A DNA stretch of 64,000 bases from the NCBI RefSeq assembly GCF_002157625.1, contig NZ_BDMM01000003.1:1-64000 (forward strand), in the 5' to 3' direction. Position numbers and translations under genes: made by a program. This document shows positions 1 through 64,000 of the stretch, in pieces. Source of the DNA: Brevundimonas sp. SH203. GTDB taxonomy: Bacteria > Pseudomonadota > Alphaproteobacteria > Caulobacterales > Caulobacteraceae. Each line of letters opens with the position of its first letter. Position 1 is the first letter of the stretch. The notes below the pieces were generated by a model. It had not been told where the DNA came from. It made no database searches and worked only from the letters and a program-made list of their open reading frames with translations.

Positions 1-153
1 CCCCTTCACCAAACCGGCGATTCGATTGAAGCGCGGAAACTAATCAAACCAACCCAGGAAAGCAAGAAGTTTCTCAACCCCCGCTCCCCTCAAAACCCCG
101 GAGAACCAGCCCCCAAGGCCCCGAAAGGCCAGCCCGTTCCCGAGCGAGGCAGC

Positions 154-182
154 CCTATACGGGGACACATTTTCCGCAGCAA
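154..182 (-). promoter_or_regulatory. Strong sigma-70 promoter, possibly for an rRNA operon, reading out of the left edge
   Basis: On the minus strand TTGCTG (177-182) is followed by exactly 17 bases and then TATAGG (154-159). The sequence just upstream (183-220) is AT-rich for this genome, like an UP element. The transcript would run through 153-1, which holds no convincing ORF and contains a boxA-like CTTGCTTTCC stretch near position 65. This layout resembles the leader of a 16S rRNA operon whose gene lies outside the window. The promoter geometry is directly visible, but the rRNA assignment is inference. Confidence 0.42.
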
Positions 183-258
183 GTAGAATCTCGGGATTTT
201 CGAAAAAACTGGCAATACAACGGTCGCCAAACCGTCACATGCCAGCCCCTGCCCGACC

Positions 259-684
259 TCAGCCGGCGATATAGGACCGCAGACTGTCAGCCTCCTGGGC
301 CTGTTCCGCGATCTGGCATTTCACGACGTCGCCGATAGAAATGACGCCCACCAGCCGTTCGGCCTCCAGCACCGGAAGGTGACGGATGCGCCGGTCGGTC
401 ATCCGGCTCATCAGAGCGGACATCTCTTCCCTGGGTTCGGCGAAGATCACAGTAGTGGTCATATAGTCGGCGACCTGCCGATCCAGAGCCGCCGCCCCGT
501 CCGCCGCCAGGGCCCGCACCACGTCACGTTCGGAAAACACGCCCGCGACACGGTCGCCATCACAGACGACCAGGGCGCCGACCCGTTTCTGCTCCAGCGC
601 CGCGCAGGCTTCGGCCACCGTCCGCTCCGGCGCGATGGCGAAGACGGTGTTTCCCTTGGTCTTGAGGATTTCGGCGACGAACAT
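259..684 (-). CDS. CBS-domain pair protein
   Basis: This 141-residue protein is almost entirely two CBS motifs. The first covers roughly residues 8-62 (with GALVVCDGDRVAGVFSERDV) and the second roughly 72-130 (with RRIRHLPVLEAERLVGVISIGDV). Stand-alone CBS pairs bind adenine nucleotides and act as energy or ligand sensors, but no partner domain shows what this one controls. It has no signal peptide or membrane segment, so it is probably cytosolic. The minus-strand rhomboid gene lies upstream, 108 bp away. Family assignment is secure and the physiological role is unknown. Confidence 0.9.
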   Translation of the reverse strand: MFVAEILKTKGNTVFAIAPERTVAEACAALEQKRVGALVVCDGDRVAGVFSERDVVRALAADGAAALDRQVADYMTTTVIFAEPREEMSALMSRMTDRRIRHLPVLEAERLVGVISIGDVVKCQIAEQAQEADSLRSYIAG

Positions 685-792
685 CGCGGCCCCTTCTCTG
701 TCTATAGAGAAGCGACCACGGGGCCGGGATGGCGACAGGGCCGCATCTGAGCGCGATGATCGCTCAACCCGGCCGGCGAGGCAAACCGGCGT

Positions 793-1479
793 TCAGCCCC
801 TCGCCGGCGCACGCTCGACCCGGCGGCCGAACGCCCGCGCCAGGGGGCCGATGGCCAGAAGCCCGACGACGAAACCGACCGCGTGGGCCTCCGAGGCGAT
901 ACCCGCCCCATCCGCGCCGGGGGCAAAGCCGATCAGGCCGGTCAGGGCGTTGACGCCCATCCAGGCCAGCGAGGCCGTGACCACTCTTCTATCGGTCAGC
1001 GCCAGCACCCCGCCGCCGGGCGGAACGCCCATCAGCCGCGTCGCCGCGCCGATCAGGCCGAACACCGCCCCCGACGCCCCGACCATCGGCGCGGCGGAAC
1101 CCCAGTGGATCAGCCCATAGCCCAGCGTCGCCAGCACCCCGCACGCCACATAGAAGAGCAGAAACACTATCGGTCCCGCTCGATTCCCCAGCAGACGGGC
1201 GACCGGCGCGCCGAAGGCCAGGGCGCCGATCGCATTCATCCAGGCATGGGCCCAGCCGCCATGCAGCAGCATGGCGGTCAGCAGCCCGCTCCATCGCCCC
1301 TGCTGCAGATCGGCGGGGACGAAGGCCATGCTCATGCCCAGGTCGGGCAGATCGCGTTGAAAAAAGTAAAGCACAGGGATCGAGGCGGCGATCAGCAACG
1401 CGACCAACGGCACGTTGAATATCGGCTCGCGTGGCGGGTTTCCGGGCTGCGGAGCTTCGAATCGACCGGGCGGTGACAT
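793..1479 (-). CDS. Rhomboid family intramembrane serine protease
   Basis: This 228-residue polytopic membrane protein has the rhomboid signature. HGGWAH (H73, H78) with N82 lies in the second conserved segment. The nucleophile is Ser136 in GASGAVFG and the catalytic His is H199 in EAHAVGFVVGL. Rhomboids cut substrates inside the inner membrane with this Ser-His dyad. The hydrophobic segments fit a basic six-helix core. The start is ATG at 1479. It is divergent from hfaA across about 118 bp. No substrate can be inferred from the context. Confidence 0.92.
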   Translation of the reverse strand: MSPPGRFEAPQPGNPPREPIFNVPLVALLIAASIPVLYFFQRDLPDLGMSMAFVPADLQQGRWSGLLTAMLLHGGWAHAWMNAIGALAFGAPVARLLGNRAGPIVFLLFYVACGVLATLGYGLIHWGSAAPMVGASGAVFGLIGAATRLMGVPPGGGVLALTDRRVVTASLAWMGVNALTGLIGFAPGADGAGIASEAHAVGFVVGLLAIGPLARAFGRRVERAPARG

Positions 1480-1521
1480 TCGTCACAGATGCGCAGCAGC
1501 CCCGACGACATCAAGCGCTTC

Positions 1522-1534
1522 TTAATAACCTTAA
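1522..1534 (+). promoter_or_regulatory. Paired TTAA half-sites upstream of hfaA (CtrA-like, non-canonical spacing)
   Basis: Two TTAA elements (1522-1525 and 1531-1534) are separated by five bases, about 65 bp upstream of the hfaA start. CtrA, the Caulobacterales cell-cycle regulator, prefers TTAA-N7-TTAA, so the spacing is two bases short. The location suits holdfast-gene control, but binding is speculative. Confidence 0.25.
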
Positions 1535-1597
1535 TGCAAGGGTGGCTGCGGATCGCCGAACAGGGGTCCGCGATTTGTCTGCGCGAGGAACCGACCA

Positions 1598-2038
1598 GTG
1601 GCCGTCAAGAGGCTGTTTCTAACCACCGCCGTCACGGCCCTCGCCGGCCTGGCCAGCGTTCCGGCCGTCGCGCAGTCGACCGGCTCGGGCGGCGCGTCTC
1701 GTTTCCAGCAAGGTTATGGCGGCGCCCGCTCGGCGGCGACCTCGCCCACGACGGGCTACACCCGCGACGCCAACGGCAATCGCCTGATCGTCAATGGCAT
1801 CATTCAATCCGGCGCTTCGTCCTATTCCAGCCAGTCGGGCGGGGTCGCCTCGGCCTATGCCGGCGCGGGATCGTCCAATCACGGCGGCACGACCATCGGC
1901 GGGTCCACCGCCATCGGCAACCAACTGAACGTGGTGGTGCAGGGCAACCGCAACACCGTGATCGTCAATTCGAACCAGACCAACACCGGCGCGGTCAACG
2001 CCGGCACGGCCCTGAACGGGAACATCAACCTGCCATGA
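1598..2038 (+). CDS. hfaA: Holdfast anchor protein HfaA (curlin-like)
   Basis: This 146-residue exported protein anchors the polar holdfast adhesin to the cell surface in Caulobacterales. It has a signal peptide (residues 1 to about 25, ending in PAVA-Q) and then a Gly/Ser/Tyr-rich stretch. The C-terminus has curlin-like Asn/Gln repeats (NQLNVVVQGNRNTVIVNSNQ). The GTG start at 1598 is chosen because GAGGAA lies seven bases upstream. Its stop overlaps the hfaB start (ATGA), so the two are translationally coupled. Identification rests on this composition plus the CsgG-like lipoprotein and HfaD-like adhesin that follow directly. Confidence 0.85.
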   Translation: MAVKRLFLTTAVTALAGLASVPAVAQSTGSGGASRFQQGYGGARSAATSPTTGYTRDANGNRLIVNGIIQSGASSYSSQSGGVASAYAGAGSSNHGGTTIGGSTAIGNQLNVVVQGNRNTVIVNSNQTNTGAVNAGTALNGNINLP

Positions 2039-3051
2039 GCCGTCGTCATCTCATCAAGGGCGGCGCCGCCGCCTCGGCTGTCGCCCTGCTGCTGGCCGGC
2101 TGCGTCAGTCCGGTCGCGGGGCCTTCGGGCCAATACGCCAAGCCCATCGGCAATGCGCCGGTGACGGCCAATCCGACGCCCTATTCCGCCGCCCTGTATT
2201 GCCTGGCCGACTACGCCCGCCGCTACAACCTGCCCTCGCCGCGCATGGCCGTGGGCCGGATCAGCGACTACACCGGCACCGTCTCGGCCGATGGCGGCCG
2301 CCAGATCACCGGCGGCGCCTCCCTGATGGCGAACTCGGCCCTGGCCAAGGCCGGCGCGCGGATCGTCGAACGCTACGACACCTCGGTCTCCGAGCTTGAG
2401 CTGCGCTACGCCAACAACAAACTGATCGGCGACAATGCGCCGGACGCCCAGAACCCCGAGGACACCCAGTACCGCCGCATCCTGGCCGGCCAGGTGCCCG
2501 GCTCCGACTTCTATGTCGTCGGCGGCATCACCGAGGTGAACTACAATATCCGCTCCGGCGGCATCGACATCGGTCAGGGCGAGGTGGATTCCGCCCGCCC
2601 CGGCTCGACGATGCTGAACCACCGCGTCTATGTGATGAACATCGCCATGGACCTGCGCCTGGTGCAGACCACCACCCTGGAAGTGGTCGATGTCGTCTCG
2701 TATCAGAAACAGATCATCGGCCGCGAGATTTCAGCCGGGGTCTTCGACTTCCTGAACGGCAACGTCTTCGACATCTCGGCCGGAACCGGCGGGATGGAGC
2801 CGGTGCAACTGGCCGTGCGCGCCCTGGTCGAACGGGCCACGGTCGAGTTCATGGCCAACCTCTATGGGGCGCCCGGCCCCGAAATCTGCCTCAACCCCGC
2901 CAACGATCCGCTTGGCGGCTCCACCGTCGGTCCGACCGGCGGCTATTATCCGGCCTATCCCACTCAGGAGACGAACAATGGCCAAACCCGCGCCGATCCG
3001 TCTCGCTGGCATGATGGTCGCGACGGCGACGTTCGCCGTTCTCGCCACTGA
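2035..3051 (+). CDS. hfaB: Holdfast anchor lipoprotein HfaB (CsgG family)
   Basis: This 338-residue lipoprotein has a signal peptide ending in the lipobox LLLAGC (acylated Cys23), followed by a CsgG-like domain. CsgG relatives form an outer-membrane pore that secretes amyloid-like subunits. In Caulobacter HfaB is needed for HfaA and HfaD to reach the surface. The ATG at 2035 overlaps the hfaA stop. The reading frame also runs upstream to 1489, but the lipoprotein signal fixes the start here. The last 25 or so codons (2978-3051) are also read as the start of hfaD in another frame, which is a long overlap, and that tail is Arg/Asp-rich and unlike the rest of the protein. Confidence 0.88.
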   Translation: MSRRHLIKGGAAASAVALLLAGCVSPVAGPSGQYAKPIGNAPVTANPTPYSAALYCLADYARRYNLPSPRMAVGRISDYTGTVSADGGRQITGGASLMANSALAKAGARIVERYDTSVSELELRYANNKLIGDNAPDAQNPEDTQYRRILAGQVPGSDFYVVGGITEVNYNIRSGGIDIGQGEVDSARPGSTMLNHRVYVMNIAMDLRLVQTTTLEVVDVVSYQKQIIGREISAGVFDFLNGNVFDISAGTGGMEPVQLAVRALVERATVEFMANLYGAPGPEICLNPANDPLGGSTVGPTGGYYPAYPTQETNNGQTRADPSRWHDGRDGDVRRSRH

Positions 3052-4237
3052 GGCGAACGCCCAACAGACCCCCGCCTGCGATCTCGCGCTGGGCGAGGCC
3101 TGTTTCAGCCGTCAGACCCAGTCCGCCGACGTCACGGGCCAGATCGATCTGAACCAGACGGTCGATCAGCTGACCGTCATCACCAGCGCCCAGGGCAATG
3201 CGCTCGCGGGCGGGGTCACGTCTGCCTCCGCCGGCCTGGTGTCGCGTCAGACCATGACGGGCTCTGCGCGCGCCGAAAGCAATGTCGACCTGAACGGCGC
3301 GGCCGACGGTCAGGTCAGCGTGACGACCCAGGCGCGCGGCAATTATCTCGGCGTCACGACGAATGGCGCGACCTTCGCCGTGGAAGCCGACCAGTCGACG
3401 ACGGGTGATCAGGTCCGCGCGCAAAGCGTCGTGCGCGCCCCCACCGGCCGGATGCTGCAAGGCGGCTTCGTCTCCAGCGCCGCAGCCGCCAACACCGTGG
3501 CCATGGGCGGCCCCTCGTCGTCCCTGACCGGCGTCATCGACCAGCGCGCCCAAACCAGCGTCCAGTCCGAGACGGTGGCGGACGTTCAATACATCCCCGC
3601 CCCGGCGGCCTTCAGCGCGCAGTCGGCGGCCAATGTGGTCCAGACCAACACCAACGGCGCCTCGCATCAGGATCTGGCGGTGCGCCAGTCCAACGCCCCC
3701 TCCACCGTCGAGGCCAGCACCGACGTCTATGTCGACAACGCCTGGAATCTGACCGCCAGCGCCAACGCCGGGGCCAACCAGGCGATCATGACCAACGCCG
3801 GCGGCTCCATGCTGGCGAACGTCGATCAGTCCAACGCCGGCCGGGTCCGATCCAACGCTCGCGTCCAGACCAATCTGCAAGGCCAGACCGTGCTGGCGGC
3901 CCGCAGCGTCGCCAACGAGACGGTCGCCGGCAACAACGACATCTATCTGAAGCTGGACAATACCCAGCTGAACACCGGCGGGGTCGAGGCGACCGCTACG
4001 TATGTCGGCGTCAACGGCTATGATTCCTATGTCGGCGCCGATGCGGTGGGCAATGCGGTGACAGGCTACGCCTGTTCGCGATGCGGCGGCGACGTCAACA
4101 TCACTAACAACCAGACCAACACCGGCAATGTGACGGCGACCACCAACGCCACTGTCGGCTCCGGCCGAACCGCCGTCGTCGGCACGAACGCCGTGGGCAA
4201 CACCGCCACCTTCTACATCAGCCGCCCCGGCGGCTGA
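2978..4237 (+). CDS. hfaD: Holdfast surface anchor adhesin HfaD
   Basis: This 419-residue exported protein has a signal peptide (about residues 1-29, ending near ANA-Q). It then has many degenerate repeats rich in Asn, Gln, Thr, Ala and Val (for example ITNNQTNTGNVTATTNATVG), typical of fibrous or beta-helical adhesins. The ATG at 2978 is chosen because AGGAG (2966-2970) lies seven bases upstream. A longer in-frame ATG at 2864 would lack the signal peptide. As third gene of hfaABD it probably forms the surface patch that retains holdfast polysaccharide. Composition and position support HfaD, and sequence divergence in this family limits certainty. Confidence 0.83.
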   Translation: MAKPAPIRLAGMMVATATFAVLATEANAQQTPACDLALGEACFSRQTQSADVTGQIDLNQTVDQLTVITSAQGNALAGGVTSASAGLVSRQTMTGSARAESNVDLNGAADGQVSVTTQARGNYLGVTTNGATFAVEADQSTTGDQVRAQSVVRAPTGRMLQGGFVSSAAAANTVAMGGPSSSLTGVIDQRAQTSVQSETVADVQYIPAPAAFSAQSAANVVQTNTNGASHQDLAVRQSNAPSTVEASTDVYVDNAWNLTASANAGANQAIMTNAGGSMLANVDQSNAGRVRSNARVQTNLQGQTVLAARSVANETVAGNNDIYLKLDNTQLNTGGVEATATYVGVNGYDSYVGADAVGNAVTGYACSRCGGDVNITNNQTNTGNVTATTNATVGSGRTAVVGTNAVGNTATFYISRPGG

Positions 4238-4347
4238 TCGAAGATGACAAGTCTGTAAGGTTCGCCGCGCCGCCTTGCCGAAAAGGGCAAGCTCGCTTTA
4301 CACATCCGACACCGCGCCATCCGGGGTTGCGGTTTCGGAGTGATCCC

Positions 4348-7227
4348 ATGCGTTCTGCGCGCCATCTGCTGCTCGTCGCCGTCTCTGGACTGGCCCTGAC
4401 CACCGGGGCCTTCCCCGCTCTGGCGCAAGGCGCGGCGCCCGTCGCCGCCTCGGCCAGCCAAGTCGCGCCGTCGAACCCCTGGGCCCAGGCGGCCAGCGAC
4501 ATTCCGGCCGATCCCGCCGTGCGTTACGGCCTGCTGCCAAACGGGATGCGCTACGCCCTGCTGAAGAATGCGACCCCGCCCGGTCAGGCGTCGTTCCGCC
4601 TGCGCATCGACGCCGGCTCGCTGATGGAGCGCGACGACCAGAAGGGTCTGGCCCACTTCATGGAGCATATGGCCTTCAACGGCACCAAGGACGTGCCCGA
4701 GAACGAAATGATGCGGATTCTGGAGCGGCTGGGTCTGGCCTTCGGCGCCGACACCAACGCCTTCACCAGTTTCGACCAGACCGCCTATATGCTGGAGCTG
4801 CCGAACACCAAGGACGAGACGGTCGATCCCAGCCTGCACATCCTGCGCGAAATGATCTCGGCGGCCCTGATGGCGCCCGAAGCCATCGATTCGGAGCGCG
4901 GCGTCATCGTCGGCGAGGAACGCACCCGCGATACGCCGCAGTTCCGCGTGCTGAAGACACAGCTGGGCCTGCTGGCGCCGGGCCAGCGCTTGTCGCAGCG
5001 TCTGCCGATCGGCGACCTGGACGTCATCCGCACCGCGCCGCGCCAGCGTTTCGTCGATTTCTACGACGCCTATTATCGCCCCTCGCGCGCGACCTTCATC
5101 GCCGTGGGCGACTTCGACGTGGATGCGATGGAGGCCAAGGTGCGCGCCGCCTTCGCCGACTGGGCGCCCAAGGCCCCGGACGGGCCGGAGCCCGATCTGG
5201 GAACCGTCGCCGCACGCCAGCCCCAGACCAGCATCATCGTCGAGCCGGGCATCCAGTCCTCCATCCAGATCAACTGGATCAAGGCCCCCGACCTGAGCCC
5301 CGACACCGTCGCCGAGCGTGAGGCCGATATTCGTCGCGGCCTGGGGCTGGCCGTGCTGAACCGCCGCCTGGGCGAGATCGCCCGCGCCGACAATCCGCCG
5401 TTCATCGGCGCCGGGGCCGGCTATCAGTCGCTGTTCGACAGTCTGGACGCGGGCACCCTGTCGGTCGCCTTCAATCCCGGCGGCTGGAAACGGGCGCTGG
5501 AGACGGTCGAGCAGGAAAGCCGTCGTCTGGCCCAGTACGGCGTGACCGAGGCCGAGCTGCAGCGCGAGATCGTCAACACCCGCACCGCGCTTCAGAACGC
5601 CGTGGCCTCGGCCGCCACGCGCTCGACCCCGGCGCTGGCGTCCGCCCTGTTGAGCGCCGTGAACGACGAACAGGTCTTCAGCGCGCCCCAGACCAATCTG
5701 GACCTGTTCAACAAGGCCGTAGAAGGTCTGACCGTGGCCCAGGTCGATCAGGCCGCCCGCGCCGTGTTCGAGGGCCAGGGTCCGCTGGTCCTGTTCAGCT
5801 CTCCGGTCCCGGTCGAGGGCGGCGAAGCCGCCGTCACCGCCGCGCTGGAGGCGTCGCGCAACACCCCCGTCCAGGCCCGCGCCGCCGAGGCGGAGCTGAA
5901 GTGGCCCTATGACGCCTTCGGCGCACCGGCCCAGCCGGCCGCGCGCAGCGAGGTCGCCGACCTGGGCGCCACCCTGGTCCGCTTCCCGAACGGCACGTTG
6001 CTGAACATCAAGAAGACCGACTTCCGCGCCGATCAGGTGCTGGTCAGCGCCCGAACGGGTCTGGGCGAACTGGGTCTGCCCGCCGACCGGCTGACGCCCG
6101 TGTCGATGGCCAGCACCATCCTGACCGCCGGTGGTCTGGGCAAGCTCAGCCTGGACGAGATGAACCGCGTCCTCAGCGGCCGCACCTATAGCGCCGCCGT
6201 CAACCAAGCGACCGACGCCTATGTCTTCTCCGGCGCGACCAAGCCCGCCGACCTGCAGCTGGAGCTTCAGGTCCTGGCCGCCTATCTGACCGATCCCGGC
6301 CTGCGCGCCGCGCCGTTCGAACAGACGAAAGCCCTGTTTCCGCAAATCCTGGCCCAGCTGGGCGCCACGCCGCGCGGCGTGTTCCAGCGTGACGCCTCGG
6401 GCCTGCTGACCGGCGGCGACGCGCGCGAAACCACCCCGACGGCCGAACAGGTCGCCGCCATGCAGATCGACGACGTCCGCAACGGCGTCCGTTCGGCCCT
6501 GGCCCAGGGTCCGGTCGAGATCACGGTCGTCGGCGACGTGGATGTCGATGCGGTCATCGCCGCCGTCGGCTCCACCTTCGGCGCCCTGCCCCCGCGCGGT
6601 GCGGCGCCCACGCCGCCCGCCGGCTCGACCGAGCGCAAATTCCCCGCGCCGACCGCTACGCCGGTTCAGCTGCACCACACCGGCCCGGCGGAACAGGCCC
6701 TGGGCTTCATCGCCTGGCCGACCACCGACCAGGTCCACGACCGCAAGACGGCCCGTCAGCTGTCGATCCTGTCGGACGTGCTGCAACTGCGACTGAACGA
6801 CGAGATCCGCGAGAAACAGGGTCTGGCCTATTCGCCCAGCGCCGGCTCCACCTCGTCCAACGTCTTCCCCGGCTATGGCTATATCGCCGTGACCGCCGAG
6901 ACGCCGCCGGCGGCCCTGCCCAAATTGTTCGAGACGGTGGACGCCATCGCCGCCGACCTGCGCGACCATCCCGTCAGCGAGGACGAGCTGAATCGCGCCC
7001 GCCGCCCGGCGGTGGAACGCATCCGCCGCAACATGGCCGACAACGGCTATTGGCTGACGCAACTGTCCCAGGCCCAGTCCGATCCGGCCGGTCTGGACCA
7101 GACGCGCAACCAGCTCTCGACCCTGGAAGCCGTCACCGCCGCCGATCTTCAGGCCCTGGCGCGCCGGTATCTGAAGCCCGACGCCGCCTGGCGGGCCGAA
7201 GTCACCGCGCAGGCCGCCGCAAAATAG
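4348..7227 (+). CDS. Exported M16 family zinc metallopeptidase (pitrilysin-like)
   Basis: This 959-residue protein has a signal peptide (residues 1 to about 27, PALA-Q) and tandem M16 halves. The inverted zinc motif HFMEH is at residues 103-107. Glu183, in DSERGVIVGEE, lies at the distance expected for the third zinc ligand. The C-terminal half keeps the M16_C fold without a second zinc motif, as usual for this family. Such enzymes degrade peptides in the periplasm. The ATG at 4348 has CGGAG seven bases upstream. An ATG seven codons earlier is possible but less well placed. It is probably separately expressed, since 110 bp separate it from hfaD. Confidence 0.93.
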   Translation: MRSARHLLLVAVSGLALTTGAFPALAQGAAPVAASASQVAPSNPWAQAASDIPADPAVRYGLLPNGMRYALLKNATPPGQASFRLRIDAGSLMERDDQKGLAHFMEHMAFNGTKDVPENEMMRILERLGLAFGADTNAFTSFDQTAYMLELPNTKDETVDPSLHILREMISAALMAPEAIDSERGVIVGEERTRDTPQFRVLKTQLGLLAPGQRLSQRLPIGDLDVIRTAPRQRFVDFYDAYYRPSRATFIAVGDFDVDAMEAKVRAAFADWAPKAPDGPEPDLGTVAARQPQTSIIVEPGIQSSIQINWIKAPDLSPDTVAEREADIRRGLGLAVLNRRLGEIARADNPPFIGAGAGYQSLFDSLDAGTLSVAFNPGGWKRALETVEQESRRLAQYGVTEAELQREIVNTRTALQNAVASAATRSTPALASALLSAVNDEQVFSAPQTNLDLFNKAVEGLTVAQVDQAARAVFEGQGPLVLFSSPVPVEGGEAAVTAALEASRNTPVQARAAEAELKWPYDAFGAPAQPAARSEVADLGATLVRFPNGTLLNIKKTDFRADQVLVSARTGLGELGLPADRLTPVSMASTILTAGGLGKLSLDEMNRVLSGRTYSAAVNQATDAYVFSGATKPADLQLELQVLAAYLTDPGLRAAPFEQTKALFPQILAQLGATPRGVFQRDASGLLTGGDARETTPTAEQVAAMQIDDVRNGVRSALAQGPVEITVVGDVDVDAVIAAVGSTFGALPPRGAAPTPPAGSTERKFPAPTATPVQLHHTGPAEQALGFIAWPTTDQVHDRKTARQLSILSDVLQLRLNDEIREKQGLAYSPSAGSTSSNVFPGYGYIAVTAETPPAALPKLFETVDAIAADLRDHPVSEDELNRARRPAVERIRRNMADNGYWLTQLSQAQSDPAGLDQTRNQLSTLEAVTAADLQALARRYLKPDAAWRAEVTAQAAAK

Positions 7228-7239
7228 GCCAGACAAAAA

Positions 7240-7268
7240 GGCCCCGGCTCGCATCGCGGGCCGGGGCC
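7240..7268. terminator. Intrinsic terminator between convergent genes
   Basis: A nine-pair GC stem (GGCCCCGGC at 7240-7248 and GCCGGGGCC at 7260-7268) encloses an 11-base loop. Read leftward, the stem is followed by CTTTTTGTCT, so it is a good terminator for the minus-strand gene at 7361-8311. Read rightward it ends the M16 gene less perfectly. Confidence 0.75.
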
Positions 7269-7360
7269 AGTCGTTTCAGGATCGTCGACGGAGCGCCGAC
7301 GCATCCGATCATGTCATCCGTCGCCTGAGCGGCGGCTGAACGGGACCGTCAGCCTGCGGT

Positions 7361-8311
7361 TCAGAACACCCGGCCGCCGACGCCGCCGTCCAGGGTGATG
7401 GCGCCCGTCAGGACGGTCGCGCTCTCGACCTGTTCTTCGCGGTACTCGGTGTATTCCTCTTCGCGATACATCGTCAGGATCTTGATCCCGGCGCCGTAGC
7501 GACGCAGCAGCGAACGCTCGTTGCAGTCCCGCTCGGGCTTCTCGGGCCGGCATTCCAGCTTGCCGCCGTTCCCGAACCACAGGGCCTCGTGCTTGCGGCA
7601 GGTCAGGGTCGTGCCGTGGTCGAAGTTCACATTGCCTTCGTAGTCGGCCAGCGTCGCCTGCAGCCAGGTGCCGGACAGGCAGCGATAGATTTCGCCCTCG
7701 AACCCGTCGGCGATCTCGCGATCCGGCCGCACCTGGGACGCGGGGTGCGGCACCTGGCGGTCGTCGATGCAGACGGCCTGGATGACGACGCGCTTCATCA
7801 TGCTGCGGAAGGCGCTGTAGGGGGTGCGAACCGTCTGGGCGACCATGCCCTCGACCGCCAGACCCTGGATCGTGGTCGGATAGGGCTGGTCCACGCTGAT
7901 ATAGGCCGCGCCGCCGCCCCTGCCGTAGCCGCCGGAGAAGCCGCCGGCGCGAGCGTTCAGATATGACCGCACGCCGGCGTTGCCGTAACCGTTGGCGTTG
8001 GCGCCCGCATTCGCATTGGCGTTCGCGCCCAGGTTCACGTTCACATTGACGTTGTTGTTGATCGTGTTGCTGACGTTGTTGTTGTTATTGACGTTGTTGT
8101 TCCAACCGCCATTCCAGCCGCCATTGTCCCCGCCGCCGCAATTGCCGCCGCCGCCGCCACAGGGCGGTTCGGGCGGAGGCGGCGGTTCGCACGAGGTGCA
8201 GGGCGGCGGCTCGCAGCCCGATCCGCATTGCGCCAGGGCCGCGCCCGCGCCGGCCGAGACGGCCAGACCGGCGGCCAGACCCAGCATCCATTTCGTGATC
8301 CGCAGCCGCAT
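7361..8311 (-). CDS. Exported Asn/Gly-rich low-complexity protein of unknown function
   Basis: This 316-residue protein has a clear signal peptide (residues 1 to about 28, ALAQ). A Cys/Pro/Gly segment (CGSGCEPPPCTSCEPPPP) and a polyglycine stretch follow. Next comes an Asn-dominated tract with NVN/NAN repeats (roughly residues 70-108). The C-terminal half (about residues 140-316) is more ordinary and has several Cys, including CRKHEALWFG and RPEKPERDCNERS. The ATG at 8311 has GGGAG nine bases upstream. The in-frame extension to 8386 would bury the signal peptide. The composition suggests a surface or envelope structural protein. I do not recognise a family. Confidence 0.75.
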   Translation of the reverse strand: MRLRITKWMLGLAAGLAVSAGAGAALAQCGSGCEPPPCTSCEPPPPPEPPCGGGGGNCGGGDNGGWNGGWNNNVNNNNNVSNTINNNVNVNVNLGANANANAGANANGYGNAGVRSYLNARAGGFSGGYGRGGGAAYISVDQPYPTTIQGLAVEGMVAQTVRTPYSAFRSMMKRVVIQAVCIDDRQVPHPASQVRPDREIADGFEGEIYRCLSGTWLQATLADYEGNVNFDHGTTLTCRKHEALWFGNGGKLECRPEKPERDCNERSLLRRYGAGIKILTMYREEEYTEYREEQVESATVLTGAITLDGGVGGRVF

Positions 8312-8610
8312 CGGCGGGAACTCCCAAACGATCATTGCGTCGGCCGAACTGGATTTCGGCCGATCCTTGGCGTCACAAAACGGCAAAAGCCTTTCGTTTC
8401 CGTTGATGACGGTCGCGCTTCGGGATGGCGCAATGCCGCATCGGTCTGCTAGACCGCCCGCACAATGAACGTCCGCGTCTTCCTTCGCCTGATTTCGATT
8501 AGCCGCCCGGCGTAGCGCTTCAGGGCCATCTGGCCCCGTGCACGCCGGGACGACCGCCCATCAGGGTGAAGAGAACAGCGAACGACACATCTAGACGCCG
8601 AGACGACCCC

Positions 8611-11526
8611 ATGGCCGACGCCCCCACCGAAACCACCGCTCGCGACTACCGCGACACCGTCTTCCTGCCCGAGACGCCGTTTCCCATGCGCGGCGGCCTG
8701 CCGCAGAAGGAACCGCTGATCCTGGAGCAGTGGGGCGACCTGTATGGAACCCTGCGCGCCGAGCGTCAGAAGCAGAACGCCCCCCTCTATGTCCTGCACG
8801 ACGGCCCGCCCTATGCGAACGGCGACATCCACATCGGCCATGCGCTGAACAAGACGCTGAAGGACTTCGTGGTCCGCAGCCGGTTCCTGTTGGGCTATGA
8901 CGTCGACTATGTCCCCGGCTGGGACTGCCACGGTCTGCCGATCGAGTGGAAGATCGAGGAACAGTTCCGCGCCAAGGGCCGCCGCAAGGACGAGGTGTCC
9001 AAGGACGAGTTCCGCCGCGCCTGCCGCGACTACGCCGGCAAATACATCGACCTTCAGCGCGACCAGTTCAAACGGCTGGGCGTCACCGGCGACTTCGCCA
9101 ACCGCTACGCCACCATGGACTTCACCTCCGAGGCGGCCATTGTCGCCGAATTCCACAAGTTCAAGAACTCGGGCCAGCTGTATCGCGGCTCCAAGCCCGT
9201 CATGTGGTCGCCGGTCGAACGCACGGCGCTAGCCGACGCCGAGATCGAGTATCACGACCACGTCAGCCCGACGATCTGGGTCAAGTTCCCCGTCACGGGC
9301 GTCTCGGACGACCATCCCGACGATCTGCTGGCCTTCCGCTCCAACACTCCGTCCATCGTCATCTGGACGACCACGCCCTGGACCATCCCCGCCAACCGCG
9401 CCATCTCCTACGGCCCCGAGATCGCCTATGGCCTGTACGAGGTCACGGCGATGGATGAAGGGCTGGAGTTCGCGCCCTGGGCCGCGCCGGGCGACCGGCT
9501 GATCATCGCCGACAAGCTGGCCGAAGAGGTGTTCAAGGCCGCCAAGGTCGCCGCCTGGACGCGGGTCTATGACGTCAATCCATCGGGTCTGGTCGCCGCC
9601 CACCCGCTGGCCGCGCTGGACAGCGGCTATGGCTTCTCGGTGCCGCTGCTGGCCGGCGATCACGTCACCGACGACGCGGGCACGGGCTTCGTCCACACCG
9701 CGCCGGGCCACGGCGCCGACGACTTCGAGGTCTGGAAGGCCCACGGTCATCACGAGGTGCCCGACACCGTCGATCCCGACGGCGCCTATTACGACCACGT
9801 CCCCCTGTTCGCGGGGCTGAAGGTGCTGGAGACCGAAGGCAAGAAGACCGGCAAGTTCGGCCCAGCCAATGGCGCGGTGATGGAAAAGCTGATCGAGGCG
9901 GGCAATCTGCTCGCGCGCGGACGGCTGGAGCATTCCTATCCTCACTCGTGGCGCTCCAAGGCGCCGATCATCTTCCGCAATACGCCCCAATGGTTCATCC
10001 GCATGGACGAACCGCTGAAATCGGGCGACACCCTGCGCGAAACGGCGCTTCAGGCCATCGACGACACCGCCTTCCACCCCGCCGCCGGTCGCAACCGCAT
10101 CCGCTCCATGGTCGAGGGCCGTCCCGACTGGCTGGTCAGCCGCCAGCGCGCTTGGGGCACGCCGCTGGCCATGTATATGGACAAGCAGACGGGGCATCCG
10201 CTGCACGATCCCGAGGTCGATGCGCGCATCGTCGCCGCCATCGCCGAACACGGCGCCGACATCTGGTTCACCGCGCCCGACAGCGACTTCCTGGGCGCCC
10301 ACGACCCGGCCCGCTACGAAAAGGTCGAGGACATCCTGGACGTCTGGTTCGACAGCGGCTCGACCCACGCCTTCACCCTGGACCCGCGCCTGCCAGAGAA
10401 CGGCTATGCCGGAAACCGCCCGGCGCACTGGCCCGCCGACCTCTATCTGGAAGGCTCGGACCAGCACCGCGGCTGGTTCCAGTCTTCCCTGTTGGAGGGT
10501 TGCGGCACGCGCGGCCGCGCCCCGTTCAAGGCGGTTCTGACCCACGGCTTCACCCTGGACGAGAACGGCGAGAAACAGTCCAAATCCAAGGGCAACACCA
10601 CCGATCCTCTGGTGGTCATCAAGGAATCCGGCGCCGACATCCTGCGTCTGTGGGTGGCTTTGGTCGACTATTCGGACGACCAGCGCATCGGCAAGCAGAT
10701 CCTGCAGACCACGGTCGACGCCTATCGCAAGCTGCGAAACACCGTCCGCTATCTGCTGGGCGCCCTGGCCGGTTTCGACGAGGGCGAACGCCTGACCGAC
10801 TACGACCAGTTCCCGCCGCTGGAGAAGTTCATCCTTCACCGCCTGCACGAATTGGACGCCCAGGTCCGCGCCGCCTACACCGAATATCGGTTCCAGGACG
10901 TGGTCCGTCCGGTGCTGGAATTCTGCTCGGGCGACCTGTCGGCCCTGTATTTCGACATCAGGAAGGACGCCCTCTACTGCGACCGGCCCGACAGCCTGCG
11001 ACGTCGCGCCGCCCGCACGGTGATGGACGCAGTCTTCGCCCGCCTGACCGCCTGGCTGGCGCCCCTGACCCCCTTCACGATGGAAGAGGCCTGGACCACC
11101 CGCTTTCCCGAGGCCGGGACCAACTGCGCCCGCGTCATCCCGGAAACGCCCGCCGAGTGGAGCAATCCGGCCGAGGCCGAACGCTGGGCCGCGATCAACA
11201 CGGTTCTGGAAGAGGTCAACGAAGCGCTGGAAGCCGCGCGTCGTGAAAAGCTGATCGGCGGCGCGCTTGACGCCTGGCCGACCGTCACGGCGCCGGCCAC
11301 GGCCTTTGCGCCGTTCGAGGGTCTGGATGCGGCCGAAATTTTCCGCACCTCGGGCGTTGAACTGGTCGAGGGCGAAACCATCGCCGTCACGGTCGCCGTC
11401 GCCGACCATCCCAAATGCGCCCGCTCATGGCGCCGGGTGCCGGATGTCGGCTCTGACCCCGCCTACCCCGACCTGTCGGCCCGCGACGCCGATGCGGTTC
11501 GGTATTGGGATCAGACGCACGGCTGA
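8611..11526 (+). CDS. ileS: Isoleucyl-tRNA synthetase
   Basis: This 971-residue cytosolic class Ia enzyme charges tRNA-Ile. The HIGH motif is at residues 74-77 (GDIHIGHALNKTLKDF) and the second signature is KQSKS at 655-659 in place of the usual KMSKS. The editing (CP1) insertion lies between them (WTTTPWTIPANRAI). The C-terminal zinc ribbon seen in many bacterial IleRS is degenerate. It reads KCARSWRRVPDVG...LSARDADAV, keeping only one of the four cysteines (about C936). ATG 8611 is chosen from the conserved N-terminus; a GTG 15 codons upstream is possible. The whole domain order is intact, so the enzyme should be functional. Confidence 0.97.
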   Translation: MADAPTETTARDYRDTVFLPETPFPMRGGLPQKEPLILEQWGDLYGTLRAERQKQNAPLYVLHDGPPYANGDIHIGHALNKTLKDFVVRSRFLLGYDVDYVPGWDCHGLPIEWKIEEQFRAKGRRKDEVSKDEFRRACRDYAGKYIDLQRDQFKRLGVTGDFANRYATMDFTSEAAIVAEFHKFKNSGQLYRGSKPVMWSPVERTALADAEIEYHDHVSPTIWVKFPVTGVSDDHPDDLLAFRSNTPSIVIWTTTPWTIPANRAISYGPEIAYGLYEVTAMDEGLEFAPWAAPGDRLIIADKLAEEVFKAAKVAAWTRVYDVNPSGLVAAHPLAALDSGYGFSVPLLAGDHVTDDAGTGFVHTAPGHGADDFEVWKAHGHHEVPDTVDPDGAYYDHVPLFAGLKVLETEGKKTGKFGPANGAVMEKLIEAGNLLARGRLEHSYPHSWRSKAPIIFRNTPQWFIRMDEPLKSGDTLRETALQAIDDTAFHPAAGRNRIRSMVEGRPDWLVSRQRAWGTPLAMYMDKQTGHPLHDPEVDARIVAAIAEHGADIWFTAPDSDFLGAHDPARYEKVEDILDVWFDSGSTHAFTLDPRLPENGYAGNRPAHWPADLYLEGSDQHRGWFQSSLLEGCGTRGRAPFKAVLTHGFTLDENGEKQSKSKGNTTDPLVVIKESGADILRLWVALVDYSDDQRIGKQILQTTVDAYRKLRNTVRYLLGALAGFDEGERLTDYDQFPPLEKFILHRLHELDAQVRAAYTEYRFQDVVRPVLEFCSGDLSALYFDIRKDALYCDRPDSLRRRAARTVMDAVFARLTAWLAPLTPFTMEEAWTTRFPEAGTNCARVIPETPAEWSNPAEAERWAAINTVLEEVNEALEAARREKLIGGALDAWPTVTAPATAFAPFEGLDAAEIFRTSGVELVEGETIAVTVAVADHPKCARSWRRVPDVGSDPAYPDLSARDADAVRYWDQTHG

Positions 11527-11542
11527 TCCGTCGGCGCGATCT

Positions 11543-11567
11543 CTCCTCCCCACGGCGTGGGGAGGAG
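11543..11567. terminator. Bidirectional terminator between ileS and tipF
   Basis: A perfect 11-pair hairpin (CTCCTCCCCAC, loop GGC, GTGGGGAGGAG) lies between the convergent stops of ileS and tipF. There is no long T-run on either side. The stem strength and position argue for shared termination. Confidence 0.6.
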
Positions 11568-11580
11568 GCAGGATCGGCAA

Positions 11581-12855
11581 TCAGCTGAAACGCCGGCGCT
11601 GTTCGGCGCTGCGCAGGGTGGAGCGCAGAAAGTCGGCCGGGGGATCGGTTTCGGCCAGGACCTGTTCCTTGATGGCTCGGGGTTCGCCGAACAGGTGGCC
11701 CTGGCCCATGGCGACATCGAGTTCGAGGATGTCGACGACCTGACGCTCGTTCTCGACCTTTTCGGCGATGACCTCGACACCGTAGCGGCGCGTCAGACCG
11801 GCGAAATCGGCGGCCTGGATGTCGGGCATGGAGCGCAAGGGCGCGCCGCCGTCCAGGTCCAGCAATTGCTCGATCATCAGGTCGGCCGCAACCTTGATGA
11901 ACTTGACGTCCGAGCGTTGCAGGTCGGCGAAGTCCAGGTCCAGCGTCTGCACCTTGTCCAGCGAGAAGCGGAAGCCCAGGTCGGCCAGCTTGGCCATGTT
12001 GCGCGCCTCGACCGCGCCGCGCGCATCGAAGGTCGCCTGGCCCAGCTCGAAGATCAGCGCCTGGTTCAGGTCGCGGTTCTCGGACAGGAAGTCCAGGAAC
12101 TGCGGGAAGAAGGTCTCGTCGCCCAGCGAGGTCAGGGCCACGTTGCAGAAGACGCCGACCTTGCGATCCTGACGCGCCAGCCGCCGCACGATCTGGGCGC
12201 AGCGGAACAGCAGCAGATTGTCGATGGCCGGCACCAGCCCCTCGCCCTCGGCCAGCGACAGATATTCCGCCGGCATCATCACCCGATCGGTGGCGTCGCG
12301 CAGGCGGGTGAAGCTTTCGTAGAAGATGGTCCGGCGCTGCGGCAGGGAGACGACCGGCTGCAGATACAGGTCCACGCGCCCTTCGCTCAGCGCCTCGTGA
12401 ATGGTGCGCAGCAGGACGTTCGACTGGGCCTGACGACGGCCTTCGAAGGTTTCGACGCCGATGTGGGGCGCGGCCGCCAGCCGTTCGTCGATGCTCTCGC
12501 TCATCTGCTGGACCAGGGATTCCAGCATCCGAACCTCGCCGGTCAGGGCGTCGGTGTCGGACAGGACGCCGCTCTCGATGGCGTGGGCCAGTTCGGTCAG
12601 GGCGCCCTGGGTCGATTCCATCGCATCGGCCAGCAGGCGGTGCGCCTCGCGGACCTGGGCGATCTCCTTCTTCAGGGCGCGGCGCTCGGCGATGCCCGTG
12701 ACGATGCCGTGGAAGGCGCCCAGCAGGCCCAGCGCGCCCAGGGTTCCGGCCACGCCCGCGCCGATCCCCAGACCCGCGCGCCACAGGAAGGCGCCCACGG
12801 TCATGCCGAGGAACAGATAGGCGAAATACAGAAAGCCCGTTGTTACGTTGCGCAT
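11581..12855 (-). CDS. tipF: TipF-like flagellar assembly regulator with degenerate EAL domain
   Basis: About 424 residues: two N-terminal membrane helices (roughly residues 5-55), a coiled-coil region (about 60-125) and an EAL domain (about 145-400). In Caulobacter TipF is a polar c-di-GMP receptor that helps place the flagellum. Here the EAL motif reads ESF with its Glu kept, and the Glu of VIAEKVEN is kept, but the DDFG catalytic region reads LDKVQ. That fits c-di-GMP binding without hydrolysis. Start choice is uncertain: ATG 12855 is used, and GTG 12873 would add six residues. Neither has a well-spaced ribosome site. Confidence 0.82.
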   Translation of the reverse strand: MRNVTTGFLYFAYLFLGMTVGAFLWRAGLGIGAGVAGTLGALGLLGAFHGIVTGIAERRALKKEIAQVREAHRLLADAMESTQGALTELAHAIESGVLSDTDALTGEVRMLESLVQQMSESIDERLAAAPHIGVETFEGRRQAQSNVLLRTIHEALSEGRVDLYLQPVVSLPQRRTIFYESFTRLRDATDRVMMPAEYLSLAEGEGLVPAIDNLLLFRCAQIVRRLARQDRKVGVFCNVALTSLGDETFFPQFLDFLSENRDLNQALIFELGQATFDARGAVEARNMAKLADLGFRFSLDKVQTLDLDFADLQRSDVKFIKVAADLMIEQLLDLDGGAPLRSMPDIQAADFAGLTRRYGVEVIAEKVENERQVVDILELDVAMGQGHLFGEPRAIKEQVLAETDPPADFLRSTLRSAEQRRRFS

Positions 12856-12887
12856 CGGCTGGCGGTCGGCCACTCCCGGATGGAATC

Positions 12888-12902
12888 GCCTGAGTATCAG
12901 GC
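12888..12902. promoter_or_regulatory. Palindrome in the tipF/SDR divergent gap
   Basis: GCCTGA-GTA-TCAGGC is a perfect 6-3-6 palindrome just upstream of tipF. A second imperfect hairpin (12924-12945, GCGGGG.GATA-AA-TATC.CCCGC) lies nearer the SDR start. Either could be an operator for the divergent pair. No regulator is known from the context. Confidence 0.3.
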
Positions 12903-12965
12903 TATCAATGTCATTCGGCTAGAGCGGGGCGATAAATATCCCCGCAGAAACATACGGGAAACGCA

Positions 12966-13736
12966 ATGGAACTGTTCGATCTGACCGGCAAGGTCGCCAT
13001 CATCACCGGCTCGTCGCGCGGAATCGGCAAGGCCATCGCCGAACGGCTGGCCGAACACGGCGCCAAGGTCGTCATTTCGTCGCGCAAGGCCGGGCCGTGC
13101 GAAGAGGTCGCCGACGAGATCAATGGCAAGTATGGCGAGGGCCGCGCCATCGCCGTTCCCGCCAACATCGCCTCCAAGGAGGAACTGCAGCGGCTGGTGG
13201 ACGAGACGAACAGCGCCTTCGGCCGGATCGACATCCTGGTCTGCAACGCCGCGACCAATCCCTACGCCGGGCCGATGGCGGGCATCGCCGACGATCAGTT
13301 CGAAAAGATCCTGCAGAATAACGTCATCTCGAACCACTGGCTGATCCAGATGGTCGCGCCGCAGATGGTGGAGCGCAAGGACGGGGCGATCCTGGTGATC
13401 TCGTCCATCGGCGGGCTTCGCGGCAATGCGCTGATCGGCGCCTATAATATCTCCAAGGCGGCGGACATGCAGCTGGTGCGGAACCTGGCCGTGGAGTGGG
13501 GGGCGTCGAACGTGCGGGTCAACTGCATCGCGCCGGGCCTGGTTCAGACCGACTTCGCCAAATATCTCTGGGAGAACCCCGAGCTGCTGAAGACGGTGAC
13601 GGAGCCCGCGCCGCTGAAAAGGATCGGCCAGCCGGATGAAATCGCGGGCACGGCGGTCTATCTGTGCAGCCCTGCCTCGGCCTATGTGACCGGACAGACC
13701 CTCGTGGTGGACGGTGGATTGACGATTGCCTGGTGA
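12966..13736 (+). CDS. SDR family NAD(P)-dependent oxidoreductase
   Basis: This 256-residue classical short-chain dehydrogenase has the cofactor motif TGSSRGIG at about residues 14-21, NAA near 95, catalytic Ser in VISSIGG and the YNISK active-site Tyr-Lys pair. The C-terminus ends in [10 protein letters not shown], as in the 3-oxoacyl-ACP reductase/glucose dehydrogenase-like group. Substrate cannot be read from sequence. It runs directly into the acyltransferase gene downstream, with which it probably forms an operon, so a lipid-related substrate is possible but unproven. Confidence 0.88.
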
Positions 13737-13779
13737 AAACGCGCGTTCGAGCAGCCCTAAGGGCGGCGGCGCAAAAGAC

Positions 13780-14706
13780 GTGAGGCAGGATCTGATCTGG
13801 CGTCTGGAGGCCCTTGGCTTCCGGGCGCTGTTCGGATTTCTGCGACTGCTGGGCGTGGAGCGGGCGTCGGGGCTGGGCGGCTGGCTGCTGCGCACCCTGG
13901 GCCCGCTGACCGGCACGCAGAAGACGGTGATCCGCAATCTTCGCATCGCCTTTCCCGACATGGACGAGGCCGAGCGCGAGGCCCTGGCGCTGGCCCAGTG
14001 GAACCAGACGGGCCGCACCTTCGCCGAACTGGCGGTGATGGACCAGCTGACGCCCGAGGGCGGCCGGGTCGAGGTGGTCGGCATGGAACGGCTGCATGCG
14101 CTGCGCGACAGCGGCAAGCCGGCGGTGCTGATCTCCGGCCATCTGGCGAACTTCGAGGTGATGGCGGCGGTCATCATGGCGGCGGGCGTGCCGTGCCAGG
14201 TCACGTATCGCGCCGCGAACAATCCCTATGTCGACGCCCTGATCCGCAAGAACCGGGAGCGGTACGGCGTGCGCCTGTTCGCGCCCAAGGGCGACGGCAC
14301 GCGCGAGCTGATGGCGGGGATGAAGCGCGGCGATTCCATCGCCCTGCTGGTCGATCAGAAATATAATCAGGGGCCGGAGGTGCAGTTCTTCGGCCAGCCG
14401 GTCAACGCCTCGCCCGGAGCGGCGCGGCTGGCGGCGCGGTTCGACACGGTCATGCTGCCGCTGTCGGTGGTGCGGCTGCCCGGCGCGCGGTTCCGGGTCA
14501 CGGCGCACGCGCCGATCGGCATCGGCCGCAGCGGGGACAAGGCCGCCGACGTCCTGGCGGGCATCCAGGCCGCCAACCGCTTCGTCGAGGATCGGGTGAG
14601 AGAGCATCCGGTGGACTGGTTCTGGGTCCACAAGCGCTGGCCGGACACGGTCTATGCGGCGCTGGACCGCGAGGCGTCCGAGCCGCGGCGGAACGGCCCG
14701 GCGTAG
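13780..14706 (+). CDS. Lipid A-type lauroyl/acyl acyltransferase (LpxL/HtrB family)
   Basis: About 308 residues with the LpxL/HtrB fold. The catalytic HX4E motif is seen as HLANFE, and family signatures LVDQKYNQGPEVQFFG and SPGAARLAARF follow. These inner-membrane enzymes transfer an acyl chain to the lipid A precursor. Start is uncertain. GTG 13780 gives a normal family length and precedes RQDLIWRLEALGF. TTG 13726 in the same frame would overlap the SDR stop and add a low-complexity leader. The 3' end overlaps the convergent receiver-protein gene by 55 bp. Confidence 0.88.
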   Translation: MRQDLIWRLEALGFRALFGFLRLLGVERASGLGGWLLRTLGPLTGTQKTVIRNLRIAFPDMDEAEREALALAQWNQTGRTFAELAVMDQLTPEGGRVEVVGMERLHALRDSGKPAVLISGHLANFEVMAAVIMAAGVPCQVTYRAANNPYVDALIRKNRERYGVRLFAPKGDGTRELMAGMKRGDSIALLVDQKYNQGPEVQFFGQPVNASPGAARLAARFDTVMLPLSVVRLPGARFRVTAHAPIGIGRSGDKAADVLAGIQAANRFVEDRVREHPVDWFWVHKRWPDTVYAALDREASEPRRNGPA

Positions 14707-15158
14707 TCCGGCGCATCGCGACGCCGCCGGCAGGGGCCGATGTAGCCGTCGCTCTTGATGAAGGCGCGGGGCCGCAGGATGACGGCGTTCAGCCGATCCA
14801 GCACGGCCTTGGCGGTGATCGGCTTGGCGATGAATTCGTTCACCCCGGCGTCGCGGGCCTCATAGACGCGGGCCCGCTCGGAATGGCCGGTCATCATGAT
14901 GATCGGCAGATAGGGATTGGGGCTGTCGGCGCTGGTGCGGACCAGGCGGGTGAACTCGACCCCGTCCAGCGGGAACATGTTGAAATCGACGATGGCCAGG
15001 TCGATCGGGTGGCGACGCAGGAGGTCGAAGGCGCTGGCCCCCTCGTCCGCCTCGCGGACGTTGCGGATGTCGGCGGAATGCAGGACGGCGGACGTGATGG
15101 CCCGCATGTTCTGATTGTCGTCAACCAGCAGGACGTTCAGCGATTTCAGAGAAGACAT
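14652..15158 (-). CDS. Single-domain response regulator with Arg-rich C-terminal tail
   Basis: This 168-residue CheY-like protein has an acidic pair in LLVDDNQNM, a phospho-acceptor Asp in LAIVDFNMFPLDG, Thr in MMTGHS and Lys in FIAKP. There is no output domain. Instead the last 40 or so residues carry the motif RAFIKSDGYIGPCRRRRDAP and more Arg. In Caulobacter some CheY-like proteins (Cle family) bind c-di-GMP through Arg-rich tails, so a motility link is possible given tipF nearby. That link is inference. Start ATG 15158. Confidence 0.88.
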   Translation of the reverse strand: MSSLKSLNVLLVDDNQNMRAITSAVLHSADIRNVREADEGASAFDLLRRHPIDLAIVDFNMFPLDGVEFTRLVRTSADSPNPYLPIIMMTGHSERARVYEARDAGVNEFIAKPITAKAVLDRLNAVILRPRAFIKSDGYIGPCRRRRDAPDYAGPFRRGSDASRSSAA

Positions 15159-15224
15159 CTGGCCCCGACCGATCGAACGGCGACGCTAGGACGGCGGCCT
15201 GATCGTCGCAAGCTGAGCCGTGGA

Positions 15225-16088
15225 TCAGGCGAGCGTTTTCGGCGCCTGGGCGCCGATCATCAGCGACGGGTCCAGATTGCGGTCGCGCCATTTCATGCGC
15301 CAGCACAGGTGCGGCCCCGTGGCGCGGCCGGTCATGCCGACGCGGCCCAGCGGATCGCCGCGCCGCACGCGCTGGCCCTGCTGTACGTCCAGACGGGATT
15401 GGTGCAGATAGCAGGTGATCAAACCCTGGCCGTGGTCGATCAGGGTCAGCCCCCCCTCGAAATGCATGTCGGGGCGGACGAAGGCGATGCGGCCGTCGGC
15501 GGGCGCGCGGATCACGCTGCCCTGCGGCGCCGCCAGATCGATGCCGTAGTGCGGCCGGGCGGGCGTGCCGTTCAGGACGCGCTGGGCGCCCCAGGCGCTG
15601 GAGACGCGGTAGCTGTCCAGCGGCCAGACGAAGCCGTCGCGAAAATCGTCGGCGTCGATCCGGCTGGCGAAGCCCTCGGTCTTCAAGGCGATCTCGCGCT
15701 GGATGCGGGCCAGCAGGGCCGGGTCGCTGGGTTCGACGGTCGAGGGCGGCAGGCCGTTCACGCGGGTCGAGGGAAAGGCGTAGGGGGCGATGTCCAGCGC
15801 GCGCCGGGCCGAGCGGGCGCCGTCGGCCGACCGGACCTCGATCTGCGCAGCCGGCCCGGCGTCGCGGTCGAAGCCGATCACGAACAGGCCGGCGGCCGAG
15901 GCGGTGGTCAGGGCCTCGCCGTCCACGAAGACCAGGGCGCCCGGCGCGGTGCGCCCAAAGGCGTAGCCGCCCTGACGCCAGGCCCCGTTCAGCGCCAGCG
16001 GCAGGGCGTTGCGATCCTGGGCCGTCAGCGGCCCGGCGATCAGCCCGGCCCCCGCCCCGGCCAGCAGCGCCCGGCGCGTGGCGATCAT
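15225..16088 (-). CDS. M23 family metallopeptidase (LytM-type)
   Basis: This 287-residue exported protein starts with a twin-Arg-like signal (MIATRRALLAGAGAG). The C-terminal LytM domain has H180 and D184 in HYGIDLAAPQG and H229 in YLHQ. The last motif reads GPHLCWRM (H260, C262) where M23 enzymes normally have HxH, so Cys replaces the final zinc ligand or the site is altered. It would act on peptidoglycan in the periplasm or regulate amidases. ATG 16088 overlaps the stop of the upstream DUF2093 gene (ATGA), so they are co-translated. Confidence 0.88.
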   Translation of the reverse strand: MIATRRALLAGAGAGLIAGPLTAQDRNALPLALNGAWRQGGYAFGRTAPGALVFVDGEALTTASAAGLFVIGFDRDAGPAAQIEVRSADGARSARRALDIAPYAFPSTRVNGLPPSTVEPSDPALLARIQREIALKTEGFASRIDADDFRDGFVWPLDSYRVSSAWGAQRVLNGTPARPHYGIDLAAPQGSVIRAPADGRIAFVRPDMHFEGGLTLIDHGQGLITCYLHQSRLDVQQGQRVRRGDPLGRVGMTGRATGPHLCWRMKWRDRNLDPSLMIGAQAPKTLA

Positions 16089-16297
16089 TTCGCCGCCGAC
16101 GGAACGGCGATCTGGGCGGCGATGAACTCGGCGGGACCGGCGTAGGGCTGCTGGCGCGAAGGGCTCCAGTAACGCAGGACCTCCAGCGGGATCGGCCGAT
16201 CCGTCACCGCGCACCGCACGAAACGCCCCGGCTTCAATACGGCGAATTCGCCGTCGCCATAATGAAGAACGGCCTGATCTGCTGCGGTCATGTCCAT
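16085..16297 (-). CDS. DUF2093 domain protein
   Basis: This 70-residue cytosolic protein matches the small alphaproteobacterial DUF2093 family: LHYGDGEFAVLKPGRFVRCAVTDRPIPLEVLRYWS, then QQPYAGPAEFIAA. Its function is unknown. It is the first gene of a two-gene unit with the M23 peptidase, whose start overlaps its stop. An alternative Met two residues in is possible. Confidence 0.85.
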   Translation of the reverse strand: MDMTAADQAVLHYGDGEFAVLKPGRFVRCAVTDRPIPLEVLRYWSPSRQQPYAGPAEFIAAQIAVPSAAK

Positions 16298-16337
16298 GTC
16301 CCGACGATAGCCCCGGCCCGCGTCGGCGAAAAGGGCC

Positions 16338-17591
16338 TCAGGTCGAGGCCACGGCGTCCGTGATCGGGCCGTCGGCGGCGGCGGGCCGCGTCGCCCCGGC
16401 CGGCGGAGGCTTGGGCCGCCCGCCCATCCGGTCGGTGAAGAGGAAGACGAACGGGTTGAGCGAGATCGACAGCAGGGCGGCGGCCAGGATCAGGTCGTGG
16501 GTCTCGCGGCTCATGGCGCCCAGGGACACGCCCAGCGCCGCCAGGATGAAGGAGAACTCCCCGATCTGGGCCAGGGAGGCCGCGACCGTCAGGCCGGTCG
16601 GGCGATCCAGCTTGAACGCCTTGGTGATGATCAGGGCGGCGACCGACTTGCCCACGATGACGATGCCCAGGACGCCCAGAACCGCCCAGGGCTGGCGCAC
16701 CAGGATCATCGGATCGAACAGCATCCCGACCGAGACGAAGAACAGCACGGCGAAGGCGTCGCGCAGCGGCAGCGACCGCTCGGCCGCATTGTGCCCCAGC
16801 GGCGAGGCGTTCATCACCAGCCCGGCCAGGAAGGCGCCGAGGGCGAAGGAGTGGAACAGGAAATAGGCCAGCCAGGCGATGCCGAGCGCGATGGCCAGAA
16901 CCCCCAGGGTGAACAGCTCGCGCGACCTGGTGTGGGCGATGCGGATCAGAAGCCAGGGAATGACCTTGCCCCCCACCACCAACATGCCGACCACGAACAG
17001 CACGACCTTGACCAGCGTCAGGCCGACATTGGTTCCAAGCGCCGCCAGGTCCGCCTGGGCGCCCGCCGGCGCCAGGATCATCGGCAGCATGACCAGGGCG
17101 ATGACGATGACCAGATCCTCGACGATCAGCCAGCCCACGGCGATGCGGCCGATCTCGCCCTTGACCTGTTTGCGCTCCTCCAGCGCGCGCAGCAGGACGA
17201 CGGTGGAGGCGACCGACAGGGCGAACCCCATCAGCAGGGCCTCGACATCGCCCAGCCCCAGCACGAACCGCCCCAGCCCCCAGCCCAGGCCGGTCGCCGC
17301 CGCGATCTGGACCAAGGCGCCGGGAATGGCGACCTTGCGGACCTGCATCAGATCCTTGGGCGAGAAATGCAGCCCGACCCCGAACATCAGGAGGATGACG
17401 CCGATCTCGGCCAGCTGCGGCGCCAGTTCGGTGTCGGCGACGAAGCCCGCCGTGTAGGGGCCGACCACGATGCCCGCGACCAGATACCCCACCAGGGGCG
17501 ACAGTCTGAGCCGATGCGCCAACATGCCGAACACGAAGGCCAGGACGAAGCCCCCGACCAGGGTGAGAATCAGGCTGTCGGCATGCGGCAT
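16338..17591 (-). CDS. CPA2 family monovalent cation:proton antiporter (KefB/YbaL-like)
   Basis: This 417-residue integral membrane protein has about 12 helices of the Na+/H+ exchanger fold, including GYLVAGIVVGPYTAGF near residues 35-50 and LIVEDLVIV, which carries the charged pair typical of CPA2 proteins. It lacks the C-terminal RCK (TrkA-N) regulatory domain of KefB, KefC and YbaL, ending in a short Pro-rich tail. It probably exchanges K+ or Na+ for protons at the inner membrane. ATG 17591 is chosen because AGGAG lies six bases upstream and the membrane domain starts at once. The frame stays open to 18170 but that part is low-complexity. Confidence 0.9.
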   Translation of the reverse strand: MPHADSLILTLVGGFVLAFVFGMLAHRLRLSPLVGYLVAGIVVGPYTAGFVADTELAPQLAEIGVILLMFGVGLHFSPKDLMQVRKVAIPGALVQIAAATGLGWGLGRFVLGLGDVEALLMGFALSVASTVVLLRALEERKQVKGEIGRIAVGWLIVEDLVIVIALVMLPMILAPAGAQADLAALGTNVGLTLVKVVLFVVGMLVVGGKVIPWLLIRIAHTRSRELFTLGVLAIALGIAWLAYFLFHSFALGAFLAGLVMNASPLGHNAAERSLPLRDAFAVLFFVSVGMLFDPMILVRQPWAVLGVLGIVIVGKSVAALIITKAFKLDRPTGLTVAASLAQIGEFSFILAALGVSLGAMSRETHDLILAAALLSISLNPFVFLFTDRMGGRPKPPPAGATRPAAADGPITDAVAST

Positions 17592-18379
17592 CAGGGCTCC
17601 TGTCGCGGGCGGGGTCTCGGTTTTGGATAGGCTTTGCAGTTGGGACGCGAGGGCGCGTTTGACAAGATGACGCAGTGTCGCGTCGGTCGGACAGGGGTGA
17701 TCGTCCTCGCGCCGGACGGCTGCGAAGTTGGAGGGCTGGGCGGAGCGCCGGGCCTTCGCCCGGAAGTCTGTGATGTGAAGTACCGTTTCGACGAAGGTGT
17801 TGACGCTCCGCGCGGGGGGTTGGCCTGCAAGCTCGGGGCGTCGAGCGGTGGCGGTCTTATCGCCTAACCCCATAAGCCTGCGACGGGTCGGTGGTCCCTG
17901 CGAGGACCGTCCCGAGTGCGGCCGAGTATCCCCCTCGACCCTCCGACGGCGCAACCGTGTGTCGCCGCCGGCGCGGGCCGTTGCAGACCCGCTCCCGTTC
18001 CCTCCGCTCTCGCCGCCGCAAGGTCGCAGGCCAGGCGAGCCCTCCATGCGACGAGACGGGTTTAGAATACGCCCGTTTCGGAGGGGGGATGGGAGATGGG
18101 GGACATAATTCGGCAAGCGGTTGGATTTGTTGGGAATGCACCAGCCGCATCGTGATGGCTGGGGCTGCATTCCGCCCCACGGTCGTCATCCTCGGCCTTG
18201 TGCCGAGGATCCATACGCTCGGTGTTTCCAGATCGGGGCGTGGCGGCGGCGGCCGGGATTATGGATACTCGGCACAAGGCCGAGGATGACGGAGTTGTAG
18301 CGGTGGGGGCGTCCGTCTCCTCCCCATTTCATGGCGAGGAGACTTTCGCGCCTGCGTCCTAGCGGCTACTCACGCCCCC
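17592..18379. other. 788-bp gene-free stretch with a dispersed palindromic repeat
   Basis: I find no convincing gene here. Open frames on both strands are Arg/Gly/Pro-rich and lack ribosome sites or family motifs. The right part contains the long inverted repeat listed separately (18185-18290). The left part (17640-18060) is GC-rich with no clear promoter. The stretch separates the divergent antiporter and HAD hydrolase genes. Confidence 0.6.
18185..18290. repeat. Intergenic inverted repeat with 30-bp arms
   Basis: Arms 18185-18214 and 18261-18290 are reverse complements at 29 of 30 positions, around a 46-bp centre. Each arm is itself a small palindrome (CCTCGGC-N5-GCCGAGG). Repeats of this GTCATCCTCGG...GGATCCAT type are scattered between genes in many alphaproteobacteria. 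It is probably a non-autonomous palindromic element. Confidence 0.8.
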
Positions 18380-19249
18380 ATGACCCTTCCCCATGCCCTG
18401 CCCCATTTCGGCGACATCGCCGGCGATTACGACATCCTGCTCTGCGACGTGTGGGGGGTGATCCATAACGGGCGCGAGAGCTGGGCCAATCCGTGCGAGG
18501 CGCTGACGCGGTTCAATCGCGAGGGCGGGCACGTCGTGCTGATTTCGAACTCGCCGCGCCCGGCGTCCGACGTGATCGCCCAGCTGGACGGGTTGGGCGT
18601 ACCGCGCGAAGCGTGGAAAGCCTTCGTCACCTCGGGCGATGCGACGCGGGCGGAACTGGCCAAACGGGCGCCCGGCCCGGCCTGGATCGTCGGCCCGGAA
18701 CGCGATGCGCCGCTCTACGCCGGCCTGGGGCTGGAGCGGGCCGCGAGCGCAGAGGACGCCGCCTTCATCTCCGTGACCGGCCCGGTGGACGACACCACCG
18801 AGACACCCGAAGACTATCGCGCGCGCTTCGCCGTCGGGGCGGCGCGCGACATCGAACTGATCTGCGCCAACCCCGACCGGGTGGTGCAGCGCGGCGACCA
18901 GCTGATCTATTGCGGCGGGTCGCTGGCCGATCTGTATGCGTCGCAGGGCGGGCGCGTGGTGATGGCCGGCAAGCCCTTCGCCCCCATCTACGACCTGGCG
19001 ATGCGGGAAGCCGAGGGCCTGCTGGGCCGCCCCGTCGACCGTTCGCGCGTGCTGTGCATCGGCGACGGGGTCGTGACCGACGTGATGGGCGCCAATGCGC
19101 AGGCCCTGGATTGCCTGTTCATCGCGCAGGGCATCCACGGCGACCAGGCCAAGGGCGAGGACGGAACCCTGGACCCCGCCCGCGCCGGCGCCCTGCTGAA
19201 GGCCGAAACCACCTATGCGCGCTACGCCGCGCTGGAACTGGCCTGGTAA
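18380..19249 (+). CDS. TIGR01459-type HAD-superfamily hydrolase
   Basis: This 289-residue cytosolic NagD-like HAD protein has motif I as CDVWGVIHNG (about residues 22-31), a Ser/Asn motif II (LISNSPRP), Lys in MAGKPFAPIYD and motif IV as GDGVVTDVMGA. These are phosphatases of small phosphorylated substrates, but the substrate of this subgroup is not established. It is the first of three closely spaced plus-strand genes with the MaoC hydratase and ribF, so co-expression is likely. Confidence 0.9.
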   Translation: MTLPHALPHFGDIAGDYDILLCDVWGVIHNGRESWANPCEALTRFNREGGHVVLISNSPRPASDVIAQLDGLGVPREAWKAFVTSGDATRAELAKRAPGPAWIVGPERDAPLYAGLGLERAASAEDAAFISVTGPVDDTTETPEDYRARFAVGAARDIELICANPDRVVQRGDQLIYCGGSLADLYASQGGRVVMAGKPFAPIYDLAMREAEGLLGRPVDRSRVLCIGDGVVTDVMGANAQALDCLFIAQGIHGDQAKGEDGTLDPARAGALLKAETTYARYAALELAW

Positions 19250-19288
19250 GGCTCGCCATTTTGTCGCACGGCGGCTAAAGCCACCCTC

Positions 19289-19750
19289 ATGGTCGAATTG
19301 GTTCAGCAGCATCCGTCCGGTGGTTACATCCTGGACGAACTTCACGTCGGCATGGCGGCCGAGAAAATCGTCGTGGCGACGGAGGATCGCATCCGCCTGT
19401 TCGCCGAGGCGTCGGACGACTTCAATCCGGTGCATCTGGACGAAGCCTTCGCCGCCAAGACCGCCTATCGCGGGCGGATCGCCCACGGCCTGCTGAGCGC
19501 GTCGTTCGGATCGGCGGTGGTGGGGACTATCCTGCCGGGCGCGGGCTCCATCTATATTTCCCAGACCCTGGCCTTCCATCAGCCGGTGCGGATCGACGAT
19601 GTCGTGCGCATCGTGATCACGGTGATCGAGGTCGAGGCCGAAAGCGCGCGGGTCAAGCTGAGCTGCGAAGGTTTCGTGGGCGAGACCATGATCATGGACG
19701 GCGTCGCCGTGGTCCGCGTTCCGCGCCGGCGCAAACCGTCCCAGCGCTGA
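19289..19750 (+). CDS. MaoC-like (R)-specific enoyl-CoA hydratase
   Basis: This 153-residue single hot-dog domain has the hydratase-2 motif DDFNPVHLDE followed by AYRGRIAHGLL, containing the catalytic Asp and His. Such enzymes hydrate trans-2-enoyl-CoA to (R)-3-hydroxyacyl-CoA, often feeding polyhydroxyalkanoate or fatty-acid metabolism. No PHA synthase lies in the window. Its stop overlaps the ribF start (TGATG), implying translational coupling. Confidence 0.88.
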   Translation: MVELVQQHPSGGYILDELHVGMAAEKIVVATEDRIRLFAEASDDFNPVHLDEAFAAKTAYRGRIAHGLLSASFGSAVVGTILPGAGSIYISQTLAFHQPVRIDDVVRIVITVIEVEAESARVKLSCEGFVGETMIMDGVAVVRVPRRRKPSQR

Positions 19751-20682
19751 TGCAGGTCGTTCGCGACTGGCGCGACCTGCCCGACGCCGAGAAAGGCGCC
19801 GCCGTCGCCGTCGGGGCCTTCGACGGGGTGCATCGGGGCCATCAGGCGGTCATCGCCGCGGCGAAGGCGGCGGCCGACCGGCTGGGCGCGCCGCTGGGCG
19901 TGGTCAGTTTCGATCCTCATCCCCGCCGCTGGTTCCAGAAGGACGCCGCGCCCTTTCGCCTGATGACCGCCGACCAGATGACCGAGGCCCTGGGGCCGCT
20001 GGGCGTGGACATCCTGTATCTTCTACCGTTCGACGCCGAGATGGCGGGCATGAGCGACGCCGAATTCGCCGAGCGGGTGCTGGCCCGGGGGTTGGGCGTG
20101 CGACACGCCGCCGTCGGTTTCGACTTCACCTTCGGCAAGGGACGGTCGGGATCGCCCGAGGCCCTGCGCGCCTATGGCGAACGGCTGGGCTTCGGCGTGT
20201 CCACGGTCCAGCGTCTGGACGACGCCGACGGGCTGAAACTGTCGTCCAGCGCCGTGCGCGAGGCGCTGAAGGCCGGCGACATGGACCGCGCCGCCGCCAT
20301 ACTGGGACGCCCCTTCGCCATCCGGGGCGAGGTGATCCACGGCGACAAGCGCGGCCGCACCATCGGCGTGCCGACCGCCAATGTGCCGCTGGGCGACTAT
20401 ATGCGCCCGGCCTATGGCGTCTATGCCACGCGCAGCCGGCTGGCCGACGGGCGCGTGGTCGACGGGGTGGCCAGCCTGGGCGTGCGGCCCATGTATGCGC
20501 TGGAGACGCCGCTGCTGGAGGTCTGGTTGTTCGACTTCGACGGCGACCTGTACGGCCAGGCGCTGGACACCCAGCTGATCGCCTGGCTTCGCGGCGAGGA
20601 GACGTTCGACGGGCTGGACGCCCTGAAAACCCAGATCGACGCCGACGCGGCGGCGGCCCGGGCGGTTCTCAAACGGTCATAG
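19750..20682 (+). CDS. ribF: Bifunctional riboflavin kinase/FAD synthetase
   Basis: This 310-residue enzyme converts riboflavin to FMN and FAD in the cytosol. The N-terminal adenylyltransferase domain has [10 protein letters not shown] (residues 22-31) and SSSAVREAL. The C-terminal flavokinase domain has the PTAN motif (GVPTANVPL) and a YGVYA segment. Both domains are complete and the length is normal. It is translationally coupled to the MaoC gene upstream. Its last six bases overlap the convergent carbonic anhydrase-like gene. Confidence 0.95.
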
Positions 20683-21204
20683 GGGCCGAAGCCCGGCCGC
20701 GAACCGCTTCCAGTTCTGAACATAGTGTTCGGCCGACATCCGAAGCACGGCGACGTGTTCGGGGTCGCGTTCGCGCACCACCTTGCCGGGCTGGCCCATG
20801 ACCAGGCTGTTGTCGGGGATGACCTTGCCCTCGGTGATCAGGGCGTTCGCGCCGATGATGCAGTTGCGCCCGATCCGCGCCCCGTTCAGCACCACCGCCC
20901 CGATGCCGATCAAACTGTAGTCCCCGACCTCGCAGCCGTGCAGCATGGCGTTGTGGCCCACCGTCACCCCCCGCCCCAGAGTGAGCGGCGATCCCAGGTC
21001 TGTGTGCAGGACGCCGCCGTCCTGAATGTTGCTGTCCGGCCCCACCACGATCGGATCGTTGTCGCCGCGCAGGGTCGCGCCGAACCAGACGCTGGCGTTC
21101 GCATGGAGAATCACATTCCCTATCACCGATGCGCTCGGCGCCACCCAGTATTCGCCCTCCGGCGGAAGCTGAGGTTTGCTGTCGCCCAATGCGTAAACTG
21201 TCAT
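20677..21204 (-). CDS. Gamma-carbonic anhydrase-like hexapeptide-repeat protein
   Basis: This 175-residue left-handed beta-helix protein has repeated hexapeptides. The three metal-ligand His positions of the gamma-CA family are H68 (GGVLHTD) and H85 and H90 ([10 protein letters not shown]). It resembles the YrdA/PaaY group, which bind metal and may hydrate CO2 or hydrolyse thioesters. No acyltransferase motif is seen. Start ATG 21204. It faces the ncRNA/phoH region across a 320-bp gap. Confidence 0.9.
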
Positions 21205-21238
21205 CAGAACACAACCTAATCTTTGAAAAACGAGGGCT

Positions 21239-21254
21239 TTAACGGAACGCTAAC
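21239..21254. promoter_or_regulatory. CtrA-like site in the gap between the gamma-CA gene and phoH
   Basis: TTAA-CGGAACG-CTAAC has the correct seven-base spacing of the CtrA consensus and one mismatch in the second half-site. It lies about 35 bp upstream of the gamma-CA gene and about 90 bp before the predicted RNA. This is visible but weak evidence, since such sites occur by chance. Confidence 0.3.
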
Positions 21255-21344
21255 CACGATAGCATCATTCTGTTGATGCGATTCGCGGGTCGCCATTTCG
21301 GCCCTGAATCCGAAGCCGGATCAAGTTCGGTCCGGTCAATCGTC

Positions 21345-21475
21345 GGGGGCTTGTGCGTGGCGCGTTGGGATCCGGGTTCGGTTGTTCGGCGGCGGGTCTG
21401 TCCCGTTGCGGAAGGCCCTGCACTGGACCCGGGCGGCCGTTTCGCGGGCCGCGACCCTTTCCTCCCCAAGCCCAT
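21345..21475 (+). ncRNA. Structured small RNA, possibly 6S RNA (ssrS)
   Basis: A terminator on the plus strand (21478-21508) lies upstream of phoH although the gene before it is on the other strand, so a separate plus-strand transcript must end there. The preceding sequence folds well. The ends pair (GGGCTTG 21347-21353 with CAAGCCC 21467-21473). An inner CCGGGT (21372-21377) pairs with ACCCGG (21427-21432), and an apical hairpin GCGGCGGG-TCTGT-CCCGTTGC sits inside. A small GC hairpin lies on the 3' side of the open centre (21433-21452). That closing stem, open bubble, 3' hairpin and terminal arm match 6S RNA architecture, but I cannot confirm the family. Confidence 0.45.
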
Positions 21476-21477
21476 CC

Positions 21478-21508
21478 AAGGCGGCGCCCGTTCGGGTCCG
21501 CCTTTTTT
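21478..21508 (+). terminator. Rho-independent terminator ahead of phoH
   Basis: AAGGCGG (21478-21484) and CCGCCTT (21498-21504) form the outer stem, with CCCG/CGGG inside and a run of six T at 21503-21508. It ends about 19 bp before the phoH start codon, so it must end an RNA made within the intergenic gap or attenuate phoH. Confidence 0.85.
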
Positions 21509-21526
21509 CATGCCCTGGAGGCGTCC

Positions 21527-22306
21527 ATGACCAAGCGTGCGGCTACGAAACGTCAGTCCCGTGAAAACGGCATCCTGGATTCGCGAGACTTCATCGAGGA
21601 GTCGAAGGTTCGCCGGCTCCATGCGCCGAACCCCTCCCGCTCGGGCTGGTCGCCCTATCCGTCGAACGACGACCGCGACCAGGGCTATCTGAAGACGCTG
21701 AAGCCCAAGTCGGACGGCCAGGCCGAGCTGATGCAGGCCATCGACCACCACAATCTGATCATGGCGCTGGGGCCGGCAGGCACGGGCAAGACCTATCTGG
21801 CGGTGGCCAAGGCGGTCGAGGCGCTGGAGGCGGGCAAGGTCGGGCGGATCGTCCTGTCGCGTCCGGCGGTCGAAGCCGGTGAGTCCATCGGCTTCCTGCC
21901 CGGCGACATGGAGGACAAGCTGGCCCCCTATCTGCGGCCCCTCTACGACGCCCTGTCGGATCGGCTGTCGATGAAGCGGGTCAAGGCGCTGATGGCCGAG
22001 GGGCTGATCGAGATCGCGCCGGTGGGCTATATGCGCGGCCGTACGCTGAACAACGCCTTCATCGTCGTGGACGAGGCGCAGAACTGCACCTACGTCCAGC
22101 TGAAGATGCTGCTGACCCGACTGGGCTGGCATTCGACCATGGTGGTGACGGGCGATCCGCAGCAGTCGGACCTGTTGCCCGGCATCTCGGGCCTGTCGGA
22201 CATCTCGGCGCGGCTGGAGGCGGTGCCCGACATCGCCGTGGTGCGCCTGGCCGAACAGGACATCGTGCGTCACCCGCTGGTCGCCTCGATGATCGGCGTC
22301 CTCTGA
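21527..22306 (+). CDS. phoH: PhoH family ATPase
   Basis: This 259-residue cytosolic P-loop NTPase has Walker A GPAGTGKT (residues 82-89), Walker B IVVDEAQN, and TGDPQQSDL. It matches the PhoH/YbeZ-related group, nucleotide-binding proteins linked to RNA metabolism, but no YbeY-type partner gene lies next to it. ATG 21527 has CTGGAG six bases upstream and directly follows a terminator. The open frame extends upstream to 21353 through the RNA region, which is not coding. Confidence 0.9.
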   Translation: MTKRAATKRQSRENGILDSRDFIEESKVRRLHAPNPSRSGWSPYPSNDDRDQGYLKTLKPKSDGQAELMQAIDHHNLIMALGPAGTGKTYLAVAKAVEALEAGKVGRIVLSRPAVEAGESIGFLPGDMEDKLAPYLRPLYDALSDRLSMKRVKALMAEGLIEIAPVGYMRGRTLNNAFIVVDEAQNCTYVQLKMLLTRLGWHSTMVVTGDPQQSDLLPGISGLSDISARLEAVPDIAVVRLAEQDIVRHPLVASMIGVL

Positions 22307-22428
22307 CATCTCCAACCGGCAGTCTGCGCCATGCGGCGCAGGCTGCCGTTGCACCCGGAAACCAAAAGCCATTGTCCCCAAGCGCACCGCCCCGCTAAAG
22401 GTCGGCTCGCCGCTAATGAGGGATTTCG

Positions 22429-23751
22429 ATGCGCGTAGCGATGATTGGAACGGGTTATGTGGGCCTGGTGTCCGGCGCCTGTTTCGCCGACTTCGGCCAT
22501 GTCGTCACCTGCATCGACAAGGACCCGTCCAAGATCGAACGGCTGGAGCGGGGCGAAATCCCGATCTACGAGCCGGGTCTGGACGATCTGGTCGCCGCCA
22601 ATGTGCGCGAAGGGCGGCTGTTCTTCACCCTGGACGGAGCCGAGGCCATTCGGAAGGCCGATGCGGTCTTCATCGCCGTCGGCACCCCGACGCGGCGCGG
22701 CGACGGCCATGCCGACCTGTCCTATGTTCATGCGGCGGCCGAGGAGATCGCGGGCCTGATCGAGGGCTTCACCGTGGTCGTGACCAAATCCACCGTTCCG
22801 GTCGGCACCGGCGACGAGGTCGAGGCCATCATCAGGAAGGCCAATCCCGACGCCGATTTCGCCGTCGTCTCCAATCCCGAGTTCCTGCGCGAGGGCGCCG
22901 CCATCGGCGACTTCAAACGCCCCGACCGGGTGGTGATCGGCGTCAACGACATGGACGGCGAGGTGGGCCAGCGCGCCCAGAAGGTCATGAGCGAACTGTA
23001 TCGCCCGCTGAACCTGAACGAGAGCCCGCTGCTGTTCGTAGGCCGCCGAACGTCCGAACTGATCAAATACGCAGCCAACGCCTTCCTGGCCATGAAGATC
23101 ACCTTCATCAACGAGATGGCGGACCTGTGCGAGGCGGTCGGCGCGGACGTGCAGCAGGTCGCGCGCGGCATCGGCCTGGACAAGCGGATCGGGTCCAAAT
23201 TCCTGCACGCCGGTCCCGGCTATGGCGGGTCGTGCTTCCCCAAGGACACCATCGCCCTGGTCCGCACGGCCCAGCAGTACGGCGCCCCGACGCGGCTGAT
23301 CGAGGCGACGGTCGAGGTCAACGACGCGCGCAAGAAGGCCATGGCCGACCGCGTCGCCGCGACCCTGGGGACCAGCGTTCAGGGCAAGACCGTCGCCCTG
23401 CTGGGCCTGACGTTCAAGCCGAACACCGACGACATGCGCGACGCCCCGTCGCTGGACATCGCGCCCGCCCTGATCGCCGCCGGCGCGACCGTTCAGGCCT
23501 TCGATCCCGAGGGGATGCACGAGGCGGCCAAGCTGCTGCCGGACATCCAGATGAAGGACAACGCCTATGACGCCGTGGTCGGCGCGGACGCCGTCGTCCT
23601 CGTCACCGAATGGGACCAGTTCCGCGCGCTGGATCTGGACCGGATCAAGCTTCTGATGAAACAGCCCGTGCTGGTCGACCTGCGCAACATCTATCGCCCC
23701 GACGACATGAAGAGCCGGGGCTTCCGCTATATGGGCATCGGGCGCGGCTGA
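22429..23751 (+). CDS. ugd: UDP-glucose 6-dehydrogenase
   Basis: This 440-residue enzyme oxidises UDP-glucose to UDP-glucuronate with two NAD+. The N-terminal Rossmann motif is GTGYVGLVSGACFADFGH, the catalytic Cys269 lies in GYGGSCFPKD, and the C-terminal UDP-binding domain has GLTFKPNTDDMRDAPS. It is complete and of normal length. Its stop overlaps the start of the epimerase gene that uses its product, so the pair makes UDP-GlcA and UDP-GalA for a polysaccharide. Confidence 0.96.
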   Translation: MRVAMIGTGYVGLVSGACFADFGHVVTCIDKDPSKIERLERGEIPIYEPGLDDLVAANVREGRLFFTLDGAEAIRKADAVFIAVGTPTRRGDGHADLSYVHAAAEEIAGLIEGFTVVVTKSTVPVGTGDEVEAIIRKANPDADFAVVSNPEFLREGAAIGDFKRPDRVVIGVNDMDGEVGQRAQKVMSELYRPLNLNESPLLFVGRRTSELIKYAANAFLAMKITFINEMADLCEAVGADVQQVARGIGLDKRIGSKFLHAGPGYGGSCFPKDTIALVRTAQQYGAPTRLIEATVEVNDARKKAMADRVAATLGTSVQGKTVALLGLTFKPNTDDMRDAPSLDIAPALIAAGATVQAFDPEGMHEAAKLLPDIQMKDNAYDAVVGADAVVLVTEWDQFRALDLDRIKLLMKQPVLVDLRNIYRPDDMKSRGFRYMGIGRG

Positions 23752-24725
23752 TGCGCGGGCCGATCCTCGTCACCGGCGCAGCCGGCTTCATCGGCATGCA
23801 CGTCGCCGAACGCCTGCTGGACCGGGGCGAACAGGTGATCGGCGTCGACGTCTTCAACGCCTATTACGACCCGCGCTTGAAGGCGGCCCGCGCCGCCCGT
23901 CTGGAAGGGCGCGAGGGCTTTCGCATGGTCCGCGCCGACATCGCCGATCATGAGCGGATGCGCGCCCTGGTCGCCGACGAGGGCGTGAAACGGATCGTGC
24001 ATCTGGCCGCCCAGGCGGGGGTTCGCTATTCGCTGGAAAACCCCTTCGCCTATGAGCGGTCGAACCTGGCCGGCCATCTGTCGATGCTGGAGGCCGCGCG
24101 TCACGGCGGCGTGAGCCATCTGGTCTATGCCTCGTCCAGCTCGGTCTATGGCGACCGGCCGCTGGAGGGGTCGGGGTTTCGCGAGGACGATCCGACCGTG
24201 CATCCGGTGTCGCTGTACGCCGCGACCAAACGGTCGTGCGAACTGATGAGCCAGAGCTACGCCAGGCTCTACGGTTTTCCGCAGTCGGGTCTGAGATTCT
24301 TCACCGTCTATGGGCCGTGGGGTCGGCCGGACATGGCCTATTTCGGCTTCACCCAGAAGATCGTGCGCGGCGAGCCCATCGAGGTCTATGGCGAGGGGCG
24401 GATGGCGCGCGACTTCACCTATATCGACGACATCGTGGACGGAATCGTGGGGGTTCTGGATCGGCCGCCGGCCGCCGGGGCGCACGAAATCTACAACATC
24501 GGCGACAGCCAGCCGGTCGGCCTGATGGAGATGATCTCGACGCTGGAGACGGCCCTGGGCGTCGAGGCCAGAAAGGTCATGCGCCCGATGCAGCCCGGCG
24601 ACGTCACCGCCACCTATGCCGACGTGTCCAAGCTGAACGCCCTGTGCGGCTATCGGCCCAATGTTCCGCTGAAGGACGGGCTGGAGAAATTCGTCGCCTG
24701 GTGGCGGCAGTATCAGAACGGCTGA
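23751..24725 (+). CDS. UDP-glucuronate 4-epimerase (NAD-dependent epimerase family)
   Basis: This 324-residue extended SDR has the cofactor motif TGAAGFIG (residues 8-15), the subgroup hallmark FNAYYDP (35-41), Ser in YASSSSVYG and the catalytic YAATK. NxYYDP is typical of LpsL/CapI UDP-glucuronate 4-epimerases that give UDP-galacturonate. The ATG at 23751 overlaps the ugd stop, supporting a two-step pathway. The same frame opens further upstream inside ugd, but the conserved N-terminus fixes this start. Confidence 0.92.
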   Translation: MRGPILVTGAAGFIGMHVAERLLDRGEQVIGVDVFNAYYDPRLKAARAARLEGREGFRMVRADIADHERMRALVADEGVKRIVHLAAQAGVRYSLENPFAYERSNLAGHLSMLEAARHGGVSHLVYASSSSVYGDRPLEGSGFREDDPTVHPVSLYAATKRSCELMSQSYARLYGFPQSGLRFFTVYGPWGRPDMAYFGFTQKIVRGEPIEVYGEGRMARDFTYIDDIVDGIVGVLDRPPAAGAHEIYNIGDSQPVGLMEMISTLETALGVEARKVMRPMQPGDVTATYADVSKLNALCGYRPNVPLKDGLEKFVAWWRQYQNG

Positions 24726-24736
24726 CGCGCCGGACG

Positions 24737-26005
24737 ATGCGACGCGCTGTCCATCCCGCCGTCGTCGCGTCGATGGGCCTGTTCGCCGCGGATCAGGCCG
24801 CCGCCCAGACAGCGATCGCCGATCCCTTCTTTCGTCAGCGCGGTCAGGCCGTTCGCGACCGGCCCCAGCCCGCCTATGACGCCGTCGGATTGCGGCTCGG
24901 GGGCTTTACCGTCTGGCCGAGCCTGCGGTCGGCGGCCGTGCTGGACGACAATGTCTTCGCGGCCGAAAGCGACGCCCGCGCCGCCGCGAGCCTGCGTCTG
25001 ACGCCCGAGGTCATGACCCGGTCCGACTGGGGACGGCATCAGGTCCAGGCCCACGCCCGGCTCGATCTCGGGCGGAACCTGAGCGCGCCACGCGAGGATG
25101 CGACCGACTGGCGCCTGGGCGGGGCCGGTCGTCTGGACGTGACGCGGGGCGCCCATCTGGGCCTGAGCCTGGATGTCGAGCATGGGCATGAGCCGCGCAC
25201 CGCCGCCGGGAGCGATCCCCTGACCGTGCGGCCCGTCGCCTTCGACGGCGTTTCGGCGCGGCTGTCGGGCCAGCGGACGCGCGGGCGGCTGCGTCTGGAC
25301 GCCAGCGCCGATCTGCAACGCCGCGACTATCGCGACGGGGTCGATACGGCGGGCGCCCCGGTCGAACAGGACGACCGCGACCGCACCACCCTGACCCTGA
25401 GCGGCCGCGCGGCCTACGCCCTGTCGCCGGCGACCGCCGTCTTCGTCCAGATCGTCGGGGACGACCGCGACTATCGCCGCGTTCCCGGCCGCCCCGACCG
25501 CACCTCGACCGGGCGCGAGGCTCTGGCGGGGGTGGATTTCGAACTGGGCGGCCTGATGCGCGGCGACATCGCCGTCGGTCATCGGCGCCGGAGTTTCGAC
25601 GATCCGGCGTTCGGCGATCTGGACGGTTTCGGCGGGCGGGGGCGCCTGACCTGGTTCCCGACCGCCCTGACCACCGTGTCCGTCGCCGCCGAACGCACGA
25701 CGGCCGACACCGGCGTGGTCGGCGCGGCCGGCGCGTCGCGCACCGACCTGTCGCTGAGCGTGGATCACGAACTGCTGCGCAACCTGATCGTGTCGGCGCG
25801 GGCGGGCCAGATCGAAGACGCCTATGTCGGGCGCGACCGAACCGACCGGCGCGTCGGCGCCGGTCTGGCCGCAGACTGGCGCCTGAACCGCCGCTACGGG
25901 CTGAACGCCGACCTCGACTGGATCGATCACTCGTCGGAAGGAACGGCGCGCGGCCCCCGCTATCGCGCCCTTCGGCTGACCCTGGCGGCCGTCGCCCGTT
26001 TCTGA
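24737..26005 (+). CDS. Outer-membrane beta-barrel protein of an exopolysaccharide cluster (BBP2-like)
   Basis: This 422-residue protein has a signal peptide (residues 1 to about 23, AAA-Q) and then many alternating amphipathic strands with Arg/Asp turns. It ends in an aromatic residue (LTLAAVARF), as barrels do. It resembles the outer-membrane beta-barrel proteins found beside Wzc or Wza genes in alphaproteobacterial polysaccharide loci, where they may help export. It starts 11 bp after the epimerase and precedes the Wzc-like gene. Specific function unproven. Confidence 0.75.
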   Translation: MRRAVHPAVVASMGLFAADQAAAQTAIADPFFRQRGQAVRDRPQPAYDAVGLRLGGFTVWPSLRSAAVLDDNVFAAESDARAAASLRLTPEVMTRSDWGRHQVQAHARLDLGRNLSAPREDATDWRLGGAGRLDVTRGAHLGLSLDVEHGHEPRTAAGSDPLTVRPVAFDGVSARLSGQRTRGRLRLDASADLQRRDYRDGVDTAGAPVEQDDRDRTTLTLSGRAAYALSPATAVFVQIVGDDRDYRRVPGRPDRTSTGREALAGVDFELGGLMRGDIAVGHRRRSFDDPAFGDLDGFGGRGRLTWFPTALTTVSVAAERTTADTGVVGAAGASRTDLSLSVDHELLRNLIVSARAGQIEDAYVGRDRTDRRVGAGLAADWRLNRRYGLNADLDWIDHSSEGTARGPRYRALRLTLAAVARF

Positions 26006-26077
26006 AGCGCCGCGCCGATTGACAACCTGAGCGCGACGCCTCACCACTCAAACTTACGATCACCGTTCGGCGGCGCG

Positions 26078-28273
26078 ATGACCCTGACCGACCTTTCGTC
26101 CGCCGGCGCCCGCGCGGCGGACGACGACATCGACATCGACGCCTGGATCGCCGGCTTCCGTCGCCGCGCGGGCCTGTTCGCGGGCGTCGCCGGTCTGGTC
26201 GCCCTGATCGTCCTGGCCGTTCTGCTGGGGCGGCCGCCCGCCTATACCGCCGCCGCCGGCCTGCAGATCAACACCCGCAAGGCGCAGGTGGTCGCCGGCC
26301 CCGCCGTGCTGTCCGCCCTGGACGCCGAAGCGGCCATCGTGGACACCGAGGTCGAGGTGCTGCGGTCGCCGCAGCTGGCCGCCGCCGTCGTGGACGACCT
26401 TGGCCTGACCCGCGATCCGGCCTTCAACGCCGCTCTCCGTCGCGGCTGGCTGACGCGACTGACCGGACGCGCCCCGCCCTCCCCCGATCCGGCGGTCGCG
26501 CGGCAACGGGTGATCGAGGCGGTCAGCCGGCGGCTGACCGTGCGCCGCGTCGGCCTGACCTATTCCATGACGGTCGGCTTCACCGCCGACGATCCGGCCA
26601 AGGCCGCGCGCATCGCCAACGCCTTCGCCGACCATTATCTGCGCGCCCAGCTGACCGCCAAGTTCGACGCCAACGCCCAGGCCAACGCCTTCCTCGGCGA
26701 CCGGCTGGAGGATCTGCGTCGCCAGGTCGAGGCCGCCGACGCCGCCGTCTCGGCCTATCGCATCGACCACGGCCTGCTCAGCGCCCAGGGCGCGACCCTG
26801 ACCGAGCAGGAGATTTCGGTCTATAATCAGCAGCTGGCCGCCGCCCGCGCCCAGCAGGCCGAGCAGGACGCGCGCCTGCGCACCGCCCGCGCCCAGATGG
26901 CGGCCGGATCGAACGGCGAGGATGTGGCCGAAGCCCTGACCTCGCCCGTGGTGCAGAACCTGCGCAGCCAGCGCGCCGCCATCAGCACCCGCGTCGCCGA
27001 CCTGTCGGTGCGCTATGGCCCGCTGCATCCCGACATGGTCCGCGCCCGCAGCGAACTGGCGGACATCGACGGACAGATCCAGGCCGAGATCCGCCGCGTC
27101 GTCTCCAATCTGGACGCCCAGGCCCAGGTGGCCCGCCAACGCACCGCCTCGGTCCAGTCCAGTCTGGAGACGGCGCGCGGCGCCCTGGCGGACAACAACG
27201 CCGCCTCCGTCCGCCTGCGCGAGTTGGAAGGCGAGGCCGAGGCCGCCCGCGCCATCTATCGCGCCTTCCTGGACCGATACCGCGAGACGGGGGCCCAGAC
27301 CGGCGTCGAACAGGCCGACGCCCGGATCGTGTCGCGCGCCACGCCGCCGACGGCCCCCAGCGCGCCGAATCTGACGATCAGCGTGGCGCTGGCGGTCGTG
27401 CTGGGTCTGGGCGCCGGGATCGCCGCCGTCCTGGCCGCCAACGCCCTGCAGCAGGGCCTGTCCACGCCCCAGGACGTGGAGCGGCGGCTGGGTCTGAACC
27501 CGCTGGGCGCCCTGCCCCTGGCCGCCACGGTCGCGGCCGTCGGCGAACACGACCTTCACCCCATCGATCTGGTGGTCCAGCGCCCCGCCTCGGTCTTCGC
27601 CGAGGCCGTGCGCGCCCTTCGCGCCGGCCTGTCGCCGACGACCTCCGACGTCGTGCCGCTGGCGGCGTCCGGCGGCCGGATCGTGGCCGTCACCTCGGCC
27701 CTGCCCGGCGAGGGCAAGACCACCGCCGCCCTGTGCCTGGGCCGGGTCGCGGCGCGATCGGGGGCGCGCGTCCTGTTGATCGACGGCGATCCGCGCCGAC
27801 GCGGCGCCACGCGGATGCTGGGGCTCGACCCGAGCGTGGGCTTGGCCGAGGTGCTGCACGGCGCGGCGGCGTGGCGGAACATCGTCGTCATCGATCCCGC
27901 CTCGGGCTTGCAGGTGCTGCCTCTGTCCGCCTCCGGCCTGTCGGCCGACGACGCCTTCGCCACCCCGCCGATGGACGCCCTGCTGACCGAGCTGCGTCAG
28001 ACCTTCGATCTTATCCTGATCGACACGGCGCCGGTGCTGGTCCTGACCGACGCCCGCATTCTCGCGGCCAAGGCCGACGCCGTCCTGCTGCTGGCCCGCT
28101 GGCGCCGCACGCCCGCGCGCGCCGTGGCCTCGGCCGCCCGCGCGCTGCGCCCCACCGGCGCGCGTCTGCTGGGCGTCTGCCTGACCCAGGTCGATGTCCG
28201 CGCCCAGGCGCGGCAGGGCCAAGGCTACGGCCTCTATCCCCACGACGCCTATCGCAAATACTACGCCGCCTGA
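26078..28273 (+). CDS. Wzc-type polysaccharide co-polymerase with tyrosine autokinase domain
   Basis: This 731-residue inner-membrane protein has a first TM near residues 30-50, then a Wzz domain and a long coiled coil in the periplasm (about residues 200-410). A second TM lies near 435-455, followed by a cytosolic BY-kinase domain with Walker A ALPGEGKTT, Walker A' VLLIDGDPRRR and Walker B LILIDTAPV. The C-terminus has a small Tyr cluster (YGLYPHDAYRKYY), the likely autophosphorylation tail. Such proteins control chain length and export with a Wza-like channel. Related to HfsA of the holdfast system, but this locus lacks the other hfs genes. Confidence 0.9.
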   Translation: MTLTDLSSAGARAADDDIDIDAWIAGFRRRAGLFAGVAGLVALIVLAVLLGRPPAYTAAAGLQINTRKAQVVAGPAVLSALDAEAAIVDTEVEVLRSPQLAAAVVDDLGLTRDPAFNAALRRGWLTRLTGRAPPSPDPAVARQRVIEAVSRRLTVRRVGLTYSMTVGFTADDPAKAARIANAFADHYLRAQLTAKFDANAQANAFLGDRLEDLRRQVEAADAAVSAYRIDHGLLSAQGATLTEQEISVYNQQLAAARAQQAEQDARLRTARAQMAAGSNGEDVAEALTSPVVQNLRSQRAAISTRVADLSVRYGPLHPDMVRARSELADIDGQIQAEIRRVVSNLDAQAQVARQRTASVQSSLETARGALADNNAASVRLRELEGEAEAARAIYRAFLDRYRETGAQTGVEQADARIVSRATPPTAPSAPNLTISVALAVVLGLGAGIAAVLAANALQQGLSTPQDVERRLGLNPLGALPLAATVAAVGEHDLHPIDLVVQRPASVFAEAVRALRAGLSPTTSDVVPLAASGGRIVAVTSALPGEGKTTAALCLGRVAARSGARVLLIDGDPRRRGATRMLGLDPSVGLAEVLHGAAAWRNIVVIDPASGLQVLPLSASGLSADDAFATPPMDALLTELRQTFDLILIDTAPVLVLTDARILAAKADAVLLLARWRRTPARAVASAARALRPTGARLLGVCLTQVDVRAQARQGQGYGLYPHDAYRKYYAA

Positions 28274-28317
28274 GGGCGCGGCGTTGACAGCGGCAAGCGC
28301 CCTGACCTTGATGACGC

Positions 28318-29001
28318 ATGACGATGCGCAAATCCCTGCTGACGGTCGCCGGACTGGTCGCGCTGAGCATGACGGGCGGCGCGAGCGCTCAGACGCGCCG
28401 CGCCCCAGCCCCTGACGTCCACAGCCTGGACCAGGCCTACGCCATCGTCGATTTCCAGACCGCGCTTTCGGGACGCGAGATCGCCCAGGCCCTGCAGCGC
28501 CATATCGCGAACGCCAATGTCACGGTCACGGCCCGGAACCAGACCGTCGCGGCGATCCCGCGCGCGCCCGGCCGTTTCACCCTGATCGATCCGGCGGCGC
28601 CGGGCGGCTTCGGCCTGGAAGGTCCGGCGAGCCGAGCGCCGGCCGGCTGGCTGCGGCCGGTTCGGGCGGCGGTCTGCGACGGCGCCAGCTGGCGCGCCGA
28701 TGTGGCGCCGCGCCGGCCCGGCCGCGTCGAACAGCGCTATACCCTGTGTCTGTTCCCCTATCGCGACGGTCGGCGTCAGGGTCATCAGCTGGACATCTAC
28801 GCCGTCACCCTGTTGCACGGCGATCCGGGCGCCGTCGCCCCGCGCGCAAGCGGGGAAACGCCCGCCGCCTTCATGCGCGGCGCGGTTCGGGCGGTCGAAC
28901 GGCTGACCCGCGTTCAGGGCGTCTGGGTCGAGAACCGTCTGGCCAACGCCGACCGCCCCTTCACCCGGGACGACGACGCCTGGGCCGCACAGACAAACTG
29001 A
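28318..29001 (+). CDS. Exported protein of unknown function in the polysaccharide cluster
   Basis: This 227-residue protein has a signal peptide (residues 1 to about 25, GASAQ) and a soluble remainder, probably periplasmic. Two Cys (near residues 120 and 142, in RAAVCDGASW and RYTLCLFPYRDG) could form a disulfide. I do not recognise a family. It lies 44 bp downstream of the Wzc-like gene and before a strong terminator, so it is probably the last gene of that operon. A second Met two codons in is an alternative start. Confidence 0.65.
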   Translation: MTMRKSLLTVAGLVALSMTGGASAQTRRAPAPDVHSLDQAYAIVDFQTALSGREIAQALQRHIANANVTVTARNQTVAAIPRAPGRFTLIDPAAPGGFGLEGPASRAPAGWLRPVRAAVCDGASWRADVAPRRPGRVEQRYTLCLFPYRDGRRQGHQLDIYAVTLLHGDPGAVAPRASGETPAAFMRGAVRAVERLTRVQGVWVENRLANADRPFTRDDDAWAAQTN

Positions 29002-29034
29002 CCCCCGCCCGTCTGACCAAGACCCGAAACGCAA

Positions 29035-29065
29035 TCGCGCCCCCGGCCGATGGCCGGGGGCGCGA
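29035..29065. terminator. Bidirectional terminator with 14-pair stem
   Basis: A perfect 14-pair stem (29035-29048 with 29052-29065) closes on a three-base loop GAT. It sits between the convergent ends of the 28318-29001 gene and the autotransporter. Very stable, without a marked T-run. Confidence 0.75.
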
Positions 29066-29091
29066 CGGTCTGGTCCGGGTTCAGGCCCCGA

Positions 29092-32000
29092 TCAGAACTT
29101 GACGCTGAACCGTCCGTAGATGCGGTTGTCGCGGTATTCGTCCTTATAGACGCCGCTGTAGCCCATCTCGACGGCGGTGCGTTCGGTCGCCTGGATGTTG
29201 AAGGCCAGACCACCCGTGACCACGCCGTCGCCGGGGTTGGCGCCGTCGACCAGGAAGCGCGGACCATCGGCGAAGGCGGCGTCGAACACAGGACCATCGC
29301 CATTCAGGTCGTGGGTGTAGGCCAGCTGCGTCACCGCCGACAGACGCGGCCGACCCGCGCCGCCCGCCAGGACGGTGCGGGTGCGGAAGCCCGCCGTCAG
29401 CAGATCGGCCTTCTGCTTCACCTTGCCCGACAGGGCGGCGTCACCGCCGGTTTCGGCGACATCGGCGTCGTACTGGACATGGCTGTAGGCGCCGTAGGGT
29501 TCGAAGGTCGTGCCGCCGACCGCGCGGCTCCAGGCCACCTCGCCATAGGCCTGCCAGACATTGCCGTCATAGTTGCCGACCAAGGCGTTGTTGAAGGCGT
29601 TCAGCTGGGCCGTGCGATCGGTGCGGACATCGGTGTTGGCCCACGATCCGCCGACCCGGATCTGGAAGTCGCCCATGCCGACGCCGCCATAGACGCCGAT
29701 CTGTTCGCTGTTGACCCGGCCCGTCGAGCGCAGGCGCGACGAACGCAGTTCCGAGCGGGTCTCGCCCAGGGCGACGCCGATGTGCATGTCGTTCGACAGG
29801 GCCTTTTCGGCGCCGACCAGATAGCCCGAGCCTTCGCTGCGGAAGCCGGCGATCCCGTCATGCGCCGAGCCGCGACCGTTGCCATAGACGCCGCTGCCCC
29901 AGACCGAGACGCCGTTGCCGACATAGGTCGAGGCGCCGTCCCGGCTGCGACCGCGCTCGGACATGGCGTCGCGGATCGCACGGGTGTCGGACACGGCCAG
30001 GCCGCCCAGCGAGGCGTGAACCTCGCCCGTCAGGCCGCTGAGGGCGCCCTGAACCGCCGGGACGCTGGCGTCCAGCAGGGCGTTCTCCAGCGACAGGTCG
30101 CGGTTCGTCCCGGTCGCGGTGTTGTTGATCATGACGTCCAGCGCGCCGCCGACCGACTTCTGATTGTCGGTCAGGCCCAGCGAAGCCACGGTCACGTCGT
30201 TGCGTCGCACCGTCAACATCACGCCGTTGGTGGAATAGGTCAGCACCGGCGACAGGAAGGCCAGATCGCTCTGCGCGCCGCTGAACTTGCCCGTCACCGC
30301 CCCGGTCGAGTTGATGATGTTCATCTGCGTGCGCAGATTCCACTCGCCATTGTCGGCCTTCAGGATCACCTGGCCGCCGTCGATCTGGGTCGCGCCGCCC
30401 ACGTTCAGGCGGGAATAGGCCGCGCCGTTTACGCTGGAGCGAATCCACAGGAAGGAGCCGGGCTTGAAGTTCAGATTGCCGGCGACCGTCAGGGTTCCGA
30501 ACGGATTGACGCCGTCGCCGGGCGAGACGACCCCGCCGCTTTCCGCCGTCAGGTTCAACAGGCGGCCCGTGCCGCCGATCATGCCGACGCCGCCGACCGT
30601 GGCGCTGGAACGCAGCAGGCTGCCGTTGACAGTCAGCAGACCGCCCTCGACCCGCGTCGGGCCGCTATAGTCGTTGGCGCCCGTCAGGATCAGCTGGCCG
30701 CCGCCCTTCTTGACCAGACCGCCGATGTCGTTGCCGAAGTTGGCCAGAACCTCGGCCGAATAGCGGTCGCGCGCATCGCCGATGTTGTTGCTCCAGATGT
30801 CGACCGTGCCGACCGCGACGGTGACGTCGCGGGTGTCGCGCAGCGCCGTCGGACCACGCAGCGCCACGTCCATCTGCGGCGCGCCCCAGCCCGAGCGCAG
30901 ATCGACGCCGGGCGTGTCCAGATCCTTGGAGCTGGACACCAGAATGTCCGAGATCAGGGCCGTGGAATATTCGGGGAAGTTCTCCATCAGCAGGGCCGCG
31001 AAGCCCGAGATGTTCGGCGCCGCCATCGAGGTGCCGGTGTAGGCCGCATAACCCGCGCCGGTATATTGGATATACTGGTTCAGGACGCGCTGAAGCTCGT
31101 CGTTGGCGTATTGCAGCACGTCGCTGGAAAAGGCCGGGGTCAGGATGGCCATATTGTCGGGATCGGTCAGCAACCGCCCCAGAAGCGAGGTCAAACCATC
31201 CGGGTCACCCAGGCGCGCGCCGGCGATCAAAGTGATGGCGGCGGCCTGACGGCCGATTTCTCGACGCGCCGCTTCTTCATCAAAGCTCGCGCCCCCAGCC
31301 GCTTGCGCATCTAGATAATCGTTCAACACGACCAGAAACTTGTTAACCGCAGCGGACTGGAGCCCCGACACTGAGGTCGCTGTGAACAGGCCTCTATATT
31401 CAGTGCGAGAATAGAGCGACAGGATGCCGCGCCAATCCATCTCATAGTCCGGCACCGACGAAATCACCTGCGAGCCTGGCCCGGCGACGCACCAGGTCGC
31501 CGTCTGACCGCAGAAGCTGGTCGAGGGGTCGGCGGCGGTGAAGCTGGAATAGTTGGCGACCGACAGCCAGTTCGAACGCAGGCGCGGATCGTTCAGCGGC
31601 GCCGCCGCATCGATGCCCGCGTGGACGCCGTAACCGTTGCCAGCCGAGAAGACGACCAGCACGTCCTTGTCCAGCACGGGCTTGTAATAGTCGCCGTAGT
31701 TGCGGTTGAAGGACGCGAGAACCGTGGGCAGCGAGGCGTTGAACGGCAGGGAATTGCCGCTGCCCCAGCTGTTGTTGATGATCCGCACCTGGCCCGTATT
31801 GGCCAGATCGACGATGTTCTGATTGGAGGTGGCGACGATCTTGCCGTCGATGATCGCGTCCTTGAACCACAGGAAGTCGCCGGCCGCGAAATTGGTGGTC
31901 GCGGCGTAGAGCTTGGCGTTGAAGGCGTTGCCGAACATCGGCTGGCCCGCGATCCGGTCGCCCGCGATGGTGCCCGAGACGTGGGTGCCGTGGCCTTCCC

Positions 32001-32388
32001 AGCGACGACGCGGATTGATAAGGCCGTCGTTGCCATAGCCGTCGACGACCTGGGTGTGCAGGCCCGTCACCTTGCCGGCCGAACCGAACAGCGGGTGATC
32101 GACATAGACGCCCGCGTCATTGACGCCGATCGTCTGGCCCCGCCCCGTCAGCCCCATTGCGTAGGCATGTTCCAGGCCCAGGAAGCCCTTGGAATAGTCG
32201 ACCGAGAACTGAGCGTCCGACCGCCACGAAGCCAGGGCCGTCTGATAGTTGGTCGTGCGCGCGCCATTGGCCATGTAGAAGCCGCCGGACGGCGGCGTTG
32301 GCGCCGACTGGGCGCTGGCGGCCGTGCCGGCCATCATCGCCACGCCGGCCGTTGCGGCCAACAGGCCGAGCTTGAAACTAAAAGCCAC
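29092..32388 (-). CDS. Autotransporter with S8 (subtilisin-like) serine protease passenger
   Basis: 1098 residues: a signal peptide (1 to about 26), an S8 protease domain with catalytic D91 (VNDAGVYVDHP), H133 (GHGTHVSG) and S454 (TGTSMAAPN), then an autotransporter-associated beta-helix repeat region (LTGANDYSGPTRVEGGLLTV). The C-terminal barrel covers about the last 280 residues and ends in Phe. The His-Ser distance is about 320 residues, longer than in ordinary subtilisins, partly due to an Ala/Asp-rich helical insertion at about residues 300-430. The protease would act at the cell surface or be released. Separate promoter likely. Confidence 0.93.
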   Translation of the reverse strand: MAFSFKLGLLAATAGVAMMAGTAASAQSAPTPPSGGFYMANGARTTNYQTALASWRSDAQFSVDYSKGFLGLEHAYAMGLTGRGQTIGVNDAGVYVDHPLFGSAGKVTGLHTQVVDGYGNDGLINPRRRWEGHGTHVSGTIAGDRIAGQPMFGNAFNAKLYAATTNFAAGDFLWFKDAIIDGKIVATSNQNIVDLANTGQVRIINNSWGSGNSLPFNASLPTVLASFNRNYGDYYKPVLDKDVLVVFSAGNGYGVHAGIDAAAPLNDPRLRSNWLSVANYSSFTAADPSTSFCGQTATWCVAGPGSQVISSVPDYEMDWRGILSLYSRTEYRGLFTATSVSGLQSAAVNKFLVVLNDYLDAQAAGGASFDEEAARREIGRQAAAITLIAGARLGDPDGLTSLLGRLLTDPDNMAILTPAFSSDVLQYANDELQRVLNQYIQYTGAGYAAYTGTSMAAPNISGFAALLMENFPEYSTALISDILVSSSKDLDTPGVDLRSGWGAPQMDVALRGPTALRDTRDVTVAVGTVDIWSNNIGDARDRYSAEVLANFGNDIGGLVKKGGGQLILTGANDYSGPTRVEGGLLTVNGSLLRSSATVGGVGMIGGTGRLLNLTAESGGVVSPGDGVNPFGTLTVAGNLNFKPGSFLWIRSSVNGAAYSRLNVGGATQIDGGQVILKADNGEWNLRTQMNIINSTGAVTGKFSGAQSDLAFLSPVLTYSTNGVMLTVRRNDVTVASLGLTDNQKSVGGALDVMINNTATGTNRDLSLENALLDASVPAVQGALSGLTGEVHASLGGLAVSDTRAIRDAMSERGRSRDGASTYVGNGVSVWGSGVYGNGRGSAHDGIAGFRSEGSGYLVGAEKALSNDMHIGVALGETRSELRSSRLRSTGRVNSEQIGVYGGVGMGDFQIRVGGSWANTDVRTDRTAQLNAFNNALVGNYDGNVWQAYGEVAWSRAVGGTTFEPYGAYSHVQYDADVAETGGDAALSGKVKQKADLLTAGFRTRTVLAGGAGRPRLSAVTQLAYTHDLNGDGPVFDAAFADGPRFLVDGANPGDGVVTGGLAFNIQATERTAVEMGYSGVYKDEYRDNRIYGRFSVKF

Positions 32389-32607
32389 GATACTCTCCCC
32401 ACCGCGTTCATCGAACGCTCAAGCTTGCAACCCCACGGCGCAATTCAAGCTCGCAGTCCGCACGACGCCTTGCCCACAGTCAACCACATTTCGGCCACAG
32501 GCGTGTTTTGCCGCATCATCCTTGTGGAGATGGTTTCAAGCGCGAAGCTGATCAGGACGTCAGCCGGCGGGCTGGCCCGCCGCAGGCATCAAGTCGGGCG
32601 GGGCAGC

Positions 32608-33414
32608 CTATTTCGGGGCGGTGGGGCTGGGCGGCGCGACGGCGGGGTTCCGGGTGCGGCGCGCATCGGCCAGCTCGTGGCGGGCCGTTTCGAAATCGGC
32701 CTGGAAGGCCGGGTTCGCCTTCAGGGCGGCGAACAGGGCGGCGCCGACGATGCGGCCGGCTTCGACGTCGCTGGCGTAGTGGACGCCGCAGATGGCGCGG
32801 CTGTCGCCATAGGCCAGGCCGCGCGCCAAAATCTGGTCGGCGCGGTCGGGGGCCATTTCGGACAGGACCAACGCCCAGGCCCAGCCCATGGCCGAATGGC
32901 CGGAGGGGTAGGAGCCGCTGGCGGCCAGCCACTGTTCAGGCGCGATACAGGTGTCGGCCGGCTCGGTCACGAACGGGCGCGGGCGGAAGAAGCCGCGCTT
33001 GGCCGGGGTCTGGATCGTCTCAAGGTCGCCGAGCATCCGCCCCAGCAGTCGCGTCAGGGTCGGCATTCGTTCGGGGACGAAGGCGACGCCCAGCGCCTGG
33101 TCGAACGCGCGCGGGGCGGCCGGGGTCTCGATCTCGTTATCGGCGCGCGCCTGGTCCCAGCGGGGCGTGCCCTTCAGCGCGCGGGTGGCGCGGTAATAGG
33201 CGACGTCGTCCTGTTCCCTCAGCGAGCCGGACGCAGGGGGCGGCGCCAGGAAGACGGCGGCGTTGGGCGCGGTCGCCTTGTCCAGATAGCCGTGCGGATG
33301 GTCGCTGAAACCGGCCCAGAAGGTCGGGGCCTGAGCCGGGGCGGAGGCGCAGCCGACCAGGGCAAAGGTCAGGGCGACCGCCGCCGACCGGGAACCGAAG
33401 GAGAAAAGACGCAT
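32608..33414 (-). CDS. PAP2-family (class A) acid phosphatase, lipoprotein
   Basis: About 268 residues with a lipoprotein signal (lipobox ALVGC). The three PAP2 motifs are present: KRGFFRPRP, PSGHS, and SRAICGVHYASD with the catalytic His and Asp. Class A non-specific phosphatases release phosphate from organic esters in the periplasm. ATG 33414 is preferred over an upstream in-frame TTG because it gives a normal signal peptide. It lies 24 bp after the phoD stop in the same direction. With phoD, the metallophosphoesterase and a TonB receptor it forms a phosphorus-acquisition group. Confidence 0.9.
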   Translation of the reverse strand: MRLFSFGSRSAAVALTFALVGCASAPAQAPTFWAGFSDHPHGYLDKATAPNAAVFLAPPPASGSLREQDDVAYYRATRALKGTPRWDQARADNEIETPAAPRAFDQALGVAFVPERMPTLTRLLGRMLGDLETIQTPAKRGFFRPRPFVTEPADTCIAPEQWLAASGSYPSGHSAMGWAWALVLSEMAPDRADQILARGLAYGDSRAICGVHYASDVEAGRIVGAALFAALKANPAFQADFETARHELADARRTRNPAVAPPSPTAPK

Positions 33415-33438
33415 GAAAACTCTGAGACAGTAGGACAA

Positions 33439-35011
33439 TCAGGCGACCTGTGCGCCATGACGACCGTCCTCGACAACCCAGGTCTTCAGGGTGGAGAGCG
33501 ACGCCTTGGGATCGCGAACGTCGCTGATCGCCTGATAGCGCGTCGTCATCGTTTGGGGCGTCACATCCATCGACATATAGCCCCGCACGCGGCTGTCGAA
33601 GAATTTGATGTGCGGATTGGCCGGCATGGCCGCCATCAGACTGTCGTAGGGCGGGCCGCCCGAGGTGATGGAGGTCCCGACGAACTCGGTCGCGACGACG
33701 GGAGAGCGTTCGTCGCGACTGTCCAGCAGGACGTCGTTGGTCCAGAAGGAGTGGTAGTCGCCGGCCAGGACCACCGGATTGCGCGGCCTGATCGTGTTCA
33801 GCGCCTGGGTCATGCGGTCGCGCGCGGCGGGGAAACCGTCCCAGGTGTCGGTCCAGTAGCGGGTCTCGCCGTTCGGACTCTCGAACCGCAGACCGGCCAT
33901 GACCAGATCCTGACCCAGGACGTTCCAGCGCGCCTCGGCGCCCGCCAGACCGTCGTAGAGCCAGCGTTCCTGCTCGAAGCCCAGGAAGGTGCGAGAGGGG
34001 TCGGCGCGGTCCAGACACTGGGCGTCGGTCACGATCTGGCCCTTGGCGCCGCCCTCGTCCACGCAGGCGCCGCGCGAACGGTACTGGCGTCCGTCCAGCA
34101 TGAAGAACTCCGCCAGCTTGCCATAGCGGACGCGCTTGTGGATCGGCATCTGCAGGCGGCGGTCCAGTCGGGTGCGGCGGATCGGCATGGCCTCGTAAAA
34201 GGCCTGATAGCCGGCGGCGCGGCGCATCAGGAAATCGTCGGGCCGCCCGCCCTTGTCGGCCCAGACGCCGGAATAGTTGTCCAGCACCTCATGGTCGTCC
34301 CAGACGACCAGACAGGGCGCCGCCGCGTGAAGACGCTGCAGGTCCGCATCGGTCCGGTGCAGCGCATAGCGGTTGCGATAGCCAGCCAGGGTGGTGGCGT
34401 CCTCGAAGCCGTAGGGGCGCACGATATTGGCCGCCCGCGCCCCGGTGCGAGTGTATTCGTAGATATAGTCGCCCAGGAACAGGGTCAGGTCCGGCGCCTC
34501 GTCGGCCATGTGACCATAGGCGCTGAAATGGCCGACCTCCCAGTTCGAGCAGGAGGCGACGGCCAGCTTCAGCCGATCCAGGTCCGCATTGAGCGCCGGC
34601 GCGGTGCGGGCCAGACCGACGGGGCTGCGCTGACCGGCGGCGCTGAACCGATACCAGTAGGGGCGGCCGGGGTTCAGGCCCTGGATTTCCACATGGATCG
34701 AATGGGCGGAGGCGGCCTCGGCCGTCACCTGGCCCGAAGCGACGATGCGGGAGAAGCCCTCGTCGGCAGCGATGTCCCAGCGCACAGGGATGGGGGCGGC
34801 CAGCCCCCCCCTGCCCGTCCGCGGCGACCGGATCGACGGCCAGCCGCGTCCACAGCACGAAACCGTCCGGCGACGGATCGCCGCTGGCGACGCCCAGCGG
34901 GAACAGATAGGCGCCGCCCGCCTGGGCCCGGCCGAAGCGCAGGACGACGGGGGCGGCGACCAGCCCGCCGATGAGGGCGCGGCGGGAAAAGCCGGCGTTC
35001 AGGACGCTCAT
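33439..35011 (-). pseudogene. phoD: Alkaline phosphatase D (PhoD), interrupted by a one-base frameshift
   Basis: The gene begins at ATG 35011 with a Tat signal (SRRALIGG) and PhoD N-terminal domain (GVASGDPSPDGFVLWTRL). It continues in another frame from about 34803 to 33439 with the catalytic PhoD domain (CSNWEVGHFSAYGHM, FLGDYIYEY, WDDHEVLDN, LAGDYHSFW). The two frames meet at eight consecutive G on the minus strand (34804-34811). With seven G the protein would read straight through (DGQGGLAAPIPVRW). As given, translation yields a Tat-signal fragment of about 240 residues. This is a real disruption, a slippage (phase-variable) tract or an assembly error. PhoD is a Ca/Fe phosphodiesterase-phosphatase. 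Its start overlaps the upstream gene's stop. Confidence 0.88.
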
Positions 35012-36324
35012 CGGGCGACGCTCCCGGCGACCGCGCCAGCGCCGGGGCCGAAGCGGGCGCGGAAATCCTCCAGACGGATGACGAAGTCGTCGCTGGCGAC
35101 GAAGTCTGCATCGCTCATCTGGGGTTGTTCGTTGGGCTTGTAGCGGCGGGCGTATTCGGCCTGGTCGGAGGCATACTGCCGGTAATGGGTCGAATAGGCG
35201 CGCACCCGCACGGTCGGCGTCTCGCCGGTCATGTCGAAGGTCATCAGCCGCATCCAGCCGTCGCCGATCCCCGGCGCGCGATCCGGCGCCAGCCCGGCGT
35301 CCAGCGCGGTCTGATTGCGGTCCTGATAGTCGGACAGAAGCTGATAGACGGCCCCGCCCTGACGGTTGGGATCGGTGCGGAACGCCTGGCCGTTGTGATG
35401 CCCGCTCAGGATCATGAAGATCTGCGGATTGCGGGCGATCAGCTTGTCCCACACCCCTTGCGTGTCGTTGTCGAACGGGTCGAGCGCGTGCAGATCGACC
35501 ACCGGATGGGCGCGGCGCCGGCCGGTCTTGTCGATGAAGTCGTGGGTGGTGATCACGGTCGGCAGGCCGGGATGGGCGTGGATGACCGTCTCGGCCCATT
35601 TCAGGCTGGCGTCCGAGGGGGCCATCTGCAGGCCGATGTGCAGGAAGCGATAGCCGCCCGCCTCGAACAGCTGCGCACTGTCGGAGCCGCCATCGTGAGA
35701 GGCCACATACCAGGCCCGGCCCTTGAAGAATTTCGACTCGGCTCCGAAGGCCTCGTTCCAGGCGGTCAGGCCGCCGATGTGGATCATGCCCAGGCGGCGC
35801 AGATCGCCCGCCGGCGCGGTTAGGTCCTGGGGCCATTGTTCGTCCCACCACTGACCGTCGTAGTCGTGATTGCCCGACACGACCGAGAAGGGCAGGACGC
35901 CGTCGATACGGTCATAGGCGGCGACGGCGGCCGGAATCTCGACCGTCCGCACGCCCTCGACCATCGTGTCCAGATTGGCTCCGCCCGGCGCCGGACGGGG
36001 GCGGAAACCGCGCGCGGCGTGGTCGGGGTCGATGGTCATGACCGGATGCTGCCACACGTCGCCGACGGCGGTGGCGAAGACGATGTCGCCACCGCGCGAG
36101 ACGGCATGGTCGGCGATGAATTGCAGCTGTTCGCTCATCAGGTCGCGGGCGTCGAAGGGAAAACCCGTCGCGCGCTGATGGGTGTAGTCCGCATAGTTCT
36201 GGGTGTCGGGAATGACGGCGATGGTGAACCGCCCTGGCGTCGGTTGGGCCAGGGCGACGCCGGACGTCAAGGCGACGCCGCCCGCCAGAAGGGCGCAGGT
36301 CAGGCGTGTCCAGAGGGTCTGCAT
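35008..36324 (-). CDS. Exported calcineurin-like metallophosphoesterase
   Basis: This 438-residue protein has a signal peptide (1 to about 26, ALAQ). The dinuclear metal-site motifs are in order: IPDTQNY, VGDVWQH, SGNHDY, TTHDF and LSGHHNG. The enzyme should hydrolyse phosphate mono- or diesters in the periplasm. It is upstream of phoD, which it overlaps by four bases, so the two are translationally coupled and followed by the PAP2 phosphatase. A TonB receptor precedes it. Confidence 0.9.
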   Translation of the reverse strand: MQTLWTRLTCALLAGGVALTSGVALAQPTPGRFTIAVIPDTQNYADYTHQRATGFPFDARDLMSEQLQFIADHAVSRGGDIVFATAVGDVWQHPVMTIDPDHAARGFRPRPAPGGANLDTMVEGVRTVEIPAAVAAYDRIDGVLPFSVVSGNHDYDGQWWDEQWPQDLTAPAGDLRRLGMIHIGGLTAWNEAFGAESKFFKGRAWYVASHDGGSDSAQLFEAGGYRFLHIGLQMAPSDASLKWAETVIHAHPGLPTVITTHDFIDKTGRRRAHPVVDLHALDPFDNDTQGVWDKLIARNPQIFMILSGHHNGQAFRTDPNRQGGAVYQLLSDYQDRNQTALDAGLAPDRAPGIGDGWMRLMTFDMTGETPTVRVRAYSTHYRQYASDQAEYARRYKPNEQPQMSDADFVASDDFVIRLEDFRARFGPGAGAVAGSVAR

Positions 36325-36363
36325 GATGCGGCCTTTCGGCGGGGACCGGAGGGAGGAAAGGAC

Positions 36364-36389
36364 GGGCTTCGGCCTGGCGACCGAAGCCC
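36364..36389 (-). terminator. Hairpin after the TonB receptor gene
   Basis: GGGCTTCGG (36364-36372) and CCGAAGCCC (36381-36389) form a perfect nine-pair stem with an eight-base loop. It lies nine bases beyond the receptor stop. The following minus-strand sequence is pyrimidine-rich but not a T-run, so it may only reduce read-through into the phosphoesterase genes. Confidence 0.5.
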
Positions 36390-36397
36390 GCGCTGGA

Positions 36398-38623
36398 TCA
36401 GTAACGATAGCTCAGACGCACGCCGAAGGTGCGCGGCGGATTGGGCGAACCCGTCGCCGCCGAGATGAAGCGGTTGCGCGATTCCTCGGAGTAGGCGTTC
36501 GTCAGATTGTTCACATAGACGCCGAACGCATAGTTCCCGTTCATCGGCCGCACCGTCACCCCGGCGTTGACCAGCCAGTAGGAGTCGATGATCGAGTTGG
36601 CCGAGGTCGAGAACTTCTCGTCGCGGAAGGCGTAGTTGGTCTGGGCCTCCACGCCCCAGTCGCCCATCTGCCAGTCATAGGCGATCGACCCCTTGTAGTC
36701 CCATTTGGGGAAGGGCAGCCGCTCGCCGGCGCGGTCGCTGTAGATGATGGTGTTGTACTGGCCCGTCACCGGGTCCTTGGCCGCCTCGGTCGCGGTGGAG
36801 TTGACGAAATAGAACTCGTCGTATTCGCCGTATTTGTAGGCCAGGGCCTGGGTGATGGTCAGGTTGGGCAGAGGCCGCCAGACAGCCTCGATCTCCGCGC
36901 CCTGGATGTGCGACCTGGGCACGTTGATCATCCGGCCGACGCGGCCCGTCTGGGTGTAGAGGACGCCCTGAAGCTGCTGGTCGCGATAGTCGTAGTAGAA
37001 GGCGGCGGCGTTGAACTGCAGCTTGCGGTCGAAGAAGCTGGACTTCACGCCGGTCTCATAGGCGATCAGCTCCTCGAACTTGAACGGCTCCAGCTGGTCC
37101 GGCAGGCCGCTGTTGTAGGTGGTGAAACCGCCCGACTTCACGCCGCGCGAGACGTTGGCGTAGGCCAGGATGTCGTCGCTGATCGTATATTCGACGCCCA
37201 GCTTGCCGGTCCATTGGCGCATCGACTGCGACTTGGAGGCGGTGGCCCGGACGGACGGGTTGGGGGCCAGGATCTCGGTCTTGAAGTCGTTCAGCGCGCG
37301 CGTCTCGTCCTCGTAGCGCAGGCCGCCGATCAGGGTCAGACGGTCGGTCAGCCTGTAGTCCAGATTGCCGAATACGCCGGTCGTCTCGACCTTCTGACCG
37401 TAGGTCGTGCTCATGTAGAAGCCGAGATTCCTGGCCTGGGAGAAGTCGGAGTAGAAGCCGCCGTCCACGCTTTCGTTGGCGTGATAGACGCCGGCCAGCC
37501 ACTGGACCCGACCGCCGGTCGGCGAGGCCAGACGGACCTCCTGCGACGAGGTCTTGATGGCGTTGAAGAAGAAGGTGCCGGCCTCGTTCGAGGCGGTGGC
37601 GTCCCAGTCGTTGAACTCGTTGCGATCGAAGGTCTCGTGGCTGGCGATGGCCGTCAGGGTCGCCCAGGTCAGGTTCTGGTTCAGGCGCAGGCTGACGCCC
37701 TTGCCCTCGTTGTCGCGGAACGGCTTGGCGTCCGGCGCGGCGCCGATCAGCTGGGCGAAATAGGGGCTGATGCCCCAGCCGGTGATGCGGTGCGATACGT
37801 CGATCGGATAGACCCGGCCGCCGCTGGAGGTGAAGGGGCTGGTGATCAGGCGCAGGCCCCGGCCGTCCGACTGGTCGCGGCTGTAGTGCAGGTTCAGGTC
37901 GATGTCGGTCTGGGCGGTCGGGGTCCAGTCGACGCGCAGGCGGACGGCCCGGGTGTCCTTGTCGCCCAGGCTTTCGCCGGTGTCGCGGTTATACTGCCAG
38001 GCGCCGCCCGATTCCGCCGCCACCGACAGACGCGCCTTCAGGTTTTCGGCGACCGGGCCGGACAGATAGCCTTCCAGCTTGGCCGCGTCATAGCTGCCGT
38101 AGCTGAGGTTCAGGCCGGCGGCGACATGGTCGGTCGGGGCGTTGGTGATGACGCTGACCGCGCCGCCGGTGGTGTTGCGGCCGTACAGCGTGCCCTGGGG
38201 CCCACGCAGCACCTCGATGCGGGCGATGTCGAACAGCAACCCCTGCGTCATCACCCCATACGGATAGGCCACTTCATCGACATAGATGCCGACGGTCGAG
38301 GTGTTGTTGGCGGCGTAGTCGGTCAGGCCGACGCCGCGAATGCGGAACTGCGGCTGGCCGCCGCCCAGCTGGCTGTCGACCTCTAGGCTGGGGACCGTGT
38401 TCTCCAGATCGTTGACGGTCTGGATGTTGCGGTCGTCCAGCGTCTCGCCGGAGATGACGGTCAGGGCCAGGCCGACCTTCTGCGAGGATTCGGCGCGACG
38501 CTGGGCCGTGACGATGACGTCATCGACCGAGGCGGTCGCGGCCTGCGGCTGGGTTTCGGCGACGGCGGGCAGGGCCGCCAGGGTGAGCGCGGCGACCGAG
38601 GCGCCGAGAAGAAGACGTTGCAT
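36398..38623 (-). CDS. TonB-dependent outer-membrane receptor (phosphatase-linked)
   Basis: About 741 residues. A signal peptide ends near LPAVAE, followed by a TonB-box-like VDDVIVTAQRR, a plug domain (FRIRGVGLTDYAANNTSTVGIYVDEVAYP) and a 22-strand barrel ending in SYRY. ATG 38623 is used because it starts the signal peptide directly; ATG 38635 is an alternative. Imports a large or scarce solute using TonB energy. Its position before three phosphatases suggests a phosphorylated organic compound, but the ligand is not shown by sequence. Confidence 0.92.
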   Translation of the reverse strand: MQRLLLGASVAALTLAALPAVAETQPQAATASVDDVIVTAQRRAESSQKVGLALTVISGETLDDRNIQTVNDLENTVPSLEVDSQLGGGQPQFRIRGVGLTDYAANNTSTVGIYVDEVAYPYGVMTQGLLFDIARIEVLRGPQGTLYGRNTTGGAVSVITNAPTDHVAAGLNLSYGSYDAAKLEGYLSGPVAENLKARLSVAAESGGAWQYNRDTGESLGDKDTRAVRLRVDWTPTAQTDIDLNLHYSRDQSDGRGLRLITSPFTSSGGRVYPIDVSHRITGWGISPYFAQLIGAAPDAKPFRDNEGKGVSLRLNQNLTWATLTAIASHETFDRNEFNDWDATASNEAGTFFFNAIKTSSQEVRLASPTGGRVQWLAGVYHANESVDGGFYSDFSQARNLGFYMSTTYGQKVETTGVFGNLDYRLTDRLTLIGGLRYEDETRALNDFKTEILAPNPSVRATASKSQSMRQWTGKLGVEYTISDDILAYANVSRGVKSGGFTTYNSGLPDQLEPFKFEELIAYETGVKSSFFDRKLQFNAAAFYYDYRDQQLQGVLYTQTGRVGRMINVPRSHIQGAEIEAVWRPLPNLTITQALAYKYGEYDEFYFVNSTATEAAKDPVTGQYNTIIYSDRAGERLPFPKWDYKGSIAYDWQMGDWGVEAQTNYAFRDEKFSTSANSIIDSYWLVNAGVTVRPMNGNYAFGVYVNNLTNAYSEESRNRFISAATGSPNPPRTFGVRLSYRY

Positions 38624-38894
38624 TTGATCATCCATCGGGCGACGCGCGGGGCCCCCGCCCTCGCGTGTCGATGTGTTTCGGGATGTCGCCGAACAGCCGC
38701 CGCCTCCACGCTTTGATCGAGACGTCCGCGGCGAGGGGGAGACAGGCCGGAAACGTCTTCGTCGCATTGGAAAAACAACTGTTCGACAACAATGCCGCAA
38801 TAGGCCGCGCGGACAATGCTTTTGTGACGCTTGTAGGAAGTCTTCTTGTCAGATCAGCACCCGACGGCACGACAACTTGGTAACGCGCGTTCTG

Positions 38895-40142
38895 TTACAT
38901 CTGACGCGCAACCAGCAGGCAGGCCGCAGCCTTCAGCGCCTGTTCGTCGAGGGCGCGGCCGCGCGCGCAGGCCAGAAGAGCCTCGGCCTTGATCCACAGG
39001 GCGAACCGGGTGGCGGCGAGGCGGTTGAGGTCGAAATCGGCCGGCCAGACGCCCGTTCGCTTGTAATAGGTGCCCCCGCCTTCCGGCCCGCGCAGCAGCA
39101 TGGCCAGGTCGCGCAAGGACGGATCGCGCCGGGCCTCGATGCAGATGCTGGCGATCAGACGGGCGTAGCGGACATAGAAGCCCTCGGCCTCGCGCGCGAT
39201 GGCCACGGTCGGCGCCATGATCGCGGCCCAGTGATCCAGATCGGCGACGGCCGGATCGCCCAGCGGCGCATGGCCCGCCAGATGCCCCGGCATGTCGCGG
39301 AACACGCTGTGCCAGACGGCGTCCAGCACGAAATGGCGCATGTCCGGCCAGTGATAGGCGATGGTCGAGGTCGAGGTCGCCGCCACGGCGCTGACCGAGC
39401 GATTGGTGATGGCGGTGATGCCGCCGGCCAGAATCTGATCGGCGGCGATGTCCAGCAGCTTGCGCCGCATGGCCTCGGGCTCGGCGCCCTTCGTCGGCGC
39501 CTGGGGCAGGACCATGGCGTCGCGATACCAGAAGGTCGCCGTGGGCGGGCCGTCGGCGAGGCCCAGCACGCGGTCGATCATGGCGCCCAGCCCCTCGGCG
39601 GCGACCACGCCGTAATCCGCCCGGCCGCGCAGGGCGCCCGCATAGTATTGCTCGAAGGTCAGCCAGGCGACCAGAGGCTCCACGAACGGGTCCAGACGCC
39701 CGTCGCGCGACAAATGGCGACGCCAGACCGCGCAGCGCATGGCGTGCCACCGCTCCACCAGAGCCTGCCGCTCCGCCGTCGGCTCTGCATCCAACACGAG
39801 GCTTTCCCAGATGCGGGCGAACCCCGCATCGTCCGCCGCCCGATGCCGCAGATAGGTCTGGGTCAGAGCCAGAAGGCCGTCGCGCGTCAGCGGCAGACCG
39901 GCCACCGAGCCGAAAAAGGCGCCGTGAAACACTTCATCGCGCCGCAGGGCCTCTTCGCCCACCGCCTGGATCAGCCCCGACTTGGCCCCGAACAGATTGA
40001 CGATGACCGTCGTGCTTTTGCCGACCGACTGGGCCAGATCGCGCAGGGTCAGGCTGTGCAGCCCGTCCGAAGCGGCCTGGGCGATCGCCTGTTCGACGAT
40101 CTGCTGCGCGGCGGCGTTGCGACTGATCCGGGAAACAGACAT
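38895..40142 (-). CDS. Tandem TetR-domain transcriptional regulator
   Basis: 415 residues, twice the usual TetR length, with two helix-turn-helix domains. The first is near residues 12-58 (TLRDLAQSVGKSTTVIVNLFGAKSGL) and the second near 226-272 (TNRSVSAVAATSTSTIAYHWPDMRHF). Each is followed by its own ligand/dimerisation-type region. The protein reads as a fusion or duplication of two TetR units and could act as a pseudo-dimer on one operator or bridge two sites. It lies upstream of the TonB receptor and phosphatase genes in the same direction and may control them. The ligand is unknown. Confidence 0.85.
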   Translation of the reverse strand: MSVSRISRNAAAQQIVEQAIAQAASDGLHSLTLRDLAQSVGKSTTVIVNLFGAKSGLIQAVGEEALRRDEVFHGAFFGSVAGLPLTRDGLLALTQTYLRHRAADDAGFARIWESLVLDAEPTAERQALVERWHAMRCAVWRRHLSRDGRLDPFVEPLVAWLTFEQYYAGALRGRADYGVVAAEGLGAMIDRVLGLADGPPTATFWYRDAMVLPQAPTKGAEPEAMRRKLLDIAADQILAGGITAITNRSVSAVAATSTSTIAYHWPDMRHFVLDAVWHSVFRDMPGHLAGHAPLGDPAVADLDHWAAIMAPTVAIAREAEGFYVRYARLIASICIEARRDPSLRDLAMLLRGPEGGGTYYKRTGVWPADFDLNRLAATRFALWIKAEALLACARGRALDEQALKAAACLLVARQM

Positions 40143-40272
40143 GCCCCTCCATGCCGGAGGCCGCCGGGGTCTGTCGAGATCGCGATCGATGCGGCCGCAG
40201 ATTCCCGCGAAGGCTCGACCAGAGCCTTCACTGGCTGATTTGGGCCGGGAACGGATCAGCGTCGTTTAAAGG

Positions 40273-40461
40273 GTTCGTCACAACGGACACGACGGGTTCA
40301 CGACGAACACAACGGAGCCGTGCTTCGCTTCGGAAGGTCTTGAGGGCCTGAGGCGGCGAAGCCGCAGATTGATCGATGGCCTGGACAAGGCAGATGGGAG
40401 CCGACGCACGTTCCGCTCTCGTCGTGATCTCCGTGACTTCGCCGTGTCCGTTGTGATGAAC
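40273..40461. repeat. Roughly 190-bp fold-back (imperfect inverted repeat) element
   Basis: The outer arms 40273-40290 and 40444-40461 are reverse complements at 17 of 18 positions. Weaker pairing continues inward (CACGACGA near 40300 and its complement near 40420). The surrounding 40143-40543 stretch holds no convincing gene. It looks like a dispersed intergenic element rather than a terminator, given its size. Confidence 0.65.
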
Positions 40462-40543
40462 GCCTTTCAGGCCTGCATCAACCCAAGCGCCCATCGTTAT
40501 GGCGGCGCGCCGGATCGACGCGCCGCCGGGGGAGGACCGAACC

Positions 40544-43375
40544 TCAGAACCTGTAGCTCAGACCCAGTTTGTAGGACGAGCCGTAGCGGTAGTAGCCCTG
40601 GGGCAGTAGCGGGTTGCCGTTGATGGAGTAGGTGTTGGCCTCGTCCAGCAGGTTCTGGCCGTCGAGCGCGATGCTGATGCGGTCGTTGACCTTGTAGGCG
40701 ACGTGAGCCGTGACCCAGGTGATGGGGTCGGCGCGTTCGTTGTAGCCCTGGCCCAGCACATTGGTCGCGGTCGTGAAGCCGTCGGTGTGATCGCCCGACA
40801 CGCTGAGCGACAGCGGCCCGTGGTCGTAGAAGACGCCCAGCGAATAGACCGACGGGGCGATGCCTTCCAACGGCCGTTCCTCGCCGCCGACATAGCTCTT
40901 GGACCAGTTGCGGGTGTATTGCGCGCGCACGCCCCAGCCGTTCGACAGGAAGTGCTGCAGGCCCACCTCGACGCCGTGAACCTCGGCCGTGTCGCCGTTG
41001 ATGGGCCGGCTGACGTTGAACAAATAGCCCGGCACGCCGATGTCCTGCCCCGGCTCCCAGCTGGTCGTGATCTGGTCCTTGATGTCCTTCTTGAAGACCG
41101 CGACGTTGAAGATGGAGTTCGGCCGGAAATAGTATTCCAGCGAGGCGTCGTACTGGGTCGCCGAATAGGGTTTCAGGGCCGCATTGCCGCTATAGATCTG
41201 GGTGAACTCGCCCCAGGACACGCTCTCGGTGGTGTTGGTGGGGGCCAGCATCTGGACCGACGGCCGGGCCATGGTCTTGGCCGCGCCGAGGCGCAGGCGC
41301 AGGGCGTCGGTGAGGCGATAGTTGAAGTTCAGCGACGGCAGGACATAGGTGTAGTCGTTGTCCTGATTGATCGTCGTCGGGGCGGCGTAAACGGCGGTGT
41401 AGTTGAAGGCGCCGTTGGGCACGATGTCGAGGATCTTGGCGTCCCAGGCCTGAGCGCCGGTCTTGGTCTGGACGACCCGGACGCCCAGATTGCCGCTCCA
41501 CCGTTCGCCGCGCAAATCGGCCTGCAGATAGCCGGCCCAGGTCTCCTCGCTGACGCGATAGCTTTGCAGTGGGTTCCACACCGGCGCCGCGTCGGCGTAG
41601 CGATAGACGCCGCCGCCCGGACGCGGCCTGCCGTCATAGGCCGCCAGCGCCGCCTGATAGGTGGCGATGTCGAAGCCCAGGAAGCTGCGTGGGAAGTCGG
41701 AACCCACCTTGTTCATGAAGTTGGGCAGGCTGAAGCTGTCGGAGATCACGCCCCCGCCCAGCGCGCCCACATTGATGGCGTTGGTGTTGGAATAGTAGTC
41801 CGCCCCGCCCGTCAGCGCATTGTTGATCAGGTCGCGCGACTTCTTGCGATCGGTGTAGGTCACGCCGAACTTGACCGTTTCCAGCCAGCGCCATCCCGAG
41901 GTCCAGGCGCCGTTGAAGGCCGCGCCGGTGATCTCGTCGTCGATATTGTCGCCGGCGAGCGAGAAATAGTGGGTGTTGAAGTCGGCGTCCCGGAACTGGC
42001 CGGCCGCCAGCCCCGCCGCCAGATCCCGGCCGTCGGTCAGATTGACGTCGATGTTGGGCACATAGTCGCCGCTGAGCTCGACGCGCGCCGTATTGGGCTG
42101 GTTCATCCGCAGCACGACATAGCTGTCCTGACCGCCGGAGTGGCGGCTGGAGGTCGAGCGATAGACGTCGGCGTTCAGCGTCAGGCTGTCGGTGACGTTC
42201 CATTCGGCGTTCAGGCCGTAAAGCTGGGTCTCGACGACGCGATAGGAGGTCTGGTTCAGCAGCTCGGGATTGAGGCGCAGTTCCGGGTCGGGGTCGGTCA
42301 TGTCGAAGCGGGTGACGATGCCGTCCTGGACCACCATGTTCGACCAGCGGCCGGGCGCATACAGGGTGTAGAAGGATTGCTGATAGCCGACCTGGGGCGA
42401 ATCCAGCTTGGTGATCAGACCGTCCGCGACCAGGCGGAAATTGTCCGACGGCCGCCATTCCAGCTTGGCGGTGTAGGCGTTGCGCTTCTTGCGTTCCAGG
42501 ATCGAGCCGACGCGGAACTGGCCCGGGCCGATCAGGCCGTACTCCTCGGGGTCCAGCACGCCGTTGTCATTGGGGTCGATCGCCCCGCCCCAGGCGTTGC
42601 CGTAGAGCCAGCTGGGATCGTTGGGATCGGCGTTGCGCGTCCAGCCGCCGTCGTTGCCGGCGACGTCGGTGCGGTCGTCGCGGCGCTCGGCCACCACGCC
42701 CAGCAACAGGCCCAGGGTGTCGTTCAGGAAGGTGTTGCTATAGACGCCCGACAGTTTCGATCCGTCCAGTTCGGACATCTGATTACGGTCGCCCTCGACG
42801 CGGAGGATGCCGTGCTGGCCGCGCTGGTCGAACGGGCTGGCGGAGCGCAGATTGATCAGGCCGCCGATGGCGCCTTCGGTGTTGGCGGCCTCGGCCCCTT
42901 TGATGACGTCGGCGCCGCTGATCACGTCGGACGGCAGCACGTCATAGGCGAAGTCGCGGCCGGCGCCGTCGGTCGCCAGGATGCGGCCGTTGAAGGTCGA
43001 CAGCGTATATTCCGGCCCCAGCCCCCGCACGCTGACGCTCTGGCCCTCGCCCCCGGCGGTGCGCGAAATGGCGACGCCGGTGATGTGGCTGAGGGAGTCG
43101 GCGACGTTGTCGTCGGGGAACATGCCCAGTTCCAGGGCGCTGATCGAATCCTGGACCGTGGCGGCGTCGCGTTTCAGGTTGACGGCGCGCGCGATGCTGG
43201 CGCGCACCCCGACGACCACGACCTCTTCGACGGTCTGGGTCTGATCGTCGGCGGCGGCCGGGGGCGTCGTCGGGGCCGGAGACTGGCTCTGGGCGTGGGC
43301 GGCGGCGCCCCAACCCAGGGCGCCGAGCGCGGCCCCCGCCATGATGGCCGAACGAAGCGATGAGCGACGTGACAT
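40544..43375 (-). CDS. TonB-dependent outer-membrane receptor (carbohydrate-type), aga locus
   Basis: 943 residues: signal peptide (1 to about 28, HAQ), TonB-box-like VEEVVVVG, plug domain (GVAISRTAGGEGQSVSVRGLGPEY, then EGAIGGLINLRS) and a long barrel ending in LGLSYRF. This is the large Caulobacterales subtype often next to polysaccharide or sugar genes. It lies downstream of the kinase and AgaS genes, but with its own 209-bp upstream region that carries a candidate AgaR operator (43482-43502). It probably imports the glycan fragment processed by this locus. Confidence 0.93.
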   Translation of the reverse strand: MSRRSSLRSAIMAGAALGALGWGAAAHAQSQSPAPTTPPAAADDQTQTVEEVVVVGVRASIARAVNLKRDAATVQDSISALELGMFPDDNVADSLSHITGVAISRTAGGEGQSVSVRGLGPEYTLSTFNGRILATDGAGRDFAYDVLPSDVISGADVIKGAEAANTEGAIGGLINLRSASPFDQRGQHGILRVEGDRNQMSELDGSKLSGVYSNTFLNDTLGLLLGVVAERRDDRTDVAGNDGGWTRNADPNDPSWLYGNAWGGAIDPNDNGVLDPEEYGLIGPGQFRVGSILERKKRNAYTAKLEWRPSDNFRLVADGLITKLDSPQVGYQQSFYTLYAPGRWSNMVVQDGIVTRFDMTDPDPELRLNPELLNQTSYRVVETQLYGLNAEWNVTDSLTLNADVYRSTSSRHSGGQDSYVVLRMNQPNTARVELSGDYVPNIDVNLTDGRDLAAGLAAGQFRDADFNTHYFSLAGDNIDDEITGAAFNGAWTSGWRWLETVKFGVTYTDRKKSRDLINNALTGGADYYSNTNAINVGALGGGVISDSFSLPNFMNKVGSDFPRSFLGFDIATYQAALAAYDGRPRPGGGVYRYADAAPVWNPLQSYRVSEETWAGYLQADLRGERWSGNLGVRVVQTKTGAQAWDAKILDIVPNGAFNYTAVYAAPTTINQDNDYTYVLPSLNFNYRLTDALRLRLGAAKTMARPSVQMLAPTNTTESVSWGEFTQIYSGNAALKPYSATQYDASLEYYFRPNSIFNVAVFKKDIKDQITTSWEPGQDIGVPGYLFNVSRPINGDTAEVHGVEVGLQHFLSNGWGVRAQYTRNWSKSYVGGEERPLEGIAPSVYSLGVFYDHGPLSLSVSGDHTDGFTTATNVLGQGYNERADPITWVTAHVAYKVNDRISIALDGQNLLDEANTYSINGNPLLPQGYYRYGSSYKLGLSYRF

Positions 43376-43481
43376 TGCGATCCCCTATGCTCGCATGATC
43401 GACGTAGGCGGCGCGTTTTAGTGCGTTTCGGTTGGCCGCCTGAAACTGAATGGAAAGGAACTACGGTTTCGCGAAACTGTC

Positions 43482-43502
43482 AAATAGATATATAACGAAA
43501 CT
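43482..43502 (-). promoter_or_regulatory. Candidate AgaR operator upstream of the TonB receptor
   Basis: On the minus strand this reads GTTTCGTTATATATCTATTT preceded by A. It matches the site at 50149-50169 at 19 of 21 positions. A second GTTTCG follows 24 bp on. It lies about 107 bp upstream of the receptor start, inside an unusually AT-rich patch that may also hold the promoter. Confidence 0.55.
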
Positions 43503-43584
43503 TATCAGATTTGTTTTTCACTCGTCATCAACGGCCTAACGGCGTCGCGGACACAGCCTTCGGCCGTAGCCAAGAGGTCGCGCC

Positions 43585-44559
43585 CTACGTCAAAGGCAGG
43601 GCGAATCCGGCAAGCCGCGCGGCGTAGATGGCGGCGCCGACGGCCGGGCTGAAGCGGGGCTCTACGATCCGGTAGTCGGGCGAAAAGGCCGCCAGGGTTT
43701 CACGGAACGGCGCCAGGATCAGTTCGCCGGACTGAAACACCCCGCCGGAATAGGACAGCATGACCGCCTCGCCCGGCGCATAGCAAAGGCGTCGGCGTAT
43801 GGCGTCCGTGATCTCGGCCAGTCGCCGGCCCGCCTGAAGGAAGATGTCTCGCGCGCCTGCGTCGCCCTGCATCGCCGCCTTGGCGACCAGGCGCGAAACG
43901 GCGGCGATGCGATCCCTTTGCGCGCCCTCTCGCGCATAGATACGGGCGCACAGGTCCAGATCGTCTTCCAGTTCGAAGGCTTCGACCAGCAGGGCATGCA
44001 GCGGCCCGGTTTCGGCCCGTCCGTCGGACATCCGCGAGAACAGGTTGAGGCCCTGAACCGCGATCCAATAGGCCGAGCCTTCGTCCGAAAAGACCTCGCC
44101 CCAGCCGCCGCCGCGCGCCTTCAGCCCTCCCCGCTCGCCGTAGCCGATGGAGCCGGTGCCGGCGACGATGTTGATCCCGTCCTCGCCCGCCAGCGACCCC
44201 GCCCATCCGCAGATCATGTCGTTGCCGCAGGCGTAGCGCCTGTGCCCCAGCACCGCCTCGGGAATGACGTCCAGAACCGGCTGAACCTGCGAATCCTCGC
44301 CATGGGCGGGCAGGCCGAAGAAGGCGTAGCGGACATCCCCGGCCGACACGCCGGCCTGACGCAGGACGGCGTGGACGCCGTTGTTCAACAGCTCGTGCAG
44401 ACGCTCCACGCCGATCTGGACATGGTAGCTGGAGCCGCCCTCGTGCCGGGCCAGTTCGCGGCCCGTGGGATCGACCAGGACGAAGGCGGTCTTCGACCCG
44501 CCCCCGTCGACCCCGAGAAAGCAGCCGTTCGCGCCCGCGGGTTCTTCGGAAACCGCCAT
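43585..44559 (-). CDS. BadF/BadG-family sugar kinase (N-acetylhexosamine kinase, AgaK-like)
   Basis: 324 residues of the actin-like ATPase fold. The phosphate-1 motif is GVDGGGSKTAFVLVD (about residues 16-30). Adenosine and phosphate-2 motifs follow in IVAGTGSIGYG and LSYSGGVFQSGEL. Family members phosphorylate GlcNAc, GalNAc or glucosamine in the cytosol. Its start overlaps the agaS stop (ATGA), and agaS overlaps the KbaZ gene, so all three are one translational unit. That context suggests GalNAc or galactosamine as substrate. Confidence 0.88.
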   Translation of the reverse strand: MAVSEEPAGANGCFLGVDGGGSKTAFVLVDPTGRELARHEGGSSYHVQIGVERLHELLNNGVHAVLRQAGVSAGDVRYAFFGLPAHGEDSQVQPVLDVIPEAVLGHRRYACGNDMICGWAGSLAGEDGINIVAGTGSIGYGERGGLKARGGGWGEVFSDEGSAYWIAVQGLNLFSRMSDGRAETGPLHALLVEAFELEDDLDLCARIYAREGAQRDRIAAVSRLVAKAAMQGDAGARDIFLQAGRRLAEITDAIRRRLCYAPGEAVMLSYSGGVFQSGELILAPFRETLAAFSPDYRIVEPRFSPAVGAAIYAARLAGFALPLT

Positions 44560-45722
44560 CAGGTCAGCTCGTGAATCCGCACGCCCTGGACGACGCGATT
44601 GACCGTTCCGGCGGCGTTCGGCTTGTCCGGCTTCAGGCCCAGCCGCAGGGATTCGAAGAAGGCCAGGATCTGGGGCGCCGCGATATAGGCGAACAGCAGT
44701 TCGACGTCGTCCGCATCCGCCAGGCCCGGCACCTTGATCTGATCCGTCTCGGCCAGACCGACCCCGTCCTGGGCCGTCACGGCGATGACGCGGGCCGCGT
44801 CATTGTCGCGGCGCAGTTCGTCCAGCAGATCGACGTCGTAGCTGCGCGTATAGGCGTCGTTGGAGAAGAAGACGACGATCAGGGTCTGGTCGTTGACGAT
44901 GGTCTTGGGACCGTGCCGGAAGCCGAGCGGCGAATCGAACATCGTCACCAGGGCGCCGTTGGTCAGCTCCAGCAGCTTAAGCCCTGACTCGCGGGCCAGG
45001 CCCTTGAAGATGTGGCTGCCCAGATAGACGACGCGCTGATAGCCCTCGCCCGCCACCGCCTGCATGACCGGGGTGTATTGGGCGATCACCGCCTGGGTCG
45101 CGCGCGCGATGCCGTCGATGCGCTGATCCAGGGCGGCGACGCCGCTGAACACCGCAAGGGCGGCGTAGGTCATGCACGAGAAGCTGGACGTCATCGCGAA
45201 GCTGCGGTCGTGCGTGGCCTCGGGCAGCTGGATGTTCATGCCCCGAGGGCCTTGACCATATCGGGCCAGGGCGCCGTCGGCGTTGCAGGTGATGACCAGA
45301 TGGTTCAGCGTCGAAACCAATCGATCCGCCAGTTCGATCGCCGCCACGCTCTCGGGGCTGTTGCCCGACCGGCCGAACGAGACCAGCAAGGTGGGGGTGT
45401 CGGCCTCGAAATAGAGATGGGGCGCGCAGACCAGATCGGTCGTGGCGATGGCCTCGACCCGGCGGCCCAGACGCCGCGCCAGCGCGGGCGCCAGGCATTC
45501 GCCGGCGAAGGCCGAGGTGCCCGCCCCCGTCAGGATGATGCGGACCCCGGCCTGATCCAGGATCGGCTGAAGGAAGGCCTCGATCTCGGCGCGGCGCTGC
45601 ATCAACAGCGCCTGGGTCTCGCGCAGCATGGCCGGCTGCTGGGCGATCTCGCGGGCGGTCCACAGGCCGCCCAGCCGCTCCAGTTCCGCCTCGTCCAGGC
45701 CGAGTTGCAGGGTGTCAGTCAT
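44559..45722 (-). CDS. agaS: SIS-domain sugar isomerase/deaminase AgaS
   Basis: 387 residues with two SIS domains (first with LTGAGTSAFAGE near residue 65 and SFGRSGNSPES near 110). AgaS converts galactosamine-6-phosphate to tagatose-6-phosphate and ammonia in the cytosol. ATG 45722 gives the family N-terminus (MTDTLQLG) and overlaps the KbaZ stop by eight bases. An in-frame start 20 codons upstream would run well into KbaZ. The GFRHGPKTIVND segment is typical of AgaS. Sits between KbaZ and the kinase. Confidence 0.9.
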   Translation of the reverse strand: MTDTLQLGLDEAELERLGGLWTAREIAQQPAMLRETQALLMQRRAEIEAFLQPILDQAGVRIILTGAGTSAFAGECLAPALARRLGRRVEAIATTDLVCAPHLYFEADTPTLLVSFGRSGNSPESVAAIELADRLVSTLNHLVITCNADGALARYGQGPRGMNIQLPEATHDRSFAMTSSFSCMTYAALAVFSGVAALDQRIDGIARATQAVIAQYTPVMQAVAGEGYQRVVYLGSHIFKGLARESGLKLLELTNGALVTMFDSPLGFRHGPKTIVNDQTLIVVFFSNDAYTRSYDVDLLDELRRDNDAARVIAVTAQDGVGLAETDQIKVPGLADADDVELLFAYIAAPQILAFFESLRLGLKPDKPNAAGTVNRVVQGVRIHELT

Positions 45723-47013
45723 GGATGGGCTCCAGATCGGGCTCGCAGGCGGCGCGATAGGTTTCCAGGGTCGCGCCGACATGGGCGACGACGAGGCTGG
45801 CGGGGGTCACGGGCAGGCCGGCGTCGCGCAGGGCGCCGTGCGCCTGCGACAGATACTGGCTGACCAGAGCCATCGGCGGCGGACTGTCCATCAGATTGGC
45901 GAACATGACCTCTTGGGCGGCGGCGATCTCGGGATCGGGCCAGTAGTAGCGGATGCGATCCGACAGGCTGTACTGCAGGTCGAACCGCAGCGCGTCTCCG
46001 GTCGCATGATAGTATTTGGCCCAGTTGCGCGGCTCCGCCTCCATGCGCTGGATGGCGACGCCCCGGAAGCCGGACGCGCGGGCCGGGTCGATCCATTCCC
46101 GCTCGATCGCGTCCAGCGCCCACAGGGCCTCGCGCAGGGCGAAGGTGACGCCGGGACCGACCTTCAGGATGGCGAAATGATCCTGGACCAGCGCCTTCAG
46201 GGCCGTCGGCGTCTGATAGTCGGTGGAATGGGCCTCGAACACCACATGGGGCTGGTCGTCCAGGGCGGCGCTGAGGGCCACGGCCTTGGCGCGGTCGTAG
46301 TCGATGACCTTGTGGTGATCGAACTCCACGCCCGGCTGGACGACGACGGCGATCACGCGGGGCCAGGCGTCGGCCAGACCCTGTTCCTCGAAGACGCGGC
46401 GATGCGCTTCAAGCGTCGCGACGGCGGCCTGGGGCGTCGTCACCTCAAGCTCGGGCAGATCCTCGGCGGCGCCGCCTGGCACCGGCACCTCGGTCCCGAC
46501 CACATAGACGCAGGGCTCGCCGCCGATGCGGGCCTGGGCGGCCTCGGCGACGCGGATCAGACGCGCGGCCCGACGGGCGATCACGTCCTCCGGCAGGGGC
46601 GTGGGATCGTCGGCGCAGGACATGGAGCAGTCCGCGTGGATCTTGCGGAAGCCCGCCGCCACATACTGGTCGATCAGAACCTCGGCCCTGGCCATCGCCT
46701 CTTCGGCCGGCAGGTGGATCCAGGGGTTCGGCCCCAGGTGATCGCCGCCCAGCAGAACCCGCTCCTGCGGCAATCCGGCGTCGCGCGCGATGGCGAGAAC
46801 GAAGTCGCGGAAGGCCGCCGGGGTCATGCCGGTATAGCCGCCGTCCTGATTGACCTGATTGCAGGTGGCCTCGATCAGCAGCGTCTCCAGACCCTTCGTC
46901 CGGGCATGGACGCAGGCGGCCCTAAGCACCAGCGGATGGGCGGAACAGACGGAGTAGATGCCGCATGCGCTGCCTGACTTGTGCCGCGCGACGAGGTCGA
47001 GCATCGCCTTCAT
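45715..47013 (-). CDS. agaZ: D-tagatose-bisphosphate aldolase non-catalytic subunit family (KbaZ/GatZ/AgaZ)
   Basis: 432 residues of the GatZ/KbaZ family, with CSAHPLVLRAAC, LLIEATCNQVNQDGGYTGMTP, GGDHLGPNPW and KVGPGVTFALREAL. In E. coli these support the catalytic aldolase GatY/KbaY. In some GalNAc clusters AgaZ has been proposed to act as tagatose-6-phosphate kinase. No catalytic GatY/KbaY gene lies in this window. First gene of the overlapping agaZ-agaS-kinase unit, with a promoter and palindromic operator just upstream. Confidence 0.9.
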   Translation of the reverse strand: MKAMLDLVARHKSGSACGIYSVCSAHPLVLRAACVHARTKGLETLLIEATCNQVNQDGGYTGMTPAAFRDFVLAIARDAGLPQERVLLGGDHLGPNPWIHLPAEEAMARAEVLIDQYVAAGFRKIHADCSMSCADDPTPLPEDVIARRAARLIRVAEAAQARIGGEPCVYVVGTEVPVPGGAAEDLPELEVTTPQAAVATLEAHRRVFEEQGLADAWPRVIAVVVQPGVEFDHHKVIDYDRAKAVALSAALDDQPHVVFEAHSTDYQTPTALKALVQDHFAILKVGPGVTFALREALWALDAIEREWIDPARASGFRGVAIQRMEAEPRNWAKYYHATGDALRFDLQYSLSDRIRYYWPDPEIAAAQEVMFANLMDSPPPMALVSQYLSQAHGALRDAGLPVTPASLVVAHVGATLETYRAACEPDLEPIHD

Positions 47014-47038
47014 GGAAACCCCTTTCGATTACGGTTCG

Positions 47039-47082
47039 ACAATAGCGATTTATCGCTAGACCGCAACCAAAACAACGAAACC
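47039..47082 (-). promoter_or_regulatory. Promoter with palindromic operator upstream of agaZ
   Basis: A minus-strand -35 TTGCGG (47061-47066) and -10 TATTGT (47039-47044) are 16 bases apart. A perfect palindrome TAGCGATTTATCGCTA (47043-47058) fills the spacer. The AgaR-type element GTTTCGTTGTTTTGG (within 47063-47082) overlaps the -35 side. A bound repressor would block polymerase. The sequence GTTCGACARTAGCGAT recurs upstream of agaR (52149 onward). Confidence 0.5.
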
Positions 47083-47096
47083 GAAACCCTCCGTGT

Positions 47097-48008
47097 TCAG
47101 GAGGCCGTCGCCAGCAGGGCGGCGGCGATGAAGGCCAGGGCCAGACCGACCATCTTCAACTGACCGGGCACGACACCGGCGATCAGCAGCGAAAGAACGG
47201 CCGTGACCAACGGCGCGCCGGCGTTGGTCAGGGGGGCGACGACGATCGCCTTGCCGTGCCGGAATGCATAGACGAGGAACAGGGCGCCGACCGCATTGAG
47301 CATCTGGATGGCGGCGGCCAGTCCCGGCCCGTCCCAGCCCCAGTTAATGGGCCGCGAAAAGTCCGTCATCGCCAGGGCGACCGGCGCCAGCAGCAGGCCG
47401 CTGACCATCATGTAGAAGAAGATGCTTTCCGCGCTCATCCTGTCGTTGGCCAGCTTCATGAAGAAGGCCTGCACGCCCCAGCACAGCATGATGACCAGGG
47501 CCAGCGGAAACCAGGTCGAGCCGTGGGCGAAGGAAAAGCCCTGGGGCGAGAAGTCGAACATCGGCAGCGCCGCCAGCGCCAGGACGACGCCCAGCGCCCC
47601 CAGACGCGAGGTGCGCTCCTTCAGCAGCACCAGCGACAACAGGATCGTCACCAGCGGCGACAGGGAGATGATCGGGAAGATCAGATAGGCCGGCCCGGTC
47701 GTGACCGCATAGAAGAGGATCATCTGACCGCCCGCCCCGGTCAGGCCGATCATCAGCCCGTACAGGATCGAGCGAGGATCGCGGTCCAGCGCCCACTTTT
47801 CACGCTGCATCACGACGACGGCGGGCACGATCATGGTCACGGCCCAGACGCAATAGACCAGGGTTTCAGGAAAACCGCGCTGGGCGGAGATGCCGGCATA
47901 GGCGCCCCACACGCCCCAAAGCCCGACCGTCAGGAAGGCGAACAGCAGCCAACGCCTGGAAGACGCCGGAGCGCGGGAAGCGGCGGACGTCACGGATTGG
48001 TCGGTCAT
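47097..48008 (-). CDS. DMT superfamily (EamA) transporter
   Basis: 303 residues with ten predicted membrane helices in two EamA halves (first WGVWGAYAGISAQRGFPETLVYCVW, second FPLALVIMLCWGVQAFFMKLAND). Cytoplasmic-membrane carrier for a small metabolite. ATG 48008 overlaps the stop of the GH36 gene upstream, so they are co-translated. In this locus it is the only candidate inner-membrane permease for the released sugar, replacing the PTS or MFS carrier of other aga clusters. That role is inference. Confidence 0.85.
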   Translation of the reverse strand: MTDQSVTSAASRAPASSRRWLLFAFLTVGLWGVWGAYAGISAQRGFPETLVYCVWAVTMIVPAVVVMQREKWALDRDPRSILYGLMIGLTGAGGQMILFYAVTTGPAYLIFPIISLSPLVTILLSLVLLKERTSRLGALGVVLALAALPMFDFSPQGFSFAHGSTWFPLALVIMLCWGVQAFFMKLANDRMSAESIFFYMMVSGLLLAPVALAMTDFSRPINWGWDGPGLAAAIQMLNAVGALFLVYAFRHGKAIVVAPLTNAGAPLVTAVLSLLIAGVVPGQLKMVGLALAFIAAALLATAS

Positions 48009-50092
48009 TCGCCCTCTCCCCGCACGGGTATGGCTTCGATCAGAAGCGAGCGATCGAAACGCGCCGCTAGGCGCGGGGCGTCCGCCGTCGCCGTGCCCAG
48101 ATCGACGCCGTTGACGTAGTCGGTCAGCCGATAGACGCCGCGTCCCAGGCCGCGCAGTTCGATCGTCCCGTCCCAGTGCGGGGCGTAGAAGGCGTAATAG
48201 AGCCGCCCGTCCTTCTCGATGGCGTGGGCCTCGGGCTTGTCGAAACCGATGTCGTACACTTCGCCCAGATAGCGGCCCCGGGGCAGCATCCGGGCGTTGT
48301 AGATGTCGGCCCATTTGCGCCAGACGGCCTCGCGCTGCGGCGTCAGCAGGAAGTTGGCGTCCTTGCCTCGCCCCTCGTGCGGCCAGGTGAATTTGGTCGA
48401 GATGACCGCGCCGATGCCGACGGACGAGGCGAAGTCGTCGCCGCCGTCGCTGAGTTCCACATGGTCGCCCGCATAGGCCGCATCGCGCCCCATCAGCGCC
48501 TTCAGCGACTTGCCCTTCAACCGCACCTGCCAGGACGACAGCGGGTCGGAGGCCGGGACCTGGTTCGTATAGGGCAGATTGTGGAAGGCGTAGGAGGTGC
48601 CGCAGGGGCAGAACTCGACCACCGCCTTCGGATTGGCCTCCAGGGCGGTGTCATAGACCAGCTTCCAGAAATCCTGGAGCTTTTCGACCGACTCCTCGGG
48701 CCGGGCGTGATTGTGCGCCGGGTTGTGGCACGGGGCCACGCCGTTCATGTGCTGGCCGTCCAGCTTCAGCCCTTCGTAGCCCCATTCGCCGATGATCTTG
48801 CGAACCAGCGCCTGGGTGTAGTCGCGCGTCGGCTGATAGGCCGGGCACAGGGTGAAGGCGTTCCACCAGCTGACGTCCTGGACCGCGCCGTTCTGGTCCA
48901 GCAGCAGCATGTCGGTGTGATCGTGCAGCAGGTCCGATCCCGGATCGACCGCCAGCGGCGCCAGCCACAGCTTGGGCTTCAGCCCCGCCGCGCGGATATG
49001 GCCGGCGAAGGCGATCATGCCCGCCTCGCTGCGGAACTTGCGCGGGTCCAGCGCCCAGTCGCCTTCGTTGGTCTGCCAGCCGTCGTCCAGCACGGCCCAT
49101 TCGAAACCCAGCGACTTGACCTTGCCGTAGGTGCCTTCGATCTCCGCGACGGTGAAATCGCGGTCGTAGCCCCAGGCGCACCAGATGGCCTCATAAGCGC
49201 CGTCCGGCGCCTTGGGCGCCGCCAAACCCCGATCCGCCATGACCCGACGATAGGCGTCCAGGGTCGCATAATAGTCGCGCCGGTGAACCGCGACGAAGGC
49301 GTTGACGCTGGCCAGGCTTTCGCCGGGCTTCAGGCTCTCGGCGTGGTCGACGACCAGGGCCACCGACGCCCCCGACGCGGTGGCGACGATGGGCAGGGAC
49401 ACCAGTTTGGGCGTCAGCTCCACATGGCCGACGGCTACGCCGGCGTCAGGCCGCCAGACATCGGCGACGGGCGTGCCCGAGCCGTAGTCCGAAGCGTTCA
49501 TGCCCATGAAATTGGCCTGGTCGAAGCCCTCGCGCACCGGCTGAACCCAGTCGCGGCGATCCGCATGGGTCGAGCCGGACCAGGACCAGAAGCCCGATCC
49601 CGACGCCCGCAACGTATGGCCGCCCACGCGATAGCTCTTGATCGACAGGGCCTCGCCGCGCGTCAGCCGCCAGGTCGTCGTCAGCAGGGGAAAGCCGGGA
49701 TAGCGGTCGTAGAAGGTCAGATCGACGGACTTCTCCAGCCCCTCGACGGACACGCCCCGGATCGTGTGGCGCACCCCCTTGCCATGCGCATCGTTGACGC
49801 CGGCGCGCTTCTGTTCGGTCAGGAAGAAGCTGTCGATCACCCGGCCGTTCGCCAAGGTGACGGTTTCGGACGGTTCGAAATCGCCAAGGCGCGTCCGGGC
49901 GCCCTCGGCTCCCGCGATGACCAGCCGGCTGTTCAGGGCCGTGTCGAACTCGATGGTCAGGACGCCGTCGCCCGCCTGAGCCGCCACGGGTCCGTCGGAG
50001 GCGCGCCCCACGCCGAAAGTCCCCGCCGCCAGAACCGTCCCGCCCAGCAGCGACAGCAGTCCGCGCCGGTGGAAATGGGGTCGTGTGATCAT
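48005..50092 (-). CDS. GH36-like alpha-galactosidase / alpha-N-acetylgalactosaminidase, exported
   Basis: 695 residues. A Tat-type signal (HRRGLLSLLGG) and N-terminal beta-sandwich precede a clan GH-D TIM barrel with AVLDDGWQTNEGDWALDPRKF, a catalytic nucleophile D445 in LKLDGQ and a C-terminal beta domain. Retaining enzymes of this family remove terminal alpha-Gal or alpha-GalNAc. Linkage to a kinase/AgaS/AgaZ unit favours alpha-GalNAc or a galactosamine derivative, but sequence alone cannot decide. ATG 50092 fixes the Tat signal. The frame runs upstream to 51154, overlapping another gene, and is not used. Divergent from the amidohydrolase over a shared operator. Confidence 0.85.
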   Translation of the reverse strand: MITRPHFHRRGLLSLLGGTVLAAGTFGVGRASDGPVAAQAGDGVLTIEFDTALNSRLVIAGAEGARTRLGDFEPSETVTLANGRVIDSFFLTEQKRAGVNDAHGKGVRHTIRGVSVEGLEKSVDLTFYDRYPGFPLLTTTWRLTRGEALSIKSYRVGGHTLRASGSGFWSWSGSTHADRRDWVQPVREGFDQANFMGMNASDYGSGTPVADVWRPDAGVAVGHVELTPKLVSLPIVATASGASVALVVDHAESLKPGESLASVNAFVAVHRRDYYATLDAYRRVMADRGLAAPKAPDGAYEAIWCAWGYDRDFTVAEIEGTYGKVKSLGFEWAVLDDGWQTNEGDWALDPRKFRSEAGMIAFAGHIRAAGLKPKLWLAPLAVDPGSDLLHDHTDMLLLDQNGAVQDVSWWNAFTLCPAYQPTRDYTQALVRKIIGEWGYEGLKLDGQHMNGVAPCHNPAHNHARPEESVEKLQDFWKLVYDTALEANPKAVVEFCPCGTSYAFHNLPYTNQVPASDPLSSWQVRLKGKSLKALMGRDAAYAGDHVELSDGGDDFASSVGIGAVISTKFTWPHEGRGKDANFLLTPQREAVWRKWADIYNARMLPRGRYLGEVYDIGFDKPEAHAIEKDGRLYYAFYAPHWDGTIELRGLGRGVYRLTDYVNGVDLGTATADAPRLAARFDRSLLIEAIPVRGEGE

Positions 50093-50148
50093 CGTCGCAC
50101 CCTCCGCTTGCGGAATGATCTTGCATAGAGCATTTTCGAAAGGCAAAT

Positions 50149-50169
50149 AAAAAGATACATAACGAAACT
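50149..50169. promoter_or_regulatory. Candidate AgaR operator in the GH36/amidohydrolase divergent gap
   Basis: On the minus strand this is A plus GTTTCGTTATGTATCTTTTT, near-identical to the site before the TonB receptor (43482-43502). CTTTCG follows 26 bp on in the same orientation. It lies 57 bp from the GH36 start and 41 bp from the amidohydrolase start, so one site could control both. Confidence 0.55.
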
Positions 50170-50209
50170 CTCCGCCATGGAGGGTTCGGCTGGCAGGAGA
50201 GATGCGACG

Positions 50210-51319
50210 ATGTCGATGGAAACCCGCTCTTTGGCGACGGCGGCCTTGGTCGCCGTGACCGGCAGCCTGGCCTTGTCCGCCTGCGCCACGCCGCGATCCG
50301 ACACCTACACGGCCGCCGACTTCGCCGGATTCCGCAAGATCGACGCCCATGTTCACGTCAACGTCCAGGACGACGCCTTCATGGACCAGGCGACGGCCGA
50401 CAATTTCGAACTCCTGTCGATCAACGTCGACTATCCGGCCTTCCCGTCCCTCGCCGATCAGGCCCAGGTCGCGCATCATTACGCCGCCGCCGACCCCCGG
50501 CGCTTTCACTATGCGACCACCTTTTCGATGAAGGGATTCGGCGCCCCGGACTGGGCCGCGCGCACTAACGCCCTGATCGACGCCGAGGTGCGTCGCGGCG
50601 CCGTGGCGGTGAAGGTGTGGAAGAATGTCGGCATGGTCGAACGCGACGCCGACGGCCAGTTGATCTTCATCGACAATCCGGGCTTCGATCCCGTCTTCGA
50701 TCATCTGGCGGCGACGGGAACGCCGCTGATCGCGCACCAGGGCGAGCCGTATAATTGCTGGTTGCCGCTGGATCAGATGACGACGCGCAACGACCGGCTC
50801 TATTTCACCGCCCACCCCGAATATCACATGTATCTTCACCCGGAGATGCCGACCTATCAGGCCTTGATGGCCCGGCGGGATGCGATGGTCGCGCGCCATC
50901 CCGACCTGTCCGTCGTCGGCGCCCACATGGCCAGCCTGGAGTGGAACGTCGACGAGGCGGCGAAATTCCTGGACGCCCACCCCAATGCGGTCATCGAGAC
51001 GGCGGCCCGCATGGCCCAGATCCAGTATCAGTCGGTGCGCGACTACGCCAAGGTCCGGGCCTTCTTCATCAAGTATCAGGACCGCATCCTGTACGGCACG
51101 GACCTGACCCTGAACCCCGGCGAGGACGCCCAGGCGTTCCGGCAATCGGCTCACGCGGTCTGGCGCTCGGACTGGACCTATCTGGCGACCGACGAAAGCC
51201 AGCGGATCGAGGACATCGACGCCGACGCCAAGGGTCTGGCCCTGCCCCGCCCGGTCATCGACAAGATCTATTACGCCAATGCGCGGCGCGAATTCTTCTC
51301 GCGCCGTCGGCCGCAGTAG
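50210..51319 (+). CDS. Lipoprotein amidohydrolase (metal-dependent TIM barrel, PF04909-like)
   Basis: 369 residues with a lipoprotein signal (lipobox ALSAC) followed by an amidohydrolase barrel: metal-binding IDAHVHVN near residue 46, KVWKNVGM, LIAHQGEP, VVGAHMAS and ILYGTDLTLNPG. These hydrolases cleave amide or ester/lactone bonds. Being exported distinguishes it from cytosolic NagA/AgaA deacetylases. ATG 50210 has AGGAGA nine bases upstream. Its promoter region is shared with the GH36 enzyme, suggesting action on the same glycan. The actual substrate is unknown. Confidence 0.82.
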   Translation: MSMETRSLATAALVAVTGSLALSACATPRSDTYTAADFAGFRKIDAHVHVNVQDDAFMDQATADNFELLSINVDYPAFPSLADQAQVAHHYAAADPRRFHYATTFSMKGFGAPDWAARTNALIDAEVRRGAVAVKVWKNVGMVERDADGQLIFIDNPGFDPVFDHLAATGTPLIAHQGEPYNCWLPLDQMTTRNDRLYFTAHPEYHMYLHPEMPTYQALMARRDAMVARHPDLSVVGAHMASLEWNVDEAAKFLDAHPNAVIETAARMAQIQYQSVRDYAKVRAFFIKYQDRILYGTDLTLNPGEDAQAFRQSAHAVWRSDWTYLATDESQRIEDIDADAKGLALPRPVIDKIYYANARREFFSRRRPQ

Positions 51320-51328
51320 GGGCCGTCT

Positions 51329-52123
51329 TCAGGCCTTGTGGAGGGTGAAGCCCAGACGCGCGGCCGCCTCGTCGATATAGGCGGGCGCCGCCGCGTCGGT
51401 GATCAGGGCGTTCAGTTCGCCGATCTCGATGATGCGGTGCAGACAGATCTTGCCGAACTTGGAGGCGTCGGTCACGGCGATGACCTCGCGCGCCGCCTCG
51501 ACCATGCGGCGGTTCAACTGGGCCTCGGGCTCGTGGTGGGTCGTCACGCCGCGTTCGATGTCCAGCCCGTCGACGCCCAGGAACACCTTGTCCAGCAACA
51601 GATCGTCCAGCGCCGCGACCGTCTGGGCCCCATAGAAGGCCATGTTGCGCCGACGCAGTTCGCCGCCCAGCATGACGGTCTTTATCTTTCGCTTCTGCGC
51701 CAGGACGCTCAGAATGTCGAAGTCGTTGGTGACGACTGTCAAATCCTCGTCGTCCGGCAGGAAGCGCGCGATCTGCAGGGTCGTCGTGCCGGAATCCAGC
51801 ATGATGGATTCGCCCGGCCCGACCATGCCCGCCGCCAGACGCCCGATCCGTTCCTTGGCCTCGGTATGGCTGGCGCGCTTGGTCTCGATGGCCGGCTCGA
51901 CCGGCGCATTGACGACTTCGGTGCTGATGGCGCCGCCATAGGCGCGCGTCGCCACGCCGCGCCCCTCCAGATAATGCAGGTCCTTGCGGATGGTCTGCAT
52001 CGACACACCGAACATCTCGGACAGAGCCGCCACCTGCACGCTGCCGCGCGACCGGATCATGGTCGTGATCTCACGCCGACGTTCAGACGTGTCGCGCGAC
52101 GCCGCGCGAGCCCCATCCGCCAT
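51329..52123 (-). CDS. agaR: DeoR-family transcriptional repressor, AgaR-like
   Basis: 264 residues: an N-terminal DeoR HTH (about residues 29-57, VAALSEMFGVSMQTIRKDLHYLEGRGV) and the C-terminal sugar-phosphate sensing fold (MLDSGTTTLQIARFL, TNDFDIL, GGELRRRNMAFYG, DASKFG). DeoR regulators respond to phosphosugars. It is convergent with the amidohydrolase and divergent from the PL11 gene. Similar CTTTCGTT/GTTTCGTT elements lie before itself, agaZ, the GH36/amidohydrolase pair and the TonB receptor, so it is the likely local repressor. Confidence 0.9.
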   Translation of the reverse strand: MADGARAASRDTSERRREITTMIRSRGSVQVAALSEMFGVSMQTIRKDLHYLEGRGVATRAYGGAISTEVVNAPVEPAIETKRASHTEAKERIGRLAAGMVGPGESIMLDSGTTTLQIARFLPDDEDLTVVTNDFDILSVLAQKRKIKTVMLGGELRRRNMAFYGAQTVAALDDLLLDKVFLGVDGLDIERGVTTHHEPEAQLNRRMVEAAREVIAVTDASKFGKICLHRIIEIGELNALITDAAAPAYIDEAAARLGFTLHKA

Positions 52124-52179
52124 TCACCGCCCCCTCATCCGACCATTCGTTCGACAGTAGCGATGACATAGCCTGTTTT

Positions 52180-52201
52180 GGTTTCACCACAAAACGAAAG
52201 C
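52180..52201 (-). promoter_or_regulatory. Candidate AgaR autoregulatory site
   Basis: Minus strand CTTTCGTTTTGTGGTGAAA, 57 bp upstream of agaR. It resembles the known CTTTCGTTT-type AgaR operators of enterobacteria. The nearby GTTCGACAGTAGCGAT (52149-52164) repeats a segment before agaZ. Confidence 0.45.
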
Positions 52202-52249
52202 CGCCGCATGGGGCTTGAGCCGCCGACACCGGGCGGCCGGTCTGCTTCC

Positions 52250-52277
52250 TTGAAAACAAGACGCCCTTCGTTATGGT
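52250..52277 (+). promoter_or_regulatory. Sigma-70-like promoter for the rhamnogalacturonan lyase operon
   Basis: TTGAAA (52250-52255), 16 bases, then TATGGT (52272-52277), 45 bp before the lyase start. A strong ribosome site AGGAGG (52307-52312) follows. Confidence 0.5.
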
Positions 52278-52321
52278 GGGATAAAGTCCCAAAAAGTGGA
52301 CAAGGCAGGAGGCGTCGCGGT

Positions 52322-54238
52322 TTGTTTCGGATGATACGACTAGGCGGACTGACCGTCTTAACGGGCGCAGGCTTCGCCCTGGCGCCGGCCCTCGCCCACG
52401 CCGAGGCGCCGCGTCTTGAGTCCTTGGACCGATCGGTGATCGCCACGGCGGCGCCCGACAACGGCGTGCTGGTGCAGTGGCGGCTGCTGGCGACCGACCC
52501 GGCGAACGCCCGCTTCGATGTGTTCAGGAACGGCGTCAGGGCGGCCCGAATCGGCGCCGGCCAGGCGACGAACTGGCGCGATGCGAGCGGCGACCTTCAG
52601 GCCCGCTACGCCGTGCGTCGCGTCGGCGAGCAGACCCGGTCCGAGGCGCTGAACCTGACCGACGGCTATCTGACCATCCCGCTTGACCGGCCCGAGGGCG
52701 GCGTGACGCCCGATGGGGTCGCCTATGAATACGAGGCCAATGACGGCACGGTCGGCGATCTGGACGGCGACGGCCGTTATGAGATCGTCCTGAAATGGCA
52801 GCCGACGAACGCCAAGGACAACGCCTTCGCCGGCTTCACCGGCCCGACGCTGATCGACGCCTATACGCTGGACGGGCGGCGGCTGTGGCGGATCGATCTG
52901 GGGCGCAACATCCGTTCGGGCGCCCACTACACCCAGATGGTGGTGCAGGACTTCGACGGCGACGGACGGGCCGAGGTGGTGCTGAAGACGGCGGACGGAA
53001 CCATCGACGGCGCGGACCAGATGATCGGCGACGCCGAAGGCGACTGGCGCGAGGACGGCGGCGAAATCCCCAGCCGCGACCGCACCGGCGCCGAGCAGAA
53101 GCCGGACGGAACCCTGACGGTGGGCCTGAAGGGCCGCATACTGTCCGGGCCGGAGTTCATCACCGTCTTCGACGGCCGCACCGGCGCGGCCCTGGCCACC
53201 GCCCCCTATGTCCCCTCGCGCGGCCGATCCGGCGATGAGGCGACCTCTGAAGAAATGGCGGCTCTCTGGGGCGACGGCTATGGCAATCGGTCGGAGCGGT
53301 ATCTGGCGGGCGCGGCTTATCTGGACGGACGCCTGCCCAGCATCGTCATGGCGCGCGGCTATTACGGACGCACCGTGGTCGCGGCCTGGGACTGGCGCGA
53401 CGGTCGGCTGAGCCAGCGCTGGGTGTTCGACAAGGCGCCCGACGGTTACGCCGGTCAGGGCAATCATCAGTTCAGCGTGGCGGACGTGGACGGCGACGGC
53501 CGCCAGGAGATCGTCTATGGCGCCATGGCGCTGGACGACGACGGCACGCCGCTGTGGACCACGCGGCTGGGCCACGGCGACGCCATGCATGTCGGCGATC
53601 TGGACCCGACCCGGCCAGGGCTGGAGAAGTTCGGCGTCCATGAGAACGTCGCCGGCAACGGCGGCGTCGGCTCGGCCATGGTGGACGCTCGCACCGGAGA
53701 AATCCTGTGGCGCACGCCGGGCCAGCACGACGTGGGGCGCGGCGTGGCCCTCGACATCGATCCCCGCTATCCGGGCGCGGAGGTCTGGGCGTCGAACAGC
53801 AACGACCTGTATTCGGCCGACGGGCGGGTCATCGGCCACACCCGGCCGCAGCAGATGAATTTCGGCGTCTGGTGGGACGGCGACGTCCTGCGCGAACTGC
53901 TGGACGGGACGCGCATCTTCAAATGGGACTGGGAGAACCAGAGGTCCGTCCCCCTGCTGAGCGCCGAGGGCGCGGCGTCGAACAACGGCACCAAGGCCAA
54001 TCCGGTTCTGGTCGCCGACATCCTGGGCGACTGGCGCGAGGAGGTGGTGTGGCGCACGGCGGACAGTTCGGCGCTGCGAATCTATGTGACCCTGCACCCG
54101 ACCGCCATCCGCCACGTCACCCTGATGCACGACGCGCAATATCGGTCGCAGGTGTCGGGTCAGAACTCGGCCTATAACCAGCCTTCGCACCCCAGCTTCG
54201 CCTTCGATGCGGCGACGCCGGCGGAGCGCGGACGATGA
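52322..54238 (+). CDS. Rhamnogalacturonan lyase, PL11 family
   Basis: About 638 residues, exported (signal to about residue 29, AHAEA). An N-terminal beta domain precedes an eight-bladed propeller rich in Ca-binding DGDG loops (GDLDGDGRYEIVLKWQPTNAKDN, DFDGDGRAEVVLKTADGT, DVDGDGRQEIVYG). This is the PL11 pattern of YesW/Rgl11A, which cut the rhamnogalacturonan I backbone by beta-elimination. TTG 52322 is nine bases after AGGAGG; ATG 52331 in the same frame is the alternative. Its stop overlaps the next gene (ATGA). First gene of a three-gene operon. Confidence 0.93.
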   Translation: MFRMIRLGGLTVLTGAGFALAPALAHAEAPRLESLDRSVIATAAPDNGVLVQWRLLATDPANARFDVFRNGVRAARIGAGQATNWRDASGDLQARYAVRRVGEQTRSEALNLTDGYLTIPLDRPEGGVTPDGVAYEYEANDGTVGDLDGDGRYEIVLKWQPTNAKDNAFAGFTGPTLIDAYTLDGRRLWRIDLGRNIRSGAHYTQMVVQDFDGDGRAEVVLKTADGTIDGADQMIGDAEGDWREDGGEIPSRDRTGAEQKPDGTLTVGLKGRILSGPEFITVFDGRTGAALATAPYVPSRGRSGDEATSEEMAALWGDGYGNRSERYLAGAAYLDGRLPSIVMARGYYGRTVVAAWDWRDGRLSQRWVFDKAPDGYAGQGNHQFSVADVDGDGRQEIVYGAMALDDDGTPLWTTRLGHGDAMHVGDLDPTRPGLEKFGVHENVAGNGGVGSAMVDARTGEILWRTPGQHDVGRGVALDIDPRYPGAEVWASNSNDLYSADGRVIGHTRPQQMNFGVWWDGDVLRELLDGTRIFKWDWENQRSVPLLSAEGAASNNGTKANPVLVADILGDWREEVVWRTADSSALRIYVTLHPTAIRHVTLMHDAQYRSQVSGQNSAYNQPSHPSFAFDAATPAERGR

Positions 54239-54930
54239 GGGCGAACCGACGCGGGGTTCTGCTGGGCGCGGTCGGTCTGGCCGGATGCGCCGCCCTGCCC
54301 CGATCCGGCGCACGGCGTCTTTACGCCGACGACTTCCGCCACGGGATGGATCGGTGGCTGGTCGAACTGGAGCAGGGACAGGGAACCGTGCGGGCCGCCG
54401 ACGGGGCGATGATCTTCGACGTGCCCAAGGGGGCCACCGCCTGGTTTCGGCCCGAACTGACCTCGCCCGTCGAAATCCGCTTCACGGCCGAAGCCGTGTC
54501 GGGCGGCGGTGTCCATGACCGGGTCAGCGATCTGAACTGCTTCTGGATGGCCGACGATCCGCGCAGTCCCGGCGACCTGCTTGCACGGCCCCGGTCGGGG
54601 GCCTTCGCCGACTATGACACGCTGCGGACCTATTATGTCGGGCTGGGGGGAAATTCGAACACCTCCTCGCGCTTCCGCCGCTATGTCGGGAACGGAGAAA
54701 GGCCGCTGCTGCCCCAGCACGATCTGTCGGCGCCGAACGACCTGATCGCGGCCAACCGGCCCTATCGCATCCGCCTGATCGCGGACGGATCGCGCATCGA
54801 ATACTGGCGCGACGACCGGCGCATGTTCGCCCTGGACGACCCTGCCCCCTATCGTCGCGGCTGGTTCGGCCTGCGCACCACCTGGAATCACATGACCGTC
54901 CGGGACTTCTCGGTCTGGACCGTCGCCTAG
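54235..54930 (+). CDS. DUF6250-like lipoprotein of the rhamnogalacturonan operon
   Basis: 231 residues with a lipoprotein signal (lipobox GLAGC). The remainder is beta-rich and looks like a concanavalin-type jelly roll (DDFRHGMDRWLVELEQ, DLNCFWMADDPRSP, TYYVGLGGNSNTSSRFRRYVG, WFGLRTTWNHMTVRDF). Proteins of this kind occur with pectin and rhamnogalacturonan genes and may bind or cut oligosaccharide. Start overlaps the PL11 stop, so production is coupled to the lyase. Enzymatic activity not demonstrated from sequence. Confidence 0.78.
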   Translation: MRANRRGVLLGAVGLAGCAALPRSGARRLYADDFRHGMDRWLVELEQGQGTVRAADGAMIFDVPKGATAWFRPELTSPVEIRFTAEAVSGGGVHDRVSDLNCFWMADDPRSPGDLLARPRSGAFADYDTLRTYYVGLGGNSNTSSRFRRYVGNGERPLLPQHDLSAPNDLIAANRPYRIRLIADGSRIEYWRDDRRMFALDDPAPYRRGWFGLRTTWNHMTVRDFSVWTVA

Positions 54931-54943
54931 TTAGAGGAAGCCG

Positions 54944-56140
54944 ATGAAGAAGCACGCCCTGATCCTGGCGCTGGCCCTGGCGGCCGTGGCGCCCTGCGCC
55001 CAGGCCGAGACCCATTGGGCGCGAAGCTGGAACGCCTCGCCCGTGGCCGCCGCGCCCGACCGCCGTCCACCGACGCTGAAGGACGTCACCGTGCGTCAGG
55101 TAGTGCGGGTCAGCGCGGGCGGCGACCAACTCCGCCTGCGGCTGTCCAACGAATACGGCCCCGCCGCCGCCCGGATCGGACGGGTGCGGATCGTGCAGCT
55201 GGCCGACGACGGAAAGCCCGTGCCGGGCACGGCGCGCGACCTGACCTTCGACGGATCGGCGGGCGCCGTTCTGGCGCCGGAAGCGCCCCTGCTCAGCGAT
55301 CCGGTCGATCTGGCCCTGCCCGCGCTTAGCCGCCTGTCGATCAGCCTCTATCTGCCGGACGAGGTGGCCGATCCGACCATCCACCTGCTGGGCCTGTCGT
55401 CCGGCTGGATCGCGCCCGGCGACCAGACGGCGGCGGCCGAACTGACGGACCCGGTGCTGGTCACTCAGCGCGTCCTGATCTCGGGCATAGACGTGCAGCG
55501 GGCCGAGCCGGGGCGGGTCATCGTCACCCTGGGCGATTCCATCACCGACGGCGCCAACGGCACGCGCGACGCCGACCGGCGCTGGCCCGACCTGCTGGCG
55601 GCCCGCCTGCAAGCGGTCGGTCTGACCTCAGTCGCCGTGGCCAACGCCGGGATTTCCGGCAACCGCATCCTGAAGCCCAAGCCCGGTCTGGGCGTCGCCG
55701 CCCTGGCCCGGTTCGACCGCGACGTGCTGGCCGTGCCCGGCGCGACCGACGTGATCGTGCTGGAGGGGGTCAACGACTTCGGCATGGCCTGGCGCGACCA
55801 CGATCCGCAGCCGCCGACCCCGGCCGACCTGATCGCCGGCTATCGCCAGATCATCGCCCGCGCCCATGCGGGCGGGCTGAAGGTCAGGCTGGCGACCATC
55901 CTGCCCTATAAGGACGCCAACTACTGGTCCGAACAGGGCGAGGCGACGCGCCAGGCCCTGAACGCCTGGATTCGCACCAGCGGAGAGGCGGACGGCGTCA
56001 TCGACTTCGACGCCGTGATGCGCGATCCGGCCGAGCCGCTGAAACTGGCCGCCGCCTATGACAGCGGCGACCATCTGCACCCCAACGATGCGGGTTTCCG
56101 CGCCATGGCCGACGCCATCGACCTGACGCCCTATCGGTGA
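54944..56140 (+). CDS. SGNH/GDSL-family hydrolase (probable rhamnogalacturonan acetylesterase)
   Basis: 398 residues. Signal peptide (1 to about 22, AQA), an N-terminal beta domain, then an SGNH esterase with GDSITDG (nucleophile Ser), Gly in NAGISGN, GVNDFG and the C-terminal DHLHP Asp-His pair. Third gene of the PL11 operon, 13 bp after the DUF6250 gene. Deacetylation of rhamnogalacturonan is the obvious role from context, but related enzymes act on other acyl esters. Confidence 0.87.
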   Translation: MKKHALILALALAAVAPCAQAETHWARSWNASPVAAAPDRRPPTLKDVTVRQVVRVSAGGDQLRLRLSNEYGPAAARIGRVRIVQLADDGKPVPGTARDLTFDGSAGAVLAPEAPLLSDPVDLALPALSRLSISLYLPDEVADPTIHLLGLSSGWIAPGDQTAAAELTDPVLVTQRVLISGIDVQRAEPGRVIVTLGDSITDGANGTRDADRRWPDLLAARLQAVGLTSVAVANAGISGNRILKPKPGLGVAALARFDRDVLAVPGATDVIVLEGVNDFGMAWRDHDPQPPTPADLIAGYRQIIARAHAGGLKVRLATILPYKDANYWSEQGEATRQALNAWIRTSGEADGVIDFDAVMRDPAEPLKLAAAYDSGDHLHPNDAGFRAMADAIDLTPYR

Positions 56141-56149
56141 GACGCGAAC

Positions 56150-56175
56150 GGCGGCCTGACGCGGATCAGGCCGCC
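56150..56175. terminator. Convergent terminator overlapping the lldD stop
   Basis: GGCGGCCTGA (56150-56159) pairs perfectly with TCAGGCCGCC (56166-56175) over a six-base loop. The right arm includes the lldD stop codon. It separates the PL11 operon from the convergent lldD gene. Confidence 0.65.
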
Positions 56176-57299
56176 AGCATCTCGCGCGTCATGCCCGCGA
56201 CGGACTTGGCCCCGGTCAGGGTCATGGCGACGCGCATTTCCTTTTCGATCAGGTCCAGCAGGGTCTCGACGCCCGCCTGACCGTCCGCCGCCAGCGCATA
56301 GACGAAGGCCCGGCCCAGCAGCACGGCGTCCGCGCCTAGCGAAATCGCCCGCACCACGTCCAGACCGTTGCGAACGCCGGAATCGGCCAGGATTTTCAGA
56401 TCGCCCTTCACCGCATCGGCTATGGCGGGCAGAGCGCGGGCAGACGACAGAACCCCATCCAGTTGCCGCCCGCCGTGGTTCGACACCACGATCCCGTCGG
56501 CGCCGAAGCTGACGGCGTCGCGGGCGTCCTGCGGATCAAGCACGCCCTTGATGATCATCGGCCCGTCCCAGAAGTCGCGAATCCACTGCAGGTCTTTCCA
56601 CGAGATCGACGGATCGAAGTTGTTGGCCAGCCAGCCGATGTAGTCCGCCAGGCCCGTCGGCTTGCCCAGATAGGCCGAGACATTGCCCAGATCGTGCGGC
56701 GTGCCGCGCAGACCCACGTCGAAGGCCCACATCGGATGGGTCATGGCCTGGATCATGCGGCGCAGGGGCGCATTCGGCCCGCTCATGCCCGAATGGGCGT
56801 CGCGGTAGCGGGCGCCGGGGGTGGGCATGTCGACGGTGAACACCAGAGTCTTCACCCCCGCCGCCTTCGCCCGCTCCAGCGCATTCTTCATGAAGCCCCG
56901 GTCGCGCAGCACATAGAGCTGGAACCACATGGGCCGGTCGATGGCGGGCGCCACCTCCTCGATGGGACAGACCGAGACGGTGGACAGGGTGAAGGGCACG
57001 CCGCGCGACGCCGCCGCCCGGGCCGCCTGCACCTCTCCCCTGCGCGCATACATGCCCGTCAAACCGACCGGCGCCAGCACGACCGGCAGGCGCAGGGTCT
57101 CGTCGAACAGCCGGGTTTCCAGGCTGAGGCTGGTCATGTCCTGCAGCACGCGCTGGCGCAGGGCGATGGCCTGCCAGTCCTCGACGTTGCGCCTCAGCGT
57201 CTGCTCGGCATAGGCGCCGCCGTCGATGTAGTGGAACAGGAAGGGCGGCAGTTTGCGCCGCGCGGCCTCGCGATAGTCGCTGGGGGACGAGATGATCAT
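56166..57299 (-). CDS. lldD: L-lactate dehydrogenase (FMN-dependent, LldD type)
   Basis: 377 residues of the FMN-dependent alpha-hydroxyacid dehydrogenase barrel. Present are [27 protein letters not shown], the Lys of MIIKGVL, and the catalytic [10 protein letters not shown], then [21 protein letters not shown]. It oxidises L-lactate to pyruvate at the inner membrane, feeding the quinone pool. The rhamnose pathway next to it yields L-lactate plus pyruvate, so LldD completes it. It lies nine bp after the L-rhamnose dehydrogenase gene on the same strand, so one operon is likely. Confidence 0.93.
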
Positions 57300-57308
57300 G
57301 GCCGCGCC

Positions 57309-58070
57309 TTACTGGAAGTTGGCGAAGGCCCCGCCGTCGACCAGCAGGGCCGCGCCGGTCATATAGCCGGCCATGTCCGAGGCCAGGAAGGCCACGACCG
57401 AGGCGATGTCCTCGGGCCGTCCCAGCCGACCCAGCGGAATGCGGCCTTCCATATATTCGCGCTTCGCCGGATCGGCGAGGTCGTCCTTGTTGATGTCGGT
57501 GGCGATGGTGCCGGGCAGGACCGAGTTGCAGCGGATGCCGTGTTTGCCCAGGGCCACCGCGCAGGACTGCATCAGACTGTGAACCCCCGCCTTGGTCGGG
57601 GTGTAGTGGGTCTGCATCTCGCCGCCGACCAGCGCCGAGATCGAGCTGATCGCCACGATGGCGCCGCCGTCGCCCTGTGCGACCATCTGGTTCGCCGCCG
57701 CCTGCACCATGAAATAGGCGCCGTGCAGATTGACCTCCATCGTCCGCCGCAGGGTCTCGACCGGCATGTCGAGGAAGGCGTGGAAGGGACAGATGCCGGC
57801 GTTGGACACGAAGACGTCCACCCGACCCAGCGCCTGAACGGCGGCGGCGACGAACTGCGTCGCGCTGTCGGGCTGGGCCACGTCGCCGTCGACGGCGATG
57901 GCGCGGCGGCCCAGGGCCTCGATCTCGGCGACCACCTCGGCGGCGGCCGCATCGTCCCGGAAGGTGTTGAGGGCGACGTCGGCGCCCTGACGCGCGGCCT
58001 CGATCGCCGTCGCTCGTCCGATGCCCCGCGATGCGCCCGTGACCAGGACGACCTTGTTCTCAAGCAGCAT
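57309..58070 (-). CDS. L-rhamnose 1-dehydrogenase (SDR)
   Basis: 253 residues. Cofactor motif TGASRGIG, NAG near 90, catalytic Ser in ISSISALVGGEMQ and YTPTK as the Tyr-Lys pair. The segments NAGICPFHAFLDMP and HYTPTKAGVHSLMQSCAVALGKHGIRCNSV closely match known NAD(P)-dependent L-rhamnose dehydrogenases of the non-phosphorylative route. It makes L-rhamnono-lactone in the cytosol. First step of the pathway encoded around it; between lldD and the IclR gene. Confidence 0.88.
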   Translation of the reverse strand: MLLENKVVLVTGASRGIGRATAIEAARQGADVALNTFRDDAAAAEVVAEIEALGRRAIAVDGDVAQPDSATQFVAAAVQALGRVDVFVSNAGICPFHAFLDMPVETLRRTMEVNLHGAYFMVQAAANQMVAQGDGGAIVAISSISALVGGEMQTHYTPTKAGVHSLMQSCAVALGKHGIRCNSVLPGTIATDINKDDLADPAKREYMEGRIPLGRLGRPEDIASVVAFLASDMAGYMTGAALLVDGGAFANFQ

Positions 58071-58098
58071 GGGGGCTCCGGCGTTCTTCAGGTTGCAG

Positions 58099-58905
58099 TC
58101 AGGATTTGGCCGACCAGCCCAGGTCGCCGCTGATGGCGTCTGCGGCCTCGGTGACGGTCTTGGTCAGTTCGGTCATGCGCGCGTCGGACATGTACTGGGC
58201 CGCCGAAGACACGCTGAGCGCGGCGACGATCTGGCCGTTGACCGAGCGGATCGGCGCGGCGACGCAGCGGATCTGGTCCTCGTTCTCTTCCAGATCGAAG
58301 GCGTAGCCCTTCTGGGCGTAACCGTGCATCCGCTCCAGCCAGACCGCGCGGGCGGTGGAGTCAAAGGCCTGGCCTGGTTCGGCGTACAGGTCGATCCAGT
58401 CCGCCTCGGTCTTGTCCAGGATCAGCGCCTTGCCCAGTCCGGTCGAGGCGATGGGGTGCCGTTCGCCCAGGCGCGAACCGATGTTGATGCGGCGTCGTCC
58501 CGCGACCTTGTCCAGATAAAGCGCATGGCGGCCGTCCAGCACGCCCAGATGCACGGTGTCGTCGGTCACGGCCGACAGCTGCTCCAGCCAGGGACGAGCG
58601 ACACGCGGCAGGTGCATCTGCTGGCTGGCGGCATGACCCAGCTCCAGCAGTTTGGGCCCCAGCGAATAGCCCTCGCGCGGGCGGAAGGACAGCAGCCGCC
58701 GCTCCACCAGGGCCGAGGCCAGACGGTGGGTGGTGCTGCGGGTCAGCTCCAGCTTTTCGGACAGTTCGGCCAGCGGCAGGGAACCCTCGATCAGGGCGTC
58801 GATGACGTCCAGACCACGCAGCAGGGTCTGGCTGCCGGACGCCTTGGCGCCGACCTCTTCATCCCCATCGACCTGTGCGGTCTTGATTGACGGCGTTCGT
58901 CCCAT
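58099..58905 (-). CDS. IclR-family transcriptional regulator of the rhamnose genes
   Basis: 268 residues: N-terminal winged HTH (about residues 25-75, LPLAELSEKLELTRSTTHRLASAL) and C-terminal GAF-like IclR ligand domain (LGVLDGRHALYLDKVAG, IASTGLGKALI, CVAAPIRSVNGQIVAALSVS). ATG 58905 has AGGA seven bases upstream; a longer start at 58944 would run through a palindrome. It sits in the middle of the rhamnose genes, divergent from rhmD, so it probably controls both arms. Likely ligand is a pathway intermediate (inference). Confidence 0.9.
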   Translation of the reverse strand: MGRTPSIKTAQVDGDEEVGAKASGSQTLLRGLDVIDALIEGSLPLAELSEKLELTRSTTHRLASALVERRLLSFRPREGYSLGPKLLELGHAASQQMHLPRVARPWLEQLSAVTDDTVHLGVLDGRHALYLDKVAGRRRINIGSRLGERHPIASTGLGKALILDKTEADWIDLYAEPGQAFDSTARAVWLERMHGYAQKGYAFDLEENEDQIRCVAAPIRSVNGQIVAALSVSSAAQYMSDARMTELTKTVTEAADAISGDLGWSAKS

Positions 58906-58916
58906 TTCGTAATCCT

Positions 58917-58929
58917 CATTCTCAGAATG
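58917..58929. promoter_or_regulatory. Palindromic operator between the IclR gene and rhmD
   Basis: CATTCT-C-AGAATG is a perfect 6-1-6 palindrome immediately upstream of the IclR gene's ribosome site and 117 bp from rhmD. Size and symmetry suit an IclR-type site, implying autoregulation. Confidence 0.5.
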
Positions 58930-59045
58930 TAGCAAAACGCGCAAGTCGCTCCGTCACAAGAGCCTGACTTTGACGCCATGCACGGAGGAACGCCAGTGAA
59001 ATCCCGCATTATGGGAGCGAATTGCCAAGCTTTGGTGATGACGCG

Positions 59046-60239
59046 ATGACCCGCCTGCCCCGTATCAAACATGTGCGCGCCTTCGTCGTGAAGAACGACG
59101 GAACAGGCGGCGGCGCGGACTATCACGATCAGGGCGACGGCCACTGGATCGACGACCACATCGCCACGCCGATGGCGAAATACCCGGAATACCGCCAGAG
59201 CCGCCGCAGCTTCGGCATCAACGTCCTGGGCACCCTGGTCGTGGAGATCGAGGCCGAGAACGGCGTGGTCGGCTTCGCCGTGACCACGGGCGGCGAACCG
59301 GCGGCCTATATCGTCGAGAAGCATCTGGCCCGCTTCCTGGAAGGCCGCGATCCGTCCGAGGTCGAGAAGATCTGGGACCAGATGTATTTCTCCACCCAGT
59401 ATTACGGCCGCAAGGGTCTGGTGGTGAACGCCATCTCCGGCGTCGATCTGGCGCTGTGGGATCTGCTGGGCCGCCTGCGTCAGGAGCCGGTCTTCGCCAT
59501 GCTGGGCGGGGCGGTGCGCGACGAACTGACCTTCTACGCCACCGGCGCTCGACCCGACAAAGCCAAGGAACTGGGCTTCATCGGCGGCAAGATGCCGCTC
59601 CACCACGGCCCCGCCGAGGGCGAGGAAGGTCTGCACAAGAATCTGGCCGAGCTGGAGGCCATGCGCAACGCCTGTGGCGACGACTTCTGGCTGATGTTCG
59701 ACTGCTGGATGGCGCTGGACCTCAACTACGCCACGCGGCTGGCGCACGAGGCCCACAAGCTGGGTCTGAAGTGGATCGAAGAGGCGCTCAGCCCCGACGA
59801 CTACTGGGGCTATCAGGCGCTGAAGAAGAACGCGCCCAAGGGGATGCTGGTCACGACCGGCGAGCACGAGGCCACCCGCTGGGGCTTCCGCATGCTGCTG
59901 GAAATGGAATGCTGCGACATCATTCAGCCGGACGTGGGCTGGTGCGGCGGCGTCACCGAACTGCAGAAGATTTCGGCCCTGGCCGACGCCAAGGGCGTGC
60001 TGATGATCCCGCACGGCTCGTCGGTCTATTCCTACCACTTCGTGGTGACGCGCCATAACAGCCCGTTCGCGGAGTTCCTGATGATGGCCCCCGGCGCCGA
60101 CGAGGTCGTGCCCATGTTCCATCCGCAGTTGATCGGCGAGCCGGTTCCCGTGAACGGCCGCCTGAAGGTTCCCGACACCCCCGGTTTCGGCGTCGAGCTG
60201 AACCGCGACATCGCCCTGCATCGCCCCTACGCGCGTTAA
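59046..60239 (+). CDS. rhmD: L-rhamnonate dehydratase
   Basis: 397 residues of the enolase superfamily, with the rhamnonate-specific N-terminus [26 protein letters not shown] and [21 protein letters not shown]. Metal-binding residues lie in [16 protein letters not shown] and TTGEHEAT, and the His of [11 protein letters not shown] serves catalysis. This matches E. coli RhmD along its length. It dehydrates L-rhamnonate to 2-keto-3-deoxy-L-rhamnonate. ATG 59046 begins the conserved region; an earlier in-frame start adds eight residues. First gene of the plus-strand pathway operon. Confidence 0.95.
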
Positions 60240-60260
60240 GACGAAAGCCCCTCCTCCACC

Positions 60261-61109
60261 ATGAAACTGCTGCGTTACGGCCCCAAGGGCCAGGAAAAGC
60301 CGGGCACGCTGGACGCCGAAGGGCGCATCCGCGACCTGTCGGGCGTCGTCGCCGACATCACCCCGGATCAACTGCACGGCCCCGCGCTCGAAGCCCTGAA
60401 GGCCATCAATCCGACCACCCTGCCGCTGGTCGAGGGCCAGCCGCGTTACGGCGTGCCGGTCAACGGCAGCCGCAAGTTCATCGCCATCGGCCTGAACTTC
60501 GCCGACCACGCGGCGGAATCCAACCTGCCGATCCCCGAGGAGCCGGTCGTCTTCACCAAGGCCATCACCTGCCTGAACGGGCCGAACGACGACGTGATGA
60601 TCCCGCGCGGTTCGCTAAAGACCGACTGGGAGGTCGAGCTGGGCATCGTCATCGGCAAGCCCGCGACCTATGTGACCAAGGCCGAAGCCCTGGATCACGT
60701 CGCCGGCTACGTCCTGATCAACGACGTGTCCGAGCGCGCCTTCCAGACCGAGCGCGGCGGCACCTGGGACAAGGGCAAGGGCTGCGACACCTTCGGCCCC
60801 GTCGGCCCGTGGATCGTGACCGCCGACGAGGTGGGCGACGTCCAGAACCTGGACATGTGGCTGGACCTGAACGGCCAGCGGATGCAGACCGGCAACACCC
60901 GGACCATGATCTTCGGCGTCGCCGAGATCGTCTCCTATCTGTCGGAGTTCATGACGCTGGAGCCCGGCGACCTGATCACCACCGGCACGCCCCCCGGCGT
61001 GGGTCTGGGCCAGAAGCCGCCGCTCTATCTGAAGCCGGGCGACACGGTGCGTCTGGGCATCCAGAAGCTGGGCGAACAGGGCCAGACCTTCGTGGAGTGG
61101 ACGCGATGA
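60261..61109 (+). CDS. 2,4-diketo-3-deoxy-L-rhamnonate hydrolase (FAH family)
   Basis: 282 residues of the fumarylacetoacetate hydrolase fold: FIAIGLNFADHAAES, DWEVELGIVIGKPA (Glu/Asp metal ligands), YVLINDVSERAFQTERGGTWDKGKGCDTFGP and ITTGTPPGVGLGQ. In the L-rhamnose (and L-fucose) non-phosphorylative route it splits the diketo acid into pyruvate and L-lactate. It lies 21 bp after rhmD and its stop overlaps the next gene start. Assignment to this step is from context plus family. Confidence 0.9.
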   Translation: MKLLRYGPKGQEKPGTLDAEGRIRDLSGVVADITPDQLHGPALEALKAINPTTLPLVEGQPRYGVPVNGSRKFIAIGLNFADHAAESNLPIPEEPVVFTKAITCLNGPNDDVMIPRGSLKTDWEVELGIVIGKPATYVTKAEALDHVAGYVLINDVSERAFQTERGGTWDKGKGCDTFGPVGPWIVTADEVGDVQNLDMWLDLNGQRMQTGNTRTMIFGVAEIVSYLSEFMTLEPGDLITTGTPPGVGLGQKPPLYLKPGDTVRLGIQKLGEQGQTFVEWTR

Positions 61110-61855
61110 ACGCCTATCGGGACCGTTTCGCGGGCCGCGCCGCCGTCGTCACCGGCGGCGCCTCGGGCCTGGGCAAGGCCGCCGCCGCCCGCATCGTCGC
61201 CGAGGGCGGCAAGGTCGCCCTGTGGGACCTGAACGCCGACGCCCTGAAGGCCGCCGCCGAAGAGATCGGGGCCAGCCATGTGGTCGCCCTGGACGTCGCC
61301 GACGCCGATGCGGTGGCCGCCGCCGCCGAACAGACCCACCGGCTTCTGGGCGGCATAGACATCCTGATCGCCTCGGCCGGCATCACCGGCGCCACCGTGC
61401 CGGTGCAGGACTTCCCGCTGGACAGCTGGCGCCGTGTCATCGACATCAATCTGAATGGCGTCTTCTATTGCTGCCGCGCCATCACCCCCTTCATGCTGAA
61501 GGCGGGCTATGGCCGCATTGTCAACGTCGCCTCGGTCGCGGGCAAGGAAGGCAATCCCAACGCCAGCGCCTATTCCGCCTCCAAGGCCGGGGTCATCGGC
61601 TTCACCAAGTCGCTGGGCAAGGAACTGGCCGGCAAGGGCGTCATCGCCAACAGCCTGACCCCCGCCACCTTCGAAAGCCCCATCCTGGAGCAACTGCCCC
61701 AGAGCCAGGTCGACTATATGCGCTCCAAAATCCCTATGGGTCGCCTGGGCGAGGTCGACGAAAGCGCCGCCATGGTCTGTTTCATGGCCTCCGAGGAATG
61801 CAGCTTCACCACCGCCTCAACCTTCGACACATCAGGCGGAAGAACGACATACTGA
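61106..61855 (+). CDS. 2-keto-3-deoxy-L-rhamnonate 4-dehydrogenase (SDR)
   Basis: 249 residues with TGGASGLGKAAA, DLNAD, ASAG, catalytic Ser in VNVASVAGKEG and YSASK. The C-terminus FTTASTFDTSGGRTTY is typical of sugar-acid SDRs of this pathway. It oxidises the 4-hydroxyl of 2-keto-3-deoxyrhamnonate. ATG 61106 overlaps the hydrolase stop; the frame extends upstream within that gene but lacks the Rossmann motif. Third gene of the operon. Confidence 0.9.
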   Translation: MNAYRDRFAGRAAVVTGGASGLGKAAAARIVAEGGKVALWDLNADALKAAAEEIGASHVVALDVADADAVAAAAEQTHRLLGGIDILIASAGITGATVPVQDFPLDSWRRVIDINLNGVFYCCRAITPFMLKAGYGRIVNVASVAGKEGNPNASAYSASKAGVIGFTKSLGKELAGKGVIANSLTPATFESPILEQLPQSQVDYMRSKIPMGRLGEVDESAAMVCFMASEECSFTTASTFDTSGGRTTY

Positions 61856-61867
61856 AGGAATAGTCGG

Positions 61868-62770
61868 GTGGCGTCAGGTCTTCGCATCATCGATTCCCAC
61901 GTCCATCTGTGGGACCTGTCGCGCGCCCGCTACGGCTGGCTTCAGGACGATCCCCTGCCGAACAATCCGGCGGGGGACATGACGCCCATCGCCCGCCGGA
62001 ACTATCTGCTGGACGACTATCTGGCCGATACGGCAGGCTGGCGCGTGGACAAGATCGTCCATGTCGAGGCCGGTCAGCCCAGGGGCCGGCAACTAGCCGA
62101 GACAGACTGGCTGCAAGCCCTCGCGGACAAGCGCGGCTATCCCCACGGCATCGTGGCGGGCGCCGACCTGCTGGACCCCGATCTGGACGCCCTGCTGGAA
62201 GCCCACGCCGCGCGACCGAACGTGCGGGGCGTTCGCCAGATCGTCTGCTGGCATGAAGACCCGCTGAAGACCTATACCGACCGCGACCTGCTGCTGGACC
62301 CGCAATGGGTCGCGGGGTTCGCCAAACTGGCCCGGCATGGGCTGTCGTTCGACCTCCAGCTCTATCCGTCGCAGATGGCGACGGCGGCGGCCATCGCGGC
62401 GCGCCATCCCGACATTCCGCTGATCGTCAATCACGCCGGCCTGCCGACCGACCGCGACGATAGCGGCATGGAGCGCTGGCGCGCCGGTCTGCGCCTTCTG
62501 GCGGCCCAGCCGCAGGTGTCGATCAAGATTTCCGGCCTGGGCATCACCGACCGCGCCTGGACGCCGGAGTCGATCCGTCCCGTCGTGCTGGAGTGCATCG
62601 ACGCCTTCGGGACCGAGCGGGCCATGTTCGCCTCGGACTTCCCGGTCGAAAGCGTCCACGGAAGCTTCGACGCCTTCTATTCCGCCTTCGACGCCATCAC
62701 GGCCGACTTCTCGGCCGACGAGCGCGAGCGGCTGTTCGCGGGCGCCGCCGAGGCGATCTATCGACTCTGA
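61868..62770 (+). CDS. L-rhamnono-1,4-lactonase (COG3618 amidohydrolase)
   Basis: 300 residues of the metal-dependent TIM-barrel lactonase family, with IIDSHVHLWDLSRARYGWL, VHVEAGQPRG, LIVNHAGLPTD and MFASDFPVESV. Opens the lactone made by L-rhamnose dehydrogenase. GTG 61868 with AAGGA upstream. It is 13 bp after the dehydrogenase gene and closes the plus-strand operon; its stop is part of a terminator hairpin. L-fuconolactonases are similar, but the RhmD neighbour favours rhamnonolactone. Confidence 0.88.
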   Translation: MASGLRIIDSHVHLWDLSRARYGWLQDDPLPNNPAGDMTPIARRNYLLDDYLADTAGWRVDKIVHVEAGQPRGRQLAETDWLQALADKRGYPHGIVAGADLLDPDLDALLEAHAARPNVRGVRQIVCWHEDPLKTYTDRDLLLDPQWVAGFAKLARHGLSFDLQLYPSQMATAAAIAARHPDIPLIVNHAGLPTDRDDSGMERWRAGLRLLAAQPQVSIKISGLGITDRAWTPESIRPVVLECIDAFGTERAMFASDFPVESVHGSFDAFYSAFDAITADFSADERERLFAGAAEAIYRL

Positions 62771-62791
62771 CGCCGCCCGCCGACGGCGTCA
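62768..62791. terminator. Terminator hairpin spanning two convergent stop codons
   Basis: TGACGCCG (62768-62775) pairs perfectly with CGGCGTCA (62784-62791). The left arm starts with the lactonase stop and the right arm contains the opposite gene's stop. Confidence 0.55.
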
Positions 62792-64000
62792 GGGCCTGTA
62801 GCCCAGCCGCGTCGCCGCCTCTTCCAGACTGTCGCCGATCAGGGCCAGATTCTCGATGGCCGCCAGGCTCCATTGCGCCGCGTCGTTGGTGGACACCTGC
62901 GCGTCCTCCTGAATGGGACGCAGCACGTCCACGCCGCCGACGGTCGTCGAACGCGCGCCGAGCAAGGCCTGCAGCTTGGCCGGGTCCTTGCCCAGGAACT
63001 CGCTCCAGGCCCGCAGGGCCAGGGCGGCGTCCTTCTCCTCGTGCGCGGCGAAGGCGGTCAGGCGCGAGTGCGCCTCCGTCAGCGCCCGCCCGCGCGGCGC
63101 CTGGCCCAGCAGACCGGCGATCTCGCTGTCCGGCGCATTGTAGTAGCGGCAGTATTCCAGCCAGGCGGCGCGATAGGACGGCACGTCCAGCAGGTCCAGC
63201 AGCTCGGCGTTCATCTCGGCCACGCCGAAGACGGCGTTCAGGTGCGACACGGCGACATAGTCGCCCTGGCCCTGATAGCGGCCGGTGGCCAGGTCGAACG
63301 GCGCCTCTCCGGCGAACCAGCGGCGCTTCAGCCCGCCGATGGTGGTCATGCCGTTGACGATCCGGTCGCGCCAGCGCCGGTCGCCGGTCCGCTCCCACTC
63401 GGTCAGCCAGGCGGAGATGAAGGCGCCCCAGCTGGTGCCGAAGCCGGACACCACCTGCCCCTCGGGCACGGCGCGACCCGGCGCGGGCGGCAGCTTGCGC
63501 GAGATGTCGACGTTCAGAAGCGCATGATCGGACGTGTTCAACTCACGCATCAGGTCGCCGACCCGCTCGTCCGCCGTCAGGAAATAGTAGATGCGGCGAT
63601 AGGCGACGTTCGAGACGCGCGGCTGCTTGGACGAATCCGACCAGTGCTGCACCCCGTGGCGCGTGCCGAACCCCTTGAACCGGCCCAGGTGATAAACGTC
63701 CACCTCGCCCGTGTGGCGCGTCATGGCCTCGGCCAGTTTGAACACATCGGCGCGGCCCGTCCGCAGATAGCTGGTCCACAGCCACAGGTCGGTCGAAAGC
63801 TCGGAATTGTCCCAGGCGTATCCGCCCACGTCGTAACGCCACATATGACGATCCGGGTCGTAGGTGTGCATCACGTCGCCGTAGGACCAGAAGCCGTACC
63901 AGCGGCGCTGATCGACCTCGCGCACATAGTGATCCAGCAGATGGGTCAGGCGGCCTTCCAGCGCGGCGCGCACGGGCGTGGACGCATCCGGCAGGGACCA
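62789..64000 (-). CDS. Exo-rhamnogalacturonan lyase-like protein (PL26/PcRGLX type), 5' end beyond the window
   Basis: The reading frame is open through position 64000, so only the C-terminal 403 residues are seen. They form an (alpha/alpha)-barrel-like region with GDVMHTYDPDRHMWRYDVGGYAWDNSE, LWLWTSYLRTGRADVFKLAEAMTRHTGEVDVYHLGRF and RHGVQHWSDSSKQPR. These resemble the catalytic part of fungal/bacterial PL26 enzymes, which release unsaturated galacturonosyl-rhamnose from chain ends. It faces the rhamnose operon, in keeping with supplying rhamnose. The signal peptide and first domains cannot be judged. Confidence 0.75.
   Translation of the reverse strand, partial: WSLPDASTPVRAALEGRLTHLLDHYVREVDQRRWYGFWSYGDVMHTYDPDRHMWRYDVGGYAWDNSELSTDLWLWTSYLRTGRADVFKLAEAMTRHTGEVDVYHLGRFKGFGTRHGVQHWSDSSKQPRVSNVAYRRIYYFLTADERVGDLMRELNTSDHALLNVDISRKLPPAPGRAVPEGQVVSGFGTSWGAFISAWLTEWERTGDRRWRDRIVNGMTTIGGLKRRWFAGEAPFDLATGRYQGQGDYVAVSHLNAVFGVAEMNAELLDLLDVPSYRAAWLEYCRYYNAPDSEIAGLLGQAPRGRALTEAHSRLTAFAAHEEKDAALALRAWSEFLGKDPAKLQALLGARSTTVGGVDVLRPIQEDAQVSTNDAAQWSLAAIENLALIGDSLEEAATRLGYRP

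Follow-up and report, generated by a model that had tools for sequence, protein, structure and literature searches.

Which RNA ends at the terminator that stands directly before phoH in Brevundimonas sp. SH203, and where does that RNA belong? We addressed this question in the window, by which we mean the whole stretch of DNA that was analysed (64,000 nucleotides, positions 1 to 64,000 of contig NZ_BDMM01000003.1). The gene upstream of the gap, of the gamma carbonic anhydrase type, lies on the opposite strand, as had been described before, and an RNA with conserved structure and a genuine terminator adjoining phoH very probably starts within the gap, also as proposed. In the best reading of the sequence, this RNA would be the start of the phoH message and not a stand-alone RNA. 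The gap appears to hold a conserved short coding sequence that contains a terminator, and we give a probability of roughly 0.55 to the reading that the leader is a translation-coupled attenuator of the phoH mRNA, with a start near 21272, a leader ORF, a buried terminator and a handover to phoH. A terminator that attenuates the phoH mRNA had been named by the preliminary description as the alternative to its own proposal of a structured non-coding RNA, and this alternative is now the best reading. On the plus strand, the gap from the carbonic anhydrase gene to phoH carries in order a CtrA-like site, a −10 element, two hairpins, a Shine-Dalgarno sequence, the leader ORF with the terminator, and the Shine-Dalgarno sequence of phoH:

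20677-21204, minus strand: gamma carbonic anhydrase-type gene, upstream of the gap (profile search)
21239-21253, plus strand: CtrA-like TTAA-N7-CTAA, one mismatch to TTAA-N7-TTAA (motif counts in relatives)
21260-21265, plus strand: probable −10 element TAGCAT (TANNNT counts and alignment of relatives)
21280-21310, plus strand: 5′ UTR hairpin P1, with GATTCG as its base (48-sequence alignment)
21315-21336, plus strand: 5′ UTR hairpin P2, GCCGGATC / GGTCCGGT (48-sequence alignment)
21345-21349, plus strand: Shine-Dalgarno-like GGGGG of the leader ORF (SD-like motif before the start in 85/86 sequences)
21357-21530, plus strand: leader ORF, GTG start, 57 codons (frame, synonymous excess, freedom from stops)
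21478-21508, plus strand: predicted intrinsic terminator inside the leader ORF (hairpin, covariation, TTT bias)
21503-21508, plus strand: U6 tract of the terminator (sequence)
21517-21521, plus strand: phoH Shine-Dalgarno sequence GGAGG (largely kept in aligned relatives)
21527-22306, plus strand: phoH, a PhoH-family ATPase of 259 aa (Pfam PhoH, E 4.1e-81)
21528-21530, plus strand: leader ORF stop TGA, overlapping the phoH ATG as ATGA (sequence)

Relatives were collected through phoH. The phoH anchor matched 125/131 genomes of the genus, 144/149 of the family, 60/60 of the order and 51/58 of the class, and a further class set searched at a stricter threshold gave 51/288 genomes, including four of the own order. 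Upstream loci were fetched for 87 genomes of the genus, 66 others of the family, 17 others of the order and 29 others of the class. The genus set (87 of the 125 genomes with a phoH match; L020, with a run of N, omitted) came to 86 sequences after one identical sequence was removed. For the family we took 66 of the 120 matching genomes outside the genus; removal of L122, L124, L127 and L130, where the phoH start was not located or the contig ended, left 62, and five phoH starts were shifted by 3 nt. The order set comprises 17 of the 47 non-family genomes, those with loci given, and the 29 class loci were reduced to 26 (L264 omitted; L290 and L299 without a located start).

The leader ORF evolves as a coding sequence. 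Its start codon in the 86 distinct same-genus sequences is GTG in 71, TTG in 9 and ATG in 6, and its frame relative to phoH is constant in 82/86 although its length varies. The stop falls at phoH +1 (ATGA) in 79/86 sequences and at −2 in two more, and among these 81 the leader spans 49 to 64 codons; the four sequences with another frame are L071, L080, L089 and L116. From the start to the U-tract there is no stop codon in the leader frame in any of 85 genus sequences, as compared to 31 and 36 for the other frames; an alternative start at GTG 21353 in the phoH frame was rejected on these counts. In 32 non-overlapping close pairs, the differences before the terminator are distributed over codon positions 1/2/3 as 88/90/141, and 94 of the 185 leader codons with a single change are synonymous (0.508, 32 independent pairs), while random placement gives 0.331 (sd 0.027, maximum 0.418 of 300). 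For the two other frames the ratios of synonymous to non-synonymous changes are 45:136 and 50:138. Sequence evidence supports the ORF and the terminator, as well as the overlap of the two and the conservation of both.

How much of this selection acts on the peptide bears on a second explanation, in which the leader ORF is an independent gene whose small protein would partner or regulate PhoH, while a partial terminator sets the amount of phoH relative to it. The synonymous excess implies some protein-level selection, DPG, RR and PFF are conserved in 24 aligned peptides, and the ORF overlaps phoH translationally. The constraint is nevertheless weak beside that on phoH, with 94 synonymous to 91 non-synonymous changes in the leader as compared to 630 to 41 in phoH (17 pairs). 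No Pfam or NCBIfam family matched the leader peptide at E up to 1, and its AlphaFold model is of low confidence (mean pLDDT 60.5, pTM 0.12). We therefore consider a small protein gene unlikely, although it is the alternative that survives best. The low-confidence model is consistent with a disordered peptide and is no proof of disorder; a folded small protein was dropped as a candidate on the same model, for which DSSP returned nothing.

Some features of the leader vary. An extra insert, hairpin-like by eye, lies between the terminator and phoH in some same-genus sequences. Fourteen carriers keep the leader frame and have 62 to 64 codons (L008, L013, L016, L077, L078, L084, L085, L090, L091, L095, L100, L102, L105 and L111), and two are out of the leader frame (L089 and L116). 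PPG and PPP motifs slow ribosomes. They are frequent in the leader peptides of non-genus relatives (L035, L038, L119, L129, L166, L167 and others), where the own-genus peptides mostly have DPGG.

The terminator itself was correctly placed by the preliminary description: a hairpin followed by U6 occupies 21478-21508 and ends 18 nt 5′ of the phoH ATG (21527), and its stem carries compensatory changes. We aligned 55 distinct sequences from 85, one of the 86 having failed to match the search pattern. The count omits L018, L031, L090 and L092, whose anchor fell wrongly within the loop, as well as L022, L080 and L113, which differ in length, leaving 48. In these, 95.4% of the stem cells are paired and 42 cells are double changes, and 0/500 shuffles are as high on either measure; the covariation score is 0.314 versus 0.140. 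Two other measures, the number of pairs altered on each side and that of additional pair types, are unexceptional, being reached by 61 and 55 of the 500 shuffles. Over the U-tract, the F-F/S motif has TTT as its first Phe codon in 80/81 leader ORFs, and TTT accounts for 6/117 Phe codons in phoH (first 240 codons, 39 phoH genes). This codon bias and the stem covariation indicate that the terminator is selected in addition to the codons, and it appears to be conserved at the expense of codon choice in the leader ORF. A terminator-like hairpin is found at the loose threshold in 48/155 genus shuffles, so that a single terminator is weak evidence and the claim rests on conservation. Selection on one stretch for its codons and, at the same time, for its terminator makes an unusual geometry. 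The gap had been read as an intergenic non-coding RNA, a reading set aside by the conserved ORF that crosses the terminator and extends into phoH. An intergenic terminator, even a good one, need not mean a non-coding RNA.

The arrangement extends beyond the genus. A loose terminator is found within 150 nt of phoH in 86/86 genus, 62/62 family, 13/17 order and 17/26 class sequences, as compared to 31, 26, 21 and 15% of shuffles, which ignore kinship, and a strict terminator in 85/86, 57/62, 12/17 and 11/26, respectively. Nine of the 26 class relatives lack a loose terminator and 15 lack a strict one. An ORF preceded by a Shine-Dalgarno sequence crosses the terminator in 86/86 genus, 55/62 family, 9/13 order and 8/17 class sequences (21, 16, 12 and 9% of shuffles, again with kinship ignored); by the test used, seven of the 62 family sequences have no such ORF. 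In Caulobacter vibrioides DSM 9893 (L253/L157) the layout is the same, with TTG as the start codon and TGATG as the overlap. At the DNA level the gap is conserved over a shorter range: a search of 41 genomes (the own genome and 40 relatives) gave 22 matches, all from the same genus (22/25 including the own genome), and none in the 16 genomes that belong to the order but to another family. The block matched in most genomes, 21252-21338, lies upstream of 21345, the position at which the RNA segment had been made to begin, and the 5′ part had thus been missed.

In some other Caulobacteraceae (L036, L039, L137, L146, L152 and L174) the ORF is in frame into phoH, and such a run-in would yield an N-terminally extended PhoH. 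In the distant class relative L262 the ORF stop abuts the phoH terminator hairpin, which is not inside the ORF. L263 looks similar by eye, but its GTG start has no spaced Shine-Dalgarno sequence.

The start of transcription near 21272 is an estimate from the position of the −10 element. The CtrA consensus is TTAA-N7-TTAA, and the CtrA-like site reported about 90 bp upstream of 21345 is present as TTAA-N7-CTAA at 21239-21253, with one mismatch. Within 60 nt upstream of a GATTC motif, a site that departs from the consensus by no more than one base occurs in 71/86 genus sequences (50/1720 mononucleotide shuffles) but in only 14 of the 52 family sequences with the GATTC anchor (23/1040 shuffles); the exact consensus is in none of the 86 genus or 52 family sequences. 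TANNNT is found 10 to 25 nt upstream of GATTC in 84/86 genus and 39/52 family sequences. A simple scan for terminators and sigma-70 promoters gave nothing at its thresholds. The GATTC motif, at the base of P1 (21280-21284), is present in 86/86 genus and 52/62 family sequences. It is also a GANTC (CcrM-type) site, and it may be methylated in the DNA, act as an element of the RNA, or do both.

The two 5′ hairpins were assessed in an alignment of 48 of 80 distinct 5′ UTR sequences, hand-chosen for spread. The P1 helix is 90.2% paired with double changes in 4/11 pairs, and P2 is 98.7% paired with a double change in 1/8 pairs. Together they are 93.8% paired, and almost all of their 21 double-change cells belong to P1; the numbers of pairs altered on each side and of additional pair types are unexceptional (reached by 23 and 155 of 500 shuffles). 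A comparison of the gap for compensatory changes had been suggested as a check of its structure; such changes are seen in the terminator stem and in P1, and P2 shows little variation.

The small RNA GsrN was considered as a candidate for the locus because of a GGAAC motif and a C-rich stretch. The SigmaT promoter of GsrN consists of GGAAC with CGTT at a spacing of 15 to 17 nt (PMC5869019). Here GGAAC lies at 21244-21248 and CGTT is absent at that spacing (CATT is found at 17 nt). GsrN was rejected, as the −10 misfits and GGAAC is unconserved, being found in few aligned relatives.

How might such a leader work as an attenuator of phoH? Transcription would begin near 21272 from the promoter with the CtrA-like site, and the leader RNA would present in order the two 5′ hairpins, the 57-codon ORF and, in the last third of the ORF, the terminator. 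Owing to the overlap of ORF and terminator, a nearby ribosome should disturb the hairpin, and the terminated RNA lacks the stop codon of the ORF. A ribosome following close behind the polymerase would cover the hairpin and allow read-through into phoH, and the ATGA overlap would pass ribosomes on to phoH. If leader translation failed or lagged, the terminator would form and an RNA of about 237 nt would be released, carrying an ORF without a stop. Translation of the leader peptide thus probably decides the transcription of phoH. That ribosomes exert the control, in which direction and on what signal, and where the leader transcript starts, we infer. Sequence evolution predicts that the short ORF ahead of the structural gene is translated, and an intrinsic terminator is predicted between the promoter and the structural gene. 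Against attenuation are the occurrence of the CtrA-like site in only 14/52 family sequences, the other frame of four of the 86 genus leaders, the weak constraint on the peptide, the run-in of the ORF into phoH in some Caulobacteraceae, the seven family sequences in which no such ORF crosses the terminator, and the frequent absence of the arrangement from close class relatives.

Two further explanations concern the terminated RNA. It could act in trans by base pairing through the C-rich stretch CUUUCCUCCCC, as a weakly suhB/mmgR-like RNA. The suhB/mmgR model aligns over the CUUUCCUCCC stretch and the terminator with 13.2 bits (E 6.1), and similar C-rich stretches recur in many aligned relatives; the score is far under the gathering value of 41 and its E value is at chance level, the region is coding and conservation is poor in the central part of the RNA. 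A trans-acting RNA is accordingly doubtful, and an sRNA of the suhB/mmgR type was rejected as a match far below threshold.

Alternatively, the leader could be of the arfA/brfA type, in which the non-stop mRNA is destroyed by trans-translation and the peptide or RNA is seen only when ribosome rescue fails. Factors of the ArfA type are basic, but the truncated leader peptide has a median net charge of only +1 (range −3 to 6). A terminator lies inside the ORF before its stop and the terminated RNA has no in-frame stop, the same geometry as in brfA, which encodes 72 aa and has a Rho-independent terminator before its stop, as described for that gene in PMC8012679. No rescue-factor family, and no Pfam or NCBIfam family at all, was found at E up to 1, and the leader ORF is coupled to phoH. 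We regard this type as more improbable still.

The proposal that the terminated RNA is 6S RNA is practically dismissed by covariance scans, even though the segment folds locally with paired ends: no match to the 6S model (RF00013) was found at E up to 10 in 21100-21700, and the 6S gene of this genome, above the cut-off (49.6 bits versus 46.4), lies on another contig (G000:C2:75993-76153, L026). The 6S layout proposed for 21345-21508 is not confirmed: this 164-nt segment folds barely better than shuffled sequence (z −1.52; 14/200 shuffles fold equally well). No Rfam family matched in the window at gathering scores, and the two matches from the permissive scan of 21100-21700 (E up to 10) are both at chance level and to models other than 6S.

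Attenuation of the phoH message, our preferred reading, has counterparts in known systems. Leader-peptide attenuators and the phoH leader share a short upstream ORF, a terminator before the structural gene and the need for read-through. Unlike in these attenuators, the terminator of the phoH leader is embedded in the ORF, whose stop overlaps the start of the structural gene; no run of codons for one amino acid is seen, and no antiterminator helix is established (the folds viewed were minimum-energy folds of seven leaders). Mycobacterial phoAT-phoH2 also has a small ORF that overlaps a PhoH-family gene; PhoH2 there has a PIN domain, whereas Pfam finds none in this phoH product. One leader-peptide attenuator is the ilv leader CDS of C. 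crescentus, which a figure legend of PMC4117421 describes as attenuating ilvIH. The arfA/brfA genes resemble the phoH leader in having a Rho-independent terminator within a short CDS, with termination yielding a non-stop RNA (described in PMC8012679); unlike them, the phoH leader has no family match, is not clearly basic and overlaps phoH.

In C. crescentus, CCNA_03973 is a small hypothetical gene in one operon with the PhoH-family gene CCNA_02727, according to the Figure 7 legend of a preprint (PMC10274813), and likewise lies upstream of a PhoH-family gene. It is probably orthologous to the leader ORF, and CC_2644/CCNA_02727 is presumed to be the orthologue of the phoH studied here. Ribosome profiling has added 94 new CDSs in NA1000, some of them apparent leader peptides, and the new small CDSs named in the part of PMC4117421 concerned carry CCNA_039xx tags; CCNA_03973 would be among these. 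The leader ORF is therefore probably not wholly new, and the locus is probably a variant of leader-ORF attenuation whose ORF is already annotated in C. crescentus. The available part of PMC10274813 gives no mechanism, terminator or conservation for CCNA_03973. In open-licence papers, a scope that does not imply absence from print, we found nothing on phoH attenuation or a phoH leader peptide; phoH with an upstream ORF gave only WblC/WhiB7 work, which we judged unrelated, phoH with terminator and Alphaproteobacteria gave phage work, and PMC7987155, on Brevundimonas, CtrA and small RNA, has no phoH in its main text.

PhoH is a putative RNA helicase. A leader ORF with a built-in terminator is a candidate layer of control after initiation of phoH transcription. 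Speculatively, phoH of the Caulobacterales, and perhaps of the Alphaproteobacteria widely, might be under the control of a translation sensor formed by a terminator buried in a leader ORF. If this were true, a round of transcription would end in a phoH mRNA when the first ribosome kept up with the polymerase, and otherwise in a non-stop leader RNA, a load on ribosome rescue; the output of PhoH would then follow how well transcription and translation are coupled. Such control could help explain the induction under carbon or glutamine limitation in C. crescentus. There, CC_2644 is reported as a CtrA target whose transcript rises 44.56-fold in carbon starvation (PMC3073932). CCNA_02727 is reported to be up 10-fold without ntrC and to return to wild-type levels with glutamine, its promoter has NtrC and GapR sites, and the authors infer a mechanism beyond simple direct repression by NtrC (PMC10274813). 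PhoH is down-regulated in Cu-stressed swarmer cells (PMC8224329).
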